A stretch of DNA of 64,000 bases from Chitinophaga pinensis (GTDB lineage: Bacteria > Bacteroidota > Bacteroidia > UKL13-3). This document shows, one piece after another, positions 1-64,000 of this stretch; positions within the stretch are counted from its first letter, which is position 1; the number at the start of each line of letters is the position of its first letter. The stretch spans positions 1 through 64,000 of the forward strand of contig CAMBSD010000011.1 in assembly GCA_945870425.1 (NCBI GenBank), in the 5' to 3' direction. A program made the position numbers and the translations under genes. A model generated the notes under the pieces. The model had not been told where the DNA came from, searched no databases, and was given only the letters and a program-made list of their open reading frames with translations.

Positions 1-35
1 CCCCCCACTACTCGTATATAAATTCACTGAAAGTT

Positions 36-152
36 TCAATAAACCTTCAAAGGATAATTATTATATAAGATCAACCTAGCCTCCAAATCTGATGTAAAAC
101 CGATATAAATTTTGTCGAATTTTTCTGAGTGTAAAACGTAAATTGTAAACAT
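36..152 (-). pseudogene. GIY-YIG nuclease remnant (N-terminal fragment)
   Basis: A 38-codon minus-strand stretch starting at the ATG at 152 reads MFTIYVLHSEKF..KIYIGFTSDLEARL and then loses similarity and stops. It matches the N-terminus of the intact small GIY-YIG protein at 4553-4795 (YVLH/YGLH, KIYIGFTSDLEAR). The rest of the domain, including the later conserved Arg and Glu, is missing, so it should be inactive. The open frame continues upstream of 152, but that part is AT-rich and unlike the family. It is one of three related copies in the first 5 kb. Confidence 0.7.
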
Positions 153-276
153 ATTAAATTCTTTCACTTTTTTCAGGTAAGTGTATGACACTATCATTAC
201 CAAAACACAATCGTTCCAAAAAATATTGTTAAAAACAATAATTAATTTTTTTTTATATTGCATAGTTAAAAAAATT

Positions 277-2214
277 ATGAAAAAAATATTTACTATATTC
301 AATCTATTGATTTTAGTTACAAGCAATTTTGCTCAAAATATTGGTATTGGTACAAATACACCAGCGGATAAACTTCATATAGAGGGTTCTTCGAATTCAA
401 TTAGAATTGATGGTCTTTCAAATACAGGAACATACAGTTTAACTAGAGTGCCCATCAAAGCAGTTTTTTTTGACATAAACGGATCTCTAGTAAAAGGTGG
501 TAACGGTTCACCATTAGTCGATGCTTGGTACAGTATAGGTAACAGTGGTACTTCAGGTGGTTCAAATTTTATTGGTACCTTAGATGCCCAACCTTTTGTT
601 ATTAAAACCAATGGTTCTGCGGCATCTAATGAAAGAATGCGATTTTTAGCAACAGGACAAGCAGTATACAATTCCATAACTCCATTTACTACAGATGTTT
701 TCTCAGTATATGGAACAGGTTATGCTGGCGCTACAAGTTCTCTCGGCAATTCTGCAATCAACGGTTATGTAGGAGCAAATGGTATTGGGGTATATGGAGA
801 AAGCAACAGCGCTGCTGCCAATAATGGTATTGCAGTATATGGGAATTTACTTGGAAATTCTACTGATGCTTCGTCAACAAGTTATGGTATATTAGGCCGA
901 AATACGACAGTCCCAGCTAGCACAGGTATGTCCATTGGTATTGGAAGTTTGGTTACCGCGACTTCTGGGGATGCACGTGGTTTAAATGCCGCTACTGCTT
1001 CTGCAGCAGGCGTAGGAGTTGCAGGTTATAATAACGCTACAACAGGAAACAATGCTTTCGGTGTTTTTGGTCTAACAGCTTCCAATTCAGGCGTGGGTAT
1101 ATTTGGTGTTAATAATGCCGCAGCGTTAGGAACAAATACTGGCGTTGGGATTTTTGGTAAGACTAATGGAACGCTTTCTACTGGTTTTTCTATAGGAGTT
1201 AGGGGCATGTCTGACGCAGCTACTGGCAATGGGTACGCTTTTTATGGTCAAGCCTCTTCTTCTTCTGCAATTGGCGGTATTGCTTTTGTTACAAGTTCAG
1301 GTGCCGGTTGGCAAGGACAAAATTCTGGTACTGGGGATGGGGTGCGCGGTCTTAATACAAGCACTAATTCTGGTTCGGCTGGTTCAGGTGTATATGGTCA
1401 AACAAATGCTCTTACATCACAAGGCGGAGAATTTATGAACTTTAACACTTATGGAACGGGATTATTGGCTGTAGGAAATAATGTAAGTGGCTTGTACCAT
1501 TCTGCAGGCAGCGGAGTTGCTGCAACTGGAAAACAATTTGGCGTGGTTGGTTTCGCTACAACGATATTTAATACAAACGGACTTAATGTTATAGGCGCGA
1601 ACGCTACAAATGCTAGTGCTGGCGGCTATTTTGAAGTGCAAAGTGCTGCTGGTGCGGCCCAATCTTGGTCATATGTAGGTGTGCGCGATAATACCAATGC
1701 TTTGCGTAAAATTATTGGCAATGGTACGGTAAATACAATTGTTAAAGACGTAAAAGGTGAATATATAGCTTTGTCTTGCCCCGAAGCACCTGAAAATCTT
1801 TTCGAAGATTATGGACAAGGAAAACTAGTAAATGGCATAGCACATATTACTATAGATCCTAATTTTGCTAAAAATATTACAGTAAATGAAATCCATCCCT
1901 TGCGCGTATTTGTTCAATTGGAAGGCGATTGCAAAGGTGTTTATGTTAGCAACAAAACACAAAATGGTTTTGATGTAATTGAACTAGCGGGTGGTAGCTC
2001 AAATACTTCATTCTCTTGGAATATTGTGGCCAACCGTGCCGATGAGTTATTATCGGACGGTACTGTTGCCAAGTATACATCTGAACGTTTTGCTCCAGCT
2101 CCTGGTCCTATTAAGAAAGAAAATATAAAGAAAAGAGATGCTGTCATTCAGCAACCATTAAATGATCATTCCTCTGTAAGTTTACCAATGCCAACAAAAG
2201 ATATTGAAAAGTAA
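277..2214 (+). CDS. secreted repeat protein with GVYG-type repeats (tail-fibre-like surface protein)
   Basis: About 645 residues from the ATG at 277, chosen over an upstream in-frame ATG because MKKIFTIFNLLILVTSNFAQ is a clean signal peptide. After cleavage comes NIGIGTNTPADKLHIEG, the GIGTxxPxxKL motif found at the start of many Bacteroidota and phage fibre-like proteins. The middle is about a dozen degenerate beta repeats of the form G(I/V)GVYG, GVFG, GVRG, rich in Gly, Ala, Ser and Thr, suggesting a beta-helix. The last 150 residues (VKGEYIALSCPEAPENLFEDYG...) form a different, probably globular domain. No type IX sorting domain is seen. It is followed by the S74-chaperone gene, a common pairing for such fibres. 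The exact function is not recognisable. Confidence 0.85.
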   Translation: MKKIFTIFNLLILVTSNFAQNIGIGTNTPADKLHIEGSSNSIRIDGLSNTGTYSLTRVPIKAVFFDINGSLVKGGNGSPLVDAWYSIGNSGTSGGSNFIGTLDAQPFVIKTNGSAASNERMRFLATGQAVYNSITPFTTDVFSVYGTGYAGATSSLGNSAINGYVGANGIGVYGESNSAAANNGIAVYGNLLGNSTDASSTSYGILGRNTTVPASTGMSIGIGSLVTATSGDARGLNAATASAAGVGVAGYNNATTGNNAFGVFGLTASNSGVGIFGVNNAAALGTNTGVGIFGKTNGTLSTGFSIGVRGMSDAATGNGYAFYGQASSSSAIGGIAFVTSSGAGWQGQNSGTGDGVRGLNTSTNSGSAGSGVYGQTNALTSQGGEFMNFNTYGTGLLAVGNNVSGLYHSAGSGVAATGKQFGVVGFATTIFNTNGLNVIGANATNASAGGYFEVQSAAGAAQSWSYVGVRDNTNALRKIIGNGTVNTIVKDVKGEYIALSCPEAPENLFEDYGQGKLVNGIAHITIDPNFAKNITVNEIHPLRVFVQLEGDCKGVYVSNKTQNGFDVIELAGGSSNTSFSWNIVANRADELLSDGTVAKYTSERFAPAPGPIKKENIKKRDAVIQQPLNDHSSVSLPMPTKDIEK

Positions 2215-2250
2215 TATAGCTTTTAACCTATTAAGAGTACTTAAATAAAA

Positions 2251-2868
2251 ATGCAGAGGTATTGTCTTAATCAAAATACAACAGGACTCAATAATACAAC
2301 CAATGGCGCATATTCACTTTCATCCTATATAACGGGAAGTTTTAATATAGCAATTAGTTGGTCCCTTGTTGGAAATACTAATGGTATTGGCAATACAGCT
2401 AGTGGTTTTTATGTCCTTTTAAATAATTCTACCGGAAGTTATAATACAAGTCTTGGAACTGGAGCAGACATGAATGCAGGAATATTTAGCAACACAATAT
2501 TAATTGAATACCATTCAAGGGGTAAAGCAAGGAATCAAGTGCGCGTTGGCAGCAATAGCATTACAAGCATTGGCGGTCAGGTGGGATGGAACACCTTGTC
2601 AGACGGCAGATTTAAAGAAAATATAAAAGACGAAGATTACAAAGCATCTTCTTCTAATACTTTTATTGGTTTTATAGCACAAGAAGTTGAAGCAGCAGCA
2701 AATAAAAGATCATACCAATTCATTGGTGTTCACAGACAAAAAAACGAAGATAATACATATAGCTTGCGCAATGCTGAATTTACGGTTCCTTTGGTAAAAG
2801 TAGTGCAAGGGCTTTCAAACGAAAACACACAGTTAAAGGCTGATGTAGCTGCCCTAAAAAACAAATAG
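2251..2868 (+). CDS. S74 (endosialidase-type) intramolecular chaperone domain protein, N-terminally short, frameshifted near the end
   Basis: 205 residues. Residues 10-75 hold head-like repeats (TGLNNTTNGAYSL, GNTNGIGNTASG, NNSTGSYNTSLGTGAD). SDGRFKENI at 117-125 is the conserved SDxRxKxNI self-cleavage motif of Peptidase_S74 chaperones, followed by GFIAQEVE and a C-terminal coiled coil (LSNENTQLKADVAALKNK). These chaperones trimerise fibre proteins and then cut themselves off. There is no signal peptide, and an in-frame stop lies just upstream of the ATG, so the N-terminus is missing compared with typical relatives. The stop at 2866-2868 interrupts the coiled coil; the -1 frame continues it as QIEELRKLIKTKK to 2903, two bases before the next gene. 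See the finding on the slippery heptamer. Confidence 0.8.
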   Translation: MQRYCLNQNTTGLNNTTNGAYSLSSYITGSFNIAISWSLVGNTNGIGNTASGFYVLLNNSTGSYNTSLGTGADMNAGIFSNTILIEYHSRGKARNQVRVGSNSITSIGGQVGWNTLSDGRFKENIKDEDYKASSSNTFIGFIAQEVEAAANKRSYQFIGVHRQKNEDNTYSLRNAEFTVPLVKVVQGLSNENTQLKADVAALKNK

Positions 2869-2904
2869 AAGAATTAAGGAAACTAATTAAAACCAAAAAA
2901 TAAT

Positions 2905-4161
2905 ATGAAATCAATTTTGCAAATCTTACTAAGCCTTTTCGTTTTTGAAATGGCTAATGCCCAATTGTATATCAATACTGACATGGTTATTCAAAATGGA
3001 GAAACCCTGTACGCTGATGATACCATAAAATTTGGTAATACTGCAAATGTGTTAAGTTATGGAACTTTACAAAGTAGCAAAGGCATCCAAACCAATCAAT
3101 CCGCTATAAATACTGGAAAAACTGGCTATATTGTTAGTCCGGTTCAGTCAGGTGTCAATACTTCTTTTGATTTAGGAACAAGCTCCAGCAACAATCGAAT
3201 TTCTATTCATCATACATCGGCAAGTACGGTTGACTATCAATTGGCAGTAAGGGATAGTGTATATGAAAACCCTGCTACAAATAATTTAGCAATTACTGGG
3301 CATAGTATCAACAAAACTTGGATCGTTCACCCACTCAGCAATTCTAGCAATACCAATATTGACCTGCAATGGGCGGTTGCAAATGAGCAAAGTGGTTTCA
3401 ATCGTAACAATTGCGGATTGGCCCAATGGCAATCAGGAGTAAGCAATACATGGAGCTTTTCAAATAACACATCTGCTTCAAATAATACTGGACTCCTATT
3501 TTCAAAATCAAGCAATATGGGCAATTTAAATGCTGGAATTTACTATTACAATGTGGGTGATAATACAAACCCTTATTCTTTGCAAGCCACCCTCAATTTA
3601 ATCGTCTTTCTTGAAGGCTTATATCAAGGAAATGGCGCGATGACAGCAGCTCCATTTAATGCAGATGGAACTAGCCCTGCCACTATTGCAGATACAATAA
3701 CTGTTGACTTACATGAACAAAGTGGTGCAAATAATTTGGCCTATTCAATAACTGGCACTTTGAATACAAATGGAACAGCGGTAATCAATTTTCCTGCAGC
3801 TGTAAATTCGAATAGCTATTATATTGCAGTAAGGCATCGCAATTCCATAGAAACATGGAGTGCTGCACCAGTAATATTTAGTAGTTCTGGAACTTCATAT
3901 AACTTTAGTTCTGCACTTTCTCAAGCGTATGGTGACAATTTAAAGGATGATGGAAATGGGTTATTTATTATTTATAGTGGAGATATTAATCAAGATGGCT
4001 CTATTGATTTTAATGATTATCCTGTTTTGGATATAAGCAGTAACAATGGCGACTTGGGTTATTTAACCTATGACTTAAATGGAGATGCATCTATAGATTT
4101 TAACGATTATCCTATCTTAGATATTAATAGTAATAATGGGGTAATTTCTATAAGACCTTAA
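2905..4161 (+). CDS. secreted protein with C-terminal dockerin-like calcium loops
   Basis: 418 residues with a signal peptide (MKSILQILLSLFVFEMANAQ). The body is Asn/Ser/Thr-rich, probably beta, with no family I recognise. The C-terminus has two near-identical EF-hand-like loops, GDINQDGSIDFNDYPVLD and YDLNGDASIDFNDYPILD, each with Asp/Asn at the usual calcium-binding positions and each followed by (S)NNG, like a type I dockerin pair. It starts two bases after the extended -1 frame of the S74 gene, so the two are probably co-transcribed, and it is followed by a strong hairpin terminator. A matrix or adhesion role is likely, but the substrate or partner is unknown. Confidence 0.8.
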   Translation: MKSILQILLSLFVFEMANAQLYINTDMVIQNGETLYADDTIKFGNTANVLSYGTLQSSKGIQTNQSAINTGKTGYIVSPVQSGVNTSFDLGTSSSNNRISIHHTSASTVDYQLAVRDSVYENPATNNLAITGHSINKTWIVHPLSNSSNTNIDLQWAVANEQSGFNRNNCGLAQWQSGVSNTWSFSNNTSASNNTGLLFSKSSNMGNLNAGIYYYNVGDNTNPYSLQATLNLIVFLEGLYQGNGAMTAAPFNADGTSPATIADTITVDLHEQSGANNLAYSITGTLNTNGTAVINFPAAVNSNSYYIAVRHRNSIETWSAAPVIFSSSGTSYNFSSALSQAYGDNLKDDGNGLFIIYSGDINQDGSIDFNDYPVLDISSNNGDLGYLTYDLNGDASIDFNDYPILDINSNNGVISIRP

Positions 4162-4189
4162 TAAATCTTTTGGCAAATTAATTAGTTCG

Positions 4190-4226
4190 GAATAAGGGCT
4201 CGGTTGTGCAAATCGAGCCCTTATTC
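4190..4226 (+). terminator. hairpin terminator after the surface-protein cluster
   Basis: A perfect 13-bp stem, GAATAAGGGCTCG at 4190-4202 pairing with CGAGCCCTTATTC at 4214-4226, with an 11-nt loop, 28 bases after the stop codon of the dockerin-like gene. The T-rich tract after it is weak (ATTTAAAAT). It probably ends the 277-4161 transcription unit. Confidence 0.7.
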
Positions 4227-4271
4227 ATTTAAAATATTAGTTTTCATTCAAGGGGTAAAATTTATCACAGA

Positions 4272-4394
4272 CTATATAGTCAAAGACATGGTGAAAAACA
4301 AATTGTGTAAGAATAACCTAGACACTAAATCCGAAGTAAAGCCTATATAAATCTTGTTGTGTTTTTCTGAATGTAAGCCGTAAACGATGAACAT
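4272..4394 (-). pseudogene. GIY-YIG nuclease remnant (second copy, 40 codons)
   Basis: From the ATG at 4394 the minus strand reads MFIVYGLHSEKHNKIYIGFTSDL, identical to the intact gene at 4553-4795 for 23 residues. It then runs into unrelated sequence (VSRLFLHN...) and a stop at 4272. It is the truncated end of the tandem duplication that repeats 4726-4889 at 4325-4488. Without the rest of the domain it should be inactive. Confidence 0.8.
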
Positions 4395-4488
4395 ATTAAA
4401 TTCTATTTTGACACACTTGGCACAGTTTAACGAAAAAAGGTTTTCAGAAAACTCTGAAAACCCTTGATTTTATTGGTTGCGGAGGCAG
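4325..4488. repeat. direct repeat, left copy of a 164-bp duplication (other copy 4726-4889)
   Basis: By eye, 4325-4488 repeats 4726-4889 at a fixed offset of 401 bases with two differences. The unit holds, in minus-strand order, the 3' end of tRNA-fMet, its terminator hairpin, and the start of the GIY-YIG gene. Similarity continues beyond 4488 into a broken tRNA, where it is interrupted by palindromes. Confidence 0.9.
4433..4462 (-). terminator. duplicated tRNA terminator (downstream copy)
   Basis: Same hairpin as at 4834-4863: GGTTTTCAG at 4439-4447 pairs with CTGAAAACC at 4454-4462. Read on the minus strand it is followed by six T residues. It follows a broken tRNA copy and is a relic of the tandem duplication, although it may still end minus-strand transcripts. 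Confidence 0.7.
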
Positions 4489-4554
4489 TTCCGATAATTA
4501 TCGGAAGAACCTACGTCCGTTAGCTAACGGATATGAGCCCAACGAGCTACCACT
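4474..4554 (-). pseudogene. broken tRNA-fMet copy 1, with two palindromes
   Basis: Aligns with the intact initiator tRNA at 4875-4949. TGGTTGCGGAGGCAG (3' acceptor strand and CCA), GAACCTACG and TATGAGCCCAACGAGCTACCACT are kept. Five bases of the T arm are replaced by the perfect palindrome TTCCGATAATTATCGGAA (4489-4506). Ten bases covering the variable loop and the 3' side of the anticodon stem are replaced by TCCGTTAGCTAACGGA (4516-4531). The 5' acceptor strand is missing. It cannot fold as a tRNA. Its last bases supply the stop codon of the neighbouring GIY-YIG gene. Confidence 0.8.
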
Positions 4555-4795
4555 AATCAATTAAACTTCTTATAAACGCTCTTCCATTCGAACTCTTTAG
4601 TTCTTTCTCTCGTTTCATTGCACTTGCTTTATCTAAAAACTCTTCGGTATAAATAACCTTCCAAGGTCTGTACTTTATTGTGTATCCTTTGGTTGAAAGA
4701 TGATTATGTGAGTTCATTCGTGCCTCTAAATCCGAAGTAAAGCCTATGTATATCTTGTTGTGTTTTTCTGAATGTAAGCCGTAAACGATGAACAT
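4553..4795 (-). CDS. small GIY-YIG nuclease-superfamily protein
   Basis: 80 residues, the usual length of stand-alone GIY-YIG proteins of the UvrC-N/YhbQ type that are abundant in Bacteroidota. The core motifs are VYGLHSEKHNKIYIG (the GIY...YIG pair, with Tyr at 5 and YIG near 16-18), then R26 (DLEARM), H30 (NSHN), KYRPWKVIYTEEF and E64 in the REKELK helix. The family cuts DNA with one metal ion, but the in vivo role of these small members is unclear. It lies downstream of tRNA-fMet and its terminator on the same strand. The TAG stop is made from bases of a broken tRNA copy, so the C-terminus was probably reset by the duplication. Confidence 0.85.
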   Translation of the reverse strand: MFIVYGLHSEKHNKIYIGFTSDLEARMNSHNHLSTKGYTIKYRPWKVIYTEEFLDKASAMKREKELKSSNGRAFIRSLID

Positions 4796-4833
4796 ATTAA
4801 ATTCTATTTTGACACACTTGGCACAGTTTAACG

Positions 4834-4863
4834 AAAAAAGGTTTTCAGAAAACTCTGAAAACC
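4834..4863 (-). terminator. intrinsic terminator of tRNA-fMet
   Basis: GGTTTTCAG (4840-4848) and CTGAAAACC (4855-4863) form a perfect 9-bp stem with a 6-nt loop. On the minus strand the hairpin is followed directly by six T residues (4834-4839), the layout of a rho-independent terminator. It lies 11 bases past the CCA end of the tRNA. Confidence 0.85.
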
Positions 4864-4874
4864 CTTGATTTTAT

Positions 4875-4938
<64 letters not shown>

Positions 4939-4949
<11 letters not shown>

Positions 4950-5026
4950 ATATACCTTTTATGTTCTTACGAACTATTAATCTTTTTTTTTTCGAACCTA
5001 CGTCCGTTAGCTAACGGATATGAGCC
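4939..5026. repeat. direct repeat of the tRNA 5' flank (second copy 5049-5136)
   Basis: About 88 bases repeat at an offset of 110 with two differences by eye. They span the end of the tRNA 5' acceptor strand, its upstream flank (ATATACCTTTTATGTTCTTAC), a T run, and the start of the next broken tRNA copy with its palindrome. This shows a stepwise tandem amplification of the tRNA locus. Confidence 0.85.
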
Positions 5027-5059
5027 CAACGATTCGTTAGCCAACGAATCCACTCCGCG
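4992..5059 (-). pseudogene. broken tRNA-fMet copy 2, with two palindromes
   Basis: TCGAACCTACG, TATGAGCCCAACGA and CCACTCCGCG match the intact tRNA. The same ten bases as in copy 1 are replaced by TCCGTTAGCTAACGGA (5003-5018). The D arm (13 bases) is replaced by the near-palindrome ATTCGTTAGCCAACGAAT (5032-5049). The 3' acceptor strand and CCA are missing. It is not functional as a tRNA. Confidence 0.8.
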
Positions 5060-5101
5060 ATATACCTTTTATGTTCTTACGAACTATTAATCTTTTTTTT
5101 C

Positions 5102-5136
5102 TCGAACCTACGTCCGTTAGCTAACGGATATAAGCC
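5102..5136 (-). pseudogene. broken tRNA-fMet copy 3 (short fragment)
   Basis: TCGAACCTACG is followed by the palindrome TCCGTTAGCTAACGGA (5113-5128) and TATAAGCC. These are the same junctions as in copies 1 and 2, then similarity ends in a T run. Only the T arm and part of the anticodon arm remain. Confidence 0.75.
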
Positions 5137-5244
5137 TTTTTTTATTACCCTTCAACACTGCAATTTTTCTTTCGTTTGAAAACTTTCACTTGCTGAATAA
5201 ATGAAGGATAATTCCTTTTTTATAGGAGTGCAAATATAATGTTG

Positions 5245-5265
5245 TTTATTTGCTGTGCAAATAAA
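5245..5265. promoter_or_regulatory. perfect palindrome in the era leader
   Basis: TTTATTTGC (5245-5253), TGT, GCAAATAAA (5257-5265) form a perfect 9-bp inverted repeat ending 12 bases before the era start codon. It could be an operator, a promoter-overlapping element or an mRNA hairpin. The sequence alone does not decide which. Confidence 0.45.
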
Positions 5266-5277
5266 TATTCAATATAA

Positions 5278-6162
5278 ATGGGTTTTAAATCGGGTTTTGT
5301 AAGTATTATAGGTAAGCCAAACGTTGGTAAAAGCACCTTGTTGAACGCCATCATTGGTGAAAAATTATCCATAATTACACCGAAGGTGCAAACCACGAGA
5401 CACAGAATAATGGGTATCTTAAACAATCCAGACTATCAAATTGTGTTTAGCGATACCCCGGGAATCATTCAACCTCACTACAAATTGCAAGGAAGCATGA
5501 TGAAATTTGTAAACGAAAGTTTGCAAGATGCAGACTTGGTTTTATTTGTTTGTGATTTTGACAGAGGAAGCGAAGAACCTGAAATCATCGAAAGACTTAA
5601 ACTTATTAAAACCCCAATGATTTGTTTGATAAATAAAATTGATGAAAGTGGCCAAGATGCGGTTACAGAGAAAATAAATTTTTGGCGTCAACAAGCCAAC
5701 TTCAAAGAAGTTATTCCTATTTCAGCTTCAAACAAGTTTAACATTGACATCCTTTTAAACAATATCAAAGAATATCTTCAAGAAGGTGCGCCTTACTTTG
5801 AAATGGACCAAATGACTGATAAGTCAGAACGTTTCATTGCATCTGAAATAATCCGTGAAAAGATAATGCTTCGCTATAAAGAAGAGATTCCATATTCAGT
5901 TGAGGTTGAAATTGAAAGTTTTAAAGACGAAGAAAAAATCATCCGTATTTCAGCAGTAATCTATGTGTTGCGAGATTCTCAAAAGCAAATCCTAATCGGA
6001 CGAGGTGGAATAGCCATTAAGAATGTGGGTGTTGCTGCTAGAAGAGACATGGAAAAATTCTTTGGAAAACACGTGTTTCTGCAAACCTTTGTAAAAGTTA
6101 AAGAAGGATGGCGCGATAATGACAACATGCTAAGACAATTCGGTTATGAAACCGATAAATAA
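5278..6162 (+). CDS. era: GTPase Era
   Basis: 294 residues, normal length. It is a Ras-like GTPase with a C-terminal KH domain that binds the 3' end of 16S rRNA and helps mature the 30S subunit. Visible motifs are G1 GKPNVGKS (12-19), T40 in switch I, G3 DTPG (59-62), G4 NKID (119-122), G5 SAS (149-151), and the KH motif with GRGGIAIKNVG (241-251). The ATG at 5278 gives the usual MGFKSGFVSIIGKPNVGKST start. It ends two bases before convergent murF. Confidence 0.97.
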   Translation: MGFKSGFVSIIGKPNVGKSTLLNAIIGEKLSIITPKVQTTRHRIMGILNNPDYQIVFSDTPGIIQPHYKLQGSMMKFVNESLQDADLVLFVCDFDRGSEEPEIIERLKLIKTPMICLINKIDESGQDAVTEKINFWRQQANFKEVIPISASNKFNIDILLNNIKEYLQEGAPYFEMDQMTDKSERFIASEIIREKIMLRYKEEIPYSVEVEIESFKDEEKIIRISAVIYVLRDSQKQILIGRGGIAIKNVGVAARRDMEKFFGKHVFLQTFVKVKEGWRDNDNMLRQFGYETDK

Positions 6163-6164
6163 GC

Positions 6165-7460
6165 TTACAAAACTTCTAATAAGGTTTCTAATTTCATTCC
6201 TCTAGACCCTTTGATAAAAACAAAACTATCTTTTAGAGGATTTTTTGTAAAGTAGTCTATCGCTTCTTGGGTTGTTTCAAAACATAAATAGGTGCTGGTA
6301 TTGTATTTCTTAAACTCAGATCCCACCAGCATTACATTTTCTAGTTTCAATTGTTGGCATAAACGTATAATGTTTTTGTGCTCTTCTTCAGCATAAGTGC
6401 CCAATTCAAACATATCACCTAGTACAAAAACCTTATTGGAATTAGACATCAAAGCGGTGTTTTTCAAAGCCAATTCCATACTGCTCGGATTCGCATTGTA
6501 TGCATCCATGTATATAGTATTCTTGTCTGTTTTAACAATTTGTGATCGGCTGTTTTTGGGATGATACTTTTCAACACCTCTTTTTATCTCTTCCTCTGTC
6601 ATTCCAAAATACAATCCTAATGCCACTGCAGCCATGATATTATCAAAATTATAATCTCCACTCAAATGAGAAGTTATTTTAGATGATTGGTGAATGTTGA
6701 ATTCAATATTGGGTTGCAATTGTGAGGCAAGGGCTGGATAGTCAGCAGATATTTCTTTACCCTCAAAATTGCCTGCATAGGTTTTCTTATTTTCTAATCT
6801 CGAGGCCATTCGAAGCAGCCATTCATCATGGGCATTAACAAAGGCCAAACCCTTATTTTTTAGCAAATAGTAGTACAACTCGCTGTTTGATTTTGCCACC
6901 CCCTCAATGCTTCCAAAACCCTCCAAATGGTCTTTTCCATTATTGGTAATTAAACCAAAATTAGGTTCCGCTATTTCACATAAAAAAGCATTTTCTCCTA
7001 CATGATTTGCACCCATTTCAATAACCGCCATTTCGTGTTCAAGTTTTATCATCAAAAGTGTTAAAGGCAAGCCAATATGGTTGTTGAAATTACCAGGTGT
7101 GCTCAGGGTTACAAACTTTTCTGCTAATACTGAATGCATCAATTCCTTGGTGGTGGTCTTTCCGTTTGAACCTACTATGGCAATCACAGGTATTTGTAGT
7201 TGTTGACGATGATACCGCGCAAGATTTTGTAAGAACATTAATACATCATCAACCAAAATAAATTTATCCGACTTTTTATATGCTGCCTCATCAATGACAA
7301 CATAGGCAGCACCCTGTTCTATGGCTTGCTCTGCAAAAGTGTTCGCATTAAACCTCTCACCCTTTAAAGCAAAAAACAATGAGTCTTTCTCAATTTTTCT
7401 TGTATCAGTAGATATAATTGGGTGTTGAAGAAATATCTTATAAAATTGTTCTATAGTCAT
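6165..7460 (-). CDS. murF: UDP-N-acetylmuramoyl-tripeptide--D-alanyl-D-alanine ligase
   Basis: 431 residues. It adds D-Ala-D-Ala to the UDP-MurNAc tripeptide in cytoplasmic peptidoglycan precursor synthesis. It has the Mur ligase layout: an N-terminal uridine-binding part (STDTRKIEKDSLFFALKGERFNAN), the ATP loop GSNGKTTTKE (97-106), NFNNHIGLPLTLL, the EMGANHVGE motif near 148-156 typical of MurF, and a C-terminal domain with DAYNANPSSM and LGDMFELG. It sits apart from the usual mur-fts cluster, as often happens in Bacteroidota. It is divergent from the VCBS-repeat gene, with 66 bases between the starts, so the two promoters share that gap. Confidence 0.96.
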   Translation of the reverse strand: MTIEQFYKIFLQHPIISTDTRKIEKDSLFFALKGERFNANTFAEQAIEQGAAYVVIDEAAYKKSDKFILVDDVLMFLQNLARYHRQQLQIPVIAIVGSNGKTTTKELMHSVLAEKFVTLSTPGNFNNHIGLPLTLLMIKLEHEMAVIEMGANHVGENAFLCEIAEPNFGLITNNGKDHLEGFGSIEGVAKSNSELYYYLLKNKGLAFVNAHDEWLLRMASRLENKKTYAGNFEGKEISADYPALASQLQPNIEFNIHQSSKITSHLSGDYNFDNIMAAVALGLYFGMTEEEIKRGVEKYHPKNSRSQIVKTDKNTIYMDAYNANPSSMELALKNTALMSNSNKVFVLGDMFELGTYAEEEHKNIIRLCQQLKLENVMLVGSEFKKYNTSTYLCFETTQEAIDYFTKNPLKDSFVFIKGSRGMKLETLLEVL

Positions 7461-7526
7461 TTAAGAATTTATTATGAGTGCAAATGTTTTGTTTTACCTA
7501 TTTTTACCAAGCAAATAAATCATTTT

Positions 7527-9818
7527 ATGAGACATATAGCTGCACTTTTTTTACTTATTCTGTGTGTAAATATCCAATTACATTCTCAAAGCGACTACAC
7601 TTTAAATTATCAAAACAGCATCAAAGTGATTAATCAAAACAATGATCCGCTTAAGATGCCTTTCGTTGGTGGGCTTACAGCTGCCCAATTCATGAATATT
7701 GACTTAAATGGAGATGGCAAAAAAGACTTATTTGTGTTTGATAGGCAAGGTGGTGTTATTCTTACTTTTCTTCAAACTTCTTCGGGACTTGTATATGCGC
7801 CACAATATGAAACGATGTTTCCAGAACTTACCGACTGGGTGCAGCTTATCGACTACAACTGCGATGGAAAATTAGATATCTTCTCGAACGTAGATGAAAA
7901 TGCAAGTCCAAACAAGTCTATGATAACCTACAATTCGGGGATACGTTATCTTAAAAATATTTCTAGTCAATCAAACAAATTAGAATTTAAACAATATACG
8001 AATCAACTATTCGCTAAAACCCAATCTCAAACAATAAGTAATGTTTATGTTAACAGTAACGATTACCCTGTAGTGGACGATGTAGACAATGATGGTGATG
8101 TGGATATAATTACAAGCATAGTAGGTCAACTTAATCTTACCTATTTGGCCAATTTAGCCAAACAAAATAATTATTGCGATACCTTCAATTTAATTACCCG
8201 GGATGAAGCTTGGGGCTATGTCCGTTACATAGGTTTTACAAATAAGTTTTTACTACATGATAGCACGCCATATTACAGAAACTATAAAAATGGCGCCCAC
8301 AATGGGATTGGTATGTGTATGTATGATTTTGATAATGATGGCGACAAAGACCTTTTGTATGGTGATGTGAGCTACAATAACCTAGTATATCTCGAAAACG
8401 GTAAAACTATTAATTCGCTTGGAAGAGATTCCATTATTTCACAAGATACACTATTTCCGAAGAGCACAATCCCTGCATATATGAGCACATGGCCCATTGG
8501 ATATGTTGCCGATACAGATGGCGATGGAAAAGGCGAATTGATTGTTACACCAAATGCTTCAGATGGTGCAAAAAATACGAACCATGTTCTGCTATATAAT
8601 TTCGGAAATACTGGACCAGGAGGCAAATTGGAATTTCAATACAAACAAAGTGATTTTTTAGTGAAAGACATGATAGACCTTGGTGGTGGTGCATTCCCTT
8701 CTTTTGTAGATATAGATGCCGATGGGGATATGGACCTAGTGGTGGCTACCAATGGCGATTTTTATACCACAAAAAACCAACAAGATCATTTAGTGTTTTT
8801 CAAAAATATGGGTAGTAACTCATCACCGATTTATCAATTACAAGATACCAATTTCTTAAACATTTCGGCTGGTTATGGCGTGATAAAAGACATTGCACCG
8901 AGCTTTGGCGACTTGGATGGAGATGGTAAAGTTGATTTGTTATTTGGTGATTTTACTGGCAATTTCAGGTTTTATAAAAACCAAAGTTCTGGAAATACCA
9001 TCTCTTTTGTAAAACAAAGTGACAACTATTTTAAGATGAATTTTGGTACCTACAACACACCGCAATTGGTTGACTTTAACAAGGATGGCTTATTAGATAT
9101 CATCACTGGAAACCAAAAAGGTTTTATCGCCTATTTTCAAAACAAAGGAACAGCACAAAATCCGAAATTCGATTCTTTGCCAACCATTGATACGCTTGGA
9201 AATATTTTTGTTGGAAACTCTTATTCGGTGGGAGGTTCTACCTTTTACGACAATGGCTATTCAGCTCCAAGTCTATTGGATATGGATGGAGATGGAAACT
9301 TTGAAATGCTTGTTGGAAACAACCTTGGTCAATTGAATGTATATTCCAATGTGGTGCCAAGCAAAGGCAGTAAAGCCAAGAAAGCAACTTTAAAATATTT
9401 ATACAACGATGCGGTTTCAACTACCAAATCGAAGATGGGAAATTATATCAGACCCAGTTCTTATAAATTGCCAAACGATAGCTTTCCAATGGTGGTAGTA
9501 GGCAATGCAAGGGGTGGCCTTAGAATGTTTTCTGGTCAAAAGTCCAAATCATCTATTAAAGAAATAGCCCAAGAAAACAACAAAGTGGTTTTGTACCCAA
9601 ATCCTGCTAGCAACGAGCTTTTCATTGATTTAAAAAACAGACATTATGAGGGCTATAAAATTTATACGCTTATTGGCACAGAGGTATTGAGCGGAGTTTT
9701 TAATAAACAAAGCACCCAAAACATCAACATACAAGGCCTTGACAATGGCATCTATTTCATCTCAATGCAAGGAGACGATGGCAAAACCGAAAGCATCAAG
9801 TTTGTGGTTTCGAAGTAG
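7527..9818 (+). CDS. secreted VCBS/FG-GAP repeat protein with type A type IX sorting domain
   Basis: 763 residues from the ATG at 7527 (MRHIAALFLLILCVNIQLHSQ, a signal peptide); an upstream in-frame start was rejected because it overlaps the murF start and precedes the signal peptide. At least seven calcium-loop motifs of the FG-GAP/VCBS kind follow (DLNGDGKKDLFVFD, DVDNDGDVDIIT, DFDNDGDKDLLYGD, DIDADGDMDLVVAT, DLDGDGKVDLLFGD, DFNKDGLLDIITGN, DMDGDGNFEMLVGN), indicating a beta-propeller. The last ~75 residues (VVLYPNPASNELFIDL ... GLDNGIYFISM ... KFVVSK) are a Por_Secre_tail sorting signal. It should be exported by the SprA-containing system and anchored or released at the surface. The ligand is unknown. 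Confidence 0.93.
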   Translation: MRHIAALFLLILCVNIQLHSQSDYTLNYQNSIKVINQNNDPLKMPFVGGLTAAQFMNIDLNGDGKKDLFVFDRQGGVILTFLQTSSGLVYAPQYETMFPELTDWVQLIDYNCDGKLDIFSNVDENASPNKSMITYNSGIRYLKNISSQSNKLEFKQYTNQLFAKTQSQTISNVYVNSNDYPVVDDVDNDGDVDIITSIVGQLNLTYLANLAKQNNYCDTFNLITRDEAWGYVRYIGFTNKFLLHDSTPYYRNYKNGAHNGIGMCMYDFDNDGDKDLLYGDVSYNNLVYLENGKTINSLGRDSIISQDTLFPKSTIPAYMSTWPIGYVADTDGDGKGELIVTPNASDGAKNTNHVLLYNFGNTGPGGKLEFQYKQSDFLVKDMIDLGGGAFPSFVDIDADGDMDLVVATNGDFYTTKNQQDHLVFFKNMGSNSSPIYQLQDTNFLNISAGYGVIKDIAPSFGDLDGDGKVDLLFGDFTGNFRFYKNQSSGNTISFVKQSDNYFKMNFGTYNTPQLVDFNKDGLLDIITGNQKGFIAYFQNKGTAQNPKFDSLPTIDTLGNIFVGNSYSVGGSTFYDNGYSAPSLLDMDGDGNFEMLVGNNLGQLNVYSNVVPSKGSKAKKATLKYLYNDAVSTTKSKMGNYIRPSSYKLPNDSFPMVVVGNARGGLRMFSGQKSKSSIKEIAQENNKVVLYPNPASNELFIDLKNRHYEGYKIYTLIGTEVLSGVFNKQSTQNINIQGLDNGIYFISMQGDDGKTESIKFVVSK

Positions 9819-9850
9819 TAAAACAAAATCTTTTTGTTCGAAACGTTCAT

Positions 9851-9885
9851 TGAGCGGAGTCGAAATGGCGTTTCGGCTCCGCTCA
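9851..9885. repeat. 15-bp stem hairpin, probable dispersed palindrome and terminator
   Basis: TGAGCGGAGTCGAAA (9851-9865), loop TGGCG, TTTCGGCTCCGCTCA (9871-9885). All positions pair, with one G-T wobble. It is GC-rich against an AT-rich background, and no T run follows. It lies 32 bases after the VCBS gene stop. It looks like a dispersed Bacteroidota palindrome doing terminator duty. Confidence 0.65.
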
Positions 9886-9995
9886 ACGACCATAAGGCAC
9901 ATTGATTCAGAGTAAAATTTGTTAGTTAGTTTAAACGCCCACTTCTAATAAAAATTGACCTAAAACAATCATATTATTTCCATAAAATTCTGCTT

Positions 9996-10023
9996 TTTGT
10001 TTAGGCAGCAAAGTATATTTTTG
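9996..10023 (+). promoter_or_regulatory. candidate kbl promoter
   Basis: TTTG at 9996-9999 and TATTTTTG at 10016-10023 match the Bacteroidota -33 (TTTG) and -7 (TAnnTTTG) elements with 16 bases between them, slightly short. The -7 box ends 22 bases before the kbl ATG. Confidence 0.55.
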
Positions 10024-10045
10024 CCTGTATCTAAATAAAAAGATT

Positions 10046-11236
10046 ATGTACGAAACACTTCAACCGCAATTACAAAAAGAAATACAGGAAATAAAAGACG
10101 CTGGCTTATACAAACAAGAAGGCATCATTGCCTCGCCACAAGGTGCAGAGGTTACTTTAGAAAATGGCAAAAAAGTATTGGTTTTTTGTGCCAACAACTA
10201 CCTAGGCCTGTCATCACATCCTGAAGTGTTGAAAGCGGCTAAAAATGCCATTGATACACATGGTTTCGGAATGAGTTCTGTTCGCTTTATCTGCGGAACA
10301 CAAGACATACACAAAGAATTGGAACAAAAAGTTTCGGAGTTTTTAGGCACCGAAGACACCATTTTGTATGCTGCTGCTTTTGATGCCAATGGAGGTGTTT
10401 TTGAACCTTTGTTTAACGAGCAAGATGCCATTATCAGTGATGCATTAAACCATGCTAGTATTATTGATGGTGTTAGACTTTGCAAAGCAGAACGTCACCG
10501 TTACGAGCATAATAACATGGCCGATTTAGAAGCACGTTTGAAAGACACTGCACATTGCCGTAATCGCATCATTGTTACTGATAGTGTTTTCAGTATGGAT
10601 GGTACCATTGCCCAATTGGACAAAATTGTTGAATTAGCCGATAAATACAACGCCTTGATTATGGTGGATGAATGCCATAGCAGTGGGTTTATGGGTAAAA
10701 CAGGCCGCGGAACACACGAACATTGCAATGTTATGGGTAAAATTGATATCATCACTGGTACATTTGGTAAGGCTTTGGGTGGTGCCATGGGTGGATTTAC
10801 CAGTGGTAAAAAAGAAATCATCGAAATACTTCGTCAAAAATCAAGGCCTTATTTGTTTAGCAACTCGCTTGCTCCTTCTATTGTGGGTGCAAGTATTGCA
10901 GTGCTTGATATGCTTACAGAAACAACCACTTTGCGCGATACACTTTGGAACAATACACAATACTTTAGAAAGCAAATGACCGATGCAGGCTTTGACATCA
11001 AGCCGGGCGAGCATCCTATTGTACCTATTATGTTGTATGATGCCAAGCTTTCGCAAGACTTTGCCAGCAAACTATTGGATGAAGGTGTGTATGTAAAAGG
11101 TTTTTATTTCCCGGTGGTACCTAAGGGCCAAGCACGTATTCGTGTGCAATTGTCGGCAGGACATACACAAGCACATTTAGACAAAGCCATAGCTGCTTTT
11201 ATTAAAGTGGGTAAAGAGCTTGGTGTAATCAAGTAG
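10046..11236 (+). CDS. kbl: glycine C-acetyltransferase (2-amino-3-ketobutyrate CoA ligase)
   Basis: 396 residues, full length. This PLP enzyme of the alpha-oxoamine synthase family cleaves 2-amino-3-ketobutyrate with CoA to glycine and acetyl-CoA, the second step of threonine breakdown. It shows FCANNYLGLSSHPEV, HGFGMSSVRFICGTQDIHKELE, SDALNHASIIDG (H136), DECHSSGFMG (208-217), and GTFGKALGG with the PLP lysine K242. Close similarity to Kbl in these segments argues against serine palmitoyltransferase or BioF. No threonine dehydrogenase gene is adjacent. Confidence 0.93.
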   Translation: MYETLQPQLQKEIQEIKDAGLYKQEGIIASPQGAEVTLENGKKVLVFCANNYLGLSSHPEVLKAAKNAIDTHGFGMSSVRFICGTQDIHKELEQKVSEFLGTEDTILYAAAFDANGGVFEPLFNEQDAIISDALNHASIIDGVRLCKAERHRYEHNNMADLEARLKDTAHCRNRIIVTDSVFSMDGTIAQLDKIVELADKYNALIMVDECHSSGFMGKTGRGTHEHCNVMGKIDIITGTFGKALGGAMGGFTSGKKEIIEILRQKSRPYLFSNSLAPSIVGASIAVLDMLTETTTLRDTLWNNTQYFRKQMTDAGFDIKPGEHPIVPIMLYDAKLSQDFASKLLDEGVYVKGFYFPVVPKGQARIRVQLSAGHTQAHLDKAIAAFIKVGKELGVIK

Positions 11237-11282
11237 TTAAATTATAAATATGAGGGTTGTTGGGGATACAATAACCCGCTAG

Positions 11283-11425
11283 TTCGGATTTGCAATCCGA
11301 ATCATTTACCAAAAGGATTTGCAATCCGCTTTTAACAATTCAATATCAATAAGCAAATCTAAATAATGGCAATTAATATGTGCATTACAAATGCTCATAA
11401 TAGATAAGTGCGGTTTGCAAAACCG
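11283..11425. repeat. cluster of three REP-like palindromes
   Basis: Three related hairpins share the form xGGATT-TGC-AATCCx. TTCGGATTTGCAATCCGAA (11283-11301) has 8-bp arms. AAAAGGATTTGCAATCC with a bulged TTTT partner spans 11311-11333. CGGTTTGCAAAACCG (11411-11425) has 6-bp arms. All lie between convergent kbl and dusB. They resemble the short repetitive palindromes mobilised by RAYT transposases; no such gene is in the window. Confidence 0.65.
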
Positions 11426-11437
11426 AACCAGCAATGG

Positions 11438-12442
11438 TTACAAAACCTCACCGGCAATAGCATTCTCACTAAACACTTCCAATACTTCATCCAAGGCTTC
11501 ATGCACGTCTTGTTGGGTAGGTGCCATTACTAATTTCATGCGGTATTCTTTAAAATTGGCTATGCCTTTAAAATATTGGCTATAGTGCGGTCGCATTTCA
11601 AAAATGCCCACCACATCATTTTTCCATTTTACCGAAAAGTCGAGGTGTTTTTTCACCACATCTACCCTATCAGCAATGCTGGGTGGGGCAAGCAATTCAC
11701 CTGTTTTTATATAATGTTTTATCTCGTTAAAAATCCAAGGATATCCGATGGCGGCACGACCAATCATTACTCCATCAACACCATAGCGATTTTTATATTC
11801 AAGTGCTTTTTGAGGGCTATCAATATCTCCATTGCCAAAAATTGGGATATGAATACGGGGGTTGTTTTTGACTTTGGCTATCAAGGTCCAATCGGCTTCA
11901 CCTTTATACATTTGGGTACGAGTGCGACCATGAATACTCAAGGCTTTAATGCCCACATCTTGCAATCTTTCTGCTACGTCTTCAATGTTCTTTGTGGTAT
12001 CATCCCAACCCAAACGAGTTTTAACCGTAACTGGTAATGAGGTAGAGTTTACCACCGCTTTGGTTAATCTTTCCATTAAAGGAACATTTTTCAATACACC
12101 TGCACCTGCACCTTTGCACACTACTTTTTTCACTGGGCAACCAAAGTTTATATCCACCAAATCCGGTTGGGTGGCATCCACTATTTGTGTAGCAATGGTC
12201 ATGGCCTCTTCATCACCGCCAAATATTTGAATACCTATGGGGCGCTCATAATCAAAAATATCTAGCTTTTGCTTGCTCTTAATGGCATGACGAATCAAAC
12301 CTTCGCTTGAAATAAATTCAGTGTACATTAGGTCTGCGCCTTTGGTCTTGCATACCGCACGAAAAGGTGGGTCGCTCACATCTTCCATAGGCGCTAGCAG
12401 AAGCGGGAATTCGGGTAATTCTATATTTCCAATTTTTACCAA
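11438..12442 (-). CDS. dusB: tRNA-dihydrouridine synthase (DusB-like)
   Basis: 334 residues. An FMN-dependent enzyme that reduces uridine in the tRNA D loop to dihydrouridine. It has a TIM barrel with LLAPMEDVSDPPFRAVCK near the N-terminus, DINFGCPVKKVVCKGAGAGVL with catalytic C102, TVKTRLGWDD, SIHGRTRTQMYKGEADW, GNGDIDSPQKA and GVMIGRAAIGYPWIF. A small helical tRNA-binding domain follows. It is convergent with kbl, and divergent from the CPBP gene with about 97 bases between the starts. Confidence 0.94.
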   Translation of the reverse strand: MVKIGNIELPEFPLLLAPMEDVSDPPFRAVCKTKGADLMYTEFISSEGLIRHAIKSKQKLDIFDYERPIGIQIFGGDEEAMTIATQIVDATQPDLVDINFGCPVKKVVCKGAGAGVLKNVPLMERLTKAVVNSTSLPVTVKTRLGWDDTTKNIEDVAERLQDVGIKALSIHGRTRTQMYKGEADWTLIAKVKNNPRIHIPIFGNGDIDSPQKALEYKNRYGVDGVMIGRAAIGYPWIFNEIKHYIKTGELLAPPSIADRVDVVKKHLDFSVKWKNDVVGIFEMRPHYSQYFKGIANFKEYRMKLVMAPTQQDVHEALDEVLEVFSENAIAGEVL

Positions 12443-12539
12443 GATTAAAATAGCTTATTTTGCGGGCAAATCTAATCCAATTAATTTCAAATTCCGATGA
12501 AAGAAGCAATGGCTTTCGGAGGCTTAATAAAAATTACAC

Positions 12540-13484
12540 ATGACAGAGTTTTCTAAATTGTACAATAACCGATTGGTATTTTTCTTTTCGCGTACCCTCA
12601 TTTTAGGCGGTATGGTATTGGTTTTTATGGTGATGGGATCTGCATTAGGTATGTTTATAGGAAAATACCTTTTGGGTGTTGATGTGCAAGAAATGACTAA
12701 TATTTTAAGTAAACCTGATGTTTCTAGTCGTGAGATGTTGGCTTTAAAACTATTTCAAGTATTTGCCTCGGTTGGTGGATTTCTGGTTCCAGCATTTTTA
12801 TTTTCTAAAGCTATCAACCAAAAGGCCATTTCGTTTTTACAAATAAATAGACCTAGCAAAACCTATACGTATTTTATGGCTATTGGATTGATAATATTGG
12901 CTTCGCCATTGGTAGCTTGGCTCTATCAAATCAACCAACACTTAACTTTTCCTGAGCAATTTGCCCAACTTGAAGCCAATATCAGGGCTATGGAAAATCA
13001 AGCAGAACAATTAACCAAAGCATTTGTAAAAGTAAACTCTGTAGGCGGTTTGATGTTTAATATTTTTGTCATTGCGTTATTACCCGCCATTACTGAAGAA
13101 ATCTTTTTTAGAGCATGCTTACAAAACTTTGCTCGTTTGTGTTTTCAAAATATCCATATCTCAGTGTGGTTCGCGGCCATCATGTTTAGCGCCTTTCATG
13201 GACAGTTTTATGGGTTCTTACCGCGATTGGCTTTAGGTGTTCTCTTGGGCTATGCCTTTGCTTATTCAGGAAATATTTGGGTGAGTGTGGTTGCGCATTT
13301 TACTAATAATTTTGTGGCAGTGATGGTGAGTTATTTTGAGCAACAAAACATGAATGTGGAGATGCTGAGCGATACCTATACATTCCCTTGGATTATAACG
13401 TTTTTAAGTTTTGTTGCTTGTGTGGGTATCGTTTGGTTCATGCACCGATTAAAATATAAATACCTTTACAGCCATGGAGAATAA
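12540..13484 (+). CDS. CPBP-family intramembrane metalloprotease
   Basis: 314 residues with about eight hydrophobic segments. The Abi/CAAX-protease signature is complete: EEIFFR (E186, E187, R191), FSAFH (H220) and HFTNN (H253), the glutamate and histidines expected to bind the catalytic metal in the membrane. Related proteins process prenylated or bacteriocin-type substrates; the substrate here is not known. It overlaps the next gene by 11 bases, so the two are translated together. Confidence 0.88.
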   Translation: MTEFSKLYNNRLVFFFSRTLILGGMVLVFMVMGSALGMFIGKYLLGVDVQEMTNILSKPDVSSREMLALKLFQVFASVGGFLVPAFLFSKAINQKAISFLQINRPSKTYTYFMAIGLIILASPLVAWLYQINQHLTFPEQFAQLEANIRAMENQAEQLTKAFVKVNSVGGLMFNIFVIALLPAITEEIFFRACLQNFARLCFQNIHISVWFAAIMFSAFHGQFYGFLPRLALGVLLGYAFAYSGNIWVSVVAHFTNNFVAVMVSYFEQQNMNVEMLSDTYTFPWIITFLSFVACVGIVWFMHRLKYKYLYSHGE

Positions 13485-13692
13485 TTGGACAAAAATATTT
13501 AGGACATCAAATGTCTATACAGCCGAAATTATAAAAGGTATGCTGATAGAGGAAGGGATTGAATGTGTTGAATTGAACAAAAAAGATAGCAGCTATGCAT
13601 TTGGAGAAGTGGAACTATATTGCCCTTCAGAAGATGTACTTCGCGCCAAATCTTTGATTGGAAATATCGAAGACGATTTAACTACTGTATAG
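13474..13692 (+). CDS. DUF2007 family protein
   Basis: 72 residues. WTKIFRTSNVYTAEIIKGMLIEEGIECVELNKKDSS...GEVELYCPSEDVLRAKSLI is the small alpha-beta DUF2007 domain, annotated as a putative signal-transducing domain with no firm role. It overlaps the CPBP gene at its start by 11 bases and the convergent sprA gene at its end by 11 bases. Confidence 0.85.
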   Translation: MENNWTKIFRTSNVYTAEIIKGMLIEEGIECVELNKKDSSYAFGEVELYCPSEDVLRAKSLIGNIEDDLTTV

Positions 13693-16600
13693 TATACCTT
13701 AACTTAAATCCGCCACTTGTGATAATGGTTGGGAAAGACCCACTAGTATATGGATTCGTCTGACGTCTATCGTAGAAAATACTAAGTGTTAGTTTCTCAT
13801 TAATCATATAATCGATAGTAGGTTTAAATGAATAAACCATCTGACCCGTGACAGGCACATTAGTTGGTACGTCTAAGTTTCGAATTTTCGTTACATTATC
13901 CCTGATTGAAAAATCAACCCTGAAATTAATATCATTTTCCAATACCCTTCTGCGACCTTGAATCTTAAACGGCAGGGTTAGTTTCTTGGTTCGATAGCCC
14001 AAACTATAAACAATTTCATCCGCATTCAACTCACTCAACTGACGATTACCCAGAGCAAAATTCAGTGATCTGTCTTTGTTATACTTAATACCAGTAGTAA
14101 GGTTATTAGCAAGCGTTACATCTATACCTATCAGTGGACCCCAACGCTCAGTAATCGCTATGTTTCGGATGATATAATACGGTTGGTAATCACTTGAAAC
14201 ATTCAATTGTCTTGAGGTATCTATTTGGGTTTGGAAACCACCTACCGTATATTGTGATGTGTATGCATGTGTGATATTTACATTGCTTGCATACTCCTTA
14301 ATGAGTGGAATTTTCGATAAGCCACTGTAGCTAATATTCCAGTTTGGTAAAGGTATCTTAGGGAAGGCTGTCAATTCAATGTTTTTCGCATCTGCTCCGC
14401 TATAAGCTGCCAAGAAAGCGGGTATAAGCACATCCTGAGAATATGGGCCATAACCTATAGGGAAGTTAGCCGTATCTCTTTGGTTAATACCTTTGACATT
14501 ACCTAAGCGATCAGCTATTACTTTTCTGTTTTCCGAGAAGGTTTTAAATACTTCAGATATTCCATCGCTTCCTTCAGAGGAGAAACTAGTCAAAAAGGCA
14601 TTATAAGTAATTGAATAAGTTCCTTGTTCTTGAACAGGACCAAAGTCGCGGTATACATTACTATCTGGGTCAAACCTAAAGTAAGAAGTGGTGCTCAATG
14701 ACGTGGTTTTGCCCACATTAATCGTCACTCTAAAATCATCAAATGGATCAAGGGTGGCTCTTCCATCTAATCTTTCTTGATGGTTTTGCAAATAGGGATT
14801 TACAACCCTTGGATCGCCACTAAGCCAACCATTTTGTGCTGCTTTGAATCTGTAATCATCATTTTGATAGCCAAAGATGAAATCAAATCCAGGACCACCA
14901 TTGTCAAAATTTTGACCAAGGTATTGTGGCTTAACTTTAAAACCCGGGAGTGTTGTACCATCTGTAATGCTATACGAGCCTTGAAGATTCTTCAAACTAG
15001 TGATTAATTTCACCGGTATTTTCACCCAGAAAGGATAGTTTACCGGGCCATTATCTTCTTTCTTTTTTTTGGTGGTTTTATCTTTTTCGTTTTTTGGGCT
15101 TTTCTCTATTTCTGTCTTCTTCGTTTTCGATGGATCCTTAGGAGTGGCAGGGGTATTGATATCTCTTAAAAACTTGAATTTATTATATAGAGTTGGCATA
15201 TTAAACGCCAAATTGAACTGTTGCTGTCTAGAGTTTTGAATGGTACTTCCTAAACTATCAGCTGCTGGTGGGGCTTGCAACCATTGGAAGTTGGTAGTAT
15301 AATTATAACTCGATTGGCTAATAAAATCTAAGTAAGGCATTTTATTCAAAGGAAGTGAGTAATTTATGCCTGCAGATTGGTCGTATCTGGTCAATCGACC
15401 ACCGTTCCAAAAATTGGTTTGAATACTATCAGCCCTAGCCGTATTTGATTCAATTTTACCTATGGGCTCATCAATACGTGCATCGGCTGTGGCAGTGTAA
15501 TTAAACTTCAGATTTTTAGTGAAATCCCAACGCAATTCATAGAACCTACGCATGGTAAAATTCTTGTCATACAAGGCTTGTATAATGGTATTTTGGTTGT
15601 CGTTGTTTCTATTGATTAACTCACCATACCTTCTTTCTGCTTCTACCCTAGCACCCCAGCTGCTTGGTAATAAACTAAAGTTAATATCCTTGATTAATGT
15701 GAGGCTTTTTGATTTGATTTTATTGAAAGGCTCAATAGTGGAATTAGGAAAGGTATACGTATAGCCTACCTGCCCTTTATAAGTTTGTAATATTGAATAT
15801 TCAATGGTTTGGTTTCGCCTAAAGGTTTCTGCAAATGAATAGCTGAAATTTAAATTTTCAATATCCCATGGATAGGCTTTTTTCATGGCTACCCTATTCT
15901 TTCGCACATTGGTAAAATTAAAACTCCTCCTTGACGTAAAGTCATCAGCAGCCTTAGTTATCTGTGTTTTGCGCTCAGGGTTGGTGCTTTCGTCAATTTC
16001 TTTTTGAAGCTTGGTATCAGGATTTAATGGGTTGTAATAGGGTCTAATAATGGTATTGCCATAAGAGAAAAAAAACGGAATAGATATTCCTGAAGTTTTA
16101 GGGAAGAATTTACCTAACTCAAAATTACTTGCAAAATCGTATTGGTAATTATCGTTGAAACTACGTTCACTTAATTTTTTATCAATACCCCCCCAACCTA
16201 CGGTAGCGATACTACCAGTTAATTGCACATTACCAAAATCGGCAAGTTTTGCAATTACTCTGCCATTGGCGGCCCAACCACCACGCGTATTGAAATCAGT
16301 CATTCGCAGTTCATTAAACCATACCTCGGCACACTTAGGCAAACCATCATCATCGCTTCCGGCAACACGCTTCGGATTGCGCACACCCATCATTACTACT
16401 CTTACTTGACTAAAGTCCGGTAAACCAACTACCGTGTATTTTACTGAACCGTCTTGTCTAATATATGGTCTTGTAAATGGCCAATTTGCATTGGTTCTCG
16501 CTATTTTGGTATTAATTAATTCATCCATGCTAATTGAGATTTCATTAGCCAAAGGCCAAACATCTCTAGCACTAGGTAGTCCAGAACCATACTTTGGCAC

Positions 16601-19600
16601 CTTTAATGGAATTTCATATTCATAATAGTTGTTGATGGCATCCGTACCTATGCGAATGAAGGCTGTCAATTCATCATCTTTCAAATTGGTTCCTTCGGCA
16701 TGGGTAAACATTCTTAACTTACCATATTGTCTTAGGTCGGTCGTCAGGTTTTTAAACACCGCTCTTGAATCGCCATCGGCAAGGTTACATACTTTTACCG
16801 ACAGTGCCTGTTCGTTCTGATAAATCGTTTGGGGAGAGCTAAAATCAGCCTCACGTTGAATACCAGGAGGTACTGAATAATAGGGGTTTTTTTCGATGTT
16901 TACTGTTGAAACCACAAACTGTGTATTATCTGTAGGGTCAATAGGTTGGTCTTCTCCGCCTTGTTTCAAGCTATTTTGGTACTTACGCCAATCAGCTCTT
17001 ACTAGTTGTAGATTTGCAAAACGTAAGGTTATGCTATCCTCAAAACCACGCATAAACATCCTAGCAAAACGGATGGATTTAAAATCAGAAATATTACCGA
17101 TTTTTTGCTGGTATTCATACACAGGTACTTTTAACTGGTACCAGACCTCTGGGGCTTGATTTCCGTTTGCAAAAGAGGCATTGGTATAAATGGTATCAGT
17201 AACAAAGTTCTTTCCAATTTGAAGCGCTTGTTTGCTAATTTCTATCTTGTATTGGAAATACTCCTCTACAGTATTTACGGTGTAATCTTTGTTTAAGTCT
17301 TCGTTATCTGGTACATTGGTAGCTGCTGAAGGATAGGCTGCATTCGGGTCAACTGTAGGGGAGTTTCCCTGTGTCATATTAAACCTCCGGTAGCGCGATA
17401 TTATGTCCTTTGCATTTGCATCATAATCAGCACTTAAGTAATAGCTATAATTATCGTTTGAAGGGTCTGTAGAGGCCTTCTTATAAGCTTCAGAATTGAT
17501 ACCTAATCCAGGTGCATTTTCGATTTGTTTTAAATAGTTATCCGCAAACCACTTTTTCTCTAAATTGTCATCAATACCATCCAATCCCACGTCTTGCTTG
17601 GCTCTTTCGGCCGCATCAGATGAAAACACATAACTAGGAACTGCCTGACGAGGAACCCTTCCCCATGTGGTACTATCAGCTATTGATTGTTGCACAGGGT
17701 CGTTAGAATTTGGTAAACCATTTTCAGCAGATCTGCGGTTATCATGCAAAATATCTTCTGAAATATTACCTAAGTTAAGATACAAATAACCTTTATCACT
17801 GCTTGAAGGGTTGTCTGCAAAGGGGTCTTGTACCCATATTTCAATATAATCAATATTGGCTTGTTCAAAATCATTTTGGTCAATTTTACGCATAATACCA
17901 CCCCAATTGCTTTTAGGGTTTTTTAAAGAGCCGTCAAAGTTCAAATCTTTAACATTGAAATTATAAGGCCCTCTTTCACTTGGGTAAAAAGTTAAATCGA
18001 AAGTAGGTAAGGTTGCGGGTAAACCTTGCTGTATTTGTTTCTTACGGAAAATCTCTGTTTGTAATACCTCACGCATTCTGTGATTTGAAATGGCATTAGG
18101 GTCTCCTTTTATATGTTCAGGCGTATAAGTATCGTTGCGATAAAAAGTACTAGCAATGGTGTACCAGCTTAAATTGGCCCTTCTAAAATTGTATTGATAA
18201 CTGTTGTATAAATCACCTTCAGGAAATAAATCAGGCTGACCTTGTGGTGTAGAAGCAAGTGCCCAATAGCTTCCCATACGTAAATCAAATGGTGTTTCAG
18301 AAGCTTCAAAATCGTCCAAATAGGCGGTGCCGCTTTGTGCCAAGGAGCTTTGAATACCGGGAATTAATTGAGCATATTCGCCAGAAAGTGTAATGTTTGA
18401 TGGCTCTTTTGTTTCAATAAATGGAAGCCTATCTACCATTTTGGTTAAGAACCTTGAATCTCTTTTATACGTACCATCTAATCCTACAACCAAGTTTGAA
18501 ATAGGTTCTTCTCCGATATTTACCTTAGGTGTCAATGGCCTTTCGGTAAGATACATTAAAGTACCTCCTAGCAATAAATCCTTGTTTTCTTTGTAATCAA
18601 ACCTGGCACCCATAAGGGTTTTTTGTTGTACTTGAAACAAGTTATTGCTTTCAGATGAAACCCTGATTACAGCGCCTGAACTAAGCAATTGGGTGTTTAC
18701 AATTTTTACCCTACCTAAGTTGTAATCTACGATAAAATCAACATTCTCAGTCAATGGTGCACCATTAGCTGTAACCCTTACCGAACCTCTAGGAACATTG
18801 GTAGAGTTTAGCGGTATTTCATTATTGGCCGCTCCTGTATAACTACCTCGAATAAAAAATTTATCATATTGAGGCAATTGAATCGCAGAAAACTTAGTAG
18901 AATCATACAATTCAAAAAAACAATAGTAACGGGCCTTGGTGGCATCTGTCACAAATTTTTTCTCTAAATGAGTTCCAAATGGTTCAAGCACAGGGAAGAT
19001 AATTCTTCCCGTTGATGATTGCACCGTAACACCTTCAATCCAATCGTACAAACCATCGGGAGCGCGCTCTTGCATGGTATTCATATTATCCAAATTTAAT
19101 GCAGTTAATAATGGTTTGCCCGTAAGCAAAGGTTCATTTTTCACTGGCAAATAATTCAAATCAGCTCCAGAAGGGTCATCAGCATAGATTACGTTTAATT
19201 TAAAATCTTTGGAAGCAATATTGTATGAACCTAATGAATAAATATTTTTCATCATCAAACCCCAGGTTACCAAATCAGGTCTCATACTTGGGCCTTTCAA
19301 CATTTTCAAATGAAGTACGTTAGGATTAATTGGGTCTGTTGGTAAATCTTGCGAAAATTCACCCACCTTAAAAGGGATGCCACCTATGGTTCCCTCATAG
19401 GACACATTCAGCACATCATCATTGGTCAAGGCTTGATTTAATGAGATATAGCCCAAATTTCTATTCCATGTAAATTCAGTCGCATTAAGTTGACGAGAAT
19501 AGTTTACAATTTGATATTCTGATATTGGTGCTAATTTAGTTTGGTTCTCATCTTTTAATAATTGGTTTTGTATTTCAAAAGAACGTCTCAAAGCTGTTTT

Positions 19601-20866
19601 AACCGACTTGGTTCCACTTGTATCTGTATTTAACGAATTACCATGACCGTATAAATATCCTATCAAACCATTGGCAGCATTGCCTAACTTTACACTTGGG
19701 TTTTTAACCCAATTTTGGTTAATGGTCTTATCACTTTCTCCTAAATCCGCAAAACCTATCACATCTCTTGATTGTTCAAAAACACCTGAACGATTAGTTA
19801 CCCATACTTCAATCCTTGTAATGATTACCTGAGAATTAATGATAGGTAAATTGGCCAAAGCACGTTCGTAATTATCCCTAAAATATTGAGATAAAAAGTA
19901 ATGACGATTCATATCATAATCATGTGCTTGGATATCAAATTTGGTGGTTTGTGCACCACCTGCAATCTCTGTTTCAGTGGTCTTTCCACGTTGTTGACTG
20001 AAAACTGTTGTTACAGTCATTTTACCAAACTGCATGGTTGATTTCACCCCAAACAAACTCTGACTACCTTGAATTAAGGAGGAGTTTAGTGGCAGGCTCA
20101 CATTTCCCAATTCTATTTTCTTAATGATATCGTCTTCCTTACCAGCATAATCGAGCTTCATTTGATTTTCAAATTCAAAAGTAGCTTCGGTATCATAGTT
20201 CATGTTCACCTTCAGTTTATCGCCCACCGAACCTGCCACATTCAATTGAATCTTCTGTCTGAAATCAAACTGCCCCGTACTTTGCATCCTTGGCGAAAGA
20301 GCTGGATTTTTCACATCATTAAAATTTCCTTGAAAAATCAATTCAGCAGTACCTCTTGGCCTAATATCAATCACACCACTTCCAAATATTTTATCAAATA
20401 TCTTGTTATTGGCAACAATGGGAGGAATAAGCGAATTGCCCTTTACAAAGTTATTGGCTTGGGCTCTTTGTTTAAAATAATCTTTTGTTAGACGTTTATT
20501 GTCTTTTTGTAATTGACTCTTGATTGAAGTGGAACCCGGCATTCTGTAATCTAGTTTGCCAACCTTTGATGAATAGTTATAATTATTGGAATTGGGATCT
20601 AATTGATATTTGTTTTTGATATTAGCAGGATCGGCCAAATCAAATGGATTTTTGGAAGGATTGGTTTCATAAGGTTTCCTATCTTTAATAGGATATGGCA
20701 TTTTAATATTTGGGGGTGTATTTTGCTTACCACTATCTGGCGGCAATACAATAAAATCACTACGCCTCCCAATTACATGTCGAGAAGTGGCCTTCCACCC
20801 AAAAGCTAATATTAGGGCAAAAGAGAAGAAATATTTTATATGTTTTATTTTATTACTACGAAACAA
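13682..20866 (-). CDS. sprA: type IX secretion translocon SprA (Sov)
   Basis: 2394 residues, close to the roughly 2400 of known SprA proteins. SprA forms a very large outer-membrane beta barrel through which type IX substrates cross, and is needed for gliding in Flavobacterium. An N-terminal hydrophobic segment (IKYFFSFALILAFGW) serves as signal. The sequence is a long run of alternating beta strands with many Asn, Tyr and Arg. Family landmarks include FGSGVIDIRPRGTAELIFQGN, YDTEATFEFENQMKLDYAGKEDDIIKKIELGNVSLPL and GLDGIDDNLEKKWF; the C-terminus ends in beta strands (GGFKLRYTIQ). A Lys/Glu/Pro-rich insert (TPKDPSKTKKTEIEKS region) is disordered. ruvA lies 16 bases upstream on the same strand, a linkage seen in other Bacteroidota. 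Confidence 0.96.
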   Translation of the reverse strand: MFRSNKIKHIKYFFSFALILAFGWKATSRHVIGRRSDFIVLPPDSGKQNTPPNIKMPYPIKDRKPYETNPSKNPFDLADPANIKNKYQLDPNSNNYNYSSKVGKLDYRMPGSTSIKSQLQKDNKRLTKDYFKQRAQANNFVKGNSLIPPIVANNKIFDKIFGSGVIDIRPRGTAELIFQGNFNDVKNPALSPRMQSTGQFDFRQKIQLNVAGSVGDKLKVNMNYDTEATFEFENQMKLDYAGKEDDIIKKIELGNVSLPLNSSLIQGSQSLFGVKSTMQFGKMTVTTVFSQQRGKTTETEIAGGAQTTKFDIQAHDYDMNRHYFLSQYFRDNYERALANLPIINSQVIITRIEVWVTNRSGVFEQSRDVIGFADLGESDKTINQNWVKNPSVKLGNAANGLIGYLYGHGNSLNTDTSGTKSVKTALRRSFEIQNQLLKDENQTKLAPISEYQIVNYSRQLNATEFTWNRNLGYISLNQALTNDDVLNVSYEGTIGGIPFKVGEFSQDLPTDPINPNVLHLKMLKGPSMRPDLVTWGLMMKNIYSLGSYNIASKDFKLNVIYADDPSGADLNYLPVKNEPLLTGKPLLTALNLDNMNTMQERAPDGLYDWIEGVTVQSSTGRIIFPVLEPFGTHLEKKFVTDATKARYYCFFELYDSTKFSAIQLPQYDKFFIRGSYTGAANNEIPLNSTNVPRGSVRVTANGAPLTENVDFIVDYNLGRVKIVNTQLLSSGAVIRVSSESNNLFQVQQKTLMGARFDYKENKDLLLGGTLMYLTERPLTPKVNIGEEPISNLVVGLDGTYKRDSRFLTKMVDRLPFIETKEPSNITLSGEYAQLIPGIQSSLAQSGTAYLDDFEASETPFDLRMGSYWALASTPQGQPDLFPEGDLYNSYQYNFRRANLSWYTIASTFYRNDTYTPEHIKGDPNAISNHRMREVLQTEIFRKKQIQQGLPATLPTFDLTFYPSERGPYNFNVKDLNFDGSLKNPKSNWGGIMRKIDQNDFEQANIDYIEIWVQDPFADNPSSSDKGYLYLNLGNISEDILHDNRRSAENGLPNSNDPVQQSIADSTTWGRVPRQAVPSYVFSSDAAERAKQDVGLDGIDDNLEKKWFADNYLKQIENAPGLGINSEAYKKASTDPSNDNYSYYLSADYDANAKDIISRYRRFNMTQGNSPTVDPNAAYPSAATNVPDNEDLNKDYTVNTVEEYFQYKIEISKQALQIGKNFVTDTIYTNASFANGNQAPEVWYQLKVPVYEYQQKIGNISDFKSIRFARMFMRGFEDSITLRFANLQLVRADWRKYQNSLKQGGEDQPIDPTDNTQFVVSTVNIEKNPYYSVPPGIQREADFSSPQTIYQNEQALSVKVCNLADGDSRAVFKNLTTDLRQYGKLRMFTHAEGTNLKDDELTAFIRIGTDAINNYYEYEIPLKVPKYGSGLPSARDVWPLANEISISMDELINTKIARTNANWPFTRPYIRQDGSVKYTVVGLPDFSQVRVVMMGVRNPKRVAGSDDDGLPKCAEVWFNELRMTDFNTRGGWAANGRVIAKLADFGNVQLTGSIATVGWGGIDKKLSERSFNDNYQYDFASNFELGKFFPKTSGISIPFFFSYGNTIIRPYYNPLNPDTKLQKEIDESTNPERKTQITKAADDFTSRRSFNFTNVRKNRVAMKKAYPWDIENLNFSYSFAETFRRNQTIEYSILQTYKGQVGYTYTFPNSTIEPFNKIKSKSLTLIKDINFSLLPSSWGARVEAERRYGELINRNNDNQNTIIQALYDKNFTMRRFYELRWDFTKNLKFNYTATADARIDEPIGKIESNTARADSIQTNFWNGGRLTRYDQSAGINYSLPLNKMPYLDFISQSSYNYTTNFQWLQAPPAADSLGSTIQNSRQQQFNLAFNMPTLYNKFKFLRDINTPATPKDPSKTKKTEIEKSPKNEKDKTTKKKKEDNGPVNYPFWVKIPVKLITSLKNLQGSYSITDGTTLPGFKVKPQYLGQNFDNGGPGFDFIFGYQNDDYRFKAAQNGWLSGDPRVVNPYLQNHQERLDGRATLDPFDDFRVTINVGKTTSLSTTSYFRFDPDSNVYRDFGPVQEQGTYSITYNAFLTSFSSEGSDGISEVFKTFSENRKVIADRLGNVKGINQRDTANFPIGYGPYSQDVLIPAFLAAYSGADAKNIELTAFPKIPLPNWNISYSGLSKIPLIKEYASNVNITHAYTSQYTVGGFQTQIDTSRQLNVSSDYQPYYIIRNIAITERWGPLIGIDVTLANNLTTGIKYNKDRSLNFALGNRQLSELNADEIVYSLGYRTKKLTLPFKIQGRRRVLENDINFRVDFSIRDNVTKIRNLDVPTNVPVTGQMVYSFKPTIDYMINEKLTLSIFYDRRQTNPYTSGSFPTIITSGGFKLRYTIQ

Positions 20867-20882
20867 TGTAGAAGTTTACCAT

Positions 20883-21467
20883 CTATAAAATTTTTAAAGC
20901 ATTTTTAACCAATTGTTCTACTGTATATTCCGGATTTTGCTGTTTTAGTTTTAAAATAGCCTTCTCAGCATCGTTTTTTCCAAAGCCAAGGGCCAACATG
21001 GCTGATAAAGCTTCCTCAACTGCTGCTGATCTAGTAACAAAACCCAAACCTGTAGCATCCGTAGCAAAATTTTTCAATTTGTCTTGTAAATCAATCACCA
21101 AGCGTTGGGCAGTCTTGGGCCCTATCCCTTTAACGGATTTCAATAACGACCAATTTCCAGCACTTATTGCATTGATTACATCATTAGGCTTCATCGAACT
21201 AAGAATAACCCTTGCTGTGTTTGTTCCAACCCCACTTACTGATATTAAATGAAGGAACAATTGTCGCTCATCTTCATCTGCAAAACCATATAAAGTGTGG
21301 CTGTCTTCCTTAATAGCCAAGTGGGCAAGCAGCTTACATTTTTCACCAACACCTATTTTATCGTAAGTATTTAACGATATTTGTAAGGCATAGCCTACAC
21401 CACCGCAATCTATCACTACGTATGCAGGAGATTTATATGTTAACTTACCTTCTATGTGCGCAATCAC
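20883..21467 (-). CDS. ruvA: Holliday junction DNA helicase subunit RuvA
   Basis: 194 residues. It binds four-way junctions and loads the RuvB motor. The N-terminal OB fold begins MIAHIEGKLTYKSPAYVVIDCGGVGY. Two helix-hairpin-helix motifs follow (SVSGVGTNTARVILS and SVKGIGPKTAQRLVIDL). The C-terminal domain (AVEEALSAMLALGFGKNDAEKAI) contacts RuvB. It is upstream of sprA and probably co-transcribed with it. Confidence 0.96.
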   Translation of the reverse strand: MIAHIEGKLTYKSPAYVVIDCGGVGYALQISLNTYDKIGVGEKCKLLAHLAIKEDSHTLYGFADEDERQLFLHLISVSGVGTNTARVILSSMKPNDVINAISAGNWSLLKSVKGIGPKTAQRLVIDLQDKLKNFATDATGLGFVTRSAAVEEALSAMLALGFGKNDAEKAILKLKQQNPEYTVEQLVKNALKIL

Positions 21468-21525
21468 TTATTAATTTATTTTAAAAGGTTGGGGCGTGCA
21501 AAATAAGGAAAGTTTTTATTTTTGA

Positions 21526-21885
21526 ATGATGTTAAAGCAAAGAGCTAAAAAAAAATTTAAAGGAAGTAAAATCGGATCAATTATATTGATTACCTTTATT
21601 TTAGCTGCCCAAATACCCCTTTCGGCTCAATACAAAGAGACCAAACACAAGGTTAAAGTACTATATAAGAATGGAAAAATGAAGGAAAAGGGGCAAACCT
21701 GCTACATGAAAAAAGTGGGTATATGGAATTATTATACTGAAATGGGTCGTCATGACCATAAGGAAAAATGGAAGGATGGAAAAATGAGATGGGCTATCTA
21801 TTATACCCCCAAACACCGCAAAGCTAAAACCATTAACTCAAAAGGAGATACTACTTTTTTTAAAGATTGTGGATGTGCACCCTAA
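21526..21885 (+). CDS. small secreted protein with MORN-like repeats
   Basis: 119 residues. A basic N-terminus and hydrophobic stretch (IGSIILITFILAAQIPLSAQ) form a signal peptide. It is followed by KVLYKNGKMKEKGQTCYMKKVGIWNYYTEMGRHDHKEKWKDGKM, which resembles the YwqK/MORN-variant repeats common in Bacteroidota, and a Cys pair near the end (DCGCAP). ATG codons at 21526 and 21529 are both possible. A perfect -7 box (TATTTTTG, 21517-21524) ends one base before the first ATG, so the transcript may be leaderless. Function unknown. Confidence 0.65.
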   Translation: MMLKQRAKKKFKGSKIGSIILITFILAAQIPLSAQYKETKHKVKVLYKNGKMKEKGQTCYMKKVGIWNYYTEMGRHDHKEKWKDGKMRWAIYYTPKHRKAKTINSKGDTTFFKDCGCAP

Positions 21886-21997
21886 TAAAGTAGTGACTTT
21901 AAGAAACAAGTAAATGGTGCCACAAAACAAAAACAATATTAAAATACATATAGTTCCTTCACTGTGCTATGCTCCGTTCAGGATGACTTAGGGGTCA

Positions 21998-23398
21998 CTA
22001 AAACTCCACCACATCGCCATGTTGTGGTATGCTGATGTCCTTAAAGCCTGCTTCCAAAAGTTTTTCTTTGTAATGCACTTGCGTTTCATATTCGCCATGC
22101 ACCAAAAACAATTGTTGCACTTGTTCCTTATCTTGACAACTCAGGTACTGTATCATCTCTTTGTAGTCGCCATGAGCACTATACGAATCCATGATAACTA
22201 CATCAGCATTCACATGGTGTTCTTCGCCAAAAATCTTCAATATTTTTGCACCACTTCGTATTTTTCCACCGATGGAATTAGGTTCAGCATAGCCCACCAT
22301 TAGTATAGTGTTTTTGGGGTTATCAATATTATTAGCCACATGGTGTTTTATCCTTCCTGCTTCTATCATACCCGAAGCAGAAATGATGATACATGGTTCA
22401 TGAATGTCATTCAAACTCTTTGATTCGTCTATATCTTGCACATACACTAAATTGCCAAAACCAAAAGGGTTGTCATCACTTTTCATATGATTCAAAATAT
22501 CTTCATTAAAGCACTCATCATGCTCGCGCATAATATTGGTAGCATTAACAGACAGCGGACTATCAACAAAAACCTTGATATGAGGCAACATTTTTTTATA
22601 TTCCATTTGGTCTAAGGCATACACTATCTCTTGTGTTCTACCTAAACTAAAAGCAGGTATAATTAGCTTTCCCTTTTTTTCTACACAGGTATCATATACC
22701 ACATTAAACAATTGTTGTTCACTTAATGTATTATCGCTATGCAGTCTATCACCATAAGTAGATTCAGCTATAATAATATCAGCTTGTGGAAAGGGTTGAG
22801 GGTCTCTTAAAATAGAGCCATTGTATCTTCCGGTATCACCTGTAAAACATAGTCTTTTAGTCAAACCCTTTTCTTCAAATGTGAGGTTAACAGCAGCACT
22901 TCCCAATATATGTCCAGCATCGGTAAATAGAAGTTGAACACCATCGCAAACTTGGTAAGAAGTATTGTATTTCACACTCTTAAACTGATGCAAACAATTC
23001 TCTACATCCTTTACGGTATAGAGGGGTTGAAGCGGTGCTTCTCCTCTTTTTATTCTGCGTTTGTTTACAAATCGTAAATCATTTTCTTGGATATGGGCAC
23101 TATCGGCCAACATGATACTGCAAAGGTCTTTGGTGGCAGGAGTGCAAATAATCGGGCCATTAAATCCCATTTTTACCAAAGCCGGTATATTGCCTGAATG
23201 ATCTATGTGAGCGTGTGAAAGTATAACAAAATCAAGGGATGAAGGCTCAAAATCAAACTCACGATTTAGTCCTTCCGACTCTGCACCTTTGCCTTGAAAA
23301 AAACCACAATCGAGTAAAATTTTCTTTCCATCATAAGTTGTTATTAAGTGTTTACTACCTGTAACTGTTCTAGCGGCACCAATAAATTGAATCTGCAT
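21998..23398 (-). CDS. MBL-fold / beta-CASP ribonuclease-like hydrolase
   Basis: 466 residues. HAHIDH (62-67) is the zinc-binding HxHxDH motif of metallo-beta-lactamase fold enzymes. A beta-CASP insert follows (STYGDR, IPAFSLGRTQEIVY), and the C-terminal RMMBL part has SASGMIEAGRIKHH, DSYSAHGDYKEM and FLVHGE. Proteins of this layout (YsxB/CPSF-like) are usually endo- or exoribonucleases acting on mRNA or rRNA precursors. The substrate is not known. It stands alone, divergent from the membrane protein at 23506. Confidence 0.9.
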   Translation of the reverse strand: MQIQFIGAARTVTGSKHLITTYDGKKILLDCGFFQGKGAESEGLNREFDFEPSSLDFVILSHAHIDHSGNIPALVKMGFNGPIICTPATKDLCSIMLADSAHIQENDLRFVNKRRIKRGEAPLQPLYTVKDVENCLHQFKSVKYNTSYQVCDGVQLLFTDAGHILGSAAVNLTFEEKGLTKRLCFTGDTGRYNGSILRDPQPFPQADIIIAESTYGDRLHSDNTLSEQQLFNVVYDTCVEKKGKLIIPAFSLGRTQEIVYALDQMEYKKMLPHIKVFVDSPLSVNATNIMREHDECFNEDILNHMKSDDNPFGFGNLVYVQDIDESKSLNDIHEPCIIISASGMIEAGRIKHHVANNIDNPKNTILMVGYAEPNSIGGKIRSGAKILKIFGEEHHVNADVVIMDSYSAHGDYKEMIQYLSCQDKEQVQQLFLVHGEYETQVHYKEKLLEAGFKDISIPQHGDVVEF

Positions 23399-23505
23399 AT
23401 ATCCTTGAAACTTTAGTCAAATATAGAAGTAATCTGAATTTACGCAAATCATAAAAGACTAGATTTCTTTTAAGTTTAATCAAGAATTGTATTTTTACCC
23501 ATTCA

Positions 23506-24504
23506 ATGAAAAGGGCAGAAAATAATATCATCATGAGGCTAACAGCCTTGTGGGCTCTGAGTGAAAGCGGACTAGGTGGGGCAATGCATGCCTTCAAAAT
23601 GCCTTTTACGGGTTTCTTTCTAGGAGGTTTTGCCATTCTCATTATTTGTTTGATTGCTTACCACAGCACCCATAAATGGAACGCCATCATACAAGCTAGT
23701 TTATTAGTCATATTGGTTAAGGCTACAGCCAGTCCACAATCGCCACCTATGGCTTATGTAGCGGTCGCTTTTCAAGGATTGACAGGTGCACTATTCTTTT
23801 CCATTATCCCATTCTTTCGCATGGCTGCTGTGCTATTTGGTATGTTAGCGTTGTTCGAATCAGCCACGCAAAAATTCTTACTCACCACACTCATTTTTGG
23901 TAAATCCATTTGGGAAGCATTGGATCTATTTTTTCAAGATATACTTAAAACACTTTTAATATCTAGTGATATTTCCTTTAGTTTTTGGTTGATTATTATT
24001 TACACTTTGATTTATACCCTGTGGGGCATGTTATTGGGATGGTGGGGTGCTTCTTTGCCGGCTAAATTAGAAAGGGAATCTGTTAGGGTTATTGATGAAT
24101 ATAAAAACTTTGAAATGGAAACAGATGTTGAAGAAAATCCAAACAAAACAAGAAAACATAAGCTCTGGACTTTGTTCTTTGTACTGCTAATTGTTTGTAT
24201 CACATTTATAATACAATGTAGCGGCAGCAAAGCATTTTATGCCATTACCAGAACAATTGCGGCATTGCTCATGTTGTTTTTCTTAGTAAGCCCAATCATT
24301 AAATGGCTTCTGCAAAAATGGCTTAACAAAGCAAAAAACGAAAAGCAACTAGCCCTATCTCAATTGATGGACACCATTCCCGAATTAAGAAGCTATGTGA
24401 AACCTGCTATGCAATTAGCCAAAGAGAACCATAGGGGCCTTATGGTTTACAAAGCATTTGTAATTAATTTGATTGTTATTTCACTTTATAATCAGCAATA
24501 TTGA
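23506..24504 (+). CDS. integral membrane protein, possibly ECF-type substrate-binding component
   Basis: 332 residues. The first ~190 residues have about five to six membrane segments with LSESGLGGAMHAFKMPFTGFFLGGFAILI, ATASPQSPPMAYVAVAFQGLTGALFF and a long loop, a pattern reminiscent of the small-molecule-binding S component of ECF transporters. A second part has two more membrane helices and a basic, soluble C-terminus. I do not recognise a named family. The start could also be the ATG at 23533 (MRLTALWALSES). It overlaps the following NTPase gene by four bases (TTGA), so the two products probably act together. Confidence 0.7.
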   Translation: MKRAENNIIMRLTALWALSESGLGGAMHAFKMPFTGFFLGGFAILIICLIAYHSTHKWNAIIQASLLVILVKATASPQSPPMAYVAVAFQGLTGALFFSIIPFFRMAAVLFGMLALFESATQKFLLTTLIFGKSIWEALDLFFQDILKTLLISSDISFSFWLIIIYTLIYTLWGMLLGWWGASLPAKLERESVRVIDEYKNFEMETDVEENPNKTRKHKLWTLFFVLLIVCITFIIQCSGSKAFYAITRTIAALLMLFFLVSPIIKWLLQKWLNKAKNEKQLALSQLMDTIPELRSYVKPAMQLAKENHRGLMVYKAFVINLIVISLYNQQY

Positions 24505-24995
24505 AGGCTAAAAGTAAGATATTTATTCTAAGTCAGCCTGTACAATCAGGCAAAACTACAAGGCTTCAAAAATGGCTTCAAAACAAGGATGCGGCAGGGA
24601 TTCTTACGCCTAATGTAAACGGAAAACGAGTCTTGAATGATATTGCAGAAAAGAAGTATTATGAGCTGGAGTTAAATGAAAATGCAGACGGAATAAAGGT
24701 TGGCAAATTTGTTTTTAGTAATGTAACTCTTGATATAGCAAAATCCATTTTAAGAAAACAAAAAAATGTTGGTCATGATTGGCTAATAGTAGACGAAGTG
24801 GGCAAGTTAGAAATCGAAAGAAATGAAGGTTTAGAGCCTGTCATCACTGAACTTATTAGCTATTTTAAAATGGAGGATGTTAATGGAAGTCTCTTATTGG
24901 TTATTAGAGATTATTTACTCGAAACAGCAATAACATATTATGATTTGCAAGATGCGATTGTTCTTGATAGAGCATTCTTTAAAGAAAGCAATTAA
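24501..24995 (+). CDS. THEP1-like P-loop nucleoside-triphosphatase
   Basis: 164 residues starting with TTG at 24501, whose bases overlap the TGA of the upstream gene. FILSQPVQSGKTTRLQKWL holds the Walker A motif (GKTT), GILTPNVNGKRV follows, and WLIVDEVGKLE is the Walker B/DExG(P/K)LE motif typical of THEP1 NTPases. The C-terminus (LLLVIRDYLLETAITYYDL) replaces the usual VV(R)xxL strand. It hydrolyses NTPs in related proteins; the biological role is not settled. The coupling to a membrane protein suggests a transport or sensing partnership. Confidence 0.75.
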   Translation: MKAKSKIFILSQPVQSGKTTRLQKWLQNKDAAGILTPNVNGKRVLNDIAEKKYYELELNENADGIKVGKFVFSNVTLDIAKSILRKQKNVGHDWLIVDEVGKLEIERNEGLEPVITELISYFKMEDVNGSLLLVIRDYLLETAITYYDLQDAIVLDRAFFKESN

Positions 24996-25134
24996 ATTTA
25001 TTTGAGTAGACGAAAAAGTGTTTAATTTTAAGTAAAGATAAATGGGTTTCAAAAGTTACAATACATTCTATTAATTTGGATGTATGATTGGCAATTGCCT
25101 TAATAATTTCATAGCACGCAAGTCCATAAATAAA

Positions 25135-25659
25135 CTAATCAAACAACTTATCTGGCTCAGGTACTTTGAATACCAAGAAATTGGTGCCTAAGAAGTTGAG
25201 TACTACATTAAGGCAAATAGAAAGGATATTGGAAACCAAAGGGCCACTGTTCATAAACCAATCGCCAGCCTCTTTATTGTCTGAAGAAAAGAAAGGCTGA
25301 GCCATGTATTCGTTGGGATGCACCACATGGTCGCACACAAAATTAAAAAGCAAGTAAACCACAAAGGTACCGCCATACACCATGATGTATTTTAGCAAAT
25401 ACTTTTCGCCATCTTCGGCTTGGTCGATATAAGTCCAAAATTTGTTTAAAGTAAATCCCACAAAAAAGCCTGTGATGTAGCCTATGGCTTTGGCAATCAA
25501 ATTAAATTGAGGATATTGGCTGATGATAAGCCAAAAAGCAGCAAGACTAAATACAGTACTGGTGGTACCAACAATTCCAAATTTAATAAACTTACGGGCC
25601 ATTGGGTATTGGCGAATCCAGAGTCTAAATTGTTGGATGGGTTTAATCATGTGTCGCAA
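25135..25659 (-). CDS. GtrA-like flippase family protein
   Basis: 174 residues with four predicted membrane segments. KFIKFGIVGTTSTVFSLAAFWLI, GYITGFFVGFTLNKFWTY and NVVLNFLGTNFLVF are the GtrA family landmarks (FGxVG...N..WTF...N). Family members help move lipid-linked sugars across the membrane for surface polysaccharides. No glycosyltransferase is directly next to it. Confidence 0.85.
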   Translation of the reverse strand: MRHMIKPIQQFRLWIRQYPMARKFIKFGIVGTTSTVFSLAAFWLIISQYPQFNLIAKAIGYITGFFVGFTLNKFWTYIDQAEDGEKYLLKYIMVYGGTFVVYLLFNFVCDHVVHPNEYMAQPFFSSDNKEAGDWFMNSGPLVSNILSICLNVVLNFLGTNFLVFKVPEPDKLFD

Positions 25660-25963
25660 AAATATCTGATTGGCTTTTGCTAAACAATCATTTCAGAAAA
25701 ATTATTACATTTTACGTTCAGAGTAAAGGAAATAATGGAATATATAACTAATCCCCGTACTTTGGTCAGAGTTGGCTCAGCATTATAAGGATGAATAATG
25801 AACAATTGTGTCTCCGACAAGGGTTAGTTAAGAAAATTAATTTCAATTAATCCTTTTTCATTATTATTATATTCAAGACCCTTGAATATCCGTATTCAAT
25901 CGCATTTCAAATCCACAGTCAGCTTTGCTAGTATCTAAATTAATAGGCTAACGATAGTTGGGA
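25660..25963. other. 304-bp gap between the GtrA-like gene and gldH
   Basis: AT-rich, no supportable gene. It holds two short hairpins on the path downstream of gldH: ATTAATT-TC-AATTAAT just before a CCTTTTTC tract, and TTCAAG-ACC-CTTGAA. Neither is strong enough to call a terminator. Confidence 0.4.
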
Positions 25964-26443
25964 TTACCTCTCAGGTGCTCTCCACTCCTCTATGCGAATG
26001 CCTGCAGATTTGATATGCATAAGCGTATCATCACGCATGTTTTGCTCCAACTCATAATGGTAGTTGCCTATCTGATGAAACTTAATTTTTTCGTAGGTTG
26101 GCAATTGGTAGTCGTAAACATCACCAAGGCCATTACCCATCCATTGTCCCGTTTCGTCAGCCAAAGCAAACTCAATCCTTTCCTTGCTTTTGTTTTTGTC
26201 GGCATCCGTTTTATGCAACATCAAAAATATGTTTGAATACTTGTAATCAGCATCCACTCTTAGGTTCACATAAAGGTTATAATACTTGTTGGTATCATTG
26301 ATAAGCACATCAAAAGGCAGGAGGTTTTTGTAATACCAAGCATCGCCTTCAATGGTTTTGTTTTCATCAACTATCCTTTGCTTATCGCATGCCGACAAGA
26401 AAAGACCTACTATCAAAAATGCTATACATCCAACTTTTTTCAT
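25964..26443 (-). CDS. gldH: gliding motility lipoprotein GldH
   Basis: 159 residues from the ATG at 26443. MKKVGCIAFLIVGLFLSACDKQ is a lipoprotein signal with the lipobox Cys at 19. The body (IEGDAWYYKNLLPFDVLINDTNKYYNLYVNLRVDADYKYSNIFLMLHK) matches the GldH family, which is needed for gliding and type IX export in Flavobacterium. The annotation is supported by position: gldH commonly follows a PSP1-domain gene and holB, as here. The frame remains open upstream into the PSP1 gene, but that extension has no signal and is not real. Confidence 0.88.
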   Translation of the reverse strand: MKKVGCIAFLIVGLFLSACDKQRIVDENKTIEGDAWYYKNLLPFDVLINDTNKYYNLYVNLRVDADYKYSNIFLMLHKTDADKNKSKERIEFALADETGQWMGNGLGDVYDYQLPTYEKIKFHQIGNYHYELEQNMRDDTLMHIKSAGIRIEEWRAPER

Positions 26444-26447
26444 CTCG

Positions 26448-27746
26448 CTATTGCCCTTTATTCTCTTTGTTAGGGTTGTTGTTGCTGTTATTTGGCTTTG
26501 GCTTCGGTCTGTTGTGATGAGGCTTTGGCCTATTTGGGTTTGGGTTAGGATTTGGATTCGGGTTAGCGGCCACATTGGTATTTGGATGGCTCGCCTTTTC
26601 CTTATTCGGATTATTATTCGGTCTGTTCGGGTTATTGTTTTTGTTTTGATTGTTTTTGTGAACCGGCTTTTTCTTTCTCTCATCCAAACGAGTGATGCTA
26701 TCCTTGCCCATATCATTTTTAAAATCAAGCTCAATAATCTTCTTCTTGTCGTCTTTTTTCTCGTAAATTGGGAAAGGTGGCTTGGTTCCGTTTTTATTTA
26801 ACTCCTCATATTCCTTCACCTTACTCACAGGGAAACTTACCCACTCTCCTCCTATTTCGCCCTGAGGTGCAAACCACATCATGCGTTTTAAAATATCCGT
26901 TTTAACGGCTTTGTATGGCGCTTTTTCTTCAAAGTGTAATACCAATTTATCTTCAGCAGGAAACTCTTTTAAGGCTTCTTGGTAAGCGTCTAACTCAAAG
27001 TTTAAGCAGCATTTTAACCTTCCACATTGACCCGATAATTTCAATTGGTTGATAGATAAATTTTGATAACGAGCCGCATTGGTTTGTACCACCTTGAAGT
27101 CGGTAAGCCAAGTGCTACAACATAACTCGCGGCCACAACTGCCAATGGCACCAAGCCTTCCAGCTTCTTCACGGTAGCCAATTTGCTTCATTTCAATTCG
27201 CACTTTAAACTGCTCAGCAAGTCTCTTAATGAGCTCTCTAAAATCCACTCGCTCCTCTGCAGTATAATAAAATGTTGCTTTTCGCCTATCTGCTTGGTAT
27301 TCCACATCACTCAACTTCATTTTAAGTCCAAGTTCAAGCGCTATGGTGCGGGCATTAAACATGGTAGGCACCTCAAGTTCTTTGCACTCGTTGTACTTAA
27401 TCATGTCCACATCATTTGCCCTGCGAATGATCTTGGGATGTTCTGTTCTATCAGTAAATCCAGCCTTTTTTAATTGCAGTCTAACCAACTCACCTTTTAA
27501 GGTTACTTGGCCAATATCAAAACCATTTTCCATTTCTACCACCACAAAGTCCTTATTGGTAATGTCGTGGTTATAAATATTGCGATAGTACTCTTTTCTT
27601 GTTCCTTTAAAACGTACCTCAACAATATCAAAAGGTTTTATGTGATCAGGCAAATCAATATTGCCCAACCAATCATACGTATTCAATTTATTGCATCCAC
27701 CGGTGCTACATCCACCGCTACTGCATCCGCCACTTCCACATGCCAT
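26448..27746 (-). CDS. PSP1 domain protein (RicT/YaaT-like)
   Basis: 432 residues. The N-terminus is a Cys/Gly/Ser-rich tail (MACGSGGCSSGGCSTGGCNKL). The PSP1 domain follows (IKPFDIVEVRFKGTRKEYYRN ... FDIGQVTLKGELV) with GAIGSCGRELCCSTWL and LSGQCGRLKCCLNFE, the conserved cysteines that in Bacillus YaaT bind an iron-sulfur cluster. The last ~90 residues are low-complexity Asn/Pro/Lys repeats (NPNPNPNPNRP), probably disordered. In Firmicutes the relative belongs to the RicAFT complex that affects RNA processing; the Bacteroidota role is less clear. It lies 4 bases from gldH and 77 from holB, so probably one operon. Confidence 0.9.
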   Translation of the reverse strand: MACGSGGCSSGGCSTGGCNKLNTYDWLGNIDLPDHIKPFDIVEVRFKGTRKEYYRNIYNHDITNKDFVVVEMENGFDIGQVTLKGELVRLQLKKAGFTDRTEHPKIIRRANDVDMIKYNECKELEVPTMFNARTIALELGLKMKLSDVEYQADRRKATFYYTAEERVDFRELIKRLAEQFKVRIEMKQIGYREEAGRLGAIGSCGRELCCSTWLTDFKVVQTNAARYQNLSINQLKLSGQCGRLKCCLNFELDAYQEALKEFPAEDKLVLHFEEKAPYKAVKTDILKRMMWFAPQGEIGGEWVSFPVSKVKEYEELNKNGTKPPFPIYEKKDDKKKIIELDFKNDMGKDSITRLDERKKKPVHKNNQNKNNNPNRPNNNPNKEKASHPNTNVAANPNPNPNPNPNRPKPHHNRPKPKPNNSNNNPNKENKGQ

Positions 27747-27823
27747 GTTTAACTATATCTTTTTAAAAAATTCGTGTTAAAAAATTGATTTCAATTCATA
27801 AAGAATTGTTGCTTGAAAATCGC

Positions 27824-28939
27824 CTAAGCGCTTTTCAATTGGGTGCCAATATACAAAGAAAGGTTTAAAACCATGATTTTTACATTGGCATTGCGCTCCA
27901 CATGAAAAATAGCGTCCCCCATAGCCTTCGAAATATTTTCAATGTTGTTGGCATTCATCAGTTTGCTGAATTTGTCAAAAAAAGCAAACTCTTCATCATT
28001 TACCCTTAACGTGCCTTTATCTCCGTATTTGTATATGAAAGTAGCTCTAATCATTTGCAAACTATAGCCTAAAAAACTCTTTAGGGTTTCTTTACCCATA
28101 CCTGCAAACTCTTCGCTTCTGTCTTGTATTTTCTTAAAGTCCTTTTGGGCTGAATAGCATTCTCTAAGCCAATCCATAAATGTTTTGCTGTAACTTTCAT
28201 GCTTCACATCGATAAGTTGTAAAGCCAGATTATAATTGCCATCTGAAATACGCGCTATGGCTTCGGCATTTTTAGGATCAATTTGATGTCGACTAATCAA
28301 TGCTTCAACCACCTCCTCATCCTTTATTTTTGGCACTTTCACCAATTGAGCTCTGGATAAAATGGTACCTAAAATTTTCTCTGAATCATTGGCAACAAGT
28401 AAAATAAGTGTACCCAAAGGTGGTTCTTCTAATAGCTTTAATAGAATGTTGCCTTCTGTTCTGAGGTATTCGGGCATCCATATAATCAAAACCTTGAATT
28501 TGGCTTCAAAGGCTTTAAGGGCCAATTTTCTAAAAATATCTCTGCACTCTTCGGCAGTAATATTTCCTTGCTTTTTGCTATCCTTATCGATGGTGCTTAA
28601 CCAATCATAATCGTTTAAATAAACATTATCAATAAGCGCTTCTCGCCAATCTTCAATAATCTCGGTGCTTGTTTTAATTGGGGTTACGGTTGGAACAGTA
28701 AAGTGCAAATCTGGGTGAATATACTTTTGATATTTTACACAGGATGAACAGGTACCACAGCTGTCTTCCTCTGTTGCGTGCAAGCAATTGATATATTGCG
28801 CATAGGCAATGGCTAACGCCAAATTGCCCGAACCCTCAGCTCCCAAAAAGAGCTGTGTATTGCTTATTCTGCCACTATTGGCCGTTTGAACAAGTTTATT
28901 CTTAAGGTCTTTGTTACCAACTATTTCGCTAAATCTCAC
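27824..28939 (-). CDS. holB: DNA polymerase III delta' subunit
   Basis: 371 residues. A clamp-loader AAA+ protein. FLGAEGSGNLALAIAYAQYINC (from residue 31) sits where the P-loop should be, but Asn39 replaces the Walker lysine, as expected for the non-hydrolysing delta' subunit. A zinc-binding set follows (C52, CGTCSSC at 61-67) and then LIIWMPEYLRTEGNILLKLLEEPPLGTLILL and SRAQLVKVP. First gene of the holB / PSP1 / gldH group. Confidence 0.92.
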   Translation of the reverse strand: MRFSEIVGNKDLKNKLVQTANSGRISNTQLFLGAEGSGNLALAIAYAQYINCLHATEEDSCGTCSSCVKYQKYIHPDLHFTVPTVTPIKTSTEIIEDWREALIDNVYLNDYDWLSTIDKDSKKQGNITAEECRDIFRKLALKAFEAKFKVLIIWMPEYLRTEGNILLKLLEEPPLGTLILLVANDSEKILGTILSRAQLVKVPKIKDEEVVEALISRHQIDPKNAEAIARISDGNYNLALQLIDVKHESYSKTFMDWLRECYSAQKDFKKIQDRSEEFAGMGKETLKSFLGYSLQMIRATFIYKYGDKGTLRVNDEEFAFFDKFSKLMNANNIENISKAMGDAIFHVERNANVKIMVLNLSLYIGTQLKSA

Positions 28940-29059
28940 GTTGCTAAGTTTTGTAACAAAGAAAGCAATAGAGAAGAATAATTTCTCTATTCAAATTATT
29001 TTTTAACAAAAAATAATTACCTCTGCAACGATTTAATTCGCTTTAGCGACTAAGAGTAT

Positions 29060-29317
29060 ATGGCTTTTCTTTCCAATATATCATATTTTTTAATCGGTCT
29101 TGGAATCGCATACATCCTGTATTTAATAACTTTTGTTTTTATAAAAGTAAGACCAGTTAAAACGTTTATGAATTGTGGAGGTAAGGATTTTGAGCGTATT
29201 AAACGCAATGATTTGATTAAATACATGTATCCTTTTTTAAAAATACAACACGTTTGGTGTAGGCGCTGTTGGGAGCGTTATTATACTTTTGATCAAAACT
29301 GGAAAGACAAAAGATAA
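29060..29317 (+). CDS. small membrane protein with CxxC motif, unknown function
   Basis: 85 residues. One N-terminal membrane helix (ISYFLIGLGIAYILYLITFVFI) is followed by a basic cytoplasmic or periplasmic tail containing NCGG and VWCRRCWERYYTFDQNW. The two Cys pairs could bind a metal or form a disulfide. I do not recognise the family. It stands alone between holB and a TonB receptor gene. Confidence 0.6.
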   Translation: MAFLSNISYFLIGLGIAYILYLITFVFIKVRPVKTFMNCGGKDFERIKRNDLIKYMYPFLKIQHVWCRRCWERYYTFDQNWKDKR

Positions 29318-29419
29318 TTGATCAAAACTTATTCCTTCATTTGCCTGGTTATTTTTACCACTCACCTACTTTAAAACAAATTTTGTCTAAAAAGTATTAT
29401 AACATTAGCATAAGTAGAA

Positions 29420-29427
29420 TACTTTTG
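29420..29427 (+). promoter_or_regulatory. -7 promoter element of the TonB receptor / DUF4249 operon
   Basis: TACTTTTG fits TAnnTTTG and ends 11 bases before the ATG at 29439. No good -33 TTTG was seen at the normal distance, so this rests on the -7 box and position only. Confidence 0.45.
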
Positions 29428-29438
29428 CAAACCATTTT

Positions 29439-31829
29439 ATGAAATACAAAATACTTGTTATAATTAGCTCACTCCTTTTAATCATTCAACAATCATCTCG
29501 TGCCCAGAGTGTTAAAAAATTTACCATTAGTGGCGAAATTAAAGATGCAAAGAATGGCGAGGAATTGATCGGTGCAAGCGTGTCTATTCCTTCGCTAAAA
29601 GTCGGAACTGTTACCAACGCATATGGTTTTTATTCTTTAAGCGTACCCACAGGAAACTATGAGGTTGAATATACGTATTTGGGATACAAAACCACAGTGA
29701 AAAAAATTGAATTATCTCAAAACACAAGACTAAACATAGAACTTAGTGAAGAGAAAAACCAACTAAAAGAGGTTGTTATTTCTGGAGAAAAACTAAATGC
29801 TGGCAACGTTGAACAAAACAAAATGAGTGTGGTGAGGGTGGAAATGAAAGAGGTTAAAAAAATTCCATTGTTGCTTGGAGAGGTAGATATTATAAAGGCT
29901 GTTCAATTACTTCCTGGTGTGCAAGCTGCAGGTGATGGTAGTTCCAACTTAGTAGTGCGTGGTGGAAATATTGACCACAATTTGGTTCAATTAGACGAGG
30001 CCGTGGTTTACAACCCAAGTCATGTGTTCGGGTTTTTTAGTACTTTTAATGGTGATGCCATAAAAGATTTTGATTTATATAAAGGTGGTATTCCTGCTCA
30101 ATTTGGAGGACGTCTAGCCGCTGTATTGGATGTTAGAATGAGGGATGGAAATTCAAAAAAATTCCAAGCAACTGGAGGTATTGGATTATTATCGTCAAGG
30201 TTAACCCTTGAGGGACCGATAAAGAAGGACAGAACATCTTTCCTTATTTCTGGTCGCAGAAGTTATTTTGATATTTTTTTTCCTTTATCAAGCCAATTGG
30301 ATGGTACCACAGCATGGTTTGGCGATTTAAACATAAAATTAAACCACACCATAAGCGACAAAGACAAGGTATTTGTTTCAGCCTACATGGGTAGAGATAA
30401 ATTGGGTTTTGGTGATTTGTTTGGATTTGGGTGGGGGAATTATACCACCACTGCACGTTGGAATCACATTTTTAGCAGTAAGTTGTTTTTGAATACAACC
30501 GCTGCTTTCAGTAGATATGATTACAATTTTGATTTGAATATTGCCAAGAATTTAAACTTTACCCGAACCAATTATATCAATGATTTGAATCTAAAAATAG
30601 ACGGTAACTATTTCATATCTCCTAAAAACACTGTGAAGTTTGGAACCAAACAAACCTATTTTGTTTTTGAGCCAGGTAAAAGAACCAAAATCACGAATGA
30701 ATCGCTAATCACCGACTCATCACTTAACAATAAAAAAGCCTTCCAACAGGATTACTATGCAAGTAACAGCCAAAAAATTGGTGCTAGATTTACAGCAGAA
30801 TATGGCATCAGATTAAGCATTTTTTCAAGTATAGCGGGTAGAAACTATAATTATTTAACTGCACCCGTAGTTGCAGAAAATGGCACATTAAAGCAAGGCG
30901 CCTTTGACCCCAACAATCCATATACGGACTATAACAGCTTCAACAATACTTATTATGGTTGGGAACCAAGATTGAATATGACCTATTTGCTTAATTCTAC
31001 TAGCAGTGTTAAGGCTTCGTACAACCGCATGTATCAATATATGCATTTGATTCAAAACATATCTGCAGCAACAGGACAAGAGTTTTGGATACCCTCAGAT
31101 AAAATGATAAAACCACAAGTGAGTGATCAGGTTGCCATAGGTTATTTTAGAAACTTTAAAGAGAATGTAATTGAGTTCTCCGTTGAGACCTACTACAAAT
31201 GGATGAGCAATACTCTACAGCTCAGAGATGATGCGAAAATCGACTTTAACGATGCTATTGAAAGAGAATTGGTGGTGGGCCAAGGACGTGCTTATGGATT
31301 AGAATTTTTCCTTCGCAAACGCACAGGAAAAACCACTGGCTGGATTGGCTACACCCTTGCCAAATCTGAGCGTCAAGCAGATAGGATAAATAACAATGAT
31401 TGGTATCCGTTTAGGTTTGACAGAAGAAATTATTTAACAGTTACACTTAATCACGACATAAGTGAAAGGGTAAGCATAGGTGCTAATTTTATTTATGCAA
31501 CAGGCGATGCATTTACCATCGCTTCACAACGATATACATTAGAGTCGTTTGATGGAAGCAGACAATCACCAAGCATCCAATACGCTAGTAGAAACTCAGC
31601 TCGCTTCCCTGATTACCATCGATTAGATTTATCAGTAACATTAAATCGCAAAAAAATAGAAGGAAAAAATAATAAAAATGATAGCTACTGGGTATTCTCA
31701 TTGTACAATGCTTATGGTCAGAAAAACCCATATACACTCAGTTATGGTATCGAAAACAATGTGCCCGTTGTTTATAAGTGGTATCTTTTCACTTTCGTTC
31801 CTGCGGTAACCTATAATTTCAAATTCTAA
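29439..31829 (+). CDS. TonB-dependent receptor with CarboxypepD_reg-like domain
   Basis: 796 residues. Signal peptide (MKYKILVIISSLLLIIQQSSRAQ), then a beta-sandwich CarboxypepD_reg domain (FTISGEIKDAKNGEELIGASV ... YEVEYTYLGYKT, about 30-105), a plug (EVDIIKAVQLLPGVQAAGDGSSNLVVRGGNIDHNLVQLDEAVVYN) and a 22-strand-type barrel ending in aromatic VTYNFKF. It lies 15 bases upstream of a DUF4249 lipoprotein, the usual partner for this subfamily. The ligand is unknown. It is not of the SusC type with SusD partner. Confidence 0.93.
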   Translation: MKYKILVIISSLLLIIQQSSRAQSVKKFTISGEIKDAKNGEELIGASVSIPSLKVGTVTNAYGFYSLSVPTGNYEVEYTYLGYKTTVKKIELSQNTRLNIELSEEKNQLKEVVISGEKLNAGNVEQNKMSVVRVEMKEVKKIPLLLGEVDIIKAVQLLPGVQAAGDGSSNLVVRGGNIDHNLVQLDEAVVYNPSHVFGFFSTFNGDAIKDFDLYKGGIPAQFGGRLAAVLDVRMRDGNSKKFQATGGIGLLSSRLTLEGPIKKDRTSFLISGRRSYFDIFFPLSSQLDGTTAWFGDLNIKLNHTISDKDKVFVSAYMGRDKLGFGDLFGFGWGNYTTTARWNHIFSSKLFLNTTAAFSRYDYNFDLNIAKNLNFTRTNYINDLNLKIDGNYFISPKNTVKFGTKQTYFVFEPGKRTKITNESLITDSSLNNKKAFQQDYYASNSQKIGARFTAEYGIRLSIFSSIAGRNYNYLTAPVVAENGTLKQGAFDPNNPYTDYNSFNNTYYGWEPRLNMTYLLNSTSSVKASYNRMYQYMHLIQNISAATGQEFWIPSDKMIKPQVSDQVAIGYFRNFKENVIEFSVETYYKWMSNTLQLRDDAKIDFNDAIERELVVGQGRAYGLEFFLRKRTGKTTGWIGYTLAKSERQADRINNNDWYPFRFDRRNYLTVTLNHDISERVSIGANFIYATGDAFTIASQRYTLESFDGSRQSPSIQYASRNSARFPDYHRLDLSVTLNRKKIEGKNNKNDSYWVFSLYNAYGQKNPYTLSYGIENNVPVVYKWYLFTFVPAVTYNFKF

Positions 31830-31844
31830 GTCCAAAGAAAACTC

Positions 31845-32651
31845 ATGAAAACCAAATATTTTCAATCATTGTCCTTTATCGCATTTTGCATTTTGGCTGT
31901 TTCTTGTAAGGAGAAAACAGATATTGACATTCCAGATGGTGACCCTAAATTAGTCGTTGAAGCAGAAATTAGTACAGAAATAGATAGCTCATTTGTCAGA
32001 TTAACCAAAAGTGCGAACTACTATTCAAGCGCAGACTATTTAAAAGTTAAAGACGCATTGGTAATGATTAATTCAGATACTTTTTTTTATGTGGCCGAGG
32101 GTGTATACAAACCAAAGGCAACCTATGTGGCTATTCCTAACACTACCTATAATTTAAAAATAGTCTCAGAAGGTAAAACGTATACTTCAACCAGTACCTT
32201 AACACCCATGTTCAGAGTGGATAGTGTGCAACAAGTTTTTAAACCTGCACAAGGTTTTTTAAAAGATGGTTACACATTGAAGTACTTTGCTTTTGACGAA
32301 AGAGAACCAATTAAATACACCTATTTTCGTTTTGGTAAAAATGATTTACAGGGAAATGACTCGCTTTTTGACGCAAAAATTTTATTTGATAATGGTGTTA
32401 CCCGCAACGGTTCTTATGAATTTGAATTACCCTTTTTGCGTTTAAAACCAAATGATTATTCCTATATGATCTTCCGTTCGGTAGACAAAAACATGTATGA
32501 ATTTATCAATGCTTATAACAGCCAAACATCTGGAGCACCAGGGCCATTTCAAGTGCCTCCGGCCAATCTTCCAACCAATATAGTGGGAGGTGCTTTGGGT
32601 TACTTTGCAACCTATGATGTGGTTAGATCAAAAAGATTTTTAATCAAATAG
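31845..32651 (+). CDS. DUF4249 outer-membrane lipoprotein
   Basis: 268 residues. MKTKYFQSLSFIAFCILAVSCKEK is a lipoprotein signal with Cys at 21. DPKLVVEAEISTEIDSSFVRLTKSANYY and the strands that follow match DUF4249, which is nearly always encoded next to a TonB-dependent receptor of the type directly upstream. It is probably a surface lid or ligand-binding partner of that receptor. Confidence 0.88.
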   Translation: MKTKYFQSLSFIAFCILAVSCKEKTDIDIPDGDPKLVVEAEISTEIDSSFVRLTKSANYYSSADYLKVKDALVMINSDTFFYVAEGVYKPKATYVAIPNTTYNLKIVSEGKTYTSTSTLTPMFRVDSVQQVFKPAQGFLKDGYTLKYFAFDEREPIKYTYFRFGKNDLQGNDSLFDAKILFDNGVTRNGSYEFELPFLRLKPNDYSYMIFRSVDKNMYEFINAYNSQTSGAPGPFQVPPANLPTNIVGGALGYFATYDVVRSKRFLIK

Positions 32652-32801
32652 TTGAACACTGCTGCCAAAGTCCTACAAGCCAATTTAAATAAGAAATTGC
32701 CGTGTTTTTAGAACATACTTGTTTTTAGAATAATAAATACTTTGCGTTTATCATAAAACAAACGCCTCTTTCATTTTTTTATTTATTTTCGCCATGATAG
32801 T

Positions 32802-35800
32802 ATGTCGGCAACAACGCAACCTGTATTAATACAAAAGCTTGACGAGTTTATTCGCAAGTATTATAAGAACCAACTCATCAAAGGCAGCATTTACTTTGTG
32901 GCTTTTGTGTTAGTTGCATTCTTGATAATAGCATTGCTTGAGTTTTTTGGAAGATATAATTCAATCGTAAGAGCACTTTTCTTTTTCTCTTTTATTGGCT
33001 TCACGCTCTATTGCTTAATCAAATACATAGTAATACCACTTGCTCATATTTACCGAATAGGTAAAACCATTAGCTATTCCCAAGCGGCAGAGATCATTGG
33101 GAAACATTTTATTGAAGTAAAAGACAGTCTGTTAAACACCTTGCAATTGCATGAATTATCGCAACAAAGACAAGCTGATAATAGTCTTTTGTTGGCAGCT
33201 ATCCAGCAGAAAACAGAGCAACTAAGTCCTGTGCCTTTTGTAAGTGCCATCAACTTTAAAAGCAACTTACACTATGCAAAATACGCAGCTATACCACTTC
33301 TTATATTTGCATTAATCTCAATCATGGCTCCATCCATGATTAGTGACAGTGGTGAGAGAATTATTTATTACAAACAAACCTTTGCGCCCAAAGCACCTTT
33401 CACATTCAATCTTCTAAATAAAAGCTTGAAAGTTGAGCAGTTTAGCGATATTGATATTCATGTAAGAATGAGTGGAAGCAGTATCCCCGATGAGGTATTC
33501 ATCAATATTGAAGGTAATACTTACAAAATGCAGAAGCTTGATAAGCTTAACTTTATTCACTCACTCAAAAACCTTCAAAAAACAACATCCTTTGTACTTC
33601 AGGCAGATGAGTTTAATAGCAACGAATACAAAGTGGAGGTGGCCGCAAAACCGCTTATTCTAAGTTACCAAGTATCTTTTGATTACCCTGCCTATCTGGG
33701 TAAAAAAGATGAAACACTAAACAACCCCGGAGATATTACCGTTCCTTCAGGTACCATATTGAATTGGAAATTTTTGACCAAGCAAACCGATGAGTTGGTA
33801 TTGGGCTTTGGTGATAAATTATCTCTTGCTGAAAAGAAAGACGAGAACCGATTCCATTTCATGAAAAAATTCTTTCTTAGCAGTCAGTATTATATCAAAA
33901 ACAGTAACAAAGAATCTATTGTAAATGATTCTCTTTTATACCACATAACGGTTGTACCCGATGCTTATCCAGACATCATGGTTGATGAAAAGATTGACTC
34001 AATAAGCAACCAACAGGTATATTTCATTGGAGATATTAATGATGACCATGGTTTTAGCAAATTGGCATTTCACTATCGTTTTGTTAAATCAGATGATAAA
34101 TCCAAAACACTATTGCCTTTGCAAACCAAGCCACTGGTGCTTGACAAAAACCAAATCGTTCAAAGGTTTTACCATTATTTCAACTTAAATGAAGTGAATG
34201 TGAAGCCGGGAGACGAGCTTGAATACTATTTTGAGGTTTGGGATAATGATGGGGTATTTGGTGCCAAATCAAGCAAAAGTAAAACCATGTTATTTAAGTC
34301 AGCCACCATAAGTGAACTGAAAGAAAAAAGCAATGCCAATAGCAGTGCTCTTAAAGATAAAATGGCCGATGCTTTAAAGGAAAGCAAAGATTTACAAAAA
34401 GACCTAAAAGACCTTGAGCGCAAGATGCTCGAGAAAAAAGAACTCACTTGGGAAGAAAAACAAAAGGCTGAAAAACTACTTGAACGTCAGAAAGAATTGA
34501 ACAAAAAAATTGATGAGCTTCAAAAAGATTTCAAGCAAAACAACAAGCAGGAACAACAGTTTAAGGAAGAGCAGGAGCGTATTCTCGAGAAGCAAGAGCA
34601 ACTTGAGAAAATGTATAAAGAGTTGGTTACTGATGAAATGAAGCAGCTTATGAAACGCATGGAAGACATGATGAAGTTGCAAAACAAAGACCTGCTCAAA
34701 AACGAAATGGAGAAGATGCAACTCAACAACAAAGACGTTGAAAAGGAGTTGGATAGAATGCTAGAAATGTACAAGAAAATTGAGCTTGAAAAGAAACTAG
34801 AAGAAGCAACAGATAAGCTAGAAAAGCTAGCAGAAAAACAAGAAGACTTAGCTAAAAAAACGGAAGACAAAAACAGTGATAAAGAGCAATTGAAAGAAGA
34901 ACAAAAGAAACTCAATGAGGAGTTTAAAGAATTGCAAAAAGACCTAAAAGAAATGGAAAAGCTTAACGAAAAGCTTGAGGATAAAGAGGATTTGGCTAAT
35001 ACTGACGAGGAACAGAAAGACACTGAAGAACAAATGGACAAGAGCAGCGAAGAGCTGAACAAAGGTAATAAGAAGAAAGCGGCCGAAGCCGAAAAGAAAG
35101 CCGCTGATGCCATGAAGAAAGCTGCTCAGAAAATGAAAGAAAAGCAAGCGAACGAAGAAGACAAACAAGCTGAAATAGATATCAATGCATTGCGTGAAAT
35201 TCTTGAAAACTTAGTTGAACTAAGTAAGCAACAAGAAGATTTGATGCAAGAATTTGGTCGAATAAATGGTTACAATCCTCAATATGTTGAATTGGGTAAA
35301 AAGCAAAAAAACCTGAACGATAATGCCCGCATGGTAGAAGACAGCATATTGGAATTAAGCAAACGTGTTCCTGAAATGCGTTCGTTTGTAAACCGCGAGG
35401 TAAGCAAAATGAACGACCAAATGAACAAAGCAGTGAAAGGCTTTGCCGCACGTGATTTCATGCGAACCCGCAGTTACCAGCAACAAGCCATGACCAATGC
35501 AAATAACCTTGCTGTTATGCTAAGTTATGTGTTGAAGCAATTACAGGCACAACAACAAAGCGAGCAACAAGGAGAAGGAAAAGGAAAAAAATCGGGTAAG
35601 CCAAAATCCGGTAGCGGCAAAGGAAAGGGCAAAGGAAAGGGCAAACCCAGCATGAGCCAAATGAAAAAAATGCAAGAAGAACTAAACAAGCAATTGCGCG
35701 AAGGTTTGAATAAAAATGGAACAGGTGAAAAACCAAATGGTAACAAACCAGGAGGATCGCAAGGTGCAGGTGGCATGAGTTCTGAGAACTTTGCAAGAAT

Positions 35801-36215
35801 GGCCGCCCAACAGATGGCCATTCGTCAGCAAATGCAAAAAATGCTTCAGCAAATGGATGCGAAAGAAAAAGAACAAATGGGTGGTGGCAAGCAATTAGGT
35901 GAGTTGCAGAAAATGATGGAACAAACCGAAAAAGAGTTGTTTAACAAACGCTTAACTTCTGAAACCTTAATGCGTCAGCAAGATATATTAACCCGATTGC
36001 TAGAAAGCGAAAAGGCGGAACGAAAGCAAGAACAAGATAATAAGCGCGAAGCAGAACAAGCCAAAGAAAAAGAGCGTAGTTTGCCAGCACCTTCGTTTGA
36101 TAAATACATCAAACAAAAAAATAAAGAGACCGAATTGATAAAAACGGTGCCTGTTGAAATGCAACCTTATTACATTGAAAAATCAAAGCAATACCTGCAG
36201 TCTATTGAAAAATAA
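32802..36215 (+). CDS. DUF4175 family membrane protein with very long coiled coil
   Basis: 1137 residues. Residues 1-180 have three hydrophobic segments (FVAFVLVAFLIIALLEFF, ALFFFSFIGFTLYCLIKYIVI, YAAIPLLIFALISIMAPSMI) with an ISYSQAAEIIGKHFIEVKDSLLNTLQL helix between. A periplasmic beta-rich part of about 300 residues follows. From about residue 510 to 820 the protein is an almost unbroken Lys/Glu/Gln/Leu coiled coil, then a Met/Gln/Lys-rich tail with a Gly/Lys low-complexity stretch (KGKGKGKPSMSQ). Full-length DUF4175 proteins of this size are typical of Bacteroidota. The function is unknown. Antisense open frames here are by-products of its composition. Confidence 0.9.
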   Translation: MSATTQPVLIQKLDEFIRKYYKNQLIKGSIYFVAFVLVAFLIIALLEFFGRYNSIVRALFFFSFIGFTLYCLIKYIVIPLAHIYRIGKTISYSQAAEIIGKHFIEVKDSLLNTLQLHELSQQRQADNSLLLAAIQQKTEQLSPVPFVSAINFKSNLHYAKYAAIPLLIFALISIMAPSMISDSGERIIYYKQTFAPKAPFTFNLLNKSLKVEQFSDIDIHVRMSGSSIPDEVFINIEGNTYKMQKLDKLNFIHSLKNLQKTTSFVLQADEFNSNEYKVEVAAKPLILSYQVSFDYPAYLGKKDETLNNPGDITVPSGTILNWKFLTKQTDELVLGFGDKLSLAEKKDENRFHFMKKFFLSSQYYIKNSNKESIVNDSLLYHITVVPDAYPDIMVDEKIDSISNQQVYFIGDINDDHGFSKLAFHYRFVKSDDKSKTLLPLQTKPLVLDKNQIVQRFYHYFNLNEVNVKPGDELEYYFEVWDNDGVFGAKSSKSKTMLFKSATISELKEKSNANSSALKDKMADALKESKDLQKDLKDLERKMLEKKELTWEEKQKAEKLLERQKELNKKIDELQKDFKQNNKQEQQFKEEQERILEKQEQLEKMYKELVTDEMKQLMKRMEDMMKLQNKDLLKNEMEKMQLNNKDVEKELDRMLEMYKKIELEKKLEEATDKLEKLAEKQEDLAKKTEDKNSDKEQLKEEQKKLNEEFKELQKDLKEMEKLNEKLEDKEDLANTDEEQKDTEEQMDKSSEELNKGNKKKAAEAEKKAADAMKKAAQKMKEKQANEEDKQAEIDINALREILENLVELSKQQEDLMQEFGRINGYNPQYVELGKKQKNLNDNARMVEDSILELSKRVPEMRSFVNREVSKMNDQMNKAVKGFAARDFMRTRSYQQQAMTNANNLAVMLSYVLKQLQAQQQSEQQGEGKGKKSGKPKSGSGKGKGKGKGKPSMSQMKKMQEELNKQLREGLNKNGTGEKPNGNKPGGSQGAGGMSSENFARMAAQQMAIRQQMQKMLQQMDAKEKEQMGGGKQLGELQKMMEQTEKELFNKRLTSETLMRQQDILTRLLESEKAERKQEQDNKREAEQAKEKERSLPAPSFDKYIKQKNKETELIKTVPVEMQPYYIEKSKQYLQSIEK

Positions 36216-36291
36216 GGAATATTAAATAGCTGTTGGGAAATTTTATAAATAATATTTTAATTTTACAGAAATAATTTAAACCATAAATGCT

Positions 36292-36498
36292 ATGAAAAAG
36301 ATATTAACCATTGCTTCTTTTGCCCTGATAATAGGTGCTTGTAACAACGAGCCAAAGCTGAACGAAACCGAAGAAAAAGCCGTTCAAACACAACTAGATA
36401 AAGACCAAAAAGCGATGGACTCTTTAGAAAAAGCCATTCAAGAACAAATTGGTGATTTGGATAAAGACACTAGCTTAACCGAAGACACAAAAGAATAA
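36292..36498 (+). CDS. small acidic lipoprotein
   Basis: 68 residues. MKKILTIASFALIIGACNNEPK is a lipoprotein signal with Cys at 17. The mature part is a single charged helix (TEEKAVQTQLDKDQKAMDSLEKAIQEQIGDLDKDT). It lies 76 bases after the DUF4175 gene on the same strand. No named family is recognised; a short coiled-coil partner of the upstream protein is possible. Confidence 0.65.
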   Translation: MKKILTIASFALIIGACNNEPKLNETEEKAVQTQLDKDQKAMDSLEKAIQEQIGDLDKDTSLTEDTKE

Positions 36499-36596
36499 GA
36501 ATTGAAAGAAGTATGCCTTTAATGTAGGACTGCTTTAAATCAATAATACCCTAATCCATTCTAAAATATAAATAAACCATTCAATTTCATTAGCTT

Positions 36597-38789
36597 TTAC
36601 CAAAACTTAAGAACCAAATTGCCCATAAAGTTGGTGCCCGCTTGAGGATAATAATAATTATAATCGGTGCGAATGCCTGTTGAACTTATGCCTCCCGGAT
36701 AGGTTGCACCATTTGGCTCATATTTAACATTGAAAATATTATTTATTTGAAGGCCAATGCGGAAAGACTTACATATATTTTTTACTTCGAAATCATAAGT
36801 AAATCGAAAATCATTAACAAAGAAATCATTTAGTTTTCTGCTTTCACTTTCTGTATTATCTAAATACTGTTTTCCAACATATTTAGAAATAAAATCTACT
36901 TCAAAATTCTTTAAAACTTGATAACTAAATAACGATGATCCTATATAATTAGGCGAATAGGCAATACTCACATCCTTATGAATAACCTGGGTTTGAGGCG
37001 CAGTATAATCATCACTATTACTCAAATATTCGGTAAACTCCTTAATTCTATTTTGGCTGTATGTAAAGGTAGCTTGCCACTTTAGTTTTTTAAGCAGTTG
37101 TAAGCCCGATGTAATCTCAATTCCCGCACGATAACTATTTGGAACATTTACTCTGTTTGCTGCACCCACATCATTTAGTTGGCCCGTGTTGATTAGCTGG
37201 TCATTGTAATCCATATAATATAGATTCAGACTTAAGGCTGATTTTTTCCAAGTCTTTCTGTAGCCCAATTCATAATTAATTAGCTGCTCTGGTTTAGGTA
37301 AGCTTTTATTACTTGCTTGTATGATATCACTGCGAACAGGCTCCTTGTTTGCAACTCCTATATAAGCATAAACATTGGCACTTTGCTCAAGTTTATAGGT
37401 AAGTCCCGCTTTAGGGTTGAAAAAATTGAAGGTCAAATTTACATCATAAGGCATATATAAACCGCTGTTTAAATCTTCTCCTTTGGTTTTATAGTCTATC
37501 CTTCGTTGCTGTAAATCAATAAAACCTTCCATTTTAGTACTTAGCTTGTAGCTTGCTTTTGCATAAATATTATAATCTGTTTTGTAAGATTGACCTTCAT
37601 AAAAATAGTCGTTGATTTTTCCACCCATAGCATATTGACTCCAAATCAACTCGCCAAAATGTCGCCCATCATATTGATTTAATCCCCCACCAATTGTCAG
37701 ATTCAACTTATTTTTCTCATAAATAAATGAGAAAACAGTACCATAAAAATCATTGTCTAACCAACGCCTACGAACAAAGTTTCCGCTAGTTAATGTATCA
37801 AGCACCTTATTATTTAAAACAAACAAAGTATCCTTCAATTTATAAGTACTAAACTTATCACCCTCTCTATACTCCTCATAATATCCGCGTCCATAGGTAT
37901 AGTGCATCCCTACATGTGCTTTTAATTGCTTATTGAATTGATACGTATAAAACATTTGATAGTGGTCTTGCTGGTAATTATCCGTTTGATTTGGGTAAGT
38001 AAAGTCATTATGGGTTCTATTGCCTGATTTAAGTATGTCTTCAGAAACACCATTCCAAGCTTGATACGTTTTTTCTTTTCCCGAAAACACATTGATTTTA
38101 AAAATGCTCTTTTCACCATATCGCGCAGCCGAGACAAAGAAAGATTTCAAATCAGAACTAGCCCTGTCAATAAAACCATCGCTTGCAAGCTTTGACAACC
38201 TCGCATCAAAAGCCCATTTGTTTTCGAGTAAACCCGTACCCGCCTTCATGGTATGTTTCCATGTATTAAAAGAGCCATGACTATTTGATACCTCTGCATA
38301 TGACTTTGAGTTTAACGCATCTGTTTGCAAATTAATACTCGCGCCAAAGGCACCAGCCCCATTGCTCGAGGTTCCTACTCCACGTTGTACTTGAATGTTC
38401 TGTGAGGATGACGCCAAATCGGGCATATTTACCCAATACATTCCATGACTCTCTGCATCATTAATGGGCACACCATTAATGGTCACATTGGTGCGAGTTG
38501 GGTCTGTTCCCCTGATACGAATACCCGTGTAACCTATTCCCGCGCCCGCATCGGAACTAACAACTGTAGAGGGTGTAAGATTTAGCAAAAAAGGTAAATC
38601 TTGCCCAAAATTTTGTTTGTCGATTTCCTTTTTGTTTAGGTTTTGAAAGGTAATAGGGCTTTTGTTTTGGGCTTTTGTTCCCAAAATTACGACTTCTTGA
38701 AGTTCAGTCCTGGTTTTTGAACTGTCTGTTTGTGCCATGGCAGCTTGACTAATAAGTAACAAGCCCGCTAATCGGTACATGATTTTCAT
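36597..38789 (-). CDS. TonB-dependent receptor under TPP riboswitch control (probable thiamin uptake)
   Basis: 730 residues. Signal peptide (MKIMYRLAGLLLISQAAMAQ), TonB-box-like and plug region (ELQEVVILGTKAQNKSPITFQNLNKKEI ... FLLNLTPSTVVSSDAGAGIGYTGIRIRGTDPTRTNVTINGVPIND), then a barrel ending LVLKFW, the aromatic end used for outer-membrane insertion. It lacks the CarboxypepD_reg domain of the other receptor here. The TPP riboswitch in its leader and the divergent PnuC-family gene indicate a receptor for thiamin or a related compound, as proposed for TPP-regulated receptors in Bacteroidota. The substrate itself is inference. Confidence 0.9.
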   Translation of the reverse strand: MKIMYRLAGLLLISQAAMAQTDSSKTRTELQEVVILGTKAQNKSPITFQNLNKKEIDKQNFGQDLPFLLNLTPSTVVSSDAGAGIGYTGIRIRGTDPTRTNVTINGVPINDAESHGMYWVNMPDLASSSQNIQVQRGVGTSSNGAGAFGASINLQTDALNSKSYAEVSNSHGSFNTWKHTMKAGTGLLENKWAFDARLSKLASDGFIDRASSDLKSFFVSAARYGEKSIFKINVFSGKEKTYQAWNGVSEDILKSGNRTHNDFTYPNQTDNYQQDHYQMFYTYQFNKQLKAHVGMHYTYGRGYYEEYREGDKFSTYKLKDTLFVLNNKVLDTLTSGNFVRRRWLDNDFYGTVFSFIYEKNKLNLTIGGGLNQYDGRHFGELIWSQYAMGGKINDYFYEGQSYKTDYNIYAKASYKLSTKMEGFIDLQQRRIDYKTKGEDLNSGLYMPYDVNLTFNFFNPKAGLTYKLEQSANVYAYIGVANKEPVRSDIIQASNKSLPKPEQLINYELGYRKTWKKSALSLNLYYMDYNDQLINTGQLNDVGAANRVNVPNSYRAGIEITSGLQLLKKLKWQATFTYSQNRIKEFTEYLSNSDDYTAPQTQVIHKDVSIAYSPNYIGSSLFSYQVLKNFEVDFISKYVGKQYLDNTESESRKLNDFFVNDFRFTYDFEVKNICKSFRIGLQINNIFNVKYEPNGATYPGGISSTGIRTDYNYYYPQAGTNFMGNLVLKFW

Positions 38790-38892
38790 AAAAAATTTAA
38801 ATAAATAACGTTAAACAAAATTGCAGACTAGGGCTGCTGCAACCATACTTGTTTACCAATACTCTGTAGAACCGAAACTTTTTTAATGAAGT

Positions 38893-38976
38893 CGGTCTTC
38901 TCCCTTCGCAGGCATTATCCTGTGCAGGTTCAGAGGGTATAATCTCAGGCTGTTTTATTCAAACAACCACCCCTAA
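38893..38976 (-). promoter_or_regulatory. TPP (THI-element) riboswitch
   Basis: On the minus strand the conserved THI-box parts occur in order: AGGGGTGG (38967-38974), CTGAGA (38943-38948), ACCCTCTGAACCTG (38925-38938), GGATAATGCC (38911-38920) and GAAGGGA (38901-38907). P2, P3 and P4/P5 pairings can be drawn. It lies about 104 bases upstream of the TonB receptor start on the same strand, so thiamin pyrophosphate should repress that gene. No clear terminator hairpin was seen between it and the start codon, so control may be of translation. Confidence 0.93.
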
Positions 38977-39027
38977 AGACGATGCAATATTAGGTATTTT
39001 TTAATTGATTTTTATTAATTGTGTATT

Positions 39028-39120
39028 GGTTGACAGTTTGACGGTTCACAGAAGTTAAAATAGCAGTGAAAGCCCAAGAAAATAATAATGTATTTGCTGT
39101 GAACCGAAATACCGTGAACC
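39028..39120. repeat. imperfect 24-bp inverted repeat in the riboswitch / pnuC divergent gap
   Basis: GGTTGACAGTTTGACGGTTC.. (39028-39051) pairs with 39097-39120 at about 19 of 24 positions, including a perfect 10-bp core CGGTTCACAG / CTGTGAACCG, across a 45-nt loop. The motif CGGTTCAC also recurs inside the right arm. It occupies the space where both divergent promoters should be. It could be an operator or a dispersed repeat. Confidence 0.5.
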
Positions 39121-39171
39121 GAACAACTATATTCATTATAAGAAAACATTCCTTTACTTCGCCACCATAAA

Positions 39172-39762
39172 ATGCTTGCCAACTATTTAAATCCATTTAC
39201 CATCATTGAGTGGCTTGGGGTGGTTTTCACCCTACTCTACAATTTGTTTTTAATCCGCGAAAACATTTGGTGTTGGCTCTTTGGCATACTTTGCTCGGCT
39301 TGTGGTATCGCGGTTTTTTACCACACCCAACTGTATGGTCAAATGTTGCTATACCTCTTTTACACGGCCATGGGCTTCTATGGTTTGTGGTATTGGAAAC
39401 AGGCTGAAAAAAAACATATCCATATCGTCAACTGGTCCAATCAAAAGCAGGCATTGGTACTAGGCTCTGGAGTCGTGTTAAGCGCTATCAGCTATTTTAT
39501 TGTAATTAAAAATCAATCCAACCTAAGTGTAATGGATATTACATTAACGATATTCTCATTCATAGCCACCTTCAAAGAAACACGAAAAGTGCTAAGTGGT
39601 TGGCTTTATTGGGTGATATTGAACTTACTAAGTGCCTATCTATTCTTTAACAATGGCTTGTTGGGCTATTTTATTTTGAGTTTGGTATATTCGGTGCTAT
39701 CTGTATATGGTTATATGGCATGGCGAAAAATCTATTTGAACACAAAAGATGAAAATAAGTGA
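39172..39762 (+). CDS. pnuC: PnuC-family transporter (probable PnuT, thiamin)
   Basis: 196 residues with about seven membrane helices. IIEWLGVVFTLLYNLFLIRENIWCWLFGILCSA and MGFYGLWYWKQAEKK are the PnuC family signatures (WExxAV...N...W..G...Y..YGxYxW). PnuC members carry nicotinamide riboside, riboflavin (PnuX) or thiamin (PnuT). The divergent TPP-riboswitch-controlled receptor makes thiamin the likely substrate, although this gene itself is on the other strand from the riboswitch. It overlaps the next gene by 14 bases. Confidence 0.85.
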   Translation: MLANYLNPFTIIEWLGVVFTLLYNLFLIRENIWCWLFGILCSACGIAVFYHTQLYGQMLLYLFYTAMGFYGLWYWKQAEKKHIHIVNWSNQKQALVLGSGVVLSAISYFIVIKNQSNLSVMDITLTIFSFIATFKETRKVLSGWLYWVILNLLSAYLFFNNGLLGYFILSLVYSVLSVYGYMAWRKIYLNTKDENK

Positions 39763-41179
39763 ATCTAGAATAGTGGCAGGTCTGTTTGTCCTGGTTGGCA
39801 TCATTCTCTGTTTGTATGCATTCAATTTGCCAAGCTATTCATTGGAGCTTGGCGATAGCATCAATCATTATTTGTATGCAAAATATGCTTTTGTACACCC
39901 TGAAAACTTCCTAGATTTATGGGCAAAGCCACTCTTTGTTATCCTCTCCTCCCCTTTTGCCACAATAAGTATGGTGGCGGTTTATGTTTTCAATATTGCT
40001 TGTACCTTGACTACCTGTTTTGCACTATACAAATGCGCCAAAATCCTTGAGATAGAAGAGGCTTGGGCAATACTGCCACTAACGGTTTTCACACCCGTTT
40101 ACTTTGCCTTAATACCAACTGCCTTAACAGAAGTCTTGTGTTCGATGTTTTTAGCTTTCCTGGTTTGGGCATTGCTTAGTAAAAAATATTATTTGGCGGC
40201 CATTTTAGCCTCTATATTGCCCTTTGCACGCCAAGAGGGATATCTTGTATTGCCGATAATGATTGTGCTTCTAACAGCTTTAAAACAATACAAATCTATA
40301 CCGTTTTTAATAACTGGTATCCTAGTTTATTGCATTGCCACTTATATTATGTTGGGTGATGCCTTGTGGTTTATTCACCATCATCCTTATAATCCAGGTA
40401 AAAGCGTATACGGAAGTGGAAGCTTGCTGCATTTTATAAACGAAAAGGAACGCATTTTTGGGAATTATTATTTCTTTTTGGGGGTGGCTTCATTAGGCAT
40501 TTATTGTTTTGTAAATGGATTAAAAATAATTAAGAAAAAAGCAGATTTTGATAAAAATGTAATTGTGTTTTTGCTGCTCATTGGCTTTCCTGTAGCCTTT
40601 TTCTCTATTCACACTTATATCTGGTGGAAAGGAGTTTCGGGCTCTGCTGGATTAATTCGTGTGATGGGTGTTATTATCCCCTATTGCTCACTAATAGTGG
40701 CCTACGGTCTCTCATTGATTAAAACAAAAGTCTTCTACAGAAACTATCTGTATTATGGTTTTCTGGGCCTGTTTTTCTATAAAATGTACATGGCCTGTTT
40801 CATTCCCTTGTATAAAAACCTATCAAATACCGAAACACAATTGCTTAACGAGGGTATAGATAAATTAAAGCAAGAAAAGGTTAATTTAAATGGTGCCATA
40901 TTCTGCTTCGACCCTTATGTGGCTTACATTTTAAAGCGCGATCCATTTAACCCAAAAGAAATAAGACAGGGCTGGGATTTGAATAGAGAGCAACCTCATG
41001 CATCTATGTATAAAAATGATTTGATGATATGGGATTCGCACTTTTACATACCTAGCATTACCCCTATCAAAGACTCTCTTCTTCATAACGACTCCCTTGA
41101 TTTACTCTTCCAAAAAGTAGTTACGGACGAATACGATAGCAGCATAAAACATGAGGTTTTTATTGTGAGGAGGAAGTAG
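39749..41179 (+). CDS. polytopic membrane protein, GT-C glycosyltransferase-like
   Basis: 476 residues with about ten membrane segments and a soluble C-terminal domain of about 110 residues. Acidic residues in the first loop (SYSLELGDSINHYLYAKYAF) and PFARQEGYLVLP resemble GT-C enzymes such as the ArnT/PMT and mannosyltransferase groups, which use lipid-linked sugar donors. I cannot name the acceptor. It is translationally coupled to the PnuC gene, but a thiamin link is unlikely. Confidence 0.65.
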   Translation: MKISESRIVAGLFVLVGIILCLYAFNLPSYSLELGDSINHYLYAKYAFVHPENFLDLWAKPLFVILSSPFATISMVAVYVFNIACTLTTCFALYKCAKILEIEEAWAILPLTVFTPVYFALIPTALTEVLCSMFLAFLVWALLSKKYYLAAILASILPFARQEGYLVLPIMIVLLTALKQYKSIPFLITGILVYCIATYIMLGDALWFIHHHPYNPGKSVYGSGSLLHFINEKERIFGNYYFFLGVASLGIYCFVNGLKIIKKKADFDKNVIVFLLLIGFPVAFFSIHTYIWWKGVSGSAGLIRVMGVIIPYCSLIVAYGLSLIKTKVFYRNYLYYGFLGLFFYKMYMACFIPLYKNLSNTETQLLNEGIDKLKQEKVNLNGAIFCFDPYVAYILKRDPFNPKEIRQGWDLNREQPHASMYKNDLMIWDSHFYIPSITPIKDSLLHNDSLDLLFQKVVTDEYDSSIKHEVFIVRRK

Positions 41180-41186
41180 TATTAAC

Positions 41187-41225
41187 AAAAAATCCTTGCA
41201 GAGTATAGCCCTACAAGGATTTTTT
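41187..41225. terminator. bidirectional terminator
   Basis: AAAAAATCCTTG (41187-41198) and CAAGGATTTTTT (41214-41225) are a perfect 12-bp inverted repeat with A and T runs on both sides, placed between convergent genes ending at 41179 and 41244. It should stop transcription from both directions. Confidence 0.88.
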
Positions 41226-41243
41226 CATTTAATGTTTTTTTTA

Positions 41244-42059
41244 TTATTTAATCTTAGAAGTAGTTGGGTTTTTTAAATTTTTATAGTCAGTTAAAGTCAT
41301 GGCCACGGCACCAACAAAAATCTCAGATTCTACTTTCAATACAATGTGGTTATCATCATCGCTTACCCAAATGGTTAGGGCATCTTCGTTTTTAAAGAAA
41401 TCCCCAGTCTTAACCTGTGGTCTAATTTTGATAGCGTTAAACTTACCTGCATCTATTTTCACAACCTCTTTACCCAAGTATTTTATGGCATAGTTATACA
41501 CCTTACCATCCATATAAAACACAGTTGGATAAGTGTCCCCAACTTTGGCATTTTTTACATCCCAAACACGAGTCCAGTAATACACAGAAAGCAAGTCTTG
41601 CACTTGGTTAGACACGTTGTCTATAGATGCTTTTTTAGCATTAATTTTATTTGCATCTCTATCAAACAAAGCAAAGTCAGAATCGCGGTATTTACCTTCT
41701 TCTACTTTTTTGGTATATTTCAAAGGTACCAAGTACTCCTCGTCCATATAGGTTTCGTAATCATTTCTTACTTTGTTGTACAGGAAATCTATAGATCCCG
41801 AAGATTTAGCTGATGCCTTGATATTAAAAGTTCTGCGGCCATTAACCAATACAGGTTCGTTTTGTATTTCTAAAGTTGCATAACCAGCATTAAAGGGTCC
41901 ATAGTGCATACGGTATTGCAATTTCTCACCGTAGGTAAAAGCAAAATTGCTAACCTTTACTTGATTATCATTCTTTACTTTGGGCAATTGCACCGAATAG
42001 CTTTTAAAGCTATATAGGCCAATGAATAAAACAGCAAGGTACTTAATACTAGTTTTCAT
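41244..42059 (-). CDS. DUF3108 domain protein
   Basis: 271 residues from the ATG at 42059 (MKTSIKYLAVLFIGLYSFKSYS, a signal peptide), preferred over an ATG six codons upstream. FAFTYGEKLQYRMHYGPFNAGYATLEIQNE ... LYNKVRNDYETYMDEEYLVPLKYTKKVEEGKYRDSDFALFDRD is the DUF3108 pattern, a predicted periplasmic beta-sheet domain of unknown function, widespread in Gram-negatives. It follows the transketolase operon on the same strand after 90 bases. Confidence 0.82.
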   Translation of the reverse strand: MKTSIKYLAVLFIGLYSFKSYSVQLPKVKNDNQVKVSNFAFTYGEKLQYRMHYGPFNAGYATLEIQNEPVLVNGRRTFNIKASAKSSGSIDFLYNKVRNDYETYMDEEYLVPLKYTKKVEEGKYRDSDFALFDRDANKINAKKASIDNVSNQVQDLLSVYYWTRVWDVKNAKVGDTYPTVFYMDGKVYNYAIKYLGKEVVKIDAGKFNAIKIRPQVKTGDFFKNEDALTIWVSDDDNHIVLKVESEIFVGAVAMTLTDYKNLKNPTTSKIK

Positions 42060-42149
42060 AATAAGAGTGATTTGCAAACCTTATACCAAATCTACAAAAA
42101 TAGTATTGAGAAAATATATTATTATTAAAGTTTGCTGATAACAAGCCGT

Positions 42150-43106
42150 TTATGCTTTTCTTGAAATGGCTTTCAATGCAGCGTCCACGATGTTGCTTTT
42201 GTCTAAACCATATTTAACCATCAACTCATCAGGCGTTCCGCTCTCTCCAAAACTGTCGTTTACCGCCACATACTCGATTGGTGCTGGATAATGCATAGCC
42301 AAAACTTGGGCTACGCTATCCCCAAGACCTCCATTCATTTGGTGTTCTTCGGCAGTTACCACACAACGGGTTTTCCTAACCGAATTCAAAATAGCATCTA
42401 CATCCAAAGGCTTGATGGTGTGAATATTTATTACGTCCGCGCTAATGCCTTTTTCAGCAAGGATATGACCTGCTTCTATGGCTTTCCATACAAGATGACC
42501 TGTAGCAAAAATCGACACGTCTGTTCCTTCACTTAGTATTAATGCTTTGCCAATTTCAAATTTGGCGTTAGCATCCGTAAAATTAGGAACTGCTGGGCGA
42601 CCAAATCTTAAGTAAACAGGTCCGTTTAAATCAGCAATGGCAAGGGTCGCGGCTTTAGTTTGGTTAAAATCACAAGGGTTGATAACCGTCATGCCGGGAA
42701 GCATTTTCATCATTCCAATGTCTTCCAATATTTGATGCGTGGCACCATCTTCACCCAAAGTAATACCCGCATGTGAAGCACAAATCTTTACGTTCTTTCC
42801 GCTATAGGCGATGGACTGACGTATTTGGTCATACACACGGCCTGTACTAAAATTGGCAAATGTGCCCGTAAAAGGAATCCATCCTCCAATGGTTAAGCCT
42901 GCTGCAATGCCCATCATATTTGCCTCGGCTATACCCACTTGGAAAAATCTTTCTGGAAAATCTTTTTTGAAAGCGTCCATTTTTAATGAGCCAATTAAGT
43001 CGGCACAAAGTGCCACTGTTCTTGGGTTTGATTTACCTAATTCGTGCAATCCTTCACCAAATCCGCTGCGCGTATCTTTTACATTTTGTACTTCAAAAGT
43101 TTTCAT
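42150..43106 (-). CDS. transketolase, C-terminal subunit
   Basis: 318 residues, the pyrimidine-binding and C-terminal domains of transketolase as a separate chain. GIAEANMMGIAAGL contains the catalytic Glu61 that activates thiamin pyrophosphate. ASHAGITLGEDGATHQILEDIGMMKMLPGMTVINP, YLRFGRPAVP and the C-terminal domain (TAEEHQMNGGLGDSV, NDSFGESGTPDELM) follow. It works with the N-terminal subunit at 44532-45377 in the non-oxidative pentose phosphate pathway. Unusually, a vWA gene separates the two. Confidence 0.93.
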   Translation of the reverse strand: MKTFEVQNVKDTRSGFGEGLHELGKSNPRTVALCADLIGSLKMDAFKKDFPERFFQVGIAEANMMGIAAGLTIGGWIPFTGTFANFSTGRVYDQIRQSIAYSGKNVKICASHAGITLGEDGATHQILEDIGMMKMLPGMTVINPCDFNQTKAATLAIADLNGPVYLRFGRPAVPNFTDANAKFEIGKALILSEGTDVSIFATGHLVWKAIEAGHILAEKGISADVINIHTIKPLDVDAILNSVRKTRCVVTAEEHQMNGGLGDSVAQVLAMHYPAPIEYVAVNDSFGESGTPDELMVKYGLDKSNIVDAALKAISRKA

Positions 43107-43124
43107 ATAACGTGTATTCTGTTT

Positions 43125-44519
43125 TTAATAAAAAGTAATATTTGTTGCTGTTCCCGAGCTAATTTTAAATTGTCTTTCAAAGGTATTATTACTTCGGGTA
43201 GCACCTTTGGCTCTGTATATTATTTTATAATCTCCCGGCTGCATTACTGCTATGTGCTTTCTGGTTTCTATGGGTAACTTACACACCCAAACCATCTCAT
43301 TTCGCACCATTTGATAGACATCAGCATAATAGTCTGAAAGGTTATAGTTTAAAACCAATTTGCCTGGCTGAGGAATTTGCATCGTGGTAACAGTACTTTG
43401 ATCCACCGATACATCTTTGAAAAGCATACGAGGTAATGTGAGAACCTCTATATCGTATCTTCCAACAATGTATTTCTCTTTGGCATTGGCATCTTGCACA
43501 TGCAGTGTTTTATGGTCACCCGCCTTGCGGGTAATGAATTGTAACTTGTCGTATTGAGTTAATCCATCTACGCGTAGCATGAGCTCTCCTTGGGGTGCAT
43601 CTACTGCTATGGTAGTGTGTTTTCCTGGTGTCATGCTGATATTCTCTTTTACAACAGGAGGAATGGTATGAATCACCATGCGGTATTTGTAAATAGGGTC
43701 TAACTGAACGGTATCAGGGTTTCCTCGCTCATTGATGGTGTGCATGTAATTATACATCAATTGCTTGCTATCCATGTCATAAAAACTCATGTTCACATTG
43801 CTTTCGGTAGGTTTGCTATACACATCCAAAAGGTTTACAGTGGCAGTAGTGTTGTTCAATGCCTGAGAAATAACCACATTCAACACATTGTTAAAATCTT
43901 CTTCTGTATTGGCATCATAATACCTACCTACACATTCAAAAGCTTTCCTAAAATCATCTGTGGAACCCAAACCAATGATAAAAGGCTTTAGCACGACTCC
44001 TTGGCTTTGAAGCGCTTCTGAAACCGCACAAGGATCTCCGGCACATTCTTCAATACCATCGGTAATTAAAATTATAATATTTCTAGTATAGGGTTCTTTT
44101 GGAAAATCATATGCGGCTTGCTGGAGCGAATAGGCTATTAATGTTGTTCCTTTAGGAGTTATGGATGCTATTTTTTTCTTTACTTCTTCGTGGTTTTTTT
44201 CGCGAAAAGGAACCTCCAGCCTGGTATCGCGGCAATCTCTTTTTTGCGGGGGACTTGTGTGTCCATACACACGAAGGGCTATTTCAACATTCTTAGCGTT
44301 TACAAGGCTATCCACAATTTTTGAAAGAAGTCTTTTGGCCACATTAATCCTAAAATCTTTATCCATACGGGCATACATACTTCCAGAGCCATCCAACAAA
44401 AACAAAATGCGCGTTTTAGTGGGACGCAAAGCCTGTTGTGCCGATGTCCTGAAACCAATAAGTACCAATACTAGGCAAACAAAAAAGCTTAGCTTGTAAA
44501 AAATAGCGTTGTTTTTCAA
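43125..44519 (-). CDS. von Willebrand factor A domain protein
   Basis: 464 residues. A signal peptide or N-terminal anchor (FVCLVLVLIGFRTSAQ), then a vWA domain with the MIDAS motif DGSGSM (43-48), the GTTLIAYSLQQA threonine region and ILITDGIEECAGDPC. The C-terminal half is beta-rich and without named domains. It lies 12 bases after the transketolase N subunit gene and 18 bases before the C subunit gene, all on one strand. It is probably exported and binds a protein partner through a metal ion. A link to the cytoplasmic transketolase is not obvious. Confidence 0.85.
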   Translation of the reverse strand: MKNNAIFYKLSFFVCLVLVLIGFRTSAQQALRPTKTRILFLLDGSGSMYARMDKDFRINVAKRLLSKIVDSLVNAKNVEIALRVYGHTSPPQKRDCRDTRLEVPFREKNHEEVKKKIASITPKGTTLIAYSLQQAAYDFPKEPYTRNIIILITDGIEECAGDPCAVSEALQSQGVVLKPFIIGLGSTDDFRKAFECVGRYYDANTEEDFNNVLNVVISQALNNTTATVNLLDVYSKPTESNVNMSFYDMDSKQLMYNYMHTINERGNPDTVQLDPIYKYRMVIHTIPPVVKENISMTPGKHTTIAVDAPQGELMLRVDGLTQYDKLQFITRKAGDHKTLHVQDANAKEKYIVGRYDIEVLTLPRMLFKDVSVDQSTVTTMQIPQPGKLVLNYNLSDYYADVYQMVRNEMVWVCKLPIETRKHIAVMQPGDYKIIYRAKGATRSNNTFERQFKISSGTATNITFY

Positions 44520-44531
44520 GGTTTATTTAAA

Positions 44532-45377
44532 TTAATAATCTCCTAAATTAGAGGGTAGCTGTGCCAAAGCTTTTTCCAATTCCGCATCATTGGGTGCCAC
44601 TCCATGCCATTTATGACTTCCCATCATAAAATCGATTGGGTAACCCATTTCAGTTTTCATGATGATAAATATCGGTTGACCATGACCCGTTTGTCTTTTA
44701 GCTCTTTCCATTACATCAATAATTTCAGGAAAACTATGGCCATTCATTCTGAATACCTTCCACCCAAAAGCAATCATCTTGGCCTCAATGTCCTCCCCTA
44801 TTCCCATTACACTTTGGGTTGAACCATCAATTTGTTGGCCATTGTAGTCTATAGTAACTATCAAATTGTCAACTTTATTGTGCGCTGCATACATAAAAGC
44901 TTCCCAGTTTTGACCTTCTTCTATCTCACCATCACCCATCAAAGCGTAAACAATTTTATCATCGCCATTTAACTTCTTAGCCAATGCCGCGCCAATTGCC
45001 ACCGAAACACCTTGACCCAAAGAACCAGAAGCTACCCGCACACCTGGTAAATGTTCGTGAGTAGTAGGATGTCCTTGCAAACGGGTATTTAACCTACGAA
45101 AAGATTTTAGTTCGCTTACTGGAAAATACCCCGAACGCGCCAAAACACTATAAAAAACTGGTGAAATATGCCCGTTTGACAAAAAGAAAATATCCTCACC
45201 TACCCCGTCCATTTTAAAATCAGGCTTATGCTCCATGATATGAAAATACAAGGCAGTTAAAAAGTCTGCACAACCTAAAGACCCTCCGGGATGTCCTGAT
45301 TTACAGCCATGAACCATACGCAGCACATCTCTGCGAACTTGTGTTGAGGTTTGATGTAGTGGTTTCGTGTCTATCAT
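44532..45377 (-). CDS. transketolase, N-terminal subunit
   Basis: 281 residues, the diphosphate-binding half of a split transketolase. Landmarks are SGHPGGSLGCADFLTALYF, FLSNGHISPVFYSVLA, GSLGQGVSVAIGAAL, and the thiamin diphosphate motif beginning MGDGEIEEGQNWEA (GDG at 148-150) and ending near DYNGQQ. First gene of the three-gene operon with the vWA gene and the C subunit. A good -7 box lies upstream at 45410-45417. Confidence 0.93.
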   Translation of the reverse strand: MIDTKPLHQTSTQVRRDVLRMVHGCKSGHPGGSLGCADFLTALYFHIMEHKPDFKMDGVGEDIFFLSNGHISPVFYSVLARSGYFPVSELKSFRRLNTRLQGHPTTHEHLPGVRVASGSLGQGVSVAIGAALAKKLNGDDKIVYALMGDGEIEEGQNWEAFMYAAHNKVDNLIVTIDYNGQQIDGSTQSVMGIGEDIEAKMIAFGWKVFRMNGHSFPEIIDVMERAKRQTGHGQPIFIIMKTEMGYPIDFMMGSHKWHGVAPNDAELEKALAQLPSNLGDY

Positions 45378-45409
45378 AATCTGTTGTTTTACACAAAATA
45401 ATTTTGCGT

Positions 45410-45417
45410 CAAAAGTA
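45410..45417 (-). promoter_or_regulatory. -7 promoter element of the transketolase operon
   Basis: The minus strand reads TACTTTTG, matching TAnnTTTG, 32 bases before the ATG at 45377. No convincing -33 element was found at normal spacing. Confidence 0.45.
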
Positions 45418-45478
45418 TGAAATGAGGGCGGATTAACTCACATTTGTTGCCCACATTTTAGGATAATTACCTAACCAC

Positions 45479-47050
45479 ATGAGAAAAACAATACAAATCA
45501 CAGCGCTACCCGAAGAGCTTCACAACGATGAAAGTGTGAAAAACTATTTGCAAAGATTTTTAGGAGTGACTGCTCAAGAAATTTCAGGGTTTACTTATCA
45601 GAAAAAAAGCATTGATGCCCGCAAAAAACCTGTAAGGGTAAATCTGCAACTTGAAGTGTTTTTGAATGAAACACCACAAAATGAAGATTTCGATTTTGAT
45701 TTTAAAAATGTGTTAAACGCCCAAGAGGTTCACATAATTGGAGCTGGGCCAGCTGGCCTTTTTTCTGCTCTTCAACTGATTGAACTTGGCTTAAAACCTG
45801 TTATTTTCGAACGAGGCAAAGATGTACGTGAACGAAGAAGAGATTTGGCCAATATCACCAAAAACAATTCAGTAAACCCTGAAAGCAATTATTGTTTTGG
45901 AGAAGGAGGCGCAGGCACCTATAGCGATGGCAAATTATATACCCGAAGCAGCAAAAGAGGAGATGTGATGCGTGTGCTAAAACTGCTTGTTAAACATGGT
46001 GCTGACAGCAATATACTTTACGAAAGCCATCCACATATTGGTACAAACAAACTTCCACAGATAATTACTGCCATAAGAGAAACTATTCAAAACTGTGGTG
46101 GCGAAGTGCATTTTAATTCAAAGCTGACTGATATTGAAACTGAAGACAACAATGTAAAAAGCATTACCATCAACCAACACTCAAAATACAAAGTTAAAAA
46201 TCTAATCCTTGCCACAGGGCATTCGGCTAGAGATGTGTTTGAATTATTGCATAGAAATAACATACTAATTGAGGCCAAACCTTTTGCCTTGGGTGTAAGG
46301 ATAGAACATCCACAAGATTTGATTGACAAAATACAATACAAATGCAGCAGTAAACGCAGTGAATACCTCCCAGCTAGCAGCTATTCTATAGTGCAACAAG
46401 TTTCTGGTCGGGGCGTGTTTTCCTTTTGCATGTGTCCGGGTGGTATCATAGCACCCGCTATGACCAATGCCGGTGAGATTGTGGTAAACGGCTGGAGTCC
46501 ATCTAAAAGAAACAACCCTTATGCCAATAGTGGTTTGGTGGTTTCGGTTGAACTATCCGATTTGAAAGCCTTTGAAAAGTATGGCCCACTAGCTGCAATG
46601 ATGTTTCAGGCCTCGGTAGAGCAAAACTGTTTTGATAAGGCAGAGAAAAATCTGAAAACACCTGCACAAAGGGTGGTTGATTTTGTAAATAAAAAGCACT
46701 CGCAAAGCCTTCCTGATTGCTCTTATCTGCCTGGAATAGTAAGCAGAAAATTGGATGATGTATTGCCAGAGTTCGTGCATAGAAGTTTGCGAGGGGCCTT
46801 ACAAGAATTTGGCAAGAAAATGCGTGGTTATTATACCAACGATGCGGTTTTGGTAGGCACAGAATCTCGCACCTCTTCACCTGTAAGGATTCCAAGGCAC
46901 CGCGACACCTTTGAACACACACAAATACAAGGACTTTACCCTTGTGCCGAAGGGGCAGGATATGCGGGAGGCATTGTTTCAGCGGCCATGGATGGAGAAA
47001 ATTGTGCCAAGGCAATTGCCAGGGTGGTGGGTATTACTGATATAGATTAG
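45479..47050 (+). CDS. FAD-dependent oxidoreductase (COG2509 type)
   Basis: 523 residues. An N-terminal small domain (RKTIQITALPEELHNDESVKNYLQRFLGV) precedes the dinucleotide fold HIIGAGPAGLFSALQLIELGLKPVIFERG. YCFGEGGAGTYSDGKLYTR, GVFSFCMCPGGIIAPAMTNAGEIVVNGWSPSKRNNPYANSG and YPCAEGAGYAGGIVSAAMDG are hallmarks of the uncharacterised FAD-dependent dehydrogenases of COG2509. Reaction unknown. Divergent from the transketolase operon. Confidence 0.9.
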   Translation: MRKTIQITALPEELHNDESVKNYLQRFLGVTAQEISGFTYQKKSIDARKKPVRVNLQLEVFLNETPQNEDFDFDFKNVLNAQEVHIIGAGPAGLFSALQLIELGLKPVIFERGKDVRERRRDLANITKNNSVNPESNYCFGEGGAGTYSDGKLYTRSSKRGDVMRVLKLLVKHGADSNILYESHPHIGTNKLPQIITAIRETIQNCGGEVHFNSKLTDIETEDNNVKSITINQHSKYKVKNLILATGHSARDVFELLHRNNILIEAKPFALGVRIEHPQDLIDKIQYKCSSKRSEYLPASSYSIVQQVSGRGVFSFCMCPGGIIAPAMTNAGEIVVNGWSPSKRNNPYANSGLVVSVELSDLKAFEKYGPLAAMMFQASVEQNCFDKAEKNLKTPAQRVVDFVNKKHSQSLPDCSYLPGIVSRKLDDVLPEFVHRSLRGALQEFGKKMRGYYTNDAVLVGTESRTSSPVRIPRHRDTFEHTQIQGLYPCAEGAGYAGGIVSAAMDGENCAKAIARVVGITDID

Positions 47051-47052
47051 AG

Positions 47053-47682
47053 CTAATTAATAATTCTAAAAGAAATACTATTAGCCTGGTATTTTTCGCC
47101 TGTAGAAAGTTCAAGCAACACTTTATATTTAAACTCATTATTCAAAATTGGTCCGACCTTTAAACCAAGTGATAATTCTTGTACTTCTATTAATGCAGTA
47201 TCTTGAGCAAGATATTCATTTAAATCTTGCTTTTTTCTATAATAGGTAAGGTTTTCAAACAAGTCATTAATGGTGTCATTAGCAAAATGTGAAGAATCAA
47301 AGTCATTTAATTTAACTACATATAGGCTTTTTAGTCTTTCTGTTTTAGACCCATTCATTCCGGGTGGGACTGGAGAGCATGCATTCAAAGAACTCATTAA
47401 CGAGAATCCCGAGATGTGCTTATCATTATTTAGAGCAATATGGTCTAAAAGATAATTGATATTAATATATGAAAAGTCTGATAGCGAAACAGTATCTCCT
47501 TGAGCAATTTGAACTGTATAAAATGTTCGGTTTTTTTTATAATTCAACAAGTATAGTCCTTTGATATCAAAATATTTTAATGTACTTCCTGGACCGCCAC
47601 AACCAGTATCAATTCTTTCACAACTTTGAAATGATATTCCAACTGTAAGCTAGATGGTGAGCACTATTGTTTTTATTTTCAT
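47053..47682 (-). pseudogene. lipoprotein gene with in-frame amber codon in the signal peptide
   Basis: From the ATG at 47682 the frame reads MKIKTIVLTI, then TAG (47650-47652), then LTVGISFQSCERIDTGCGGPGS and about 190 more residues to the stop at 47053. Without the TAG this is a normal lipoprotein signal with its lipobox Cys 21 codons in. The downstream frame is intact, so the stop is recent, or bypassed, or translation restarts at an internal codon such as TTG 47550, which would lose the signal. No known family is recognised in the mature part (165 residues from 47550). Confidence 0.7.
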
Positions 47683-47844
47683 AATGATTGTGGTTGATAA
47701 AACAAGTTTTCAAATTGCATATCAAGCATAACATTTATTTTCCAAACACTTTGCCTCAAAACAATTAGCTTCGCTTGGGTGTTTTTATGGGGTATAAAAC
47801 CGCGCAAGATTATTTTGCGTTTATATATCAAACCCTACAGAAAA

Positions 47845-48369
47845 ATGAAAAATATAAACCTTTGCCTTGTATTACTTGCAGCCCTTGTTGTAAGTTCTTG
47901 TCAGCAATGTTCAGCACAAAACAAAAAACCAATTAACTCAAAAACCAGCATGAAAGAAATAGCCACAAACCACCCATTTGAAGTTCAAAAAACGGATGCA
48001 GAATGGAAACAAACACTAACACCTGAGCAATATGCGATCCTTCGTCAAAAAGGCACTGAAAGACCCTTTACAAGCAAGTTTGAAGACCATTATGATGGTG
48101 GTACTTACACATGCGGTGCCTGCGGAAATCCATTGTTCAGCAGTGATGGCAAGTTTGATAGTGGTTGTGGTTGGCCTAGTTTTTTTGAAGCTTTAGACAG
48201 CACAAAGATTGTTACACAAACCGATAATAGTCATGGCATGAGCCGCATTGAAATTATGTGTGCTAAGTGTGGTGGGCATTTAGGCCATGTATTTAACGAT
48301 GGGCCAAAAGACAAAACGGGATTGCGATATTGCGTAAATGGAGCCTCTTTGGATTTTAAAAAGAAATAG
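47845..48369 (+). CDS. msrB: peptide-methionine (R)-S-oxide reductase, exported lipoprotein form
   Basis: 174 residues from the ATG at 47845, chosen because it opens a lipoprotein signal ([19 protein letters not shown], Cys19). It repairs methionine-R-sulfoxide in proteins, here probably in the periplasm. The MsrB fold is complete: zinc ligands C90/C93 (CGAC) and C139/C142 (CAKC), recycling Cys108 in [20 protein letters not shown] and catalytic Cys163 in RYCVNGASL. No msrA is adjacent. Confidence 0.94.
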
Positions 48370-48830
48370 ACCTAATCGGCAATAAGGAAACACCGTCTAA
48401 AAATAACTGCAGATACTATAGCTTTCATTTTTCTTGATAAAAACGAAACATCCCGCTGAGCGGGACAAGACTGACCTAAAATTTTCTGTAAATAGTATTT
48501 AAAGGAAAAGCATTCCGAATGCGAAGCCGATTTTCGCAGTGCTGTGCAAAAAGATTTCAAGCAGGGCTTTGCGCAGCCTTATAAGTTTTGCTATGAGAAG
48601 TGGATTTAGCCAAGCGGCAAAAACTATACAGCGGCATGGAGAAATGTTTTGGGGTTGGCTATCGCATGGGCAAGCAGCTTGATTCCGATTGATCGGAAGA
48701 AACTCTTTTGGTTACTTTTGGAGTTGTCAAAAGTAACTGATGTGAAATTGATTCGTTAATTTAATTTCTTACTTACGATAAATATAAGTCCGCCTTGAAA
48801 TAAGACTTCGCCCTTACCCTTTTAAAAGAT
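48370..48830. repeat. 461-bp gap made of dispersed-repeat palindromes
   Basis: No supportable gene. Three clean palindromes are seen: TCCCGCTGAGCGGGA (48451-48465), TTCCGATTGATCGGAA (48683-48698), and GTTACTTTTG with CAAAAGTAAC (48711-48737, 10-bp stem). The middle part is richer in GC than its surroundings. The layout suggests a dispersed non-coding repeat. A 62-codon open frame on the minus strand runs through it and is not convincing. Confidence 0.55.
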
Positions 48831-49349
48831 TTATAAATCCAATACCATCAAAAAGTCGTCACACTCTTGACTGCCTAACACAAACTTGCGGGTACCAAAG
48901 TTCTTGAACCCAAACTTTTCGTAGAATTTAATAGCTCTTACATTCTCTTGCCAAACGCCTAGGAAAAGATGCTCAAAGCCTTGTTGGCGACTGAAATCAA
49001 TGGCTTTTTGCATAAGAGCAGCACCAATGTGTTTTCCAAGTCCTCTTTTGCGAACGTAAATTTTCTCTAGTTCTATAATTTTTCCTTCTAATCCACCCGG
49101 TTTCACATCGTCAATAAGCTTGATATAACCCACATCTCCCTCATTGTCATATGCGGTGAAATAATGTATGCGATTATCTGAAACGTTTTTTTTCAGCTGC
49201 TCTATGTTATATGTTTTGTTGATATATTGCCTTAAATCATTCTCATCATGATAATCGATAAAGGTTTCGAAAAAAGTGGCAGCCCCTAGCTCAGCCAGCA
49301 AGGCATGGTGTTTCCAGCCCGATTGAATGATATTTATTTCTTCGCCCAT
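48831..49349 (-). CDS. GNAT-family N-acetyltransferase
   Basis: 172 residues. EINIIQSGWKHHALLAELGAATFFETF opens the fold; IIELEKIYVRKRGLGKHIGAALMQKAIDFSRQQGF holds the acetyl-CoA loop RxxGxG/A, and LGVWQENVRAIKFYEKFGFKNFG is the C-terminal half. It is most like the RimI/YjcK-type acyltransferases that act on small molecules or protein termini. Substrate unknown. It overlaps the upstream DUF1801 gene by 16 bases. Confidence 0.88.
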   Translation of the reverse strand: MGEEINIIQSGWKHHALLAELGAATFFETFIDYHDENDLRQYINKTYNIEQLKKNVSDNRIHYFTAYDNEGDVGYIKLIDDVKPGGLEGKIIELEKIYVRKRGLGKHIGAALMQKAIDFSRQQGFEHLFLGVWQENVRAIKFYEKFGFKNFGTRKFVLGSQECDDFLMVLDL

Positions 49350-49747
49350 TGCCTTTGCTTTTTACTATTTGTGTTTATTTTATATCGCTCTTCTTTTATC
49401 AAAATGGCCTCGTGAATATACCTTACTAAAACATCATGTTTTTCAAGACCTTCACGTTGCAGCACCCAATGCCTAATTTGTGTTTGTCCTTCATTGGATT
49501 GAAGTATGTTTTCTTCATCGCTCATGAGGTGTCCGTCACAAAAACCAAGCACCAATTTGTTACCTTTTTTGATGATGCTAAAGTACAATAAAAATCCTTT
49601 GTAAGTGTAAAAGGGCGTATTAAATTTAATACTTTCTTGTATTTCAGAAGAAACCGAAAGTATTAGGGGGCTTAGCTCCTGATACTTTCTTTGAATCCAT
49701 TCTTCTTGTTCGAAGATATAATGTTCTAAACTGCTATATCTTTTCAC
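49334..49747 (-). CDS. DUF1801 domain protein
   Basis: 137 residues. FEQEEWIQRKYQELSPLILSVSSEIQESIKFNTPFYTYKGFLLYFSIIKKGNKLVLGFCDGHLM resembles the YdhG-like DUF1801 fold (iron chaperone frataxin-like). Function unproven. Overlaps the GNAT gene and lies 15 bases after the TPR lipoprotein gene. Confidence 0.75.
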   Translation of the reverse strand: MKRYSSLEHYIFEQEEWIQRKYQELSPLILSVSSEIQESIKFNTPFYTYKGFLLYFSIIKKGNKLVLGFCDGHLMSDEENILQSNEGQTQIRHWVLQREGLEKHDVLVRYIHEAILIKEERYKINTNSKKQRQWAKK

Positions 49748-49762
49748 TTAAATATTGTTTTA

Positions 49763-50443
49763 TTACTGTCTTCCGCCTTGCATCAATTGTTGCAAATTGC
49801 GCTTAGCCATCACAAAATCTGGATACTCTTTCAATGCCATTTCAAAATATTTTTTAGCGCCCATCAAATCACGACTTTGGGCTTGCATATAGGCTTTCAT
49901 ATTGTATACAGCTGCTCTTAGTGGCACCTTTTGTTTTTCAGATTCACTAACAGCAAAATCTACACTGTCTTTTGGGGTAGCTTTGGTTTCAAGCTCAGCA
50001 AGGTTTTTAACGGCTTGTTCCATCTGACCTGTACTAAATTGGAAAGCTGTAATTTGGTATAAATAAGATAGCTTTTTAGTGCTAGCAAACAATTTGTTAT
50101 AGATATCAAACTCTTCTTCAATCTTACCTTTTTGTTGCGCACAAAGTGCCTTAATTTGAAGGAAACGCTCGTCATTTGGCTTGCGCACCAATACCCTATT
50201 GGTATAATAATCCGCGGCCTCTATATTGCTAGTTGCTACATATAGCTCCGGTAAAGTGTCTTCATACATAGTAAGTGTGCTGTCCTTTAACAGCATGTAT
50301 TGTATGGCAACTATAGCCGATTGATAGTCTTTTACAGCCATGCTTTTTTCAAACAATAATTTGTTGTCATTCGAGTTGTTGGTGGTGTTTTTACAAGCAA
50401 ACAAAGTAGCCGTAAGACTTAAAAGAAGAATTGTTTTTTTCAT
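49763..50443 (-). CDS. TPR-repeat lipoprotein
   Basis: 226 residues. MKKTILLLSLTATLFACKN is a lipoprotein signal (Cys17). The rest is helical with tetratricopeptide-like repeats (AIVAIQYMLLKDSTLTMYEDTLPELYVATSNIEAADYYTNRVLVRKPND; a final repeat DLMGAKKYFEMALKEYPDFVMAKRNL). A periplasmic protein-interaction scaffold. It follows the epimerase gene by 6 bases, so 48831-51484 is one operon of four genes. Confidence 0.8.
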   Translation of the reverse strand: MKKTILLLSLTATLFACKNTTNNSNDNKLLFEKSMAVKDYQSAIVAIQYMLLKDSTLTMYEDTLPELYVATSNIEAADYYTNRVLVRKPNDERFLQIKALCAQQKGKIEEEFDIYNKLFASTKKLSYLYQITAFQFSTGQMEQAVKNLAELETKATPKDSVDFAVSESEKQKVPLRAAVYNMKAYMQAQSRDLMGAKKYFEMALKEYPDFVMAKRNLQQLMQGGRQ

Positions 50444-50449
50444 TATGTG

Positions 50450-51484
50450 TTATATAGATTGGTTTTGTTGTAGTATTAATTGTTTGCAAGCTTCTGCTAT
50501 GGTTTGCTTCACTGGTTTAAAGTCCATTTGAATGGCATCCTTTACTTTTTGGTTGTTATAAAAATATTGGTTTAGGGATGCCCTAGCCGTTTCTTTAGTG
50601 ATGTTAGCTTGTTTGCCTGTTAGTATCTTCTTCAATGCCATTAACCTCCATGCAATTTCTGCAAGTAATTTATTTACTTTGATGTATGGGGCTTTTTTAC
50701 CCAATTCCTTAGCAGCAGTTTCAAAGAAATCCTTCACTGAAATATTCTCACTTACCAAAATATATCTTTGTGCAAAGAGGTTCTTATCCATCAGTAAAAC
50801 AGAGGCCTTAACAACATCTTCAACATCCACATAACCATTCACCCCTGTTGAGTAAAAAGGCAAACCCTTAGCAACCATTTTTAGCATATTTACAGAGCCC
50901 TTATTCCAATCCCCTACACCTATTATTACCCCTGGGTTAACAATAACCGCATTTAGGCCTTCCTCTATTCCCCTCCAAACTTCCATCTCAGCCTTGTGTT
51001 TGCTTATGGCATAATTGCTATTATTTGGTGATTCGTCCCAATGTGTTTTTTCGTCAATCAGCTGACCACTTTTGGTTCTACCCAAAGCAGCAATTGAACT
51101 GATATAACAAAGTTTTTTCACTCCACATGAAATCGCAGCATTCACTACATTAGCCGTTCCGTCTAAGTTAACATGGTTCATTTGCTCTTGATCTTTTGCT
51201 TGAAAAGATACCATAGCAGCACAATGATAAACTTCATCAGCTAATTGAAAAACCTCTTCTAAAGACAAAATATCGTTCAAATCTCCATCGCGCCAACTTA
51301 ACGCTTGAAGCAGTTTTGTTTTTTCTTGATCATTAAGCTTTTCAAAGCGATAAGAAAAGATGTAGTTAAACTCCTGAAGGCTTGATTCGTTGCGTTTTAA
51401 ACCACAAACAGAATGACCCGCCTGCAATAAACTGCATACCATATGAGACCCTAAAAAACCCGTTGCTCCAGTTACTATAATCAA
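50450..51484 (-). CDS. NAD-dependent epimerase/dehydratase (extended SDR)
   Basis: 344 residues. An N-terminal Rossmann motif GATGFLGSH (5-13), CAAMVSFQAKD, the YAISK active-site motif near residue 160, and VNPGVIIGVGDW after it. Similar proteins act on nucleotide sugars, dihydroflavonol-like substrates or steroids, so the substrate cannot be named. First gene of the operon running to the GNAT gene. Confidence 0.85.
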   Translation of the reverse strand: MIIVTGATGFLGSHMVCSLLQAGHSVCGLKRNESSLQEFNYIFSYRFEKLNDQEKTKLLQALSWRDGDLNDILSLEEVFQLADEVYHCAAMVSFQAKDQEQMNHVNLDGTANVVNAAISCGVKKLCYISSIAALGRTKSGQLIDEKTHWDESPNNSNYAISKHKAEMEVWRGIEEGLNAVIVNPGVIIGVGDWNKGSVNMLKMVAKGLPFYSTGVNGYVDVEDVVKASVLLMDKNLFAQRYILVSENISVKDFFETAAKELGKKAPYIKVNKLLAEIAWRLMALKKILTGKQANITKETARASLNQYFYNNQKVKDAIQMDFKPVKQTIAEACKQLILQQNQSI

Positions 51485-51598
51485 TGTGTGGAAATGTGTA
51501 TTAAGTAGTCAACAATATTAGGCAATTTGCAAAATATTTTAATATTAATTATTAAACGTTCATCCTATAAATTTGAATGTTTATAAGCCCAAGCAAAT

Positions 51599-52768
51599 AT
51601 GTCTATAAACGAATATATCAAACCATTAAGCAGCGAATTTGTAGGTCAACTAAAAAGCGAATCTGGAGGCAAAAGTTTAGCCCAATATGTAGCTTTTAAC
51701 GAGCAAAACAATCTAGAAATTAATGCTTACAAAATTGCCATTTTAGGGGTAGGTGAAGACCGATTGAAAGACCAACAAAATGGTTCTGGATTGGCTCCTA
51801 ATGAAATCAGGAAAGGCTTTTATTCATTGGTAAAACCTCGCTATGATATCTCAATTATTGACTTAGGAAATATTGTTAATGGCAACAGTGTTTCAGACAC
51901 CTATTATGCGCTTAAACAAAGCGTAAACTATTTGATTCAACAAAAGGTTTTACCTATAATCATTGGAGGTTCGCAAGATTTGGCTTACGCTCAATATGCA
52001 GCGCACGAAAAGCAAAATTCAAATATGAATGTGATGCTTTTGGATGCAAGAGTGAACGTAAACGTAAATGAACAAGATGAGCTTCAATCAAGCTATATCT
52101 CAAAAATTATTAGTCACCAACCCTATTATTTGTTTAACATTGCACTAGCTGGTTATCAAAGTTATTTTGTTGAAAACGAAAGCTACGATGCTTTTGAACG
52201 CATGAATTTTGATATGGTTCGCCTAGGTAATTTGCGTAATAAAATTCAAGATATTGAGCCCCTTTGTCGCAATGCACATATGCTGTCTTTTTCGGCCTCG
52301 GCCATCAGGGCCAGTGATGCGCCTGGTCAAAACTTAGCCTCTCCTAACGGATTTAGTGGCGAAGAAGCCTGTGCCATTTGCCGCTATGCTGCTATGGGCA
52401 GTGATTTACAAAGTTTTGGTTTGTATGATTTCAACCCAAGCAAAGATAAAGAGAACTACAGTGTGCAATTGGCAGCACAAATGTTATGGTATTTTGTGGA
52501 TGGCTTTTATGGCCGCAAAAACGATTATCCGGCCGCTGAGAGCAAAGACTACATGATATATAGAACGACATTCAAAAACAGCTCTCATGAGATTGTTTTT
52601 TATAAAAGTTTAATCAGCGATAGGTGGTGGATGGAGGTTCCTTACCCAAAGGAGCGTAGCTCGCACAATGGAAAATTCTTAGTGCCTTGTGGCTACAGTG
52701 ATTACCAAATCGCACTAAGTGATGAAATACCGGATAGATGGATGAAGGCCTATCAAAAACTGATATAA
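51599..52768 (+). CDS. arginase/formimidoylglutamase-fold protein lacking the metal ligands
   Basis: 389 residues. The chain follows the ureohydrolase fold (ILGVGEDRLKDQQNGSGLAPNEIRKGFY, LPIIIGGSQDLAYAQY). The metal-binding motifs are lost: GGSQD (123-127) replaces GGDHS, DARVN (149-153) replaces DAHxD, and SFSASA (230-235) replaces SFDxDx. Only D149 of the usual ligands remains. It cannot use a binuclear manganese centre in the normal way and is probably a binding protein or a pseudoenzyme. The stop overlaps the start of the next gene (TAATG). Confidence 0.75.
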   Translation: MSINEYIKPLSSEFVGQLKSESGGKSLAQYVAFNEQNNLEINAYKIAILGVGEDRLKDQQNGSGLAPNEIRKGFYSLVKPRYDISIIDLGNIVNGNSVSDTYYALKQSVNYLIQQKVLPIIIGGSQDLAYAQYAAHEKQNSNMNVMLLDARVNVNVNEQDELQSSYISKIISHQPYYLFNIALAGYQSYFVENESYDAFERMNFDMVRLGNLRNKIQDIEPLCRNAHMLSFSASAIRASDAPGQNLASPNGFSGEEACAICRYAAMGSDLQSFGLYDFNPSKDKENYSVQLAAQMLWYFVDGFYGRKNDYPAAESKDYMIYRTTFKNSSHEIVFYKSLISDRWWMEVPYPKERSSHNGKFLVPCGYSDYQIALSDEIPDRWMKAYQKLI

Positions 52769-53646
52769 TGTTTAACGAAAATCTTTATGCGCCCATAGAG
52801 CAGTTGCATTTTGATTTGTTTAAAGAAAAACAAATTGAATTGTATATCAAGCGCGAAGACCTTATTCACCCTTTTATTGCAGGAAACAAGTGGCGGAAGC
52901 TTAACTATATTTTGCAGGATGCTATTGCAAAAAAGAAAAGACATCTTGTGACATTCGGAGGTGCTTTTTCCAATCATTTATTGGCTGTTGCTTGCGCAGG
53001 AGCTAAATACCATTTTACAACGACAGGATTTGTAAGGGGCGAAGAGGTAAATAACCACATGTTAGCCCTCTGCCGTTGGTTTGGAATGCATTTAATCTTT
53101 GTTGAAAGGGAGGCTTATAGAGATAAGATGAAACTATTTGAGGAGAACCTTTCAGATAACAATGATGCCTATTTTATTGATGAAGGTGGGGCGGGAGAGC
53201 TTGGTGCTAAAGGCTGTGGTGAGATTTTAAAAAATATTCAAAACGAATACAGCCATGTGTTTTGCTCTGTAGGCACGGGCTGCACCATTGAGGGTTTAAT
53301 TGCCTATGCAAATAAAAACAAAATGCCAACAAGCATTGAGGGTGTGGTTGTTTTAAAGGGAGGAGATTTCCTTCAAAAACAATTAGAAGATAGAAACTTT
53401 AATCAAGCGAATTGGCGCTTACACCAAGGCTTTCACGAGGGTGGCTATGCAAAAACAAACCCAGAGCTGTTGGCATTTATTCAAAACTTTGCTGCCCAAA
53501 CAGGCATTTTAATAGATCAAGTATACGAAGGCAAAATGATGAAAGCCATTTTCACTTTGGCTCTAGAAAATTACTTTAAAAAGGGTTCAAAAATTCTTGC
53601 CATTCATTGTGGTGGAACGCTTGGCATGCTAGGTATTGTTAAGTAG
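52768..53646 (+). CDS. D-cysteine desulfhydrase / ACC deaminase-like PLP enzyme
   Basis: 292 residues from the ATG at 52768, which shares one base with the previous stop. FIAGNKWRKLNYIL holds the expected PLP lysine, TFGGAFSNHLLAVACAGAKY is the Ser-Asn-His motif of the family, and VGTGCTIEGLI binds the phosphate. Members cleave D-cysteine or 1-aminocyclopropane-1-carboxylate. The motifs do not distinguish between them. Coupled to the arginase-fold gene. Confidence 0.85.
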   Translation: MFNENLYAPIEQLHFDLFKEKQIELYIKREDLIHPFIAGNKWRKLNYILQDAIAKKKRHLVTFGGAFSNHLLAVACAGAKYHFTTTGFVRGEEVNNHMLALCRWFGMHLIFVEREAYRDKMKLFEENLSDNNDAYFIDEGGAGELGAKGCGEILKNIQNEYSHVFCSVGTGCTIEGLIAYANKNKMPTSIEGVVVLKGGDFLQKQLEDRNFNQANWRLHQGFHEGGYAKTNPELLAFIQNFAAQTGILIDQVYEGKMMKAIFTLALENYFKKGSKILAIHCGGTLGMLGIVK

Positions 53647-53772
53647 TTGCCTATATTTTAGCGGCTTTTTCAGAATTTTATCCATAAGCACAAAATAATC
53701 ACCGAATTGTAAAATTTGTACAGGATTTAATACAATGTTGTTTACTTATTTCTAGGCTACTCAATCTAATTG

Positions 53773-53780
53773 TATTTTTG
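53773..53780 (+). promoter_or_regulatory. -7 promoter element of the M16 peptidase operon
   Basis: TATTTTTG matches TAnnTTTG exactly. It lies 28 bases before the TTG at 53809 and downstream of the more upstream in-frame start at 53770, so it argues for the 53809 start. Confidence 0.55.
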
Positions 53781-53808
53781 TTTCGGTTTTATTTACACCA
53801 AATACATT

Positions 53809-55044
53809 TTGATTCAATACAATACATTCACCTTAGACAATGGTTTAACCGTTATTCATCACCAAGATGAATCCACACAGTTATGCGTTATCAATACCCT
53901 ATACAATGTGGGATCGAAACACGAAGACCCCAATAAAACAGGCTTCGCGCATTTGTTTGAGCACTTAATGTTTGGGGGATCAGTTAATATTGAAGAGTTT
54001 GATGAAGAGCTTCAAAATGCAGGTGGCGAGAGCAATGCTTTTACAAGTAATGACATAACAAATTATTACCTAACACTGCCTTCAAATAACATTGAAACGG
54101 GTTTTTGGCTTGAAAGCGACAGAATGTTAAGCCTAGATTTCTCTCAAGAATCGTTGGACGTTCAAAAAAGCGTAGTGATTGAAGAATTTAAAGAAAGATA
54201 TTTAAACCAACCCTATGGAGATGTATGGTTAAAAATTCTACCGCTTGCATACAAGGTACACCCATACAGCTGGCCAACCATAGGAAAAGAAATCAGTCAT
54301 ATTGAAAATGCCACCCTTGATGATGTAAAAAGCTTTTTCAAATCGTTTTACTGTCCCAATAATGCAGTACTTGTGGTTGCGGGCAATATCAGTTTAGAAA
54401 AATGCAACATGTTGTGTGAAAAGTGGTTTGCACCTATTCCAAAACATCAAATCAATAAACCACAATATCAAAAAGAACCCAAACAAACTGAAGCGAGAAA
54501 AGAGACCGTTTATGCAGAAGTACCGCAAGACATGATTGTCATGGCATACCATATACCTGCAAGAACAGATAAAGGATATTATGTAGCAGATTTAATTTCG
54601 GACATTTTAGGCGCTGGAAAATCGTCTAGACTATACAATGCTTTGGTAAAGAAAAATCCTATGTTTAGCGAGCTCGATGCATACCTTAGTGGCGACATTG
54701 ACGAGGGACTGCTATTGATTGAAGGAAAGCTTTTGCCAGGTATAAACATGGATGAAGCAGAACTGGCAATTACCCAAGAACTAAACAAGTTGAAAACCAC
54801 TGATGTTGAAGATCTTGAATTACAAAAAGTGAAAAATAAAAGTGAAACCAATATACTTTTCAATGATGTTGGCTCGTTAAACAAGGCAATGAAGTTGGCA
54901 TACGCCTTCGTACTTGGTGATATTGAGTTGGTTAACAAAGAAGCAGAGCATTATCTATCAGTTAATCAAATTGATATAAAAGCCTTGGCCAAAGAAATTT
55001 TTGATTTAAATAATTGTTCTACACTTTATTACCGCAAAAAATAA
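53809..55044 (+). CDS. M16 zinc peptidase, catalytic subunit
   Basis: 411 residues from the TTG at 53809 (MIQYNTFTLDNGLTVIHHQ). An in-frame TTG 13 codons upstream lies before the promoter -7 box and adds residues unlike the family. HLFEH (48-52) is the inverted zinc motif HxxEH, with a conserved Glu further on (SVVIEEFKERYLNQPYGD). The remaining M16 half-barrel follows (HPYSWPTIGKEISHIENATLDDVKSFFKSFYCPNNA). Cytoplasmic or periplasmic location is unclear because no signal is seen. It pairs with the following gene to make a heterodimer like the mitochondrial processing peptidase or PqqL type. Confidence 0.9.
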   Translation: MIQYNTFTLDNGLTVIHHQDESTQLCVINTLYNVGSKHEDPNKTGFAHLFEHLMFGGSVNIEEFDEELQNAGGESNAFTSNDITNYYLTLPSNNIETGFWLESDRMLSLDFSQESLDVQKSVVIEEFKERYLNQPYGDVWLKILPLAYKVHPYSWPTIGKEISHIENATLDDVKSFFKSFYCPNNAVLVVAGNISLEKCNMLCEKWFAPIPKHQINKPQYQKEPKQTEARKETVYAEVPQDMIVMAYHIPARTDKGYYVADLISDILGAGKSSRLYNALVKKNPMFSELDAYLSGDIDEGLLLIEGKLLPGINMDEAELAITQELNKLKTTDVEDLELQKVKNKSETNILFNDVGSLNKAMKLAYAFVLGDIELVNKEAEHYLSVNQIDIKALAKEIFDLNNCSTLYYRKK

Positions 55045-55046
55045 CC

Positions 55047-56324
55047 ATGAATATTGATAGAACCGTTGCACCTCAAACCGAGGAAATATCATCGTTTAAT
55101 TTGGTTGAAGCTAATCCTACTAAAATAGAAAATGGTATAAACATACATAGAATTCAAGCAGGAAACGAGGCTGTCCTAAAGGTAGATTTTGTTTTCAACG
55201 CAGGTAGTTTACACCAAAGTAAAAAAGGCCAAGCGTCTCTAACAAACAGAATGATTGGCGAAGGAACAAGCAAATACACCTCTCAACAATTAGCAGATGC
55301 TTTAGACTTTTATGGTGCCTATATCAGCACAAGATCAGCAACAGATGAATCGTCAGTTACTTTGTACTGTTTGAGTAAACATCTAAGTAGCTGTTTGACA
55401 TATATTTATGAAATGTTGACTGATGCTAACTTCCCAGAAGAAGATTTAAAAATATTAAAGCAGAATAGTGTTCAAAAACTCGCTGTAAACGAACAGAAAA
55501 ATTCATTTTTAGTAAGAAAATATTTCTATTCGAGTATTTTTGGTGAAGAAAATCCATATGGTTCATCCATAAATAAGGAAGATTACCTTAATATCAACAG
55601 ACAAGATCTTGTAGAATTTTATCAAACAAGCTATATCAATAAGCTTGAACACATCTTAATATCAGGGCAAGCAGATGATTCAACCATGTTAGAAATTGAG
55701 GCTTTCTGCAAAAAGTTTAATAATACGATTACTCGAAAAACATTGCCATTCCCCAAATTTGATGGCTCACCTGAAAGAAAAAAGTTTCATAACAAACCAG
55801 GTTCCTCTCAATCGGCCATCAGAATTGGAAGGCCCATTTTCAATAGAAGCCACATGGACTTTCGAAAGTTCCAACTACTTAACTTAATTTTAGGTGGATA
55901 TTTTGGTTCAAGGCTCATGAAAAACATAAGAGAAGACAAAGGACTAACCTATGGTATATACTCAAGTTTAGAATCATACAAAAATGGGGGTTGTTGGTAC
56001 ATTGAAACCGAAATGAACAACGACCTTAGAGAAAAGGGTTTGTTTGAAATATATAAAGAACTAAAAACGTTAAGGGAAGAGCTAATTGACAATGAAGAGT
56101 TGCAAACTGCAAAGAACTATTTACTTGGATCATTTCTAAGAAGTATTGACAGTCCATTTTCTTTAGCGGATAGGTACAAAATTCTATTAGACTACAATTT
56201 GGAATATTCATATTATTATGAGTTTATAGAAATTGTTAAAAACACAAAAGCTGAAGAGATAAGAAGCCTGGCCAAGGAGTATTTACAGGAAGCTGATTTA
56301 TATGAAATAATTGTTGGTTGTTAA
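55047..56324 (+). CDS. M16 peptidase family, non-catalytic subunit
   Basis: 425 residues from the ATG at 55047, two bases after the catalytic subunit's stop. FVFNAGSLHQSKKGQASLTNRMIGEGTSKYTSQQL occupies the place of the zinc motif, but HxxEH is absent. RLMKNIREDKGLTYGIYSS carries the Arg/Tyr pair that contacts substrate in the inactive partner of M16 heterodimers. This is the expected mate of the upstream gene. Confidence 0.9.
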   Translation: MNIDRTVAPQTEEISSFNLVEANPTKIENGINIHRIQAGNEAVLKVDFVFNAGSLHQSKKGQASLTNRMIGEGTSKYTSQQLADALDFYGAYISTRSATDESSVTLYCLSKHLSSCLTYIYEMLTDANFPEEDLKILKQNSVQKLAVNEQKNSFLVRKYFYSSIFGEENPYGSSINKEDYLNINRQDLVEFYQTSYINKLEHILISGQADDSTMLEIEAFCKKFNNTITRKTLPFPKFDGSPERKKFHNKPGSSQSAIRIGRPIFNRSHMDFRKFQLLNLILGGYFGSRLMKNIREDKGLTYGIYSSLESYKNGGCWYIETEMNNDLREKGLFEIYKELKTLREELIDNEELQTAKNYLLGSFLRSIDSPFSLADRYKILLDYNLEYSYYYEFIEIVKNTKAEEIRSLAKEYLQEADLYEIIVGC

Positions 56325-56327
56325 TTC

Positions 56328-58103
56328 ATGCCATTTATTAGAAAAATATCGATTATTATCTTTTTTGTTTTTTTCTGGTGCAAAGCATTCACACAAGAAA
56401 TGACACTGAGTAGAGTTTGTGAAAATGGTAATAATAATATTTTAATCTGGATTCGACCAACAAGCTTTTGTGACAATTTTATTAGTTACGCCATCTATTT
56501 TCGCGAATACAAACCTTCAAGTCCAGACCCGTATACACTCTTGACTGAAATCTTCACAGACCCTACCACAACATACACTCATATAAATGCCAATACAAAC
56601 TTTGGGAAAAAAAATGAATACAAAATTACCCTAAACTATTTGTGTAGTGGTATTCCGAAAACTATAGATTCTCAAGATAAAATTGCGGATTTGATTCCAC
56701 CCGATCCAACTGTCATTGATTCAATTTCTGTTGACCCAATTACCAATGTAGTTTATGTTTCTTGGTTTCCCAATAAGACCACTGATTTTAGCGATTATTC
56801 TGTATATTCCTCTGGAATTGAAATAAAAATTACTAAGAGTCTCTCACATACAGATGCAACAAATAACCCGAAATCCAAATCAATAAGCTATGAGGTTACT
56901 GGCTATGATTCATGTGGCAATAAAAACAATTTTGGGCAGAATCAACATAATACCATTTATCTAATATCCAGCATTGATACTTGCAAATCCAGTGTGAATT
57001 TAAATTGGTCTCATTATAAGGGTTGGGATAGTATCAGTAAATATTATATTTTTAGATCTATCAATTCGTCTGGTTATATTCTAATTGATAGCATAAATGG
57101 TAAAACCAATTCATATATAAATAATTCTGTTCCGCTCCAATCAACAATTTCATATTTTGTTCGCGCTATTAAAGACACTTCTATTCTTACTAGTTCGTCA
57201 TCAAATTCAACCGATATGCAAAGCGCCAAAAGGGGGGTAATCAAATCCACGTATATAAATTATGTAAGTATAGAAAATAGCAAAATTGAAATCAGCATTC
57301 ATGTAGACAGTACCAATTACCTTGAAAAGTTAAATATCAATAAAAGTCCAGTCAATCAAAATGCATTTTCACTATTGAGGGCATATAGTCACGGAGAAAT
57401 AAATGCGTTGTCAAATCTCATTCATATTGACAATCCTTCTGTCGTTGAAGATGCTTGGAAATATAAAGTAATTGCTTTTGATGTGTGTAATTTGGCCGTT
57501 GATTCATCCCAAACTTCAGGGAACATCGTGCTTAATGGCGAGAACCAAGGAGACAAAAATCTCCTTTATTGGTCAAAGTATTTCACGTGGAACACGGGAG
57601 TAAAATCATACATAATTAACAGGTATTTAGATAATTACATGGTAACCGGATCAAATCCGGTGGTAATAAACACACTTAACCAAAGCGACAGTTTCTTTGT
57701 TGATTTTGACCCAGGACTAGTGGGCAAAACAGCGTGTTACTATATAGAGGCAGAACAAAATACAGGGTCTATATTCGGTAAAACAGAAAAGTCAAAATCA
57801 AATGTATTCTGTATTGAGGGAAATTCGAGTATATATCTTCCCAATGCCTTACACTTGAACAATGGACAAAATTCAATATTCCTGATTCGCGGATTAAATA
57901 TTAATACAACAAACCTATATTTTGAGGTTTTTGATAGATGGGGAAGAAGTGTAATTATACTAAATGATCTAAGCAGCGGCTGGGCTGGAATTGATAAAGA
58001 TGGGTCAGTGCTTGAGCAAGGATTGTATTTCTATTTACTAAAAACAACAAATACAAAAGGGGAAACAATAAATAAGAATGGTGGAATCTACATATTCAAA
58101 TAG
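56328..58103 (+). CDS. secreted protein with type B (CHU_C-like) type IX sorting domain
   Basis: 591 residues. Signal peptide (RKISIIIFFVFFWCKAFTQ). The middle is several fibronectin-like beta domains (ILIWIRPTSFCDNFISYAIYFREY, VNLNWSHYKGWDSISKYYIFRSI) with Tyr and Ser rich strands. The last ~95 residues (IYLPNALHLNNGQNSIFLIRG ... YFEVFDRWGRSVI ... GWAGIDKDGSVLEQGLYFYLL) are the gliding-associated C-terminal domain that directs export by the SprA system. It contains a parS-like site in its coding sequence (57579-57594). It overlaps ybeY by 26 bases. Confidence 0.92.
   Translation: MPFIRKISIIIFFVFFWCKAFTQEMTLSRVCENGNNNILIWIRPTSFCDNFISYAIYFREYKPSSPDPYTLLTEIFTDPTTTYTHINANTNFGKKNEYKITLNYLCSGIPKTIDSQDKIADLIPPDPTVIDSISVDPITNVVYVSWFPNKTTDFSDYSVYSSGIEIKITKSLSHTDATNNPKSKSISYEVTGYDSCGNKNNFGQNQHNTIYLISSIDTCKSSVNLNWSHYKGWDSISKYYIFRSINSSGYILIDSINGKTNSYINNSVPLQSTISYFVRAIKDTSILTSSSSNSTDMQSAKRGVIKSTYINYVSIENSKIEISIHVDSTNYLEKLNINKSPVNQNAFSLLRAYSHGEINALSNLIHIDNPSVVEDAWKYKVIAFDVCNLAVDSSQTSGNIVLNGENQGDKNLLYWSKYFTWNTGVKSYIINRYLDNYMVTGSNPVVINTLNQSDSFFVDFDPGLVGKTACYYIEAEQNTGSIFGKTEKSKSNVFCIEGNSSIYLPNALHLNNGQNSIFLIRGLNINTTNLYFEVFDRWGRSVIILNDLSSGWAGIDKDGSVLEQGLYFYLLKTTNTKGETINKNGGIYIFK
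57579..57594. promoter_or_regulatory. parS-like site inside a coding sequence
   Basis: TATTTCACGTGGAACA differs from the parS consensus TGTTTCACGTGGAACA only at the second base. It keeps the full CACGTG core and both half-sites. It lies 951 bases from the exact match at 58530. Confidence 0.65.
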
Positions 58104-58518
58104 GCTGATAAGCTTCAACACAATTGATGTAAATACAATAATTAAGGGAAAAAAGTCAATTGGTAATTGGTTAAATCAAGTAATAGAAAAAGAGGGGCAT
58201 GAACTCGGATTCATATCAATAAGTTTATGTTCGGATAAACACCTTCTAAAAATCAACAAAAGTGTGTTACAACATGATTACTATACAGACATTATTACCT
58301 TTCAATTAAATGAAAAACAAGAGGCAATAGAAGGCGATATATATATCAGTATTGATAGGGTAAAGGATAATGCAAAGACATTAAAGATAAGGTGGGGTGA
58401 TGAGTTGAAAAGAGTAATGGTTCATGGGGTTTTGCATCTTTGTGGCTACAAAGACAAGACTAAAAAAGATAGTGAATTAATGAGAAAAAAAGAAAATGAG
58501 TGTCTATCTTTGCTTTAA
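58078..58518 (+). CDS. ybeY: endoribonuclease YbeY (rRNA maturation factor)
   Basis: 146 residues. It processes the 3' end of 16S rRNA and takes part in ribosome quality control. HGVLHLCGYKDKT (116-128) aligns with HGxLHLxGYDH; the first two zinc histidines (H116, H120) are kept, but the third is replaced in GYKDK, as I recall for other Bacteroidota YbeY. EGDIYISIDRVKDNA is the other landmark. Its ATG lies 26 bases inside the end of the type B sorting-domain gene. Confidence 0.87.
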   Translation: MVESTYSNRLISFNTIDVNTIIKGKKSIGNWLNQVIEKEGHELGFISISLCSDKHLLKINKSVLQHDYYTDIITFQLNEKQEAIEGDIYISIDRVKDNAKTLKIRWGDELKRVMVHGVLHLCGYKDKTKKDSELMRKKENECLSLL

Positions 58519-58529
58519 TATAGTGGATA

Positions 58530-58545
58530 TGTTTCACGTGGAACA
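58530..58545. promoter_or_regulatory. parS centromere-like site
   Basis: TGTTTCACGTGGAACA is a full 16-base match to the bacterial parS consensus bound by ParB. It lies nine bases upstream of the mnmG start. In many bacteria parS sites cluster near the origin and close to mnmG (gidA). Its exact fit makes chance unlikely. Confidence 0.87.
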
Positions 58546-58553
58546 ATAAAAAT

Positions 58554-60422
58554 ATGATGTTAGAAAAATATGATGTTATTGTAGTTGGAGCGGGTCATGC
58601 TGGTTGTGAGGCTGCGCATGCTGCGGCCATACTGGGCAGCAAAGTCTTGCTTATCACCATGGATATGAACAAGATAGCTCAAATGAGCTGTAATCCAGCA
58701 ATGGGCGGTGTGGCCAAAGGGCAAATTGTAAGAGAAATTGACGCTTTAGGTGGATATTCTGGAGTTGTCTCGGACAAATCAACTATTCAATTTAGAATGT
58801 TGAACCTATCAAAAGGTCCGGCCATGTGGAGTCCAAGAACCCAAAACGACAGAATGTTATTTTCACAATATTGGAGAGAACATCTTGAGAATACGCCAAA
58901 TGTTGATTTTTGGCAAGATATGGTTAGTGGTCTCATTGTTGAGAATAACATGGTAAAGGGCGTTATAACCGGAATGGGTCAAAGAATAGAGTCAAACTCT
59001 GTTGTGCTAACAAACGGGACATTTTTAAATGGAATTATTCATATAGGGCAAAAACAATTTGGTGGGGGTAGAATAGGGGAGAAATCTGCAAGTGGAATAA
59101 CCGAACAATTAGTAGAACTTGGCTTCGAATCTGGAAGAATGAAAACAGGAACACCACCAAGGATTGACGGCAGAAGTTTAAACTATGAAGCCATGGAAAG
59201 ACAGGAGGGCGATATTAAACCAGACAAATTTTCCTACTCAAGTTCAACGACACCCATCACAAATCAAAGATGTTGCTGGATTACTTATACCAACAGCGAG
59301 GTGCACGACATATTGAGAACCGGATTCGATGATTCACCCATGTATGCAGGAAGAATTCAAGGATTAGGACCTCGATATTGTCCGTCTATAGAAGATAAAA
59401 TAAACAGATTTGCCGAGCGCAATAGGCATCAAATATTCGTAGAACCAGAAGGGTGGAACACCGTAGAAATATATGTTAATGGTTTTTCAACATCACTTCC
59501 ATATGAAATACAGTTAAAGGCTTTAAAGAAAATACCTGGTTTTGAAAAAGCAAAAATGTTTAGACCCGGTTATGCTATTGAGTATGACTATTTTCCACCG
59601 ACTCAATTAAAGCTAACATTAGAAACGCATTTAGTGAAAAACCTATACTTTGCGGGTCAAATAAATGGCACAACAGGATACGAAGAAGCTGCATGTCAAG
59701 GACTTATGGCTGGAATAAACGCCCATCAAAGAGTAAAGGGCCTAGAAGACTTTGTGTTAAATCGATCTGAAGCTTATATAGGGGTATTAATTGATGATTT
59801 GGTTAACAAAGGTACGGATGAGCCATATAGAATGTTTACATCAAGAGCAGAATATAGAATATTGCTTCGCCAAGACAATGCTGATATTCGATTAACTGAA
59901 AAAGGATATAAATTAGGGTTAGCTTCAGAAGAAAGATACATTCAAGTAAACAGGAAAATCGAGCAAACAAATGAGATCGTAAAATATTTTAAGAAAACAT
60001 CTGTTATTCCAAGTGATATTAATCCTTTACTTGAATCTTTAAAAACTGCTCCTATTAACCAAAACTACAAACTAGAACAAATATTAAGTAGGCCTCAACT
60101 TGATATTGAGAAAATAAGAAACGGTTTGGGGTCAGTCAATGATTTCCTTTCGTCCTTTTGTAAGGATAGTATTTTACAAGCAGAAGTACTCATGAAATAT
60201 TCGGGTTATCTAATAAAAGAGCAAGAGATGGTGGAGAAAATGAATAGATTAGAGAGTGTAAAAATTGACGAGTCGTTTGACTTTAGACAAATTCATAACT
60301 TAAGTAGCGAAGCAAAAGAGAAACTCAGTAAACAAAAACCTGGAACCTTAGGCCAGGCGGCAAGAATAAGTGGAATTTCACCTGCGGATGTTTCGGTATT
60401 AATGGTACATATAGGCAGATAA
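58554..60422 (+). CDS. mnmG: tRNA uridine-5-carboxymethylaminomethyl modification enzyme MnmG (GidA)
   Basis: 622 residues. With MnmE it modifies the wobble uridine of several tRNAs using FAD and methylene-tetrahydrofolate. [23 protein letters not shown] is the FAD-binding motif, followed by [76 protein letters not shown] and [20 protein letters not shown], with [19 protein letters not shown] near the tRNA-binding part. Full length. A parS site is in its leader. Confidence 0.97.
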
Positions 60423-60425
60423 TAA

Positions 60426-60433
60426 TACATTTG
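60426..60433 (+). promoter_or_regulatory. -7 promoter element upstream of the methyltransferase gene
   Basis: TACATTTG matches TAnnTTTG and lies 32 bases before the TTG start at 60466, just after the mnmG stop. No good -33 element was found. Confidence 0.5.
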
Positions 60434-60465
60434 CAAAGTAAGAATAAGCATAAATCAAGAATATA

Positions 60466-61353
60466 TTGGAGAAATTAAAAACTTGTCTTGTCTGCGGACA
60501 CAACAAATTCAGCATATCGTTTAGCTGCATAGATTTTGTAGCCACTGGTGAGAACTTTCAATTAGAAAGTTGTGAAAAATGTGGTTTTCTTTTTACTAAC
60601 CCAAGACCGACCATTAGTGAAATAGGCAAATATTATCAATCAGACCAATACATATCTCATGCAGGAAAAAAGAAAGGACTAATTTACAACTTATATGATA
60701 TCGTCAGAGATTACAGTATAAAACAAAAGTTAAATCTTATCAAAAAATACCATAGTAAAGGAAAGTTGATGGATTTAGGTTGTGGACTAGGCTATTTTTT
60801 AAACGGAGTTAAGCTAGATAAAACCTTTGATGCCTTAGGAGTAGATGTAAGTGATGATGCGGTAAAATATGTAAAGAATACGTTCGCAATTGATGTGAAA
60901 AACGAATTTGAATTAGATAAATTAGATAAACATTCGTTTGACATCATTACCCAATGGCATGTGCTTGAACATGTTCATTATTTAAATGAGCGAATGCAGC
61001 AACTGCATCATTTATTAAAGCAAGACGGAACTATGTTTATTGCAGTCCCAAATAGTAAAAGTAAGGATGCAAAAATGTACAATGAGTATTGGGATGGATA
61101 CGATGTACCAAGACATTTATACCACTTTAATCAAAAAAGCTTTTCATTATTAATGGAGAAACATGGTTTTGTAATAGTTGAGATAAAACCCATGTGGTTT
61201 GATTCACCTTATATTAGCATGCGTAGTGAAGTTCATATGAAAAACAAATATCCATTTATAAATGGAGCCATAAGTGGGTTAAGATCAACTGCTGCTGCAC
61301 TAATCACTGGTGAACACAGCACATTACTTTTTGTAGTTAAGAAAAAAAAATAA
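60466..61353 (+). CDS. class I SAM-dependent methyltransferase with N-terminal zinc ribbon
   Basis: 295 residues from the TTG at 60466. The first 40 residues hold two Cys pairs (C7, C10, C36, C39), a likely zinc ribbon. LMDLGCGLGYFL (101-112) is the SAM-binding loop, then DALGVDVSDDAVKYV and QWHVLEHVHYLNERMQQLHHLLKQDG. The C-terminus (DSPYISMRSEVHMKNKYPF) matches methyltransferases found in sugar-modifying clusters, but here it stands alone after mnmG. Substrate unknown. Confidence 0.85.
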   Translation: MEKLKTCLVCGHNKFSISFSCIDFVATGENFQLESCEKCGFLFTNPRPTISEIGKYYQSDQYISHAGKKKGLIYNLYDIVRDYSIKQKLNLIKKYHSKGKLMDLGCGLGYFLNGVKLDKTFDALGVDVSDDAVKYVKNTFAIDVKNEFELDKLDKHSFDIITQWHVLEHVHYLNERMQQLHHLLKQDGTMFIAVPNSKSKDAKMYNEYWDGYDVPRHLYHFNQKSFSLLMEKHGFVIVEIKPMWFDSPYISMRSEVHMKNKYPFINGAISGLRSTAAALITGEHSTLLFVVKKKK

Positions 61354-61372
61354 GGCAAGAATCAAATATGGT

Positions 61373-63007
61373 ATGGCAAAAAATATGCTTATAAGTTTTA
61401 AAAAATATTTGTTTCCTATATTAATTTTGTTTGTAGCATCGTGTGCACAGCAAGTAGCCCCTTCAGGTGGACCTAAAGATGAAAAACACCCCAAATGTAC
61501 TGATTCTAAACCATCAAATAAATCAGTAAAATTTCCAATAAGTGGACAAAAAATTACCATAAAGTTTGATGAATTTGTGAGGCTAAAAGATGCATCTCAG
61601 CAAATTGTTATTTCACCTCCACCACCAGGCGAAAAAGGACCTACAATACTAGAAAACGGTAAAAATATAGAAATATTATTCAATGAAGGCTTGGAAAGAA
61701 ATACGACTTACACCATAAATTTTGGAAATGCCATAACAGATATACATGAAGAAATGGCTTTACCTGATTTTAAATACGTTTTCTCGACAGGCGAGAATTT
61801 AGATACCAATTATATAAAAGGAACTATACGTAATGCTTTAACCCTAAAACCAGAAAGTAACGTTATTGTGGCACTATATGAATTTACTAATTTTAGCGAT
61901 ACTACTATCTATAAAAAGAAACCATCTTACTTTATAAGAACAAAGGAGGATGGAACGTTTAACATTGAAAACATTCCTATATCTAGCTTTTTTATGTTAG
62001 CATATAAAAAAGAAGGGGATATAAAATTCACAAAAGGCCTAGAACTTGCTATGTTTAAAAATCCAATTAATATAGTTAATAATATAAATGAAGGATATGA
62101 ATCATATCTCTTCAAGCCAGACACTTATATAAGAAATAAACTACTAAACAACGAAGTTAAAGCTCAAGGTAAATATGCAATGAGTATATACAAACCTGAA
62201 CAAAGTAAAATAAGCGCGAGATCAAAAGATCCATATTACCTATTTAAAGAAAAAGGATTCGATAATATTGACACCTTTTACCTTTATACCAATGTAAATG
62301 AAAAAGATAGTTTCAATATTTTTATTGAAATTCCTGATACAACATATACGTTACAATATAAACAAAAGAAAAAACTTAAGAGTCCTATTTTTGAAGTAAA
62401 AAACATAAATCCTGATAATCTAGAAGATACACTACTGATTAATCTTTCAGTACCATACAAGACTATAATTTCAGATTCAATTATATGCACAGAAGATACA
62501 AACTTATTCAAACCTATCTATGTCGCATTTGATGAAGAGCATCACCAATTCATTAAATATTGGCACAAATGGAAAGATAACACAAGCTATACGTTCTTAT
62601 TAAAAGATTCATCTATTATTGATATTTTTGGACAAAAAAATCAACTATCGAATATTAATTTCATTACAAAAAGCACTAAAGATTACGCAAATTTAATTGT
62701 TAATATAAATCTTATTGCTGATGGTCAAGAATATATATTACAGTTGGTTGATAAAGACGAAAAAGTAATTAGAGAAAAACTTATAACAAAATCAACAGAA
62801 GTCACGTTTAATGGATTGAGTCCCATGGAATGTAGAATTAAAATTATTCAAGATAAAAATAGAAATGGAATATGGGATAACGGAAATTTAGAATTAAATA
62901 TATTTCCAGAAAGAGTTTATTTCTATCCTGAATCACTTGTGTTGAGGGCATATTGGGATCTAGAACAAAGTATAAACATAAACTCCCTATTAGATAATAC
63001 TAAATAA
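61373..63007 (+). CDS. Ig-like domain lipoprotein
   Basis: 544 residues. Signal and lipobox in FPILILFVASCAQQ (Cys24 from the first ATG; a second ATG lies four codons on). APSGGPKDEKHPK and ISGQKITIKFDEFVRLKDASQQIVISPPPPGEKGPTILENGKNIEILFNEGLERNTTYTINFGNAITDIHE form the Big_5-type Ig-like domain seen at the N-terminus of a widespread Bacteroidota lipoprotein family of unknown function. A longer beta-rich body follows. Confidence 0.85.
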   Translation: MAKNMLISFKKYLFPILILFVASCAQQVAPSGGPKDEKHPKCTDSKPSNKSVKFPISGQKITIKFDEFVRLKDASQQIVISPPPPGEKGPTILENGKNIEILFNEGLERNTTYTINFGNAITDIHEEMALPDFKYVFSTGENLDTNYIKGTIRNALTLKPESNVIVALYEFTNFSDTTIYKKKPSYFIRTKEDGTFNIENIPISSFFMLAYKKEGDIKFTKGLELAMFKNPINIVNNINEGYESYLFKPDTYIRNKLLNNEVKAQGKYAMSIYKPEQSKISARSKDPYYLFKEKGFDNIDTFYLYTNVNEKDSFNIFIEIPDTTYTLQYKQKKKLKSPIFEVKNINPDNLEDTLLINLSVPYKTIISDSIICTEDTNLFKPIYVAFDEEHHQFIKYWHKWKDNTSYTFLLKDSSIIDIFGQKNQLSNINFITKSTKDYANLIVNINLIADGQEYILQLVDKDEKVIREKLITKSTEVTFNGLSPMECRIKIIQDKNRNGIWDNGNLELNIFPERVYFYPESLVLRAYWDLEQSININSLLDNTK

Positions 63008-63406
63008 ATTAAAATGCTAATAAGTGTGTTAATACATGTGAATAGAAAAGTATAAGAAATCAATACCACTGTTGATAAGTGTGAAAGTGCGACTTATTCT
63101 ATATTAGCTAACATTTATCTAACATAAAAGTATAAATAAGTTTTAAACATTTATAGGTTTATGTCGCAATTAACATGTTGTTAATTAATATGTAACACAA
63201 AGAATAATAAGAAATTAAATTGGTAATTGATTGTTAGAATATTTTAATAAGTACAATTCAAACATAGCTACATAAAACTTATTGGTAATAATCACACTAC
63301 AATAACAACAACAAACTTTAAGTAAATAATATTAATAATACATTGCTTAGGTGGAAAGCTAAAAATAAAATGTATTAGATTTGTTGCTCTCAAAGTAGAA
63401 TGGGAT
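63008..63406. other. 400-bp strongly AT-rich gap before pheS
   Basis: No coding frame worth reporting. It is the longest gene-free stretch in the right half of the window. It contains two copies of ATAAGTGTG (near 63020 and 63076), a TTAATTAA palindrome, and two near matches to a DnaA box (TGTGAATAG at 63038-63046 and TGTTGATAA near 63070). A -7 box for pheS lies at its right end. Confidence 0.5.
63376..63383 (+). promoter_or_regulatory. -7 promoter element of pheS
   Basis: TAGATTTG matches TAnnTTTG, 23 bases before the pheS ATG at 63407. No clear -33 element at normal spacing. Confidence 0.5.
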
Positions 63407-64000
63407 ATGAAACAAAAATTAGAAGAACTTCAAAATAAAATAAGTCAAACCGTGATCAACTCGGCAGATGAATTGGAAGAATTCAGATTGACCTATTTGA
63501 GCAGAAAAGGAATTTTGAATGATTTGTTTGAAGAATTTAAAACCATTCCAAATGAAATAAAAAAGGATGTTGGCAAATTGATGAATGCCGTAAAACAAGA
63601 CATTCAAGTAAAATTTAATGAAGCATCAGGTTTATTTCACACTACAAATGTTAAAAGTAAAAGTTTAGAATACGCAGATTTAAGTTTACCAGCTGAATTA
63701 CAAAATATTGGAGGAAGACACCCATTAAGTATAATAGAAAACGAAATTGTTTCCATTTTTAATAAAATAGGATTTACCATAACCGAAGGACCTGAAATTG
63801 AAGATGATTGGCATAATTTCTCTGCATTAAATTTTCCTGAAAATCACCCAGCAAGAGATATGCAGGATACTTTTTTTATTGATAAAGAGATAGCTCTGAG
63901 AACTCATACGTCTTCAGTTCAAGTGCGACTCATGGAAAACCAAAAACCGCCTTTACGTGCTATTATGCCAGGTAGAGTCTATAGAAACGAAGCGGTTTCA
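63407..64000 (+). CDS. pheS: phenylalanine--tRNA ligase alpha subunit (5' part, cut by the window end)
   Basis: 198 codons are present from the ATG at 63407; the frame is open at the window end, so the C-terminal part is missing. The N-terminal coiled coil (LEELQNKISQTVINSADELEEFRL) precedes YLSRKGILNDLFEEFK. The catalytic core begins with GGRHPLSIIENEIVSIFNKIGFTITEGPEIEDDWHNFSALNFPENHPARDMQDTFF (motif 1 region) and RAIMPGRVYRNEAVS (motif 2). These match PheS closely. Confidence 0.95.
   Translation, partial: MKQKLEELQNKISQTVINSADELEEFRLTYLSRKGILNDLFEEFKTIPNEIKKDVGKLMNAVKQDIQVKFNEASGLFHTTNVKSKSLEYADLSLPAELQNIGGRHPLSIIENEIVSIFNKIGFTITEGPEIEDDWHNFSALNFPENHPARDMQDTFFIDKEIALRTHTSSVQVRLMENQKPPLRAIMPGRVYRNEAVS

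Follow-up and report, generated by a model that had tools for sequence, protein, structure and literature searches.

A slippery heptamer in a Peptidase_S74 gene fragment: probably a one-base indel in a decaying gene rather than programmed frameshifting

The window analysed here is the whole stretch of 64,000 nt, and near its start the heptamer AAAAAAC stands just before the stop codon of an ORF with likeness to the Peptidase_S74 family. In bacterial -1 frameshift genes such as dnaX, or those of the insertion-sequence type, an X_XXY_YYZ heptamer is likewise found in register with the gene. Does the heptamer here change the frame of the ribosome, or does it mark a place where the DNA itself has changed? 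The original prediction left both options standing, programmed frameshifting that yields two lengths of a coiled coil or the simple loss of one A from the run. The evidence favours a decaying S74 gene fragment whose A run has gained or lost one base, not a programmed frameshift, with a probability of about three in four. The features of the locus are:

2251..2868, plus strand: S74 (chaperone of endosialidase) gene fragment, 205 codons (Pfam match, alignment to relatives)
2617..2667, plus strand: gap between SDGRFK and GFIAQEVE, without the S74 core GLxFIxKLRPVxY and what follows it (alignment to 17 relatives, PF13884 match)
2856..2862, plus strand: A_AAA_AAC, a run of six A's, likely site of a one-base indel (sequence, register, shuffles)
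2866..2868, plus strand: 0-frame stop TAG (sequence)
2862..2903, plus strand: -1 frame tail QIEELRKLIKTKK and stop TAA, likely the relic of a coiled-coil end (shuffle tests)
2905..4161, plus strand: next gene, an ORF of 418 codons (ORF list)

The heptamer and its two frames

From the ATG at 2251 the frame reads GCC CTA AAA AAC AAA TAG across the heptamer, which therefore has the A_AAA_AAC register, with a single codon (AAA) between its AAC and the 0-frame stop. A slip of -1 leads into QIEELRKLIKTKK and on to the TAA at 2901-2903, one spacer base ahead of the ATG of the next gene at 2905. The exact register and the -1 reading that ends just ahead of the next gene had both been predicted and are borne out.

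Heptamers of this kind are ordinary in the window, which has a GC content of 36 %. Among the 41 ORFs of at least 150 aa (18,566 codons) there are 15 in-register A_AAA_AAC sites, two of them in ORF 2251-2868, where synonymous-codon shuffles expect 9.6 +/- 2.9 and 9 of 200 shuffles reach the observed number. The heptamer is common in register, not avoided, and no more than chance would give; after 4 of the 15 sites the -1 frame stays open for at least 13 codons. Its position is less usual. Two genes carry A_AAA_AAC within 31 nt of their end (ORF 2251-2868 at 13 nt and ORF 41244-42077 at 31 nt), against 0.19 expected from the shuffles. This is mild evidence for something local, although an A-run indel would of itself produce an end of this kind. 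In-register slippery heptamers are common in this A-rich genome, and recoding should not be called until the condition of the host gene and of its relatives has been looked at.

The region around the heptamer was searched for stimulators of frameshifting. The downstream stimulatory structure that the original prediction had put forward as a check is absent within 60 nt: as secondary structure without pseudoknots, the first 60 nt have an energy of 0, and not one of 660 sampled 60-nt stretches is less stable. The fold of 2867-2917 also has an energy of 0, and the 100-nt fold downstream of the heptamer has a z-score of -0.04. A stretch of 124 nt folds at -16.4 kcal/mol (a single energy, set against no shuffles), with stems from about 2891 on that lie mostly inside the next gene. 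Upstream, no piece of AGGAGG of at least 4 nt is present in the 25 nt before the heptamer. The CHU_C type IX secretion domain at 56328-58103 points to a Bacteroidota lineage, and according to PMC9976891, Bacteroidia ribosomes do not recognise Shine-Dalgarno sequences.

State of the S74 gene

The host gene itself is incomplete. ORF 2251-2868 holds a few repeats of the NTTGxxNTAxG type, the SDGRFK motif, the GFIAQEVE half of the domain and the start of a coiled coil. SDGRFK is its form of the SDxRxK motif of Peptidase_S74, which has a catalytic role. Secreted fibre-like proteins with a Peptidase_S74 domain (PF13884) have in common with the fragment the NTTGxxNTAxG-type repeats, VRIGxxxVTSIGGQVxWxTxSDGRxK, GFIAQEVE and VPLVKAVQ, followed by the coiled coil. 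Unlike these proteins, the fragment has neither a signal peptide nor the core of the domain, and its 205 codons compare with open frames of 380-1383 aa, as read here, in the relatives.

The core segment GLxFIxKLRPVxY is present, with small variations, in 17/17 aligned relatives and absent from the fragment. A crude core motif failed on 6 of 29 S74 ORFs, and the claim rests on Pfam and the alignment instead. In the profile search, PF13884 matches ORF 2251-2868 only at positions 36-53 of 58, scoring 20.3 bits where the cut-off is 22; for the entire open frame the score rises to 23.6 bits, just above the cut-off, and no full-length match above the cut-off was found for this ORF. In all 17 relatives the match begins at position 1, ends at 52-57 and scores 26.3-51.3 bits. 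In the family search at E <= 1e-4, a threshold that itself favours full matches, 65 of 66 matches begin at position 1 and extend to at least 49, and one spans 4-53. PF13884 is found at this threshold in 39 of the 64 family genomes, and the genome of the window is not among them.

The front end is missing as well. The ORF begins inside the NTTG-type repeats, behind an in-frame stop at 2242-2244, and has no signal peptide. A signal-like N-terminal stretch can be seen by eye in 13 of the 17 relatives, the remaining four being cut by the end of the locus or contig. Core and N-terminus, parts conserved in the relatives, are thus lost, as in a pseudogene, and on the best reading of the alignments ORF 2251-2868 would be a fragment in decay, although its 205 codons are still open. 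To call it an S74 chaperone gene, as the original prediction did, was generous: motifs of the family are present, but only in a fragment that lacks the domain core.

No intact copy was found elsewhere. A protein search of the own genome returns only ORF 2251-2868, and PF13884 at E <= 1 gives this ORF and one match below the cut-off, with no second S74 gene found. A scan of genome contigs for close relatives gave 81 pattern stretches and no confirmed relative. The only same-genus genome (70 % complete) has no S74 match; Era, the neighbour at 5278, is also not found there, and the copy of the locus in that genome may therefore simply be missing. A DNA search of the same genome matched the next gene only (40 of 90 candidates scored), a match on which nothing here rests. 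Among solved structures, the fibre chains of Bdellovibrio in PDB entries 8ojn and 8ond ('bd2133') are similar to the fibre part of one relative, the G007 protein (L032/L071; E 1.5e-5 and 0.045), and presumably both are linked to 'mosaic adhesive trimers'. Unlike that protein, the fragment matches no solved chain at E <= 1.

Origin of the -1 tail

Is the -1 tail former coding sequence? With free placement, no dinucleotide shuffle out of 4000 (1219 open) comes as close to the C-termini of the 17 relatives as QIEELRKLIKTKK does, and 24 of 4000 permutations of the tail's residues reach the same family likeness. When the distance to the VPLVK anchor is kept at that of the tail, 4 of the 1152 shuffles that are open (4000 made) are as similar. 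The best freely placed matches, for example QIDELKKLV in L031 and L034, are found some two heptads nearer the N-terminus than the position of the tail in the fragment; at the tail's own distance from the anchor these two carry QIQLLL, and the likeness is weaker and still unusual. The tail also carries on the heptads of the coiled coil, as 7 of 4000 shuffles do. Judged by these comparisons the family likeness is not chance, and the -1 peptide seems to derive from former coding sequence of the S74 family. As the tail is family-like and the coiled coil of the relatives is encoded in the main frame, the two frames were most likely once one.

Length does not separate the two ends. Counted from the VPLVK anchor up to the stop, the 0-frame product is 27 residues long, a length shared with 4 of 17 relatives, and the product with the -1 tail has 39, as in one relative (L031); the relatives range from 27 to 132, those at neither length falling elsewhere between 34 and 132. 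By this comparison neither end is abnormal for the family. The claim that the tail completes the coiled coil expected of the family therefore stands in part, since the longer end has its counterpart in one relative, but the shorter end is already normal. The exact agreement of the 0-frame end with four relatives could also mean that the TAG is the natural end and the -1 peptide a product of chance. This is very unlikely in view of the shuffles, both freely placed and at fixed position.

Conservation was examined in two sets of relatives. A_AAA_AAC is found in 0/17 between GFIAQEVE and the stop, and in 0/29 S74 ORFs in the last 45 nt; the 29 are the distinct ORFs with both SDxRxK and a GFIAQEV-like motif from 48 scanned loci, other and repeated ORFs having been dropped. 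About 7 of the 29, judged by eye, have a sorting-type tail rather than a coiled coil at their end, and in these the last 45 nt are not an equivalent place. Other in-register heptamers do occur, in 5 of the 29 in the last 45 nt (L046 with A_AAA_AAG, L099 with A_AAA_AAA, L109, L110 and L111) and in 6 of the 17 from GFIAQEVE to the stop (L031, L038, L044, L046, L047 and L048). All these relatives are distant, with 29-46 % identity over longer pieces and up to 63 % over short ones, so their lack of A_AAA_AAC argues against a site conserved from long ago but leaves room for a very recent one. Within that limit, the heptamer and the two frames, whose conservation the original prediction had proposed to compare, are not conserved; homologues without the heptamer and with the coiled coil in one frame, which it had named as evidence to the contrary, are what the distant relatives present (17, and 29 for the last 45 nt).

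The preferred reading takes its observed base from the register, the two frames, the missing core and signal peptide, and from the fact that no second S74 gene, nearby stimulator or A_AAA_AAC in an examined relative was found. On this reading, ORF 2251-2868 would be what remains, in decay, of the 3' end of a gene for a secreted fibre-like protein that had an S74 intramolecular chaperone domain at its C-terminus; the front end of the gene and the core of that domain would have been lost. Close to the 3' end, a change of one base in the run of A's would have put the last 13 codons into the -1 frame, and the heptamer would simply reflect the Lys-rich, A-rich codons with which the coiled coil ends. 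We infer that the change was the loss of a single base in the DNA and that the product has no function. Of the two options first proposed, the simple deletion gains support from the family-like tail together with the damaged host gene. Three observations count against decay, namely that 205 codons are open in one frame, that the loss of the core leaves the frame intact and that PF13884 just passes its cut-off once the entire frame is scored; the decay may be recent, or the ORF may still be held by selection. Against damage by the frame change in particular, the 0-frame end is of normal length for the family, and a shift of frame by itself may have done the protein no harm.

The main rival is a sequencing or assembly error, in which the true A run would differ in length and the tail would be in frame, with the S74 core and front end missing all the same. 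A one-base homopolymer error would give exactly the picture seen, and passages of PMC3711429 describe frame breaks in one genome only as likely indels or sequencing errors and, for those confirmed by BLASTp, expect sequencing errors rather than genuine indels. However, six bases is short for a homopolymer error, and other long ORFs run unbroken through in-register six-A (38) and six-T (21) sites among the 41 ORFs. In addition, no Pfam domain is broken across two ORFs among 20 of the 53 listed ORFs (same-strand neighbours, 17 of the 20 with a Pfam match), which mildly favours a true indel. An error is unlikely on balance. Transcriptional slippage, a known mechanism at A runs, could restore the tail in some of the mRNAs, but the run has six A's and, in the part of PMC1088944 that treats this, selection against slippage is evident at nine in a large proportion of genomes, though variably; slippage can be given almost no weight.

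Programmed -1 ribosomal frameshifting, giving a short and a long coiled coil, would fit the exact register, the heptads continued by the -1 peptide and the stop one base ahead of the next ATG. Excerpts of PMC4066793 lend it some precedent, with an insertion-sequence cluster in which a shift at A_AAA_AAC is proven and a stimulator not established, and with 39 of the heptamers tested that shift at least twofold over background in E. coli without a stimulator. The same excerpts state that high-level shift in bacteria needs a ZZN that is all purine or all pyrimidine, and AAC is neither. Unlike the shifts in dnaX and in insertion sequences (for the latter, parts of PMC4066793), the heptamer here has no nearby structure or Shine-Dalgarno-like piece, in a class whose ribosomes are blind to such sequences (PMC9976891); it is not conserved in the distant relatives, it is ordinary in the window, and its host gene is damaged elsewhere. 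Programmed frameshifting is therefore very improbable. If true, it would mean a cellular gene that uses A_AAA_AAC in a lineage with ribosomes blind to Shine-Dalgarno sequences; as matters stand, the finding matters little. More doubtful again is a stand-alone, S74-derived trimerising piece that would act in trans on the product of 181-2214, with a low-level -1 shift lengthening the coiled coil and passing ribosomes to 2905.

Surroundings of the locus

Upstream lies a fibre-like ORF (181-2214), which was compared with L032 as a candidate for the lost front half of the fragment. Residues 4-140 of L032 match window positions 250-684, and its residues 263-510 correspond to 2308-2850, with both matches in one and the same frame. 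A former S74 fibre gene may thus have given way to the upstream gene, or the latter may have split off from it. It has a C-terminal region of its own, matched in 5 other genomes of 40 searched, and a split or replaced S74 gene is therefore only possible.

The S74 locus stands at the start of the contig, among GIY-YIG-endonuclease-like copies and tRNA-like repeats near 4507-5142, a repeat-rich setting that fits rearrangement and decay. Three copies of the GIY-YIG-like stretch flank the locus (60-162, 4302-4404 and 4703-4805), with identities to the first copy of 79 % for the second and 76 % for the third; the name comes from the motif HSEK..KIYIGFTSDLEAR. Minus-strand ORFs at 36-326 and 4553-4795 overlap the first and third copies. 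A 200-nt repeat is present at 4289-4488 and 4690-4889 (91 %), an 88-nt repeat at 4939 and 5049 (98 %), and a 39-nt repeat at 4507, 4994 and 5104, beside tRNA-Met (4875-4949, minus strand). By eye, the repeats within 4289-5142 are repeated or decayed tRNA-like units.

For the C-terminal part of the protein encoded by 2905-4158, a further 18 matches lie in its own genome (open frames of 265-2906 aa) and 13 in the same-genus genome; this part is possibly a lineage-specific C-terminal domain, to judge from these matches. A likeness of this protein to dockerin is below the cut-off. Elsewhere in the window there is a CHU_C type IX secretion domain at 56328-58103 and a TPP riboswitch at 38884-38984 on the minus strand.

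Follow-up and report, generated by a model that had tools for sequence, protein, structure and literature searches.

Intragenic parS sites are known in other bacteria, for example in spo0J of Bacillus subtilis, and the par operon of chromosomal ParABS systems typically, though not necessarily, lies in the ori domain. To our knowledge, chromosome partition has been little studied in Bacteroidota. The parS consensus TGTTTCACGTGAAACA has been applied with 2 mismatches, and clusters of parS, as well as an ori that does not coincide with dnaA, have been reported in gut bacteria, Bacteroidetes among them (PMC10197239). Two forms of the parS half-site are known, GTTTCAC and GTTCCAC (PMC7022226). The base at parS position 2 is contacted by R173 of Caulobacter ParB, and R173 together with G201 (Caulobacter numbering) defines parS-type specificity; Noc is a paralogue of ParB (PMC7383237).

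The locus described here lies in a window of 64 kb (the whole stretch of DNA analysed, bases 1-64000 of the 99.4-kb contig 11) from the genome of a Bacteroidia bacterium. It carries two sites 951 bp apart, one within the gene of an exported protein and the other in the 35 bp that separate ybeY from mnmG (Table 1). Sequence comparison indicates that the two sites are very probably the chromosomal parS centromere of this bacterium, a pair anchored at mnmG whose intragenic copy is held by selection at the DNA level. Like the parS of ParABS systems of the B. subtilis and Caulobacter type, the sites are 16-bp near-palindromes that match exactly or with one mismatch, occur as two copies within 1 kb alongside one chromosomal ParA-ParB operon and, in the complete relative UKL13-3, take an ori-side position. 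Unlike in those systems, one copy is found at the same five codons of the exported-protein gene in seven genera, it has an A at position 2 that a tyrosine codon imposes, and in UKL13-3 both dnaA and the par operon lie far away from the pair.

Table 1. Positions of the parS pair, the genes around it and the par genes (window coordinates; the L122 positions belong to a locus on another contig).
Feature	Position	Strand	Details
Exported protein, 591 aa, host gene of site 2	56328..58103	+	PF13585 match, 5.3e-13
parS site 2	57579..57594	+	TATTTCACGTGGAACA, 1 mismatch; within exported-protein gene, codons TAT TTC ACG TGG AAC A (Y418-N422, YFTWN)
ybeY, endoribonuclease	58078..58518	+	PF02130
parS site 1	58530..58545	+	exact TGTTTCACGTGGAACA, 0 mismatches; in ybeY-mnmG gap
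mnmG (gidA), parS conserved beside it across class	58554..60422	+	PF01134
ParA + ParB genes	L122:1822-3566		ParB TIGR00180, 186 bits
ParB gene	L122:2682-3566		

The sequence-only reading of this DNA had named an exact parS at 58530 and a second copy, one base off, inside a secreted-protein gene at 57579, with no other near-match in the window. Each of these observations held when the window was scanned: both sites were recovered as described, and the next-best match (18624-18639) has 3 mismatches. The motif is not scattered at random over the genome either. In the entire 2.96-Mb assembly (43 contigs), matches with at most one mismatch were found only at the two mnmG-side sites. One extra match with 2 mismatches, on contig 5, was considered as a third parS and rejected as background, the reversed control pattern yielding 4 matches. 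At up to 3 mismatches the window holds five matches, including 2 opposite-strand readings of the same sites. Shuffled versions of the window gave a mean of 0.58, and none of 100 shuffles gave five.

The arrangement was then compared among relatives. The order of exported gene, ybeY and mnmG is retained in nearly all sampled genomes of the family, which provided 53 loci with both the exported gene and mnmG. With parS-like sites defined as sequences that differ from any one of three forms by no more than 2 bases, 53/53 loci have at least one site within the exported gene or in the stretch from it to mnmG, and 50 of them have at least two in this segment. The commonest layout in the family is that of the window, where the exported gene has one site and the other precedes mnmG; in other genera parS lies within ybeY, or both sites lie in gaps. 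Most members of the family have a site, of one orientation or the other, in the gap between ybeY and mnmG, and the 53 loci together have 51 of these. Short palindromes do arise by chance at 2-3 mismatches, and the pair could in principle consist of chance near-matches in an AT-rich genome. Shuffled sequence, however, leads to an expectation of 0.002 sites per family locus, where nearly every locus has at least two, and shuffles of the window never reached the observed count. Coincidence is therefore an exceedingly improbable account of the sites.

Conservation beside mnmG extends beyond the family. Of 18 genomes from other families of the class, 15 have a parS no more than 1.5 kb from mnmG, again with the motif in either orientation. 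In one of the exceptions (L016), a parS pair flanks a methyltransferase gene (1501-1516 and 2814-2829); judged by eye, this SAM-methyltransferase-like gene resembles the next gene after mnmG in the window (60466-61353). Within the family, genus g13 (L103, L111 and L115) showed no ybeY in the interval from the exported gene to mnmG, and parS is still there. Three close species of genus g6 (L097, L098 and L099) have an extra near-parS, TGTTCCATGTGGAACA, at position 432 in gene orientation, early in the exported gene.

The genome encodes one ParA-ParB operon, on another contig than the parS pair, and no second ParB- or Noc-like protein was found in the 2.96 Mb. Aligned to Caulobacter ParB (6t1f), its ParB reads GKNRSTVSNY and SMGHARA against GKSRSHVANT and TAGHARA. 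The helix-turn-helix has the Arg and Gly equivalent to R173 and G201 and is without the Noc lysines at 179 and 184. The intragenic site shares with Noc binding sites (NBS) an A at position 2 on one side, whereas it has the inner bases of parS. The possibility of a Noc site was rejected on these inner bases, on the presence of only one ParB-family protein and on its residues at 173/201, which are Arg and Gly and not the Gln and Arg of Noc (Q173/R201). The earlier proposal that the region is a ParB loading zone is well supported by the conservation across family and class and by this single ParB, predicted to be of parS-type specificity. The conserved DNA might instead be another kind of signal, such as the CACGTG-type operator of another regulator or an RNA element, given that the CACGTG core is a common palindrome and that a parS role is proposed here from sequence comparison. 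Such a signal is most unlikely in view of the match to parS over the full 14-16 bp, the same motif beside mnmG in other families, where it takes either orientation, and the presence of about two copies per genome alongside a parS-type ParB.

The intragenic site falls in a protein with an N-terminal hydrophobic segment, beta-sandwich repeats and a C-terminal CHU_C type IX secretion sorting domain. In its predicted structure (mean pLDDT 84 overall, about 77-80 around residues 416-424), residues 416-424 form a loop joining two beta-sandwich strands, which is likely a place apt to accept dictated residues. Orthologues of the gene are 28-86% identical across the family. In a 54-protein alignment, the peptide Y[FS]TWN was found at the site in 39 orthologues, a set picked by peptide and not by codons. 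All 39, which are related and in a few cases near identical (e.g. L097-L099) and so are not 39 independent trials, use TAT (one TAC), TTC or TCC, ACG, TGG and AAC, an exact codon string that the codon usage of the remainder of these genes would predict in 0.15 orthologues. Thr is encoded by ACG in 39/39 cases at the site and in 7% gene-wide; the corresponding values are 39/39 and 35% for AAC among Asn codons and 33/33 and 25% for TTC among Phe codons, and TCC makes up 6% of Ser codons gene-wide. The mean pairwise identity of the 15-nt block is 97.9%, against a gene median of 49%.

Because the 39 sequences are related, the fairer control is to count changes on a tree and compare them with those in other columns of the gene. 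On a tree built from a different gene, that of MnmG, no silent changes were counted at the Phe, Thr and Asn codons and 1 at Tyr, compared with a median of 11 and a minimum of 3 in 79 other codon columns of conserved residues. Differences between Phe and Ser occur in four separate places of the tree, always as TTC/TCC, and these replacements correspond to the two half-site forms GTTTCAC and GTTCCAC. An amino-acid replacement compatible with parS was tolerated at the site, and silent changes that would break parS were not.

These data also bear on the view that only the intergenic site works and that a conserved Y-F-T-W-N beta-sandwich motif produces the intragenic match incidentally. A protein motif does exist, as Tyr418 was found in 54/54 orthologues and Trp421 in most of them. 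It leaves unexplained the use of ACG, AAC and TTC without exception where 0.15 exact strings are expected, and the absence of silent changes where the median elsewhere is 11. In addition, lineages without the parS letters lose FTWN, and the sole varying residue (F to S) changes through a T/C that parS tolerates. The peptide YFTWN with other synonymous codons was found in 0/39 orthologues. The silent-site statistics rule out a pure protein motif, and a by-product match beside a single working site has very little probability. On these comparisons the intragenic parS is a conserved dual-coding site, and the elements themselves are standard parS. The sequence-only reading had stated that the intragenic site must suit the amino acids of the protein; this is true and understates the case, as the DNA site also appears to dictate codons and residues. 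A parS within a coding sequence is shared with spo0J of B. subtilis, and what is measured here is its codon-level conservation over diverged orthologues. A literature search, mostly of journals available without subscription, found no study of codon constraint by parS, nor of ParB-parS binding in this lineage. The parS pair itself had been correctly recognised before; the added and notable result here is the dual-coding constraint.

The constraint is not one-sided. Tyr418 is present in all 54 proteins, even where parS is absent, which marks it as a requirement of the protein. Tyrosine needs TAT or TAC, not TGT, and therefore the site has A instead of G at parS position 2; G is found there in 36 of the 51 intergenic sites of the family. 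Since position 2 is the base contacted by R173 of Caulobacter ParB, weaker binding of ParB is predicted for this half-site, and the affinity of the intragenic site may be lower. Orthologues that have lost the site lack the peptide as well (they read YFGWP, YQGWP or YNVF), and usually the segment has sites at other positions. Genus g10 is without the site and its codons read TTT GGT TGG CC(G/T); a ybeY site was found in one of the two g10 genomes. In L090, YFTWN has given way to YSFWK, and AATTTCACGTGGAACA, with two mismatches, lies 35 bp downstream of the Tyr codon in another reading frame, so that parS has apparently moved by this distance into another frame. It is likely that the centromere site is the dominant selective force on this part of the protein across the seven genera. 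It would dictate the rare codons and FTWN, Tyr418 would bend position 2, and after loss of the site the loop would diverge and a replacement parS would arise nearby.

The position of the sites relative to the origin was approached through UKL13-3 (CP012155.1, 3.24 Mb), as the assembly studied here is in 43 contigs. On contig 11 itself, cumulative GC skew decreases over about the first 50 kb and climbs from there to the contig end. Such a turn is expected when the origin side is crossed, and local gene orientation could also cause it. Among DnaA boxes sought in this contig, no exact box was found, only a weak cluster at 91.8-92.2 kb. Skew values sampled along UKL13-3 are for the most part above zero between 0.12 and 1.78 Mb and below zero between 1.9 and 2.98 Mb, with a broad valley whose minimum lies near 43 kb. 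The parS of this chromosome lies at 3.088 Mb. Some 190 kb separate it from the skew minimum and some 300 kb from a DnaA-box cluster near 149 kb, approximately 6-9% of the chromosome. Two adjacent DnaA-box-like clusters, including one exact TTATCCACA, were seen at 148938-149512, and this segment near the skew minimum is a candidate oriC. The dnaA gene lies at 0.98 Mb, far from parS, and parB lies at 763 kb, about 0.72 Mb (22%) from the skew minimum, which puts the par operon outside the ori domain. The earlier claim that parS marks the origin side therefore stands roughly, with skew on the contig consistent with it and the relative giving the distance above across a broad valley; dnaA and parAB are not near.

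From the ParABS family and the parS-type ParB of this genome, we infer that the sites serve in ParB binding, loading and segregation. Each site would be a loading point for ParB dimers, which would form clamps with CTP and spread from there across the surroundings of ybeY and mnmG. ParA would act on the resulting partition complex and separate the new origins. One parS would stay in the ybeY-mnmG gap and the other would be held within the upstream exported-protein gene, where selection on the DNA site would keep the rare codons ACG, TTC and AAC and fix the peptide FTWN in the loop.

These comparisons place the parS of Bacteroidota at one conserved neighbourhood, that of mnmG. In metagenome contigs for which dnaA is misleading, the mnmG-side parS may help to recognise the origin side. 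The variation between A and G at position 2 leads to testable predictions on the contacts between ParB and parS. The intragenic site would be a clean natural case of a DNA segregation site that overrides codon and amino-acid choice, in which the relative strength of selection on centromere and protein can be read from the sequence.
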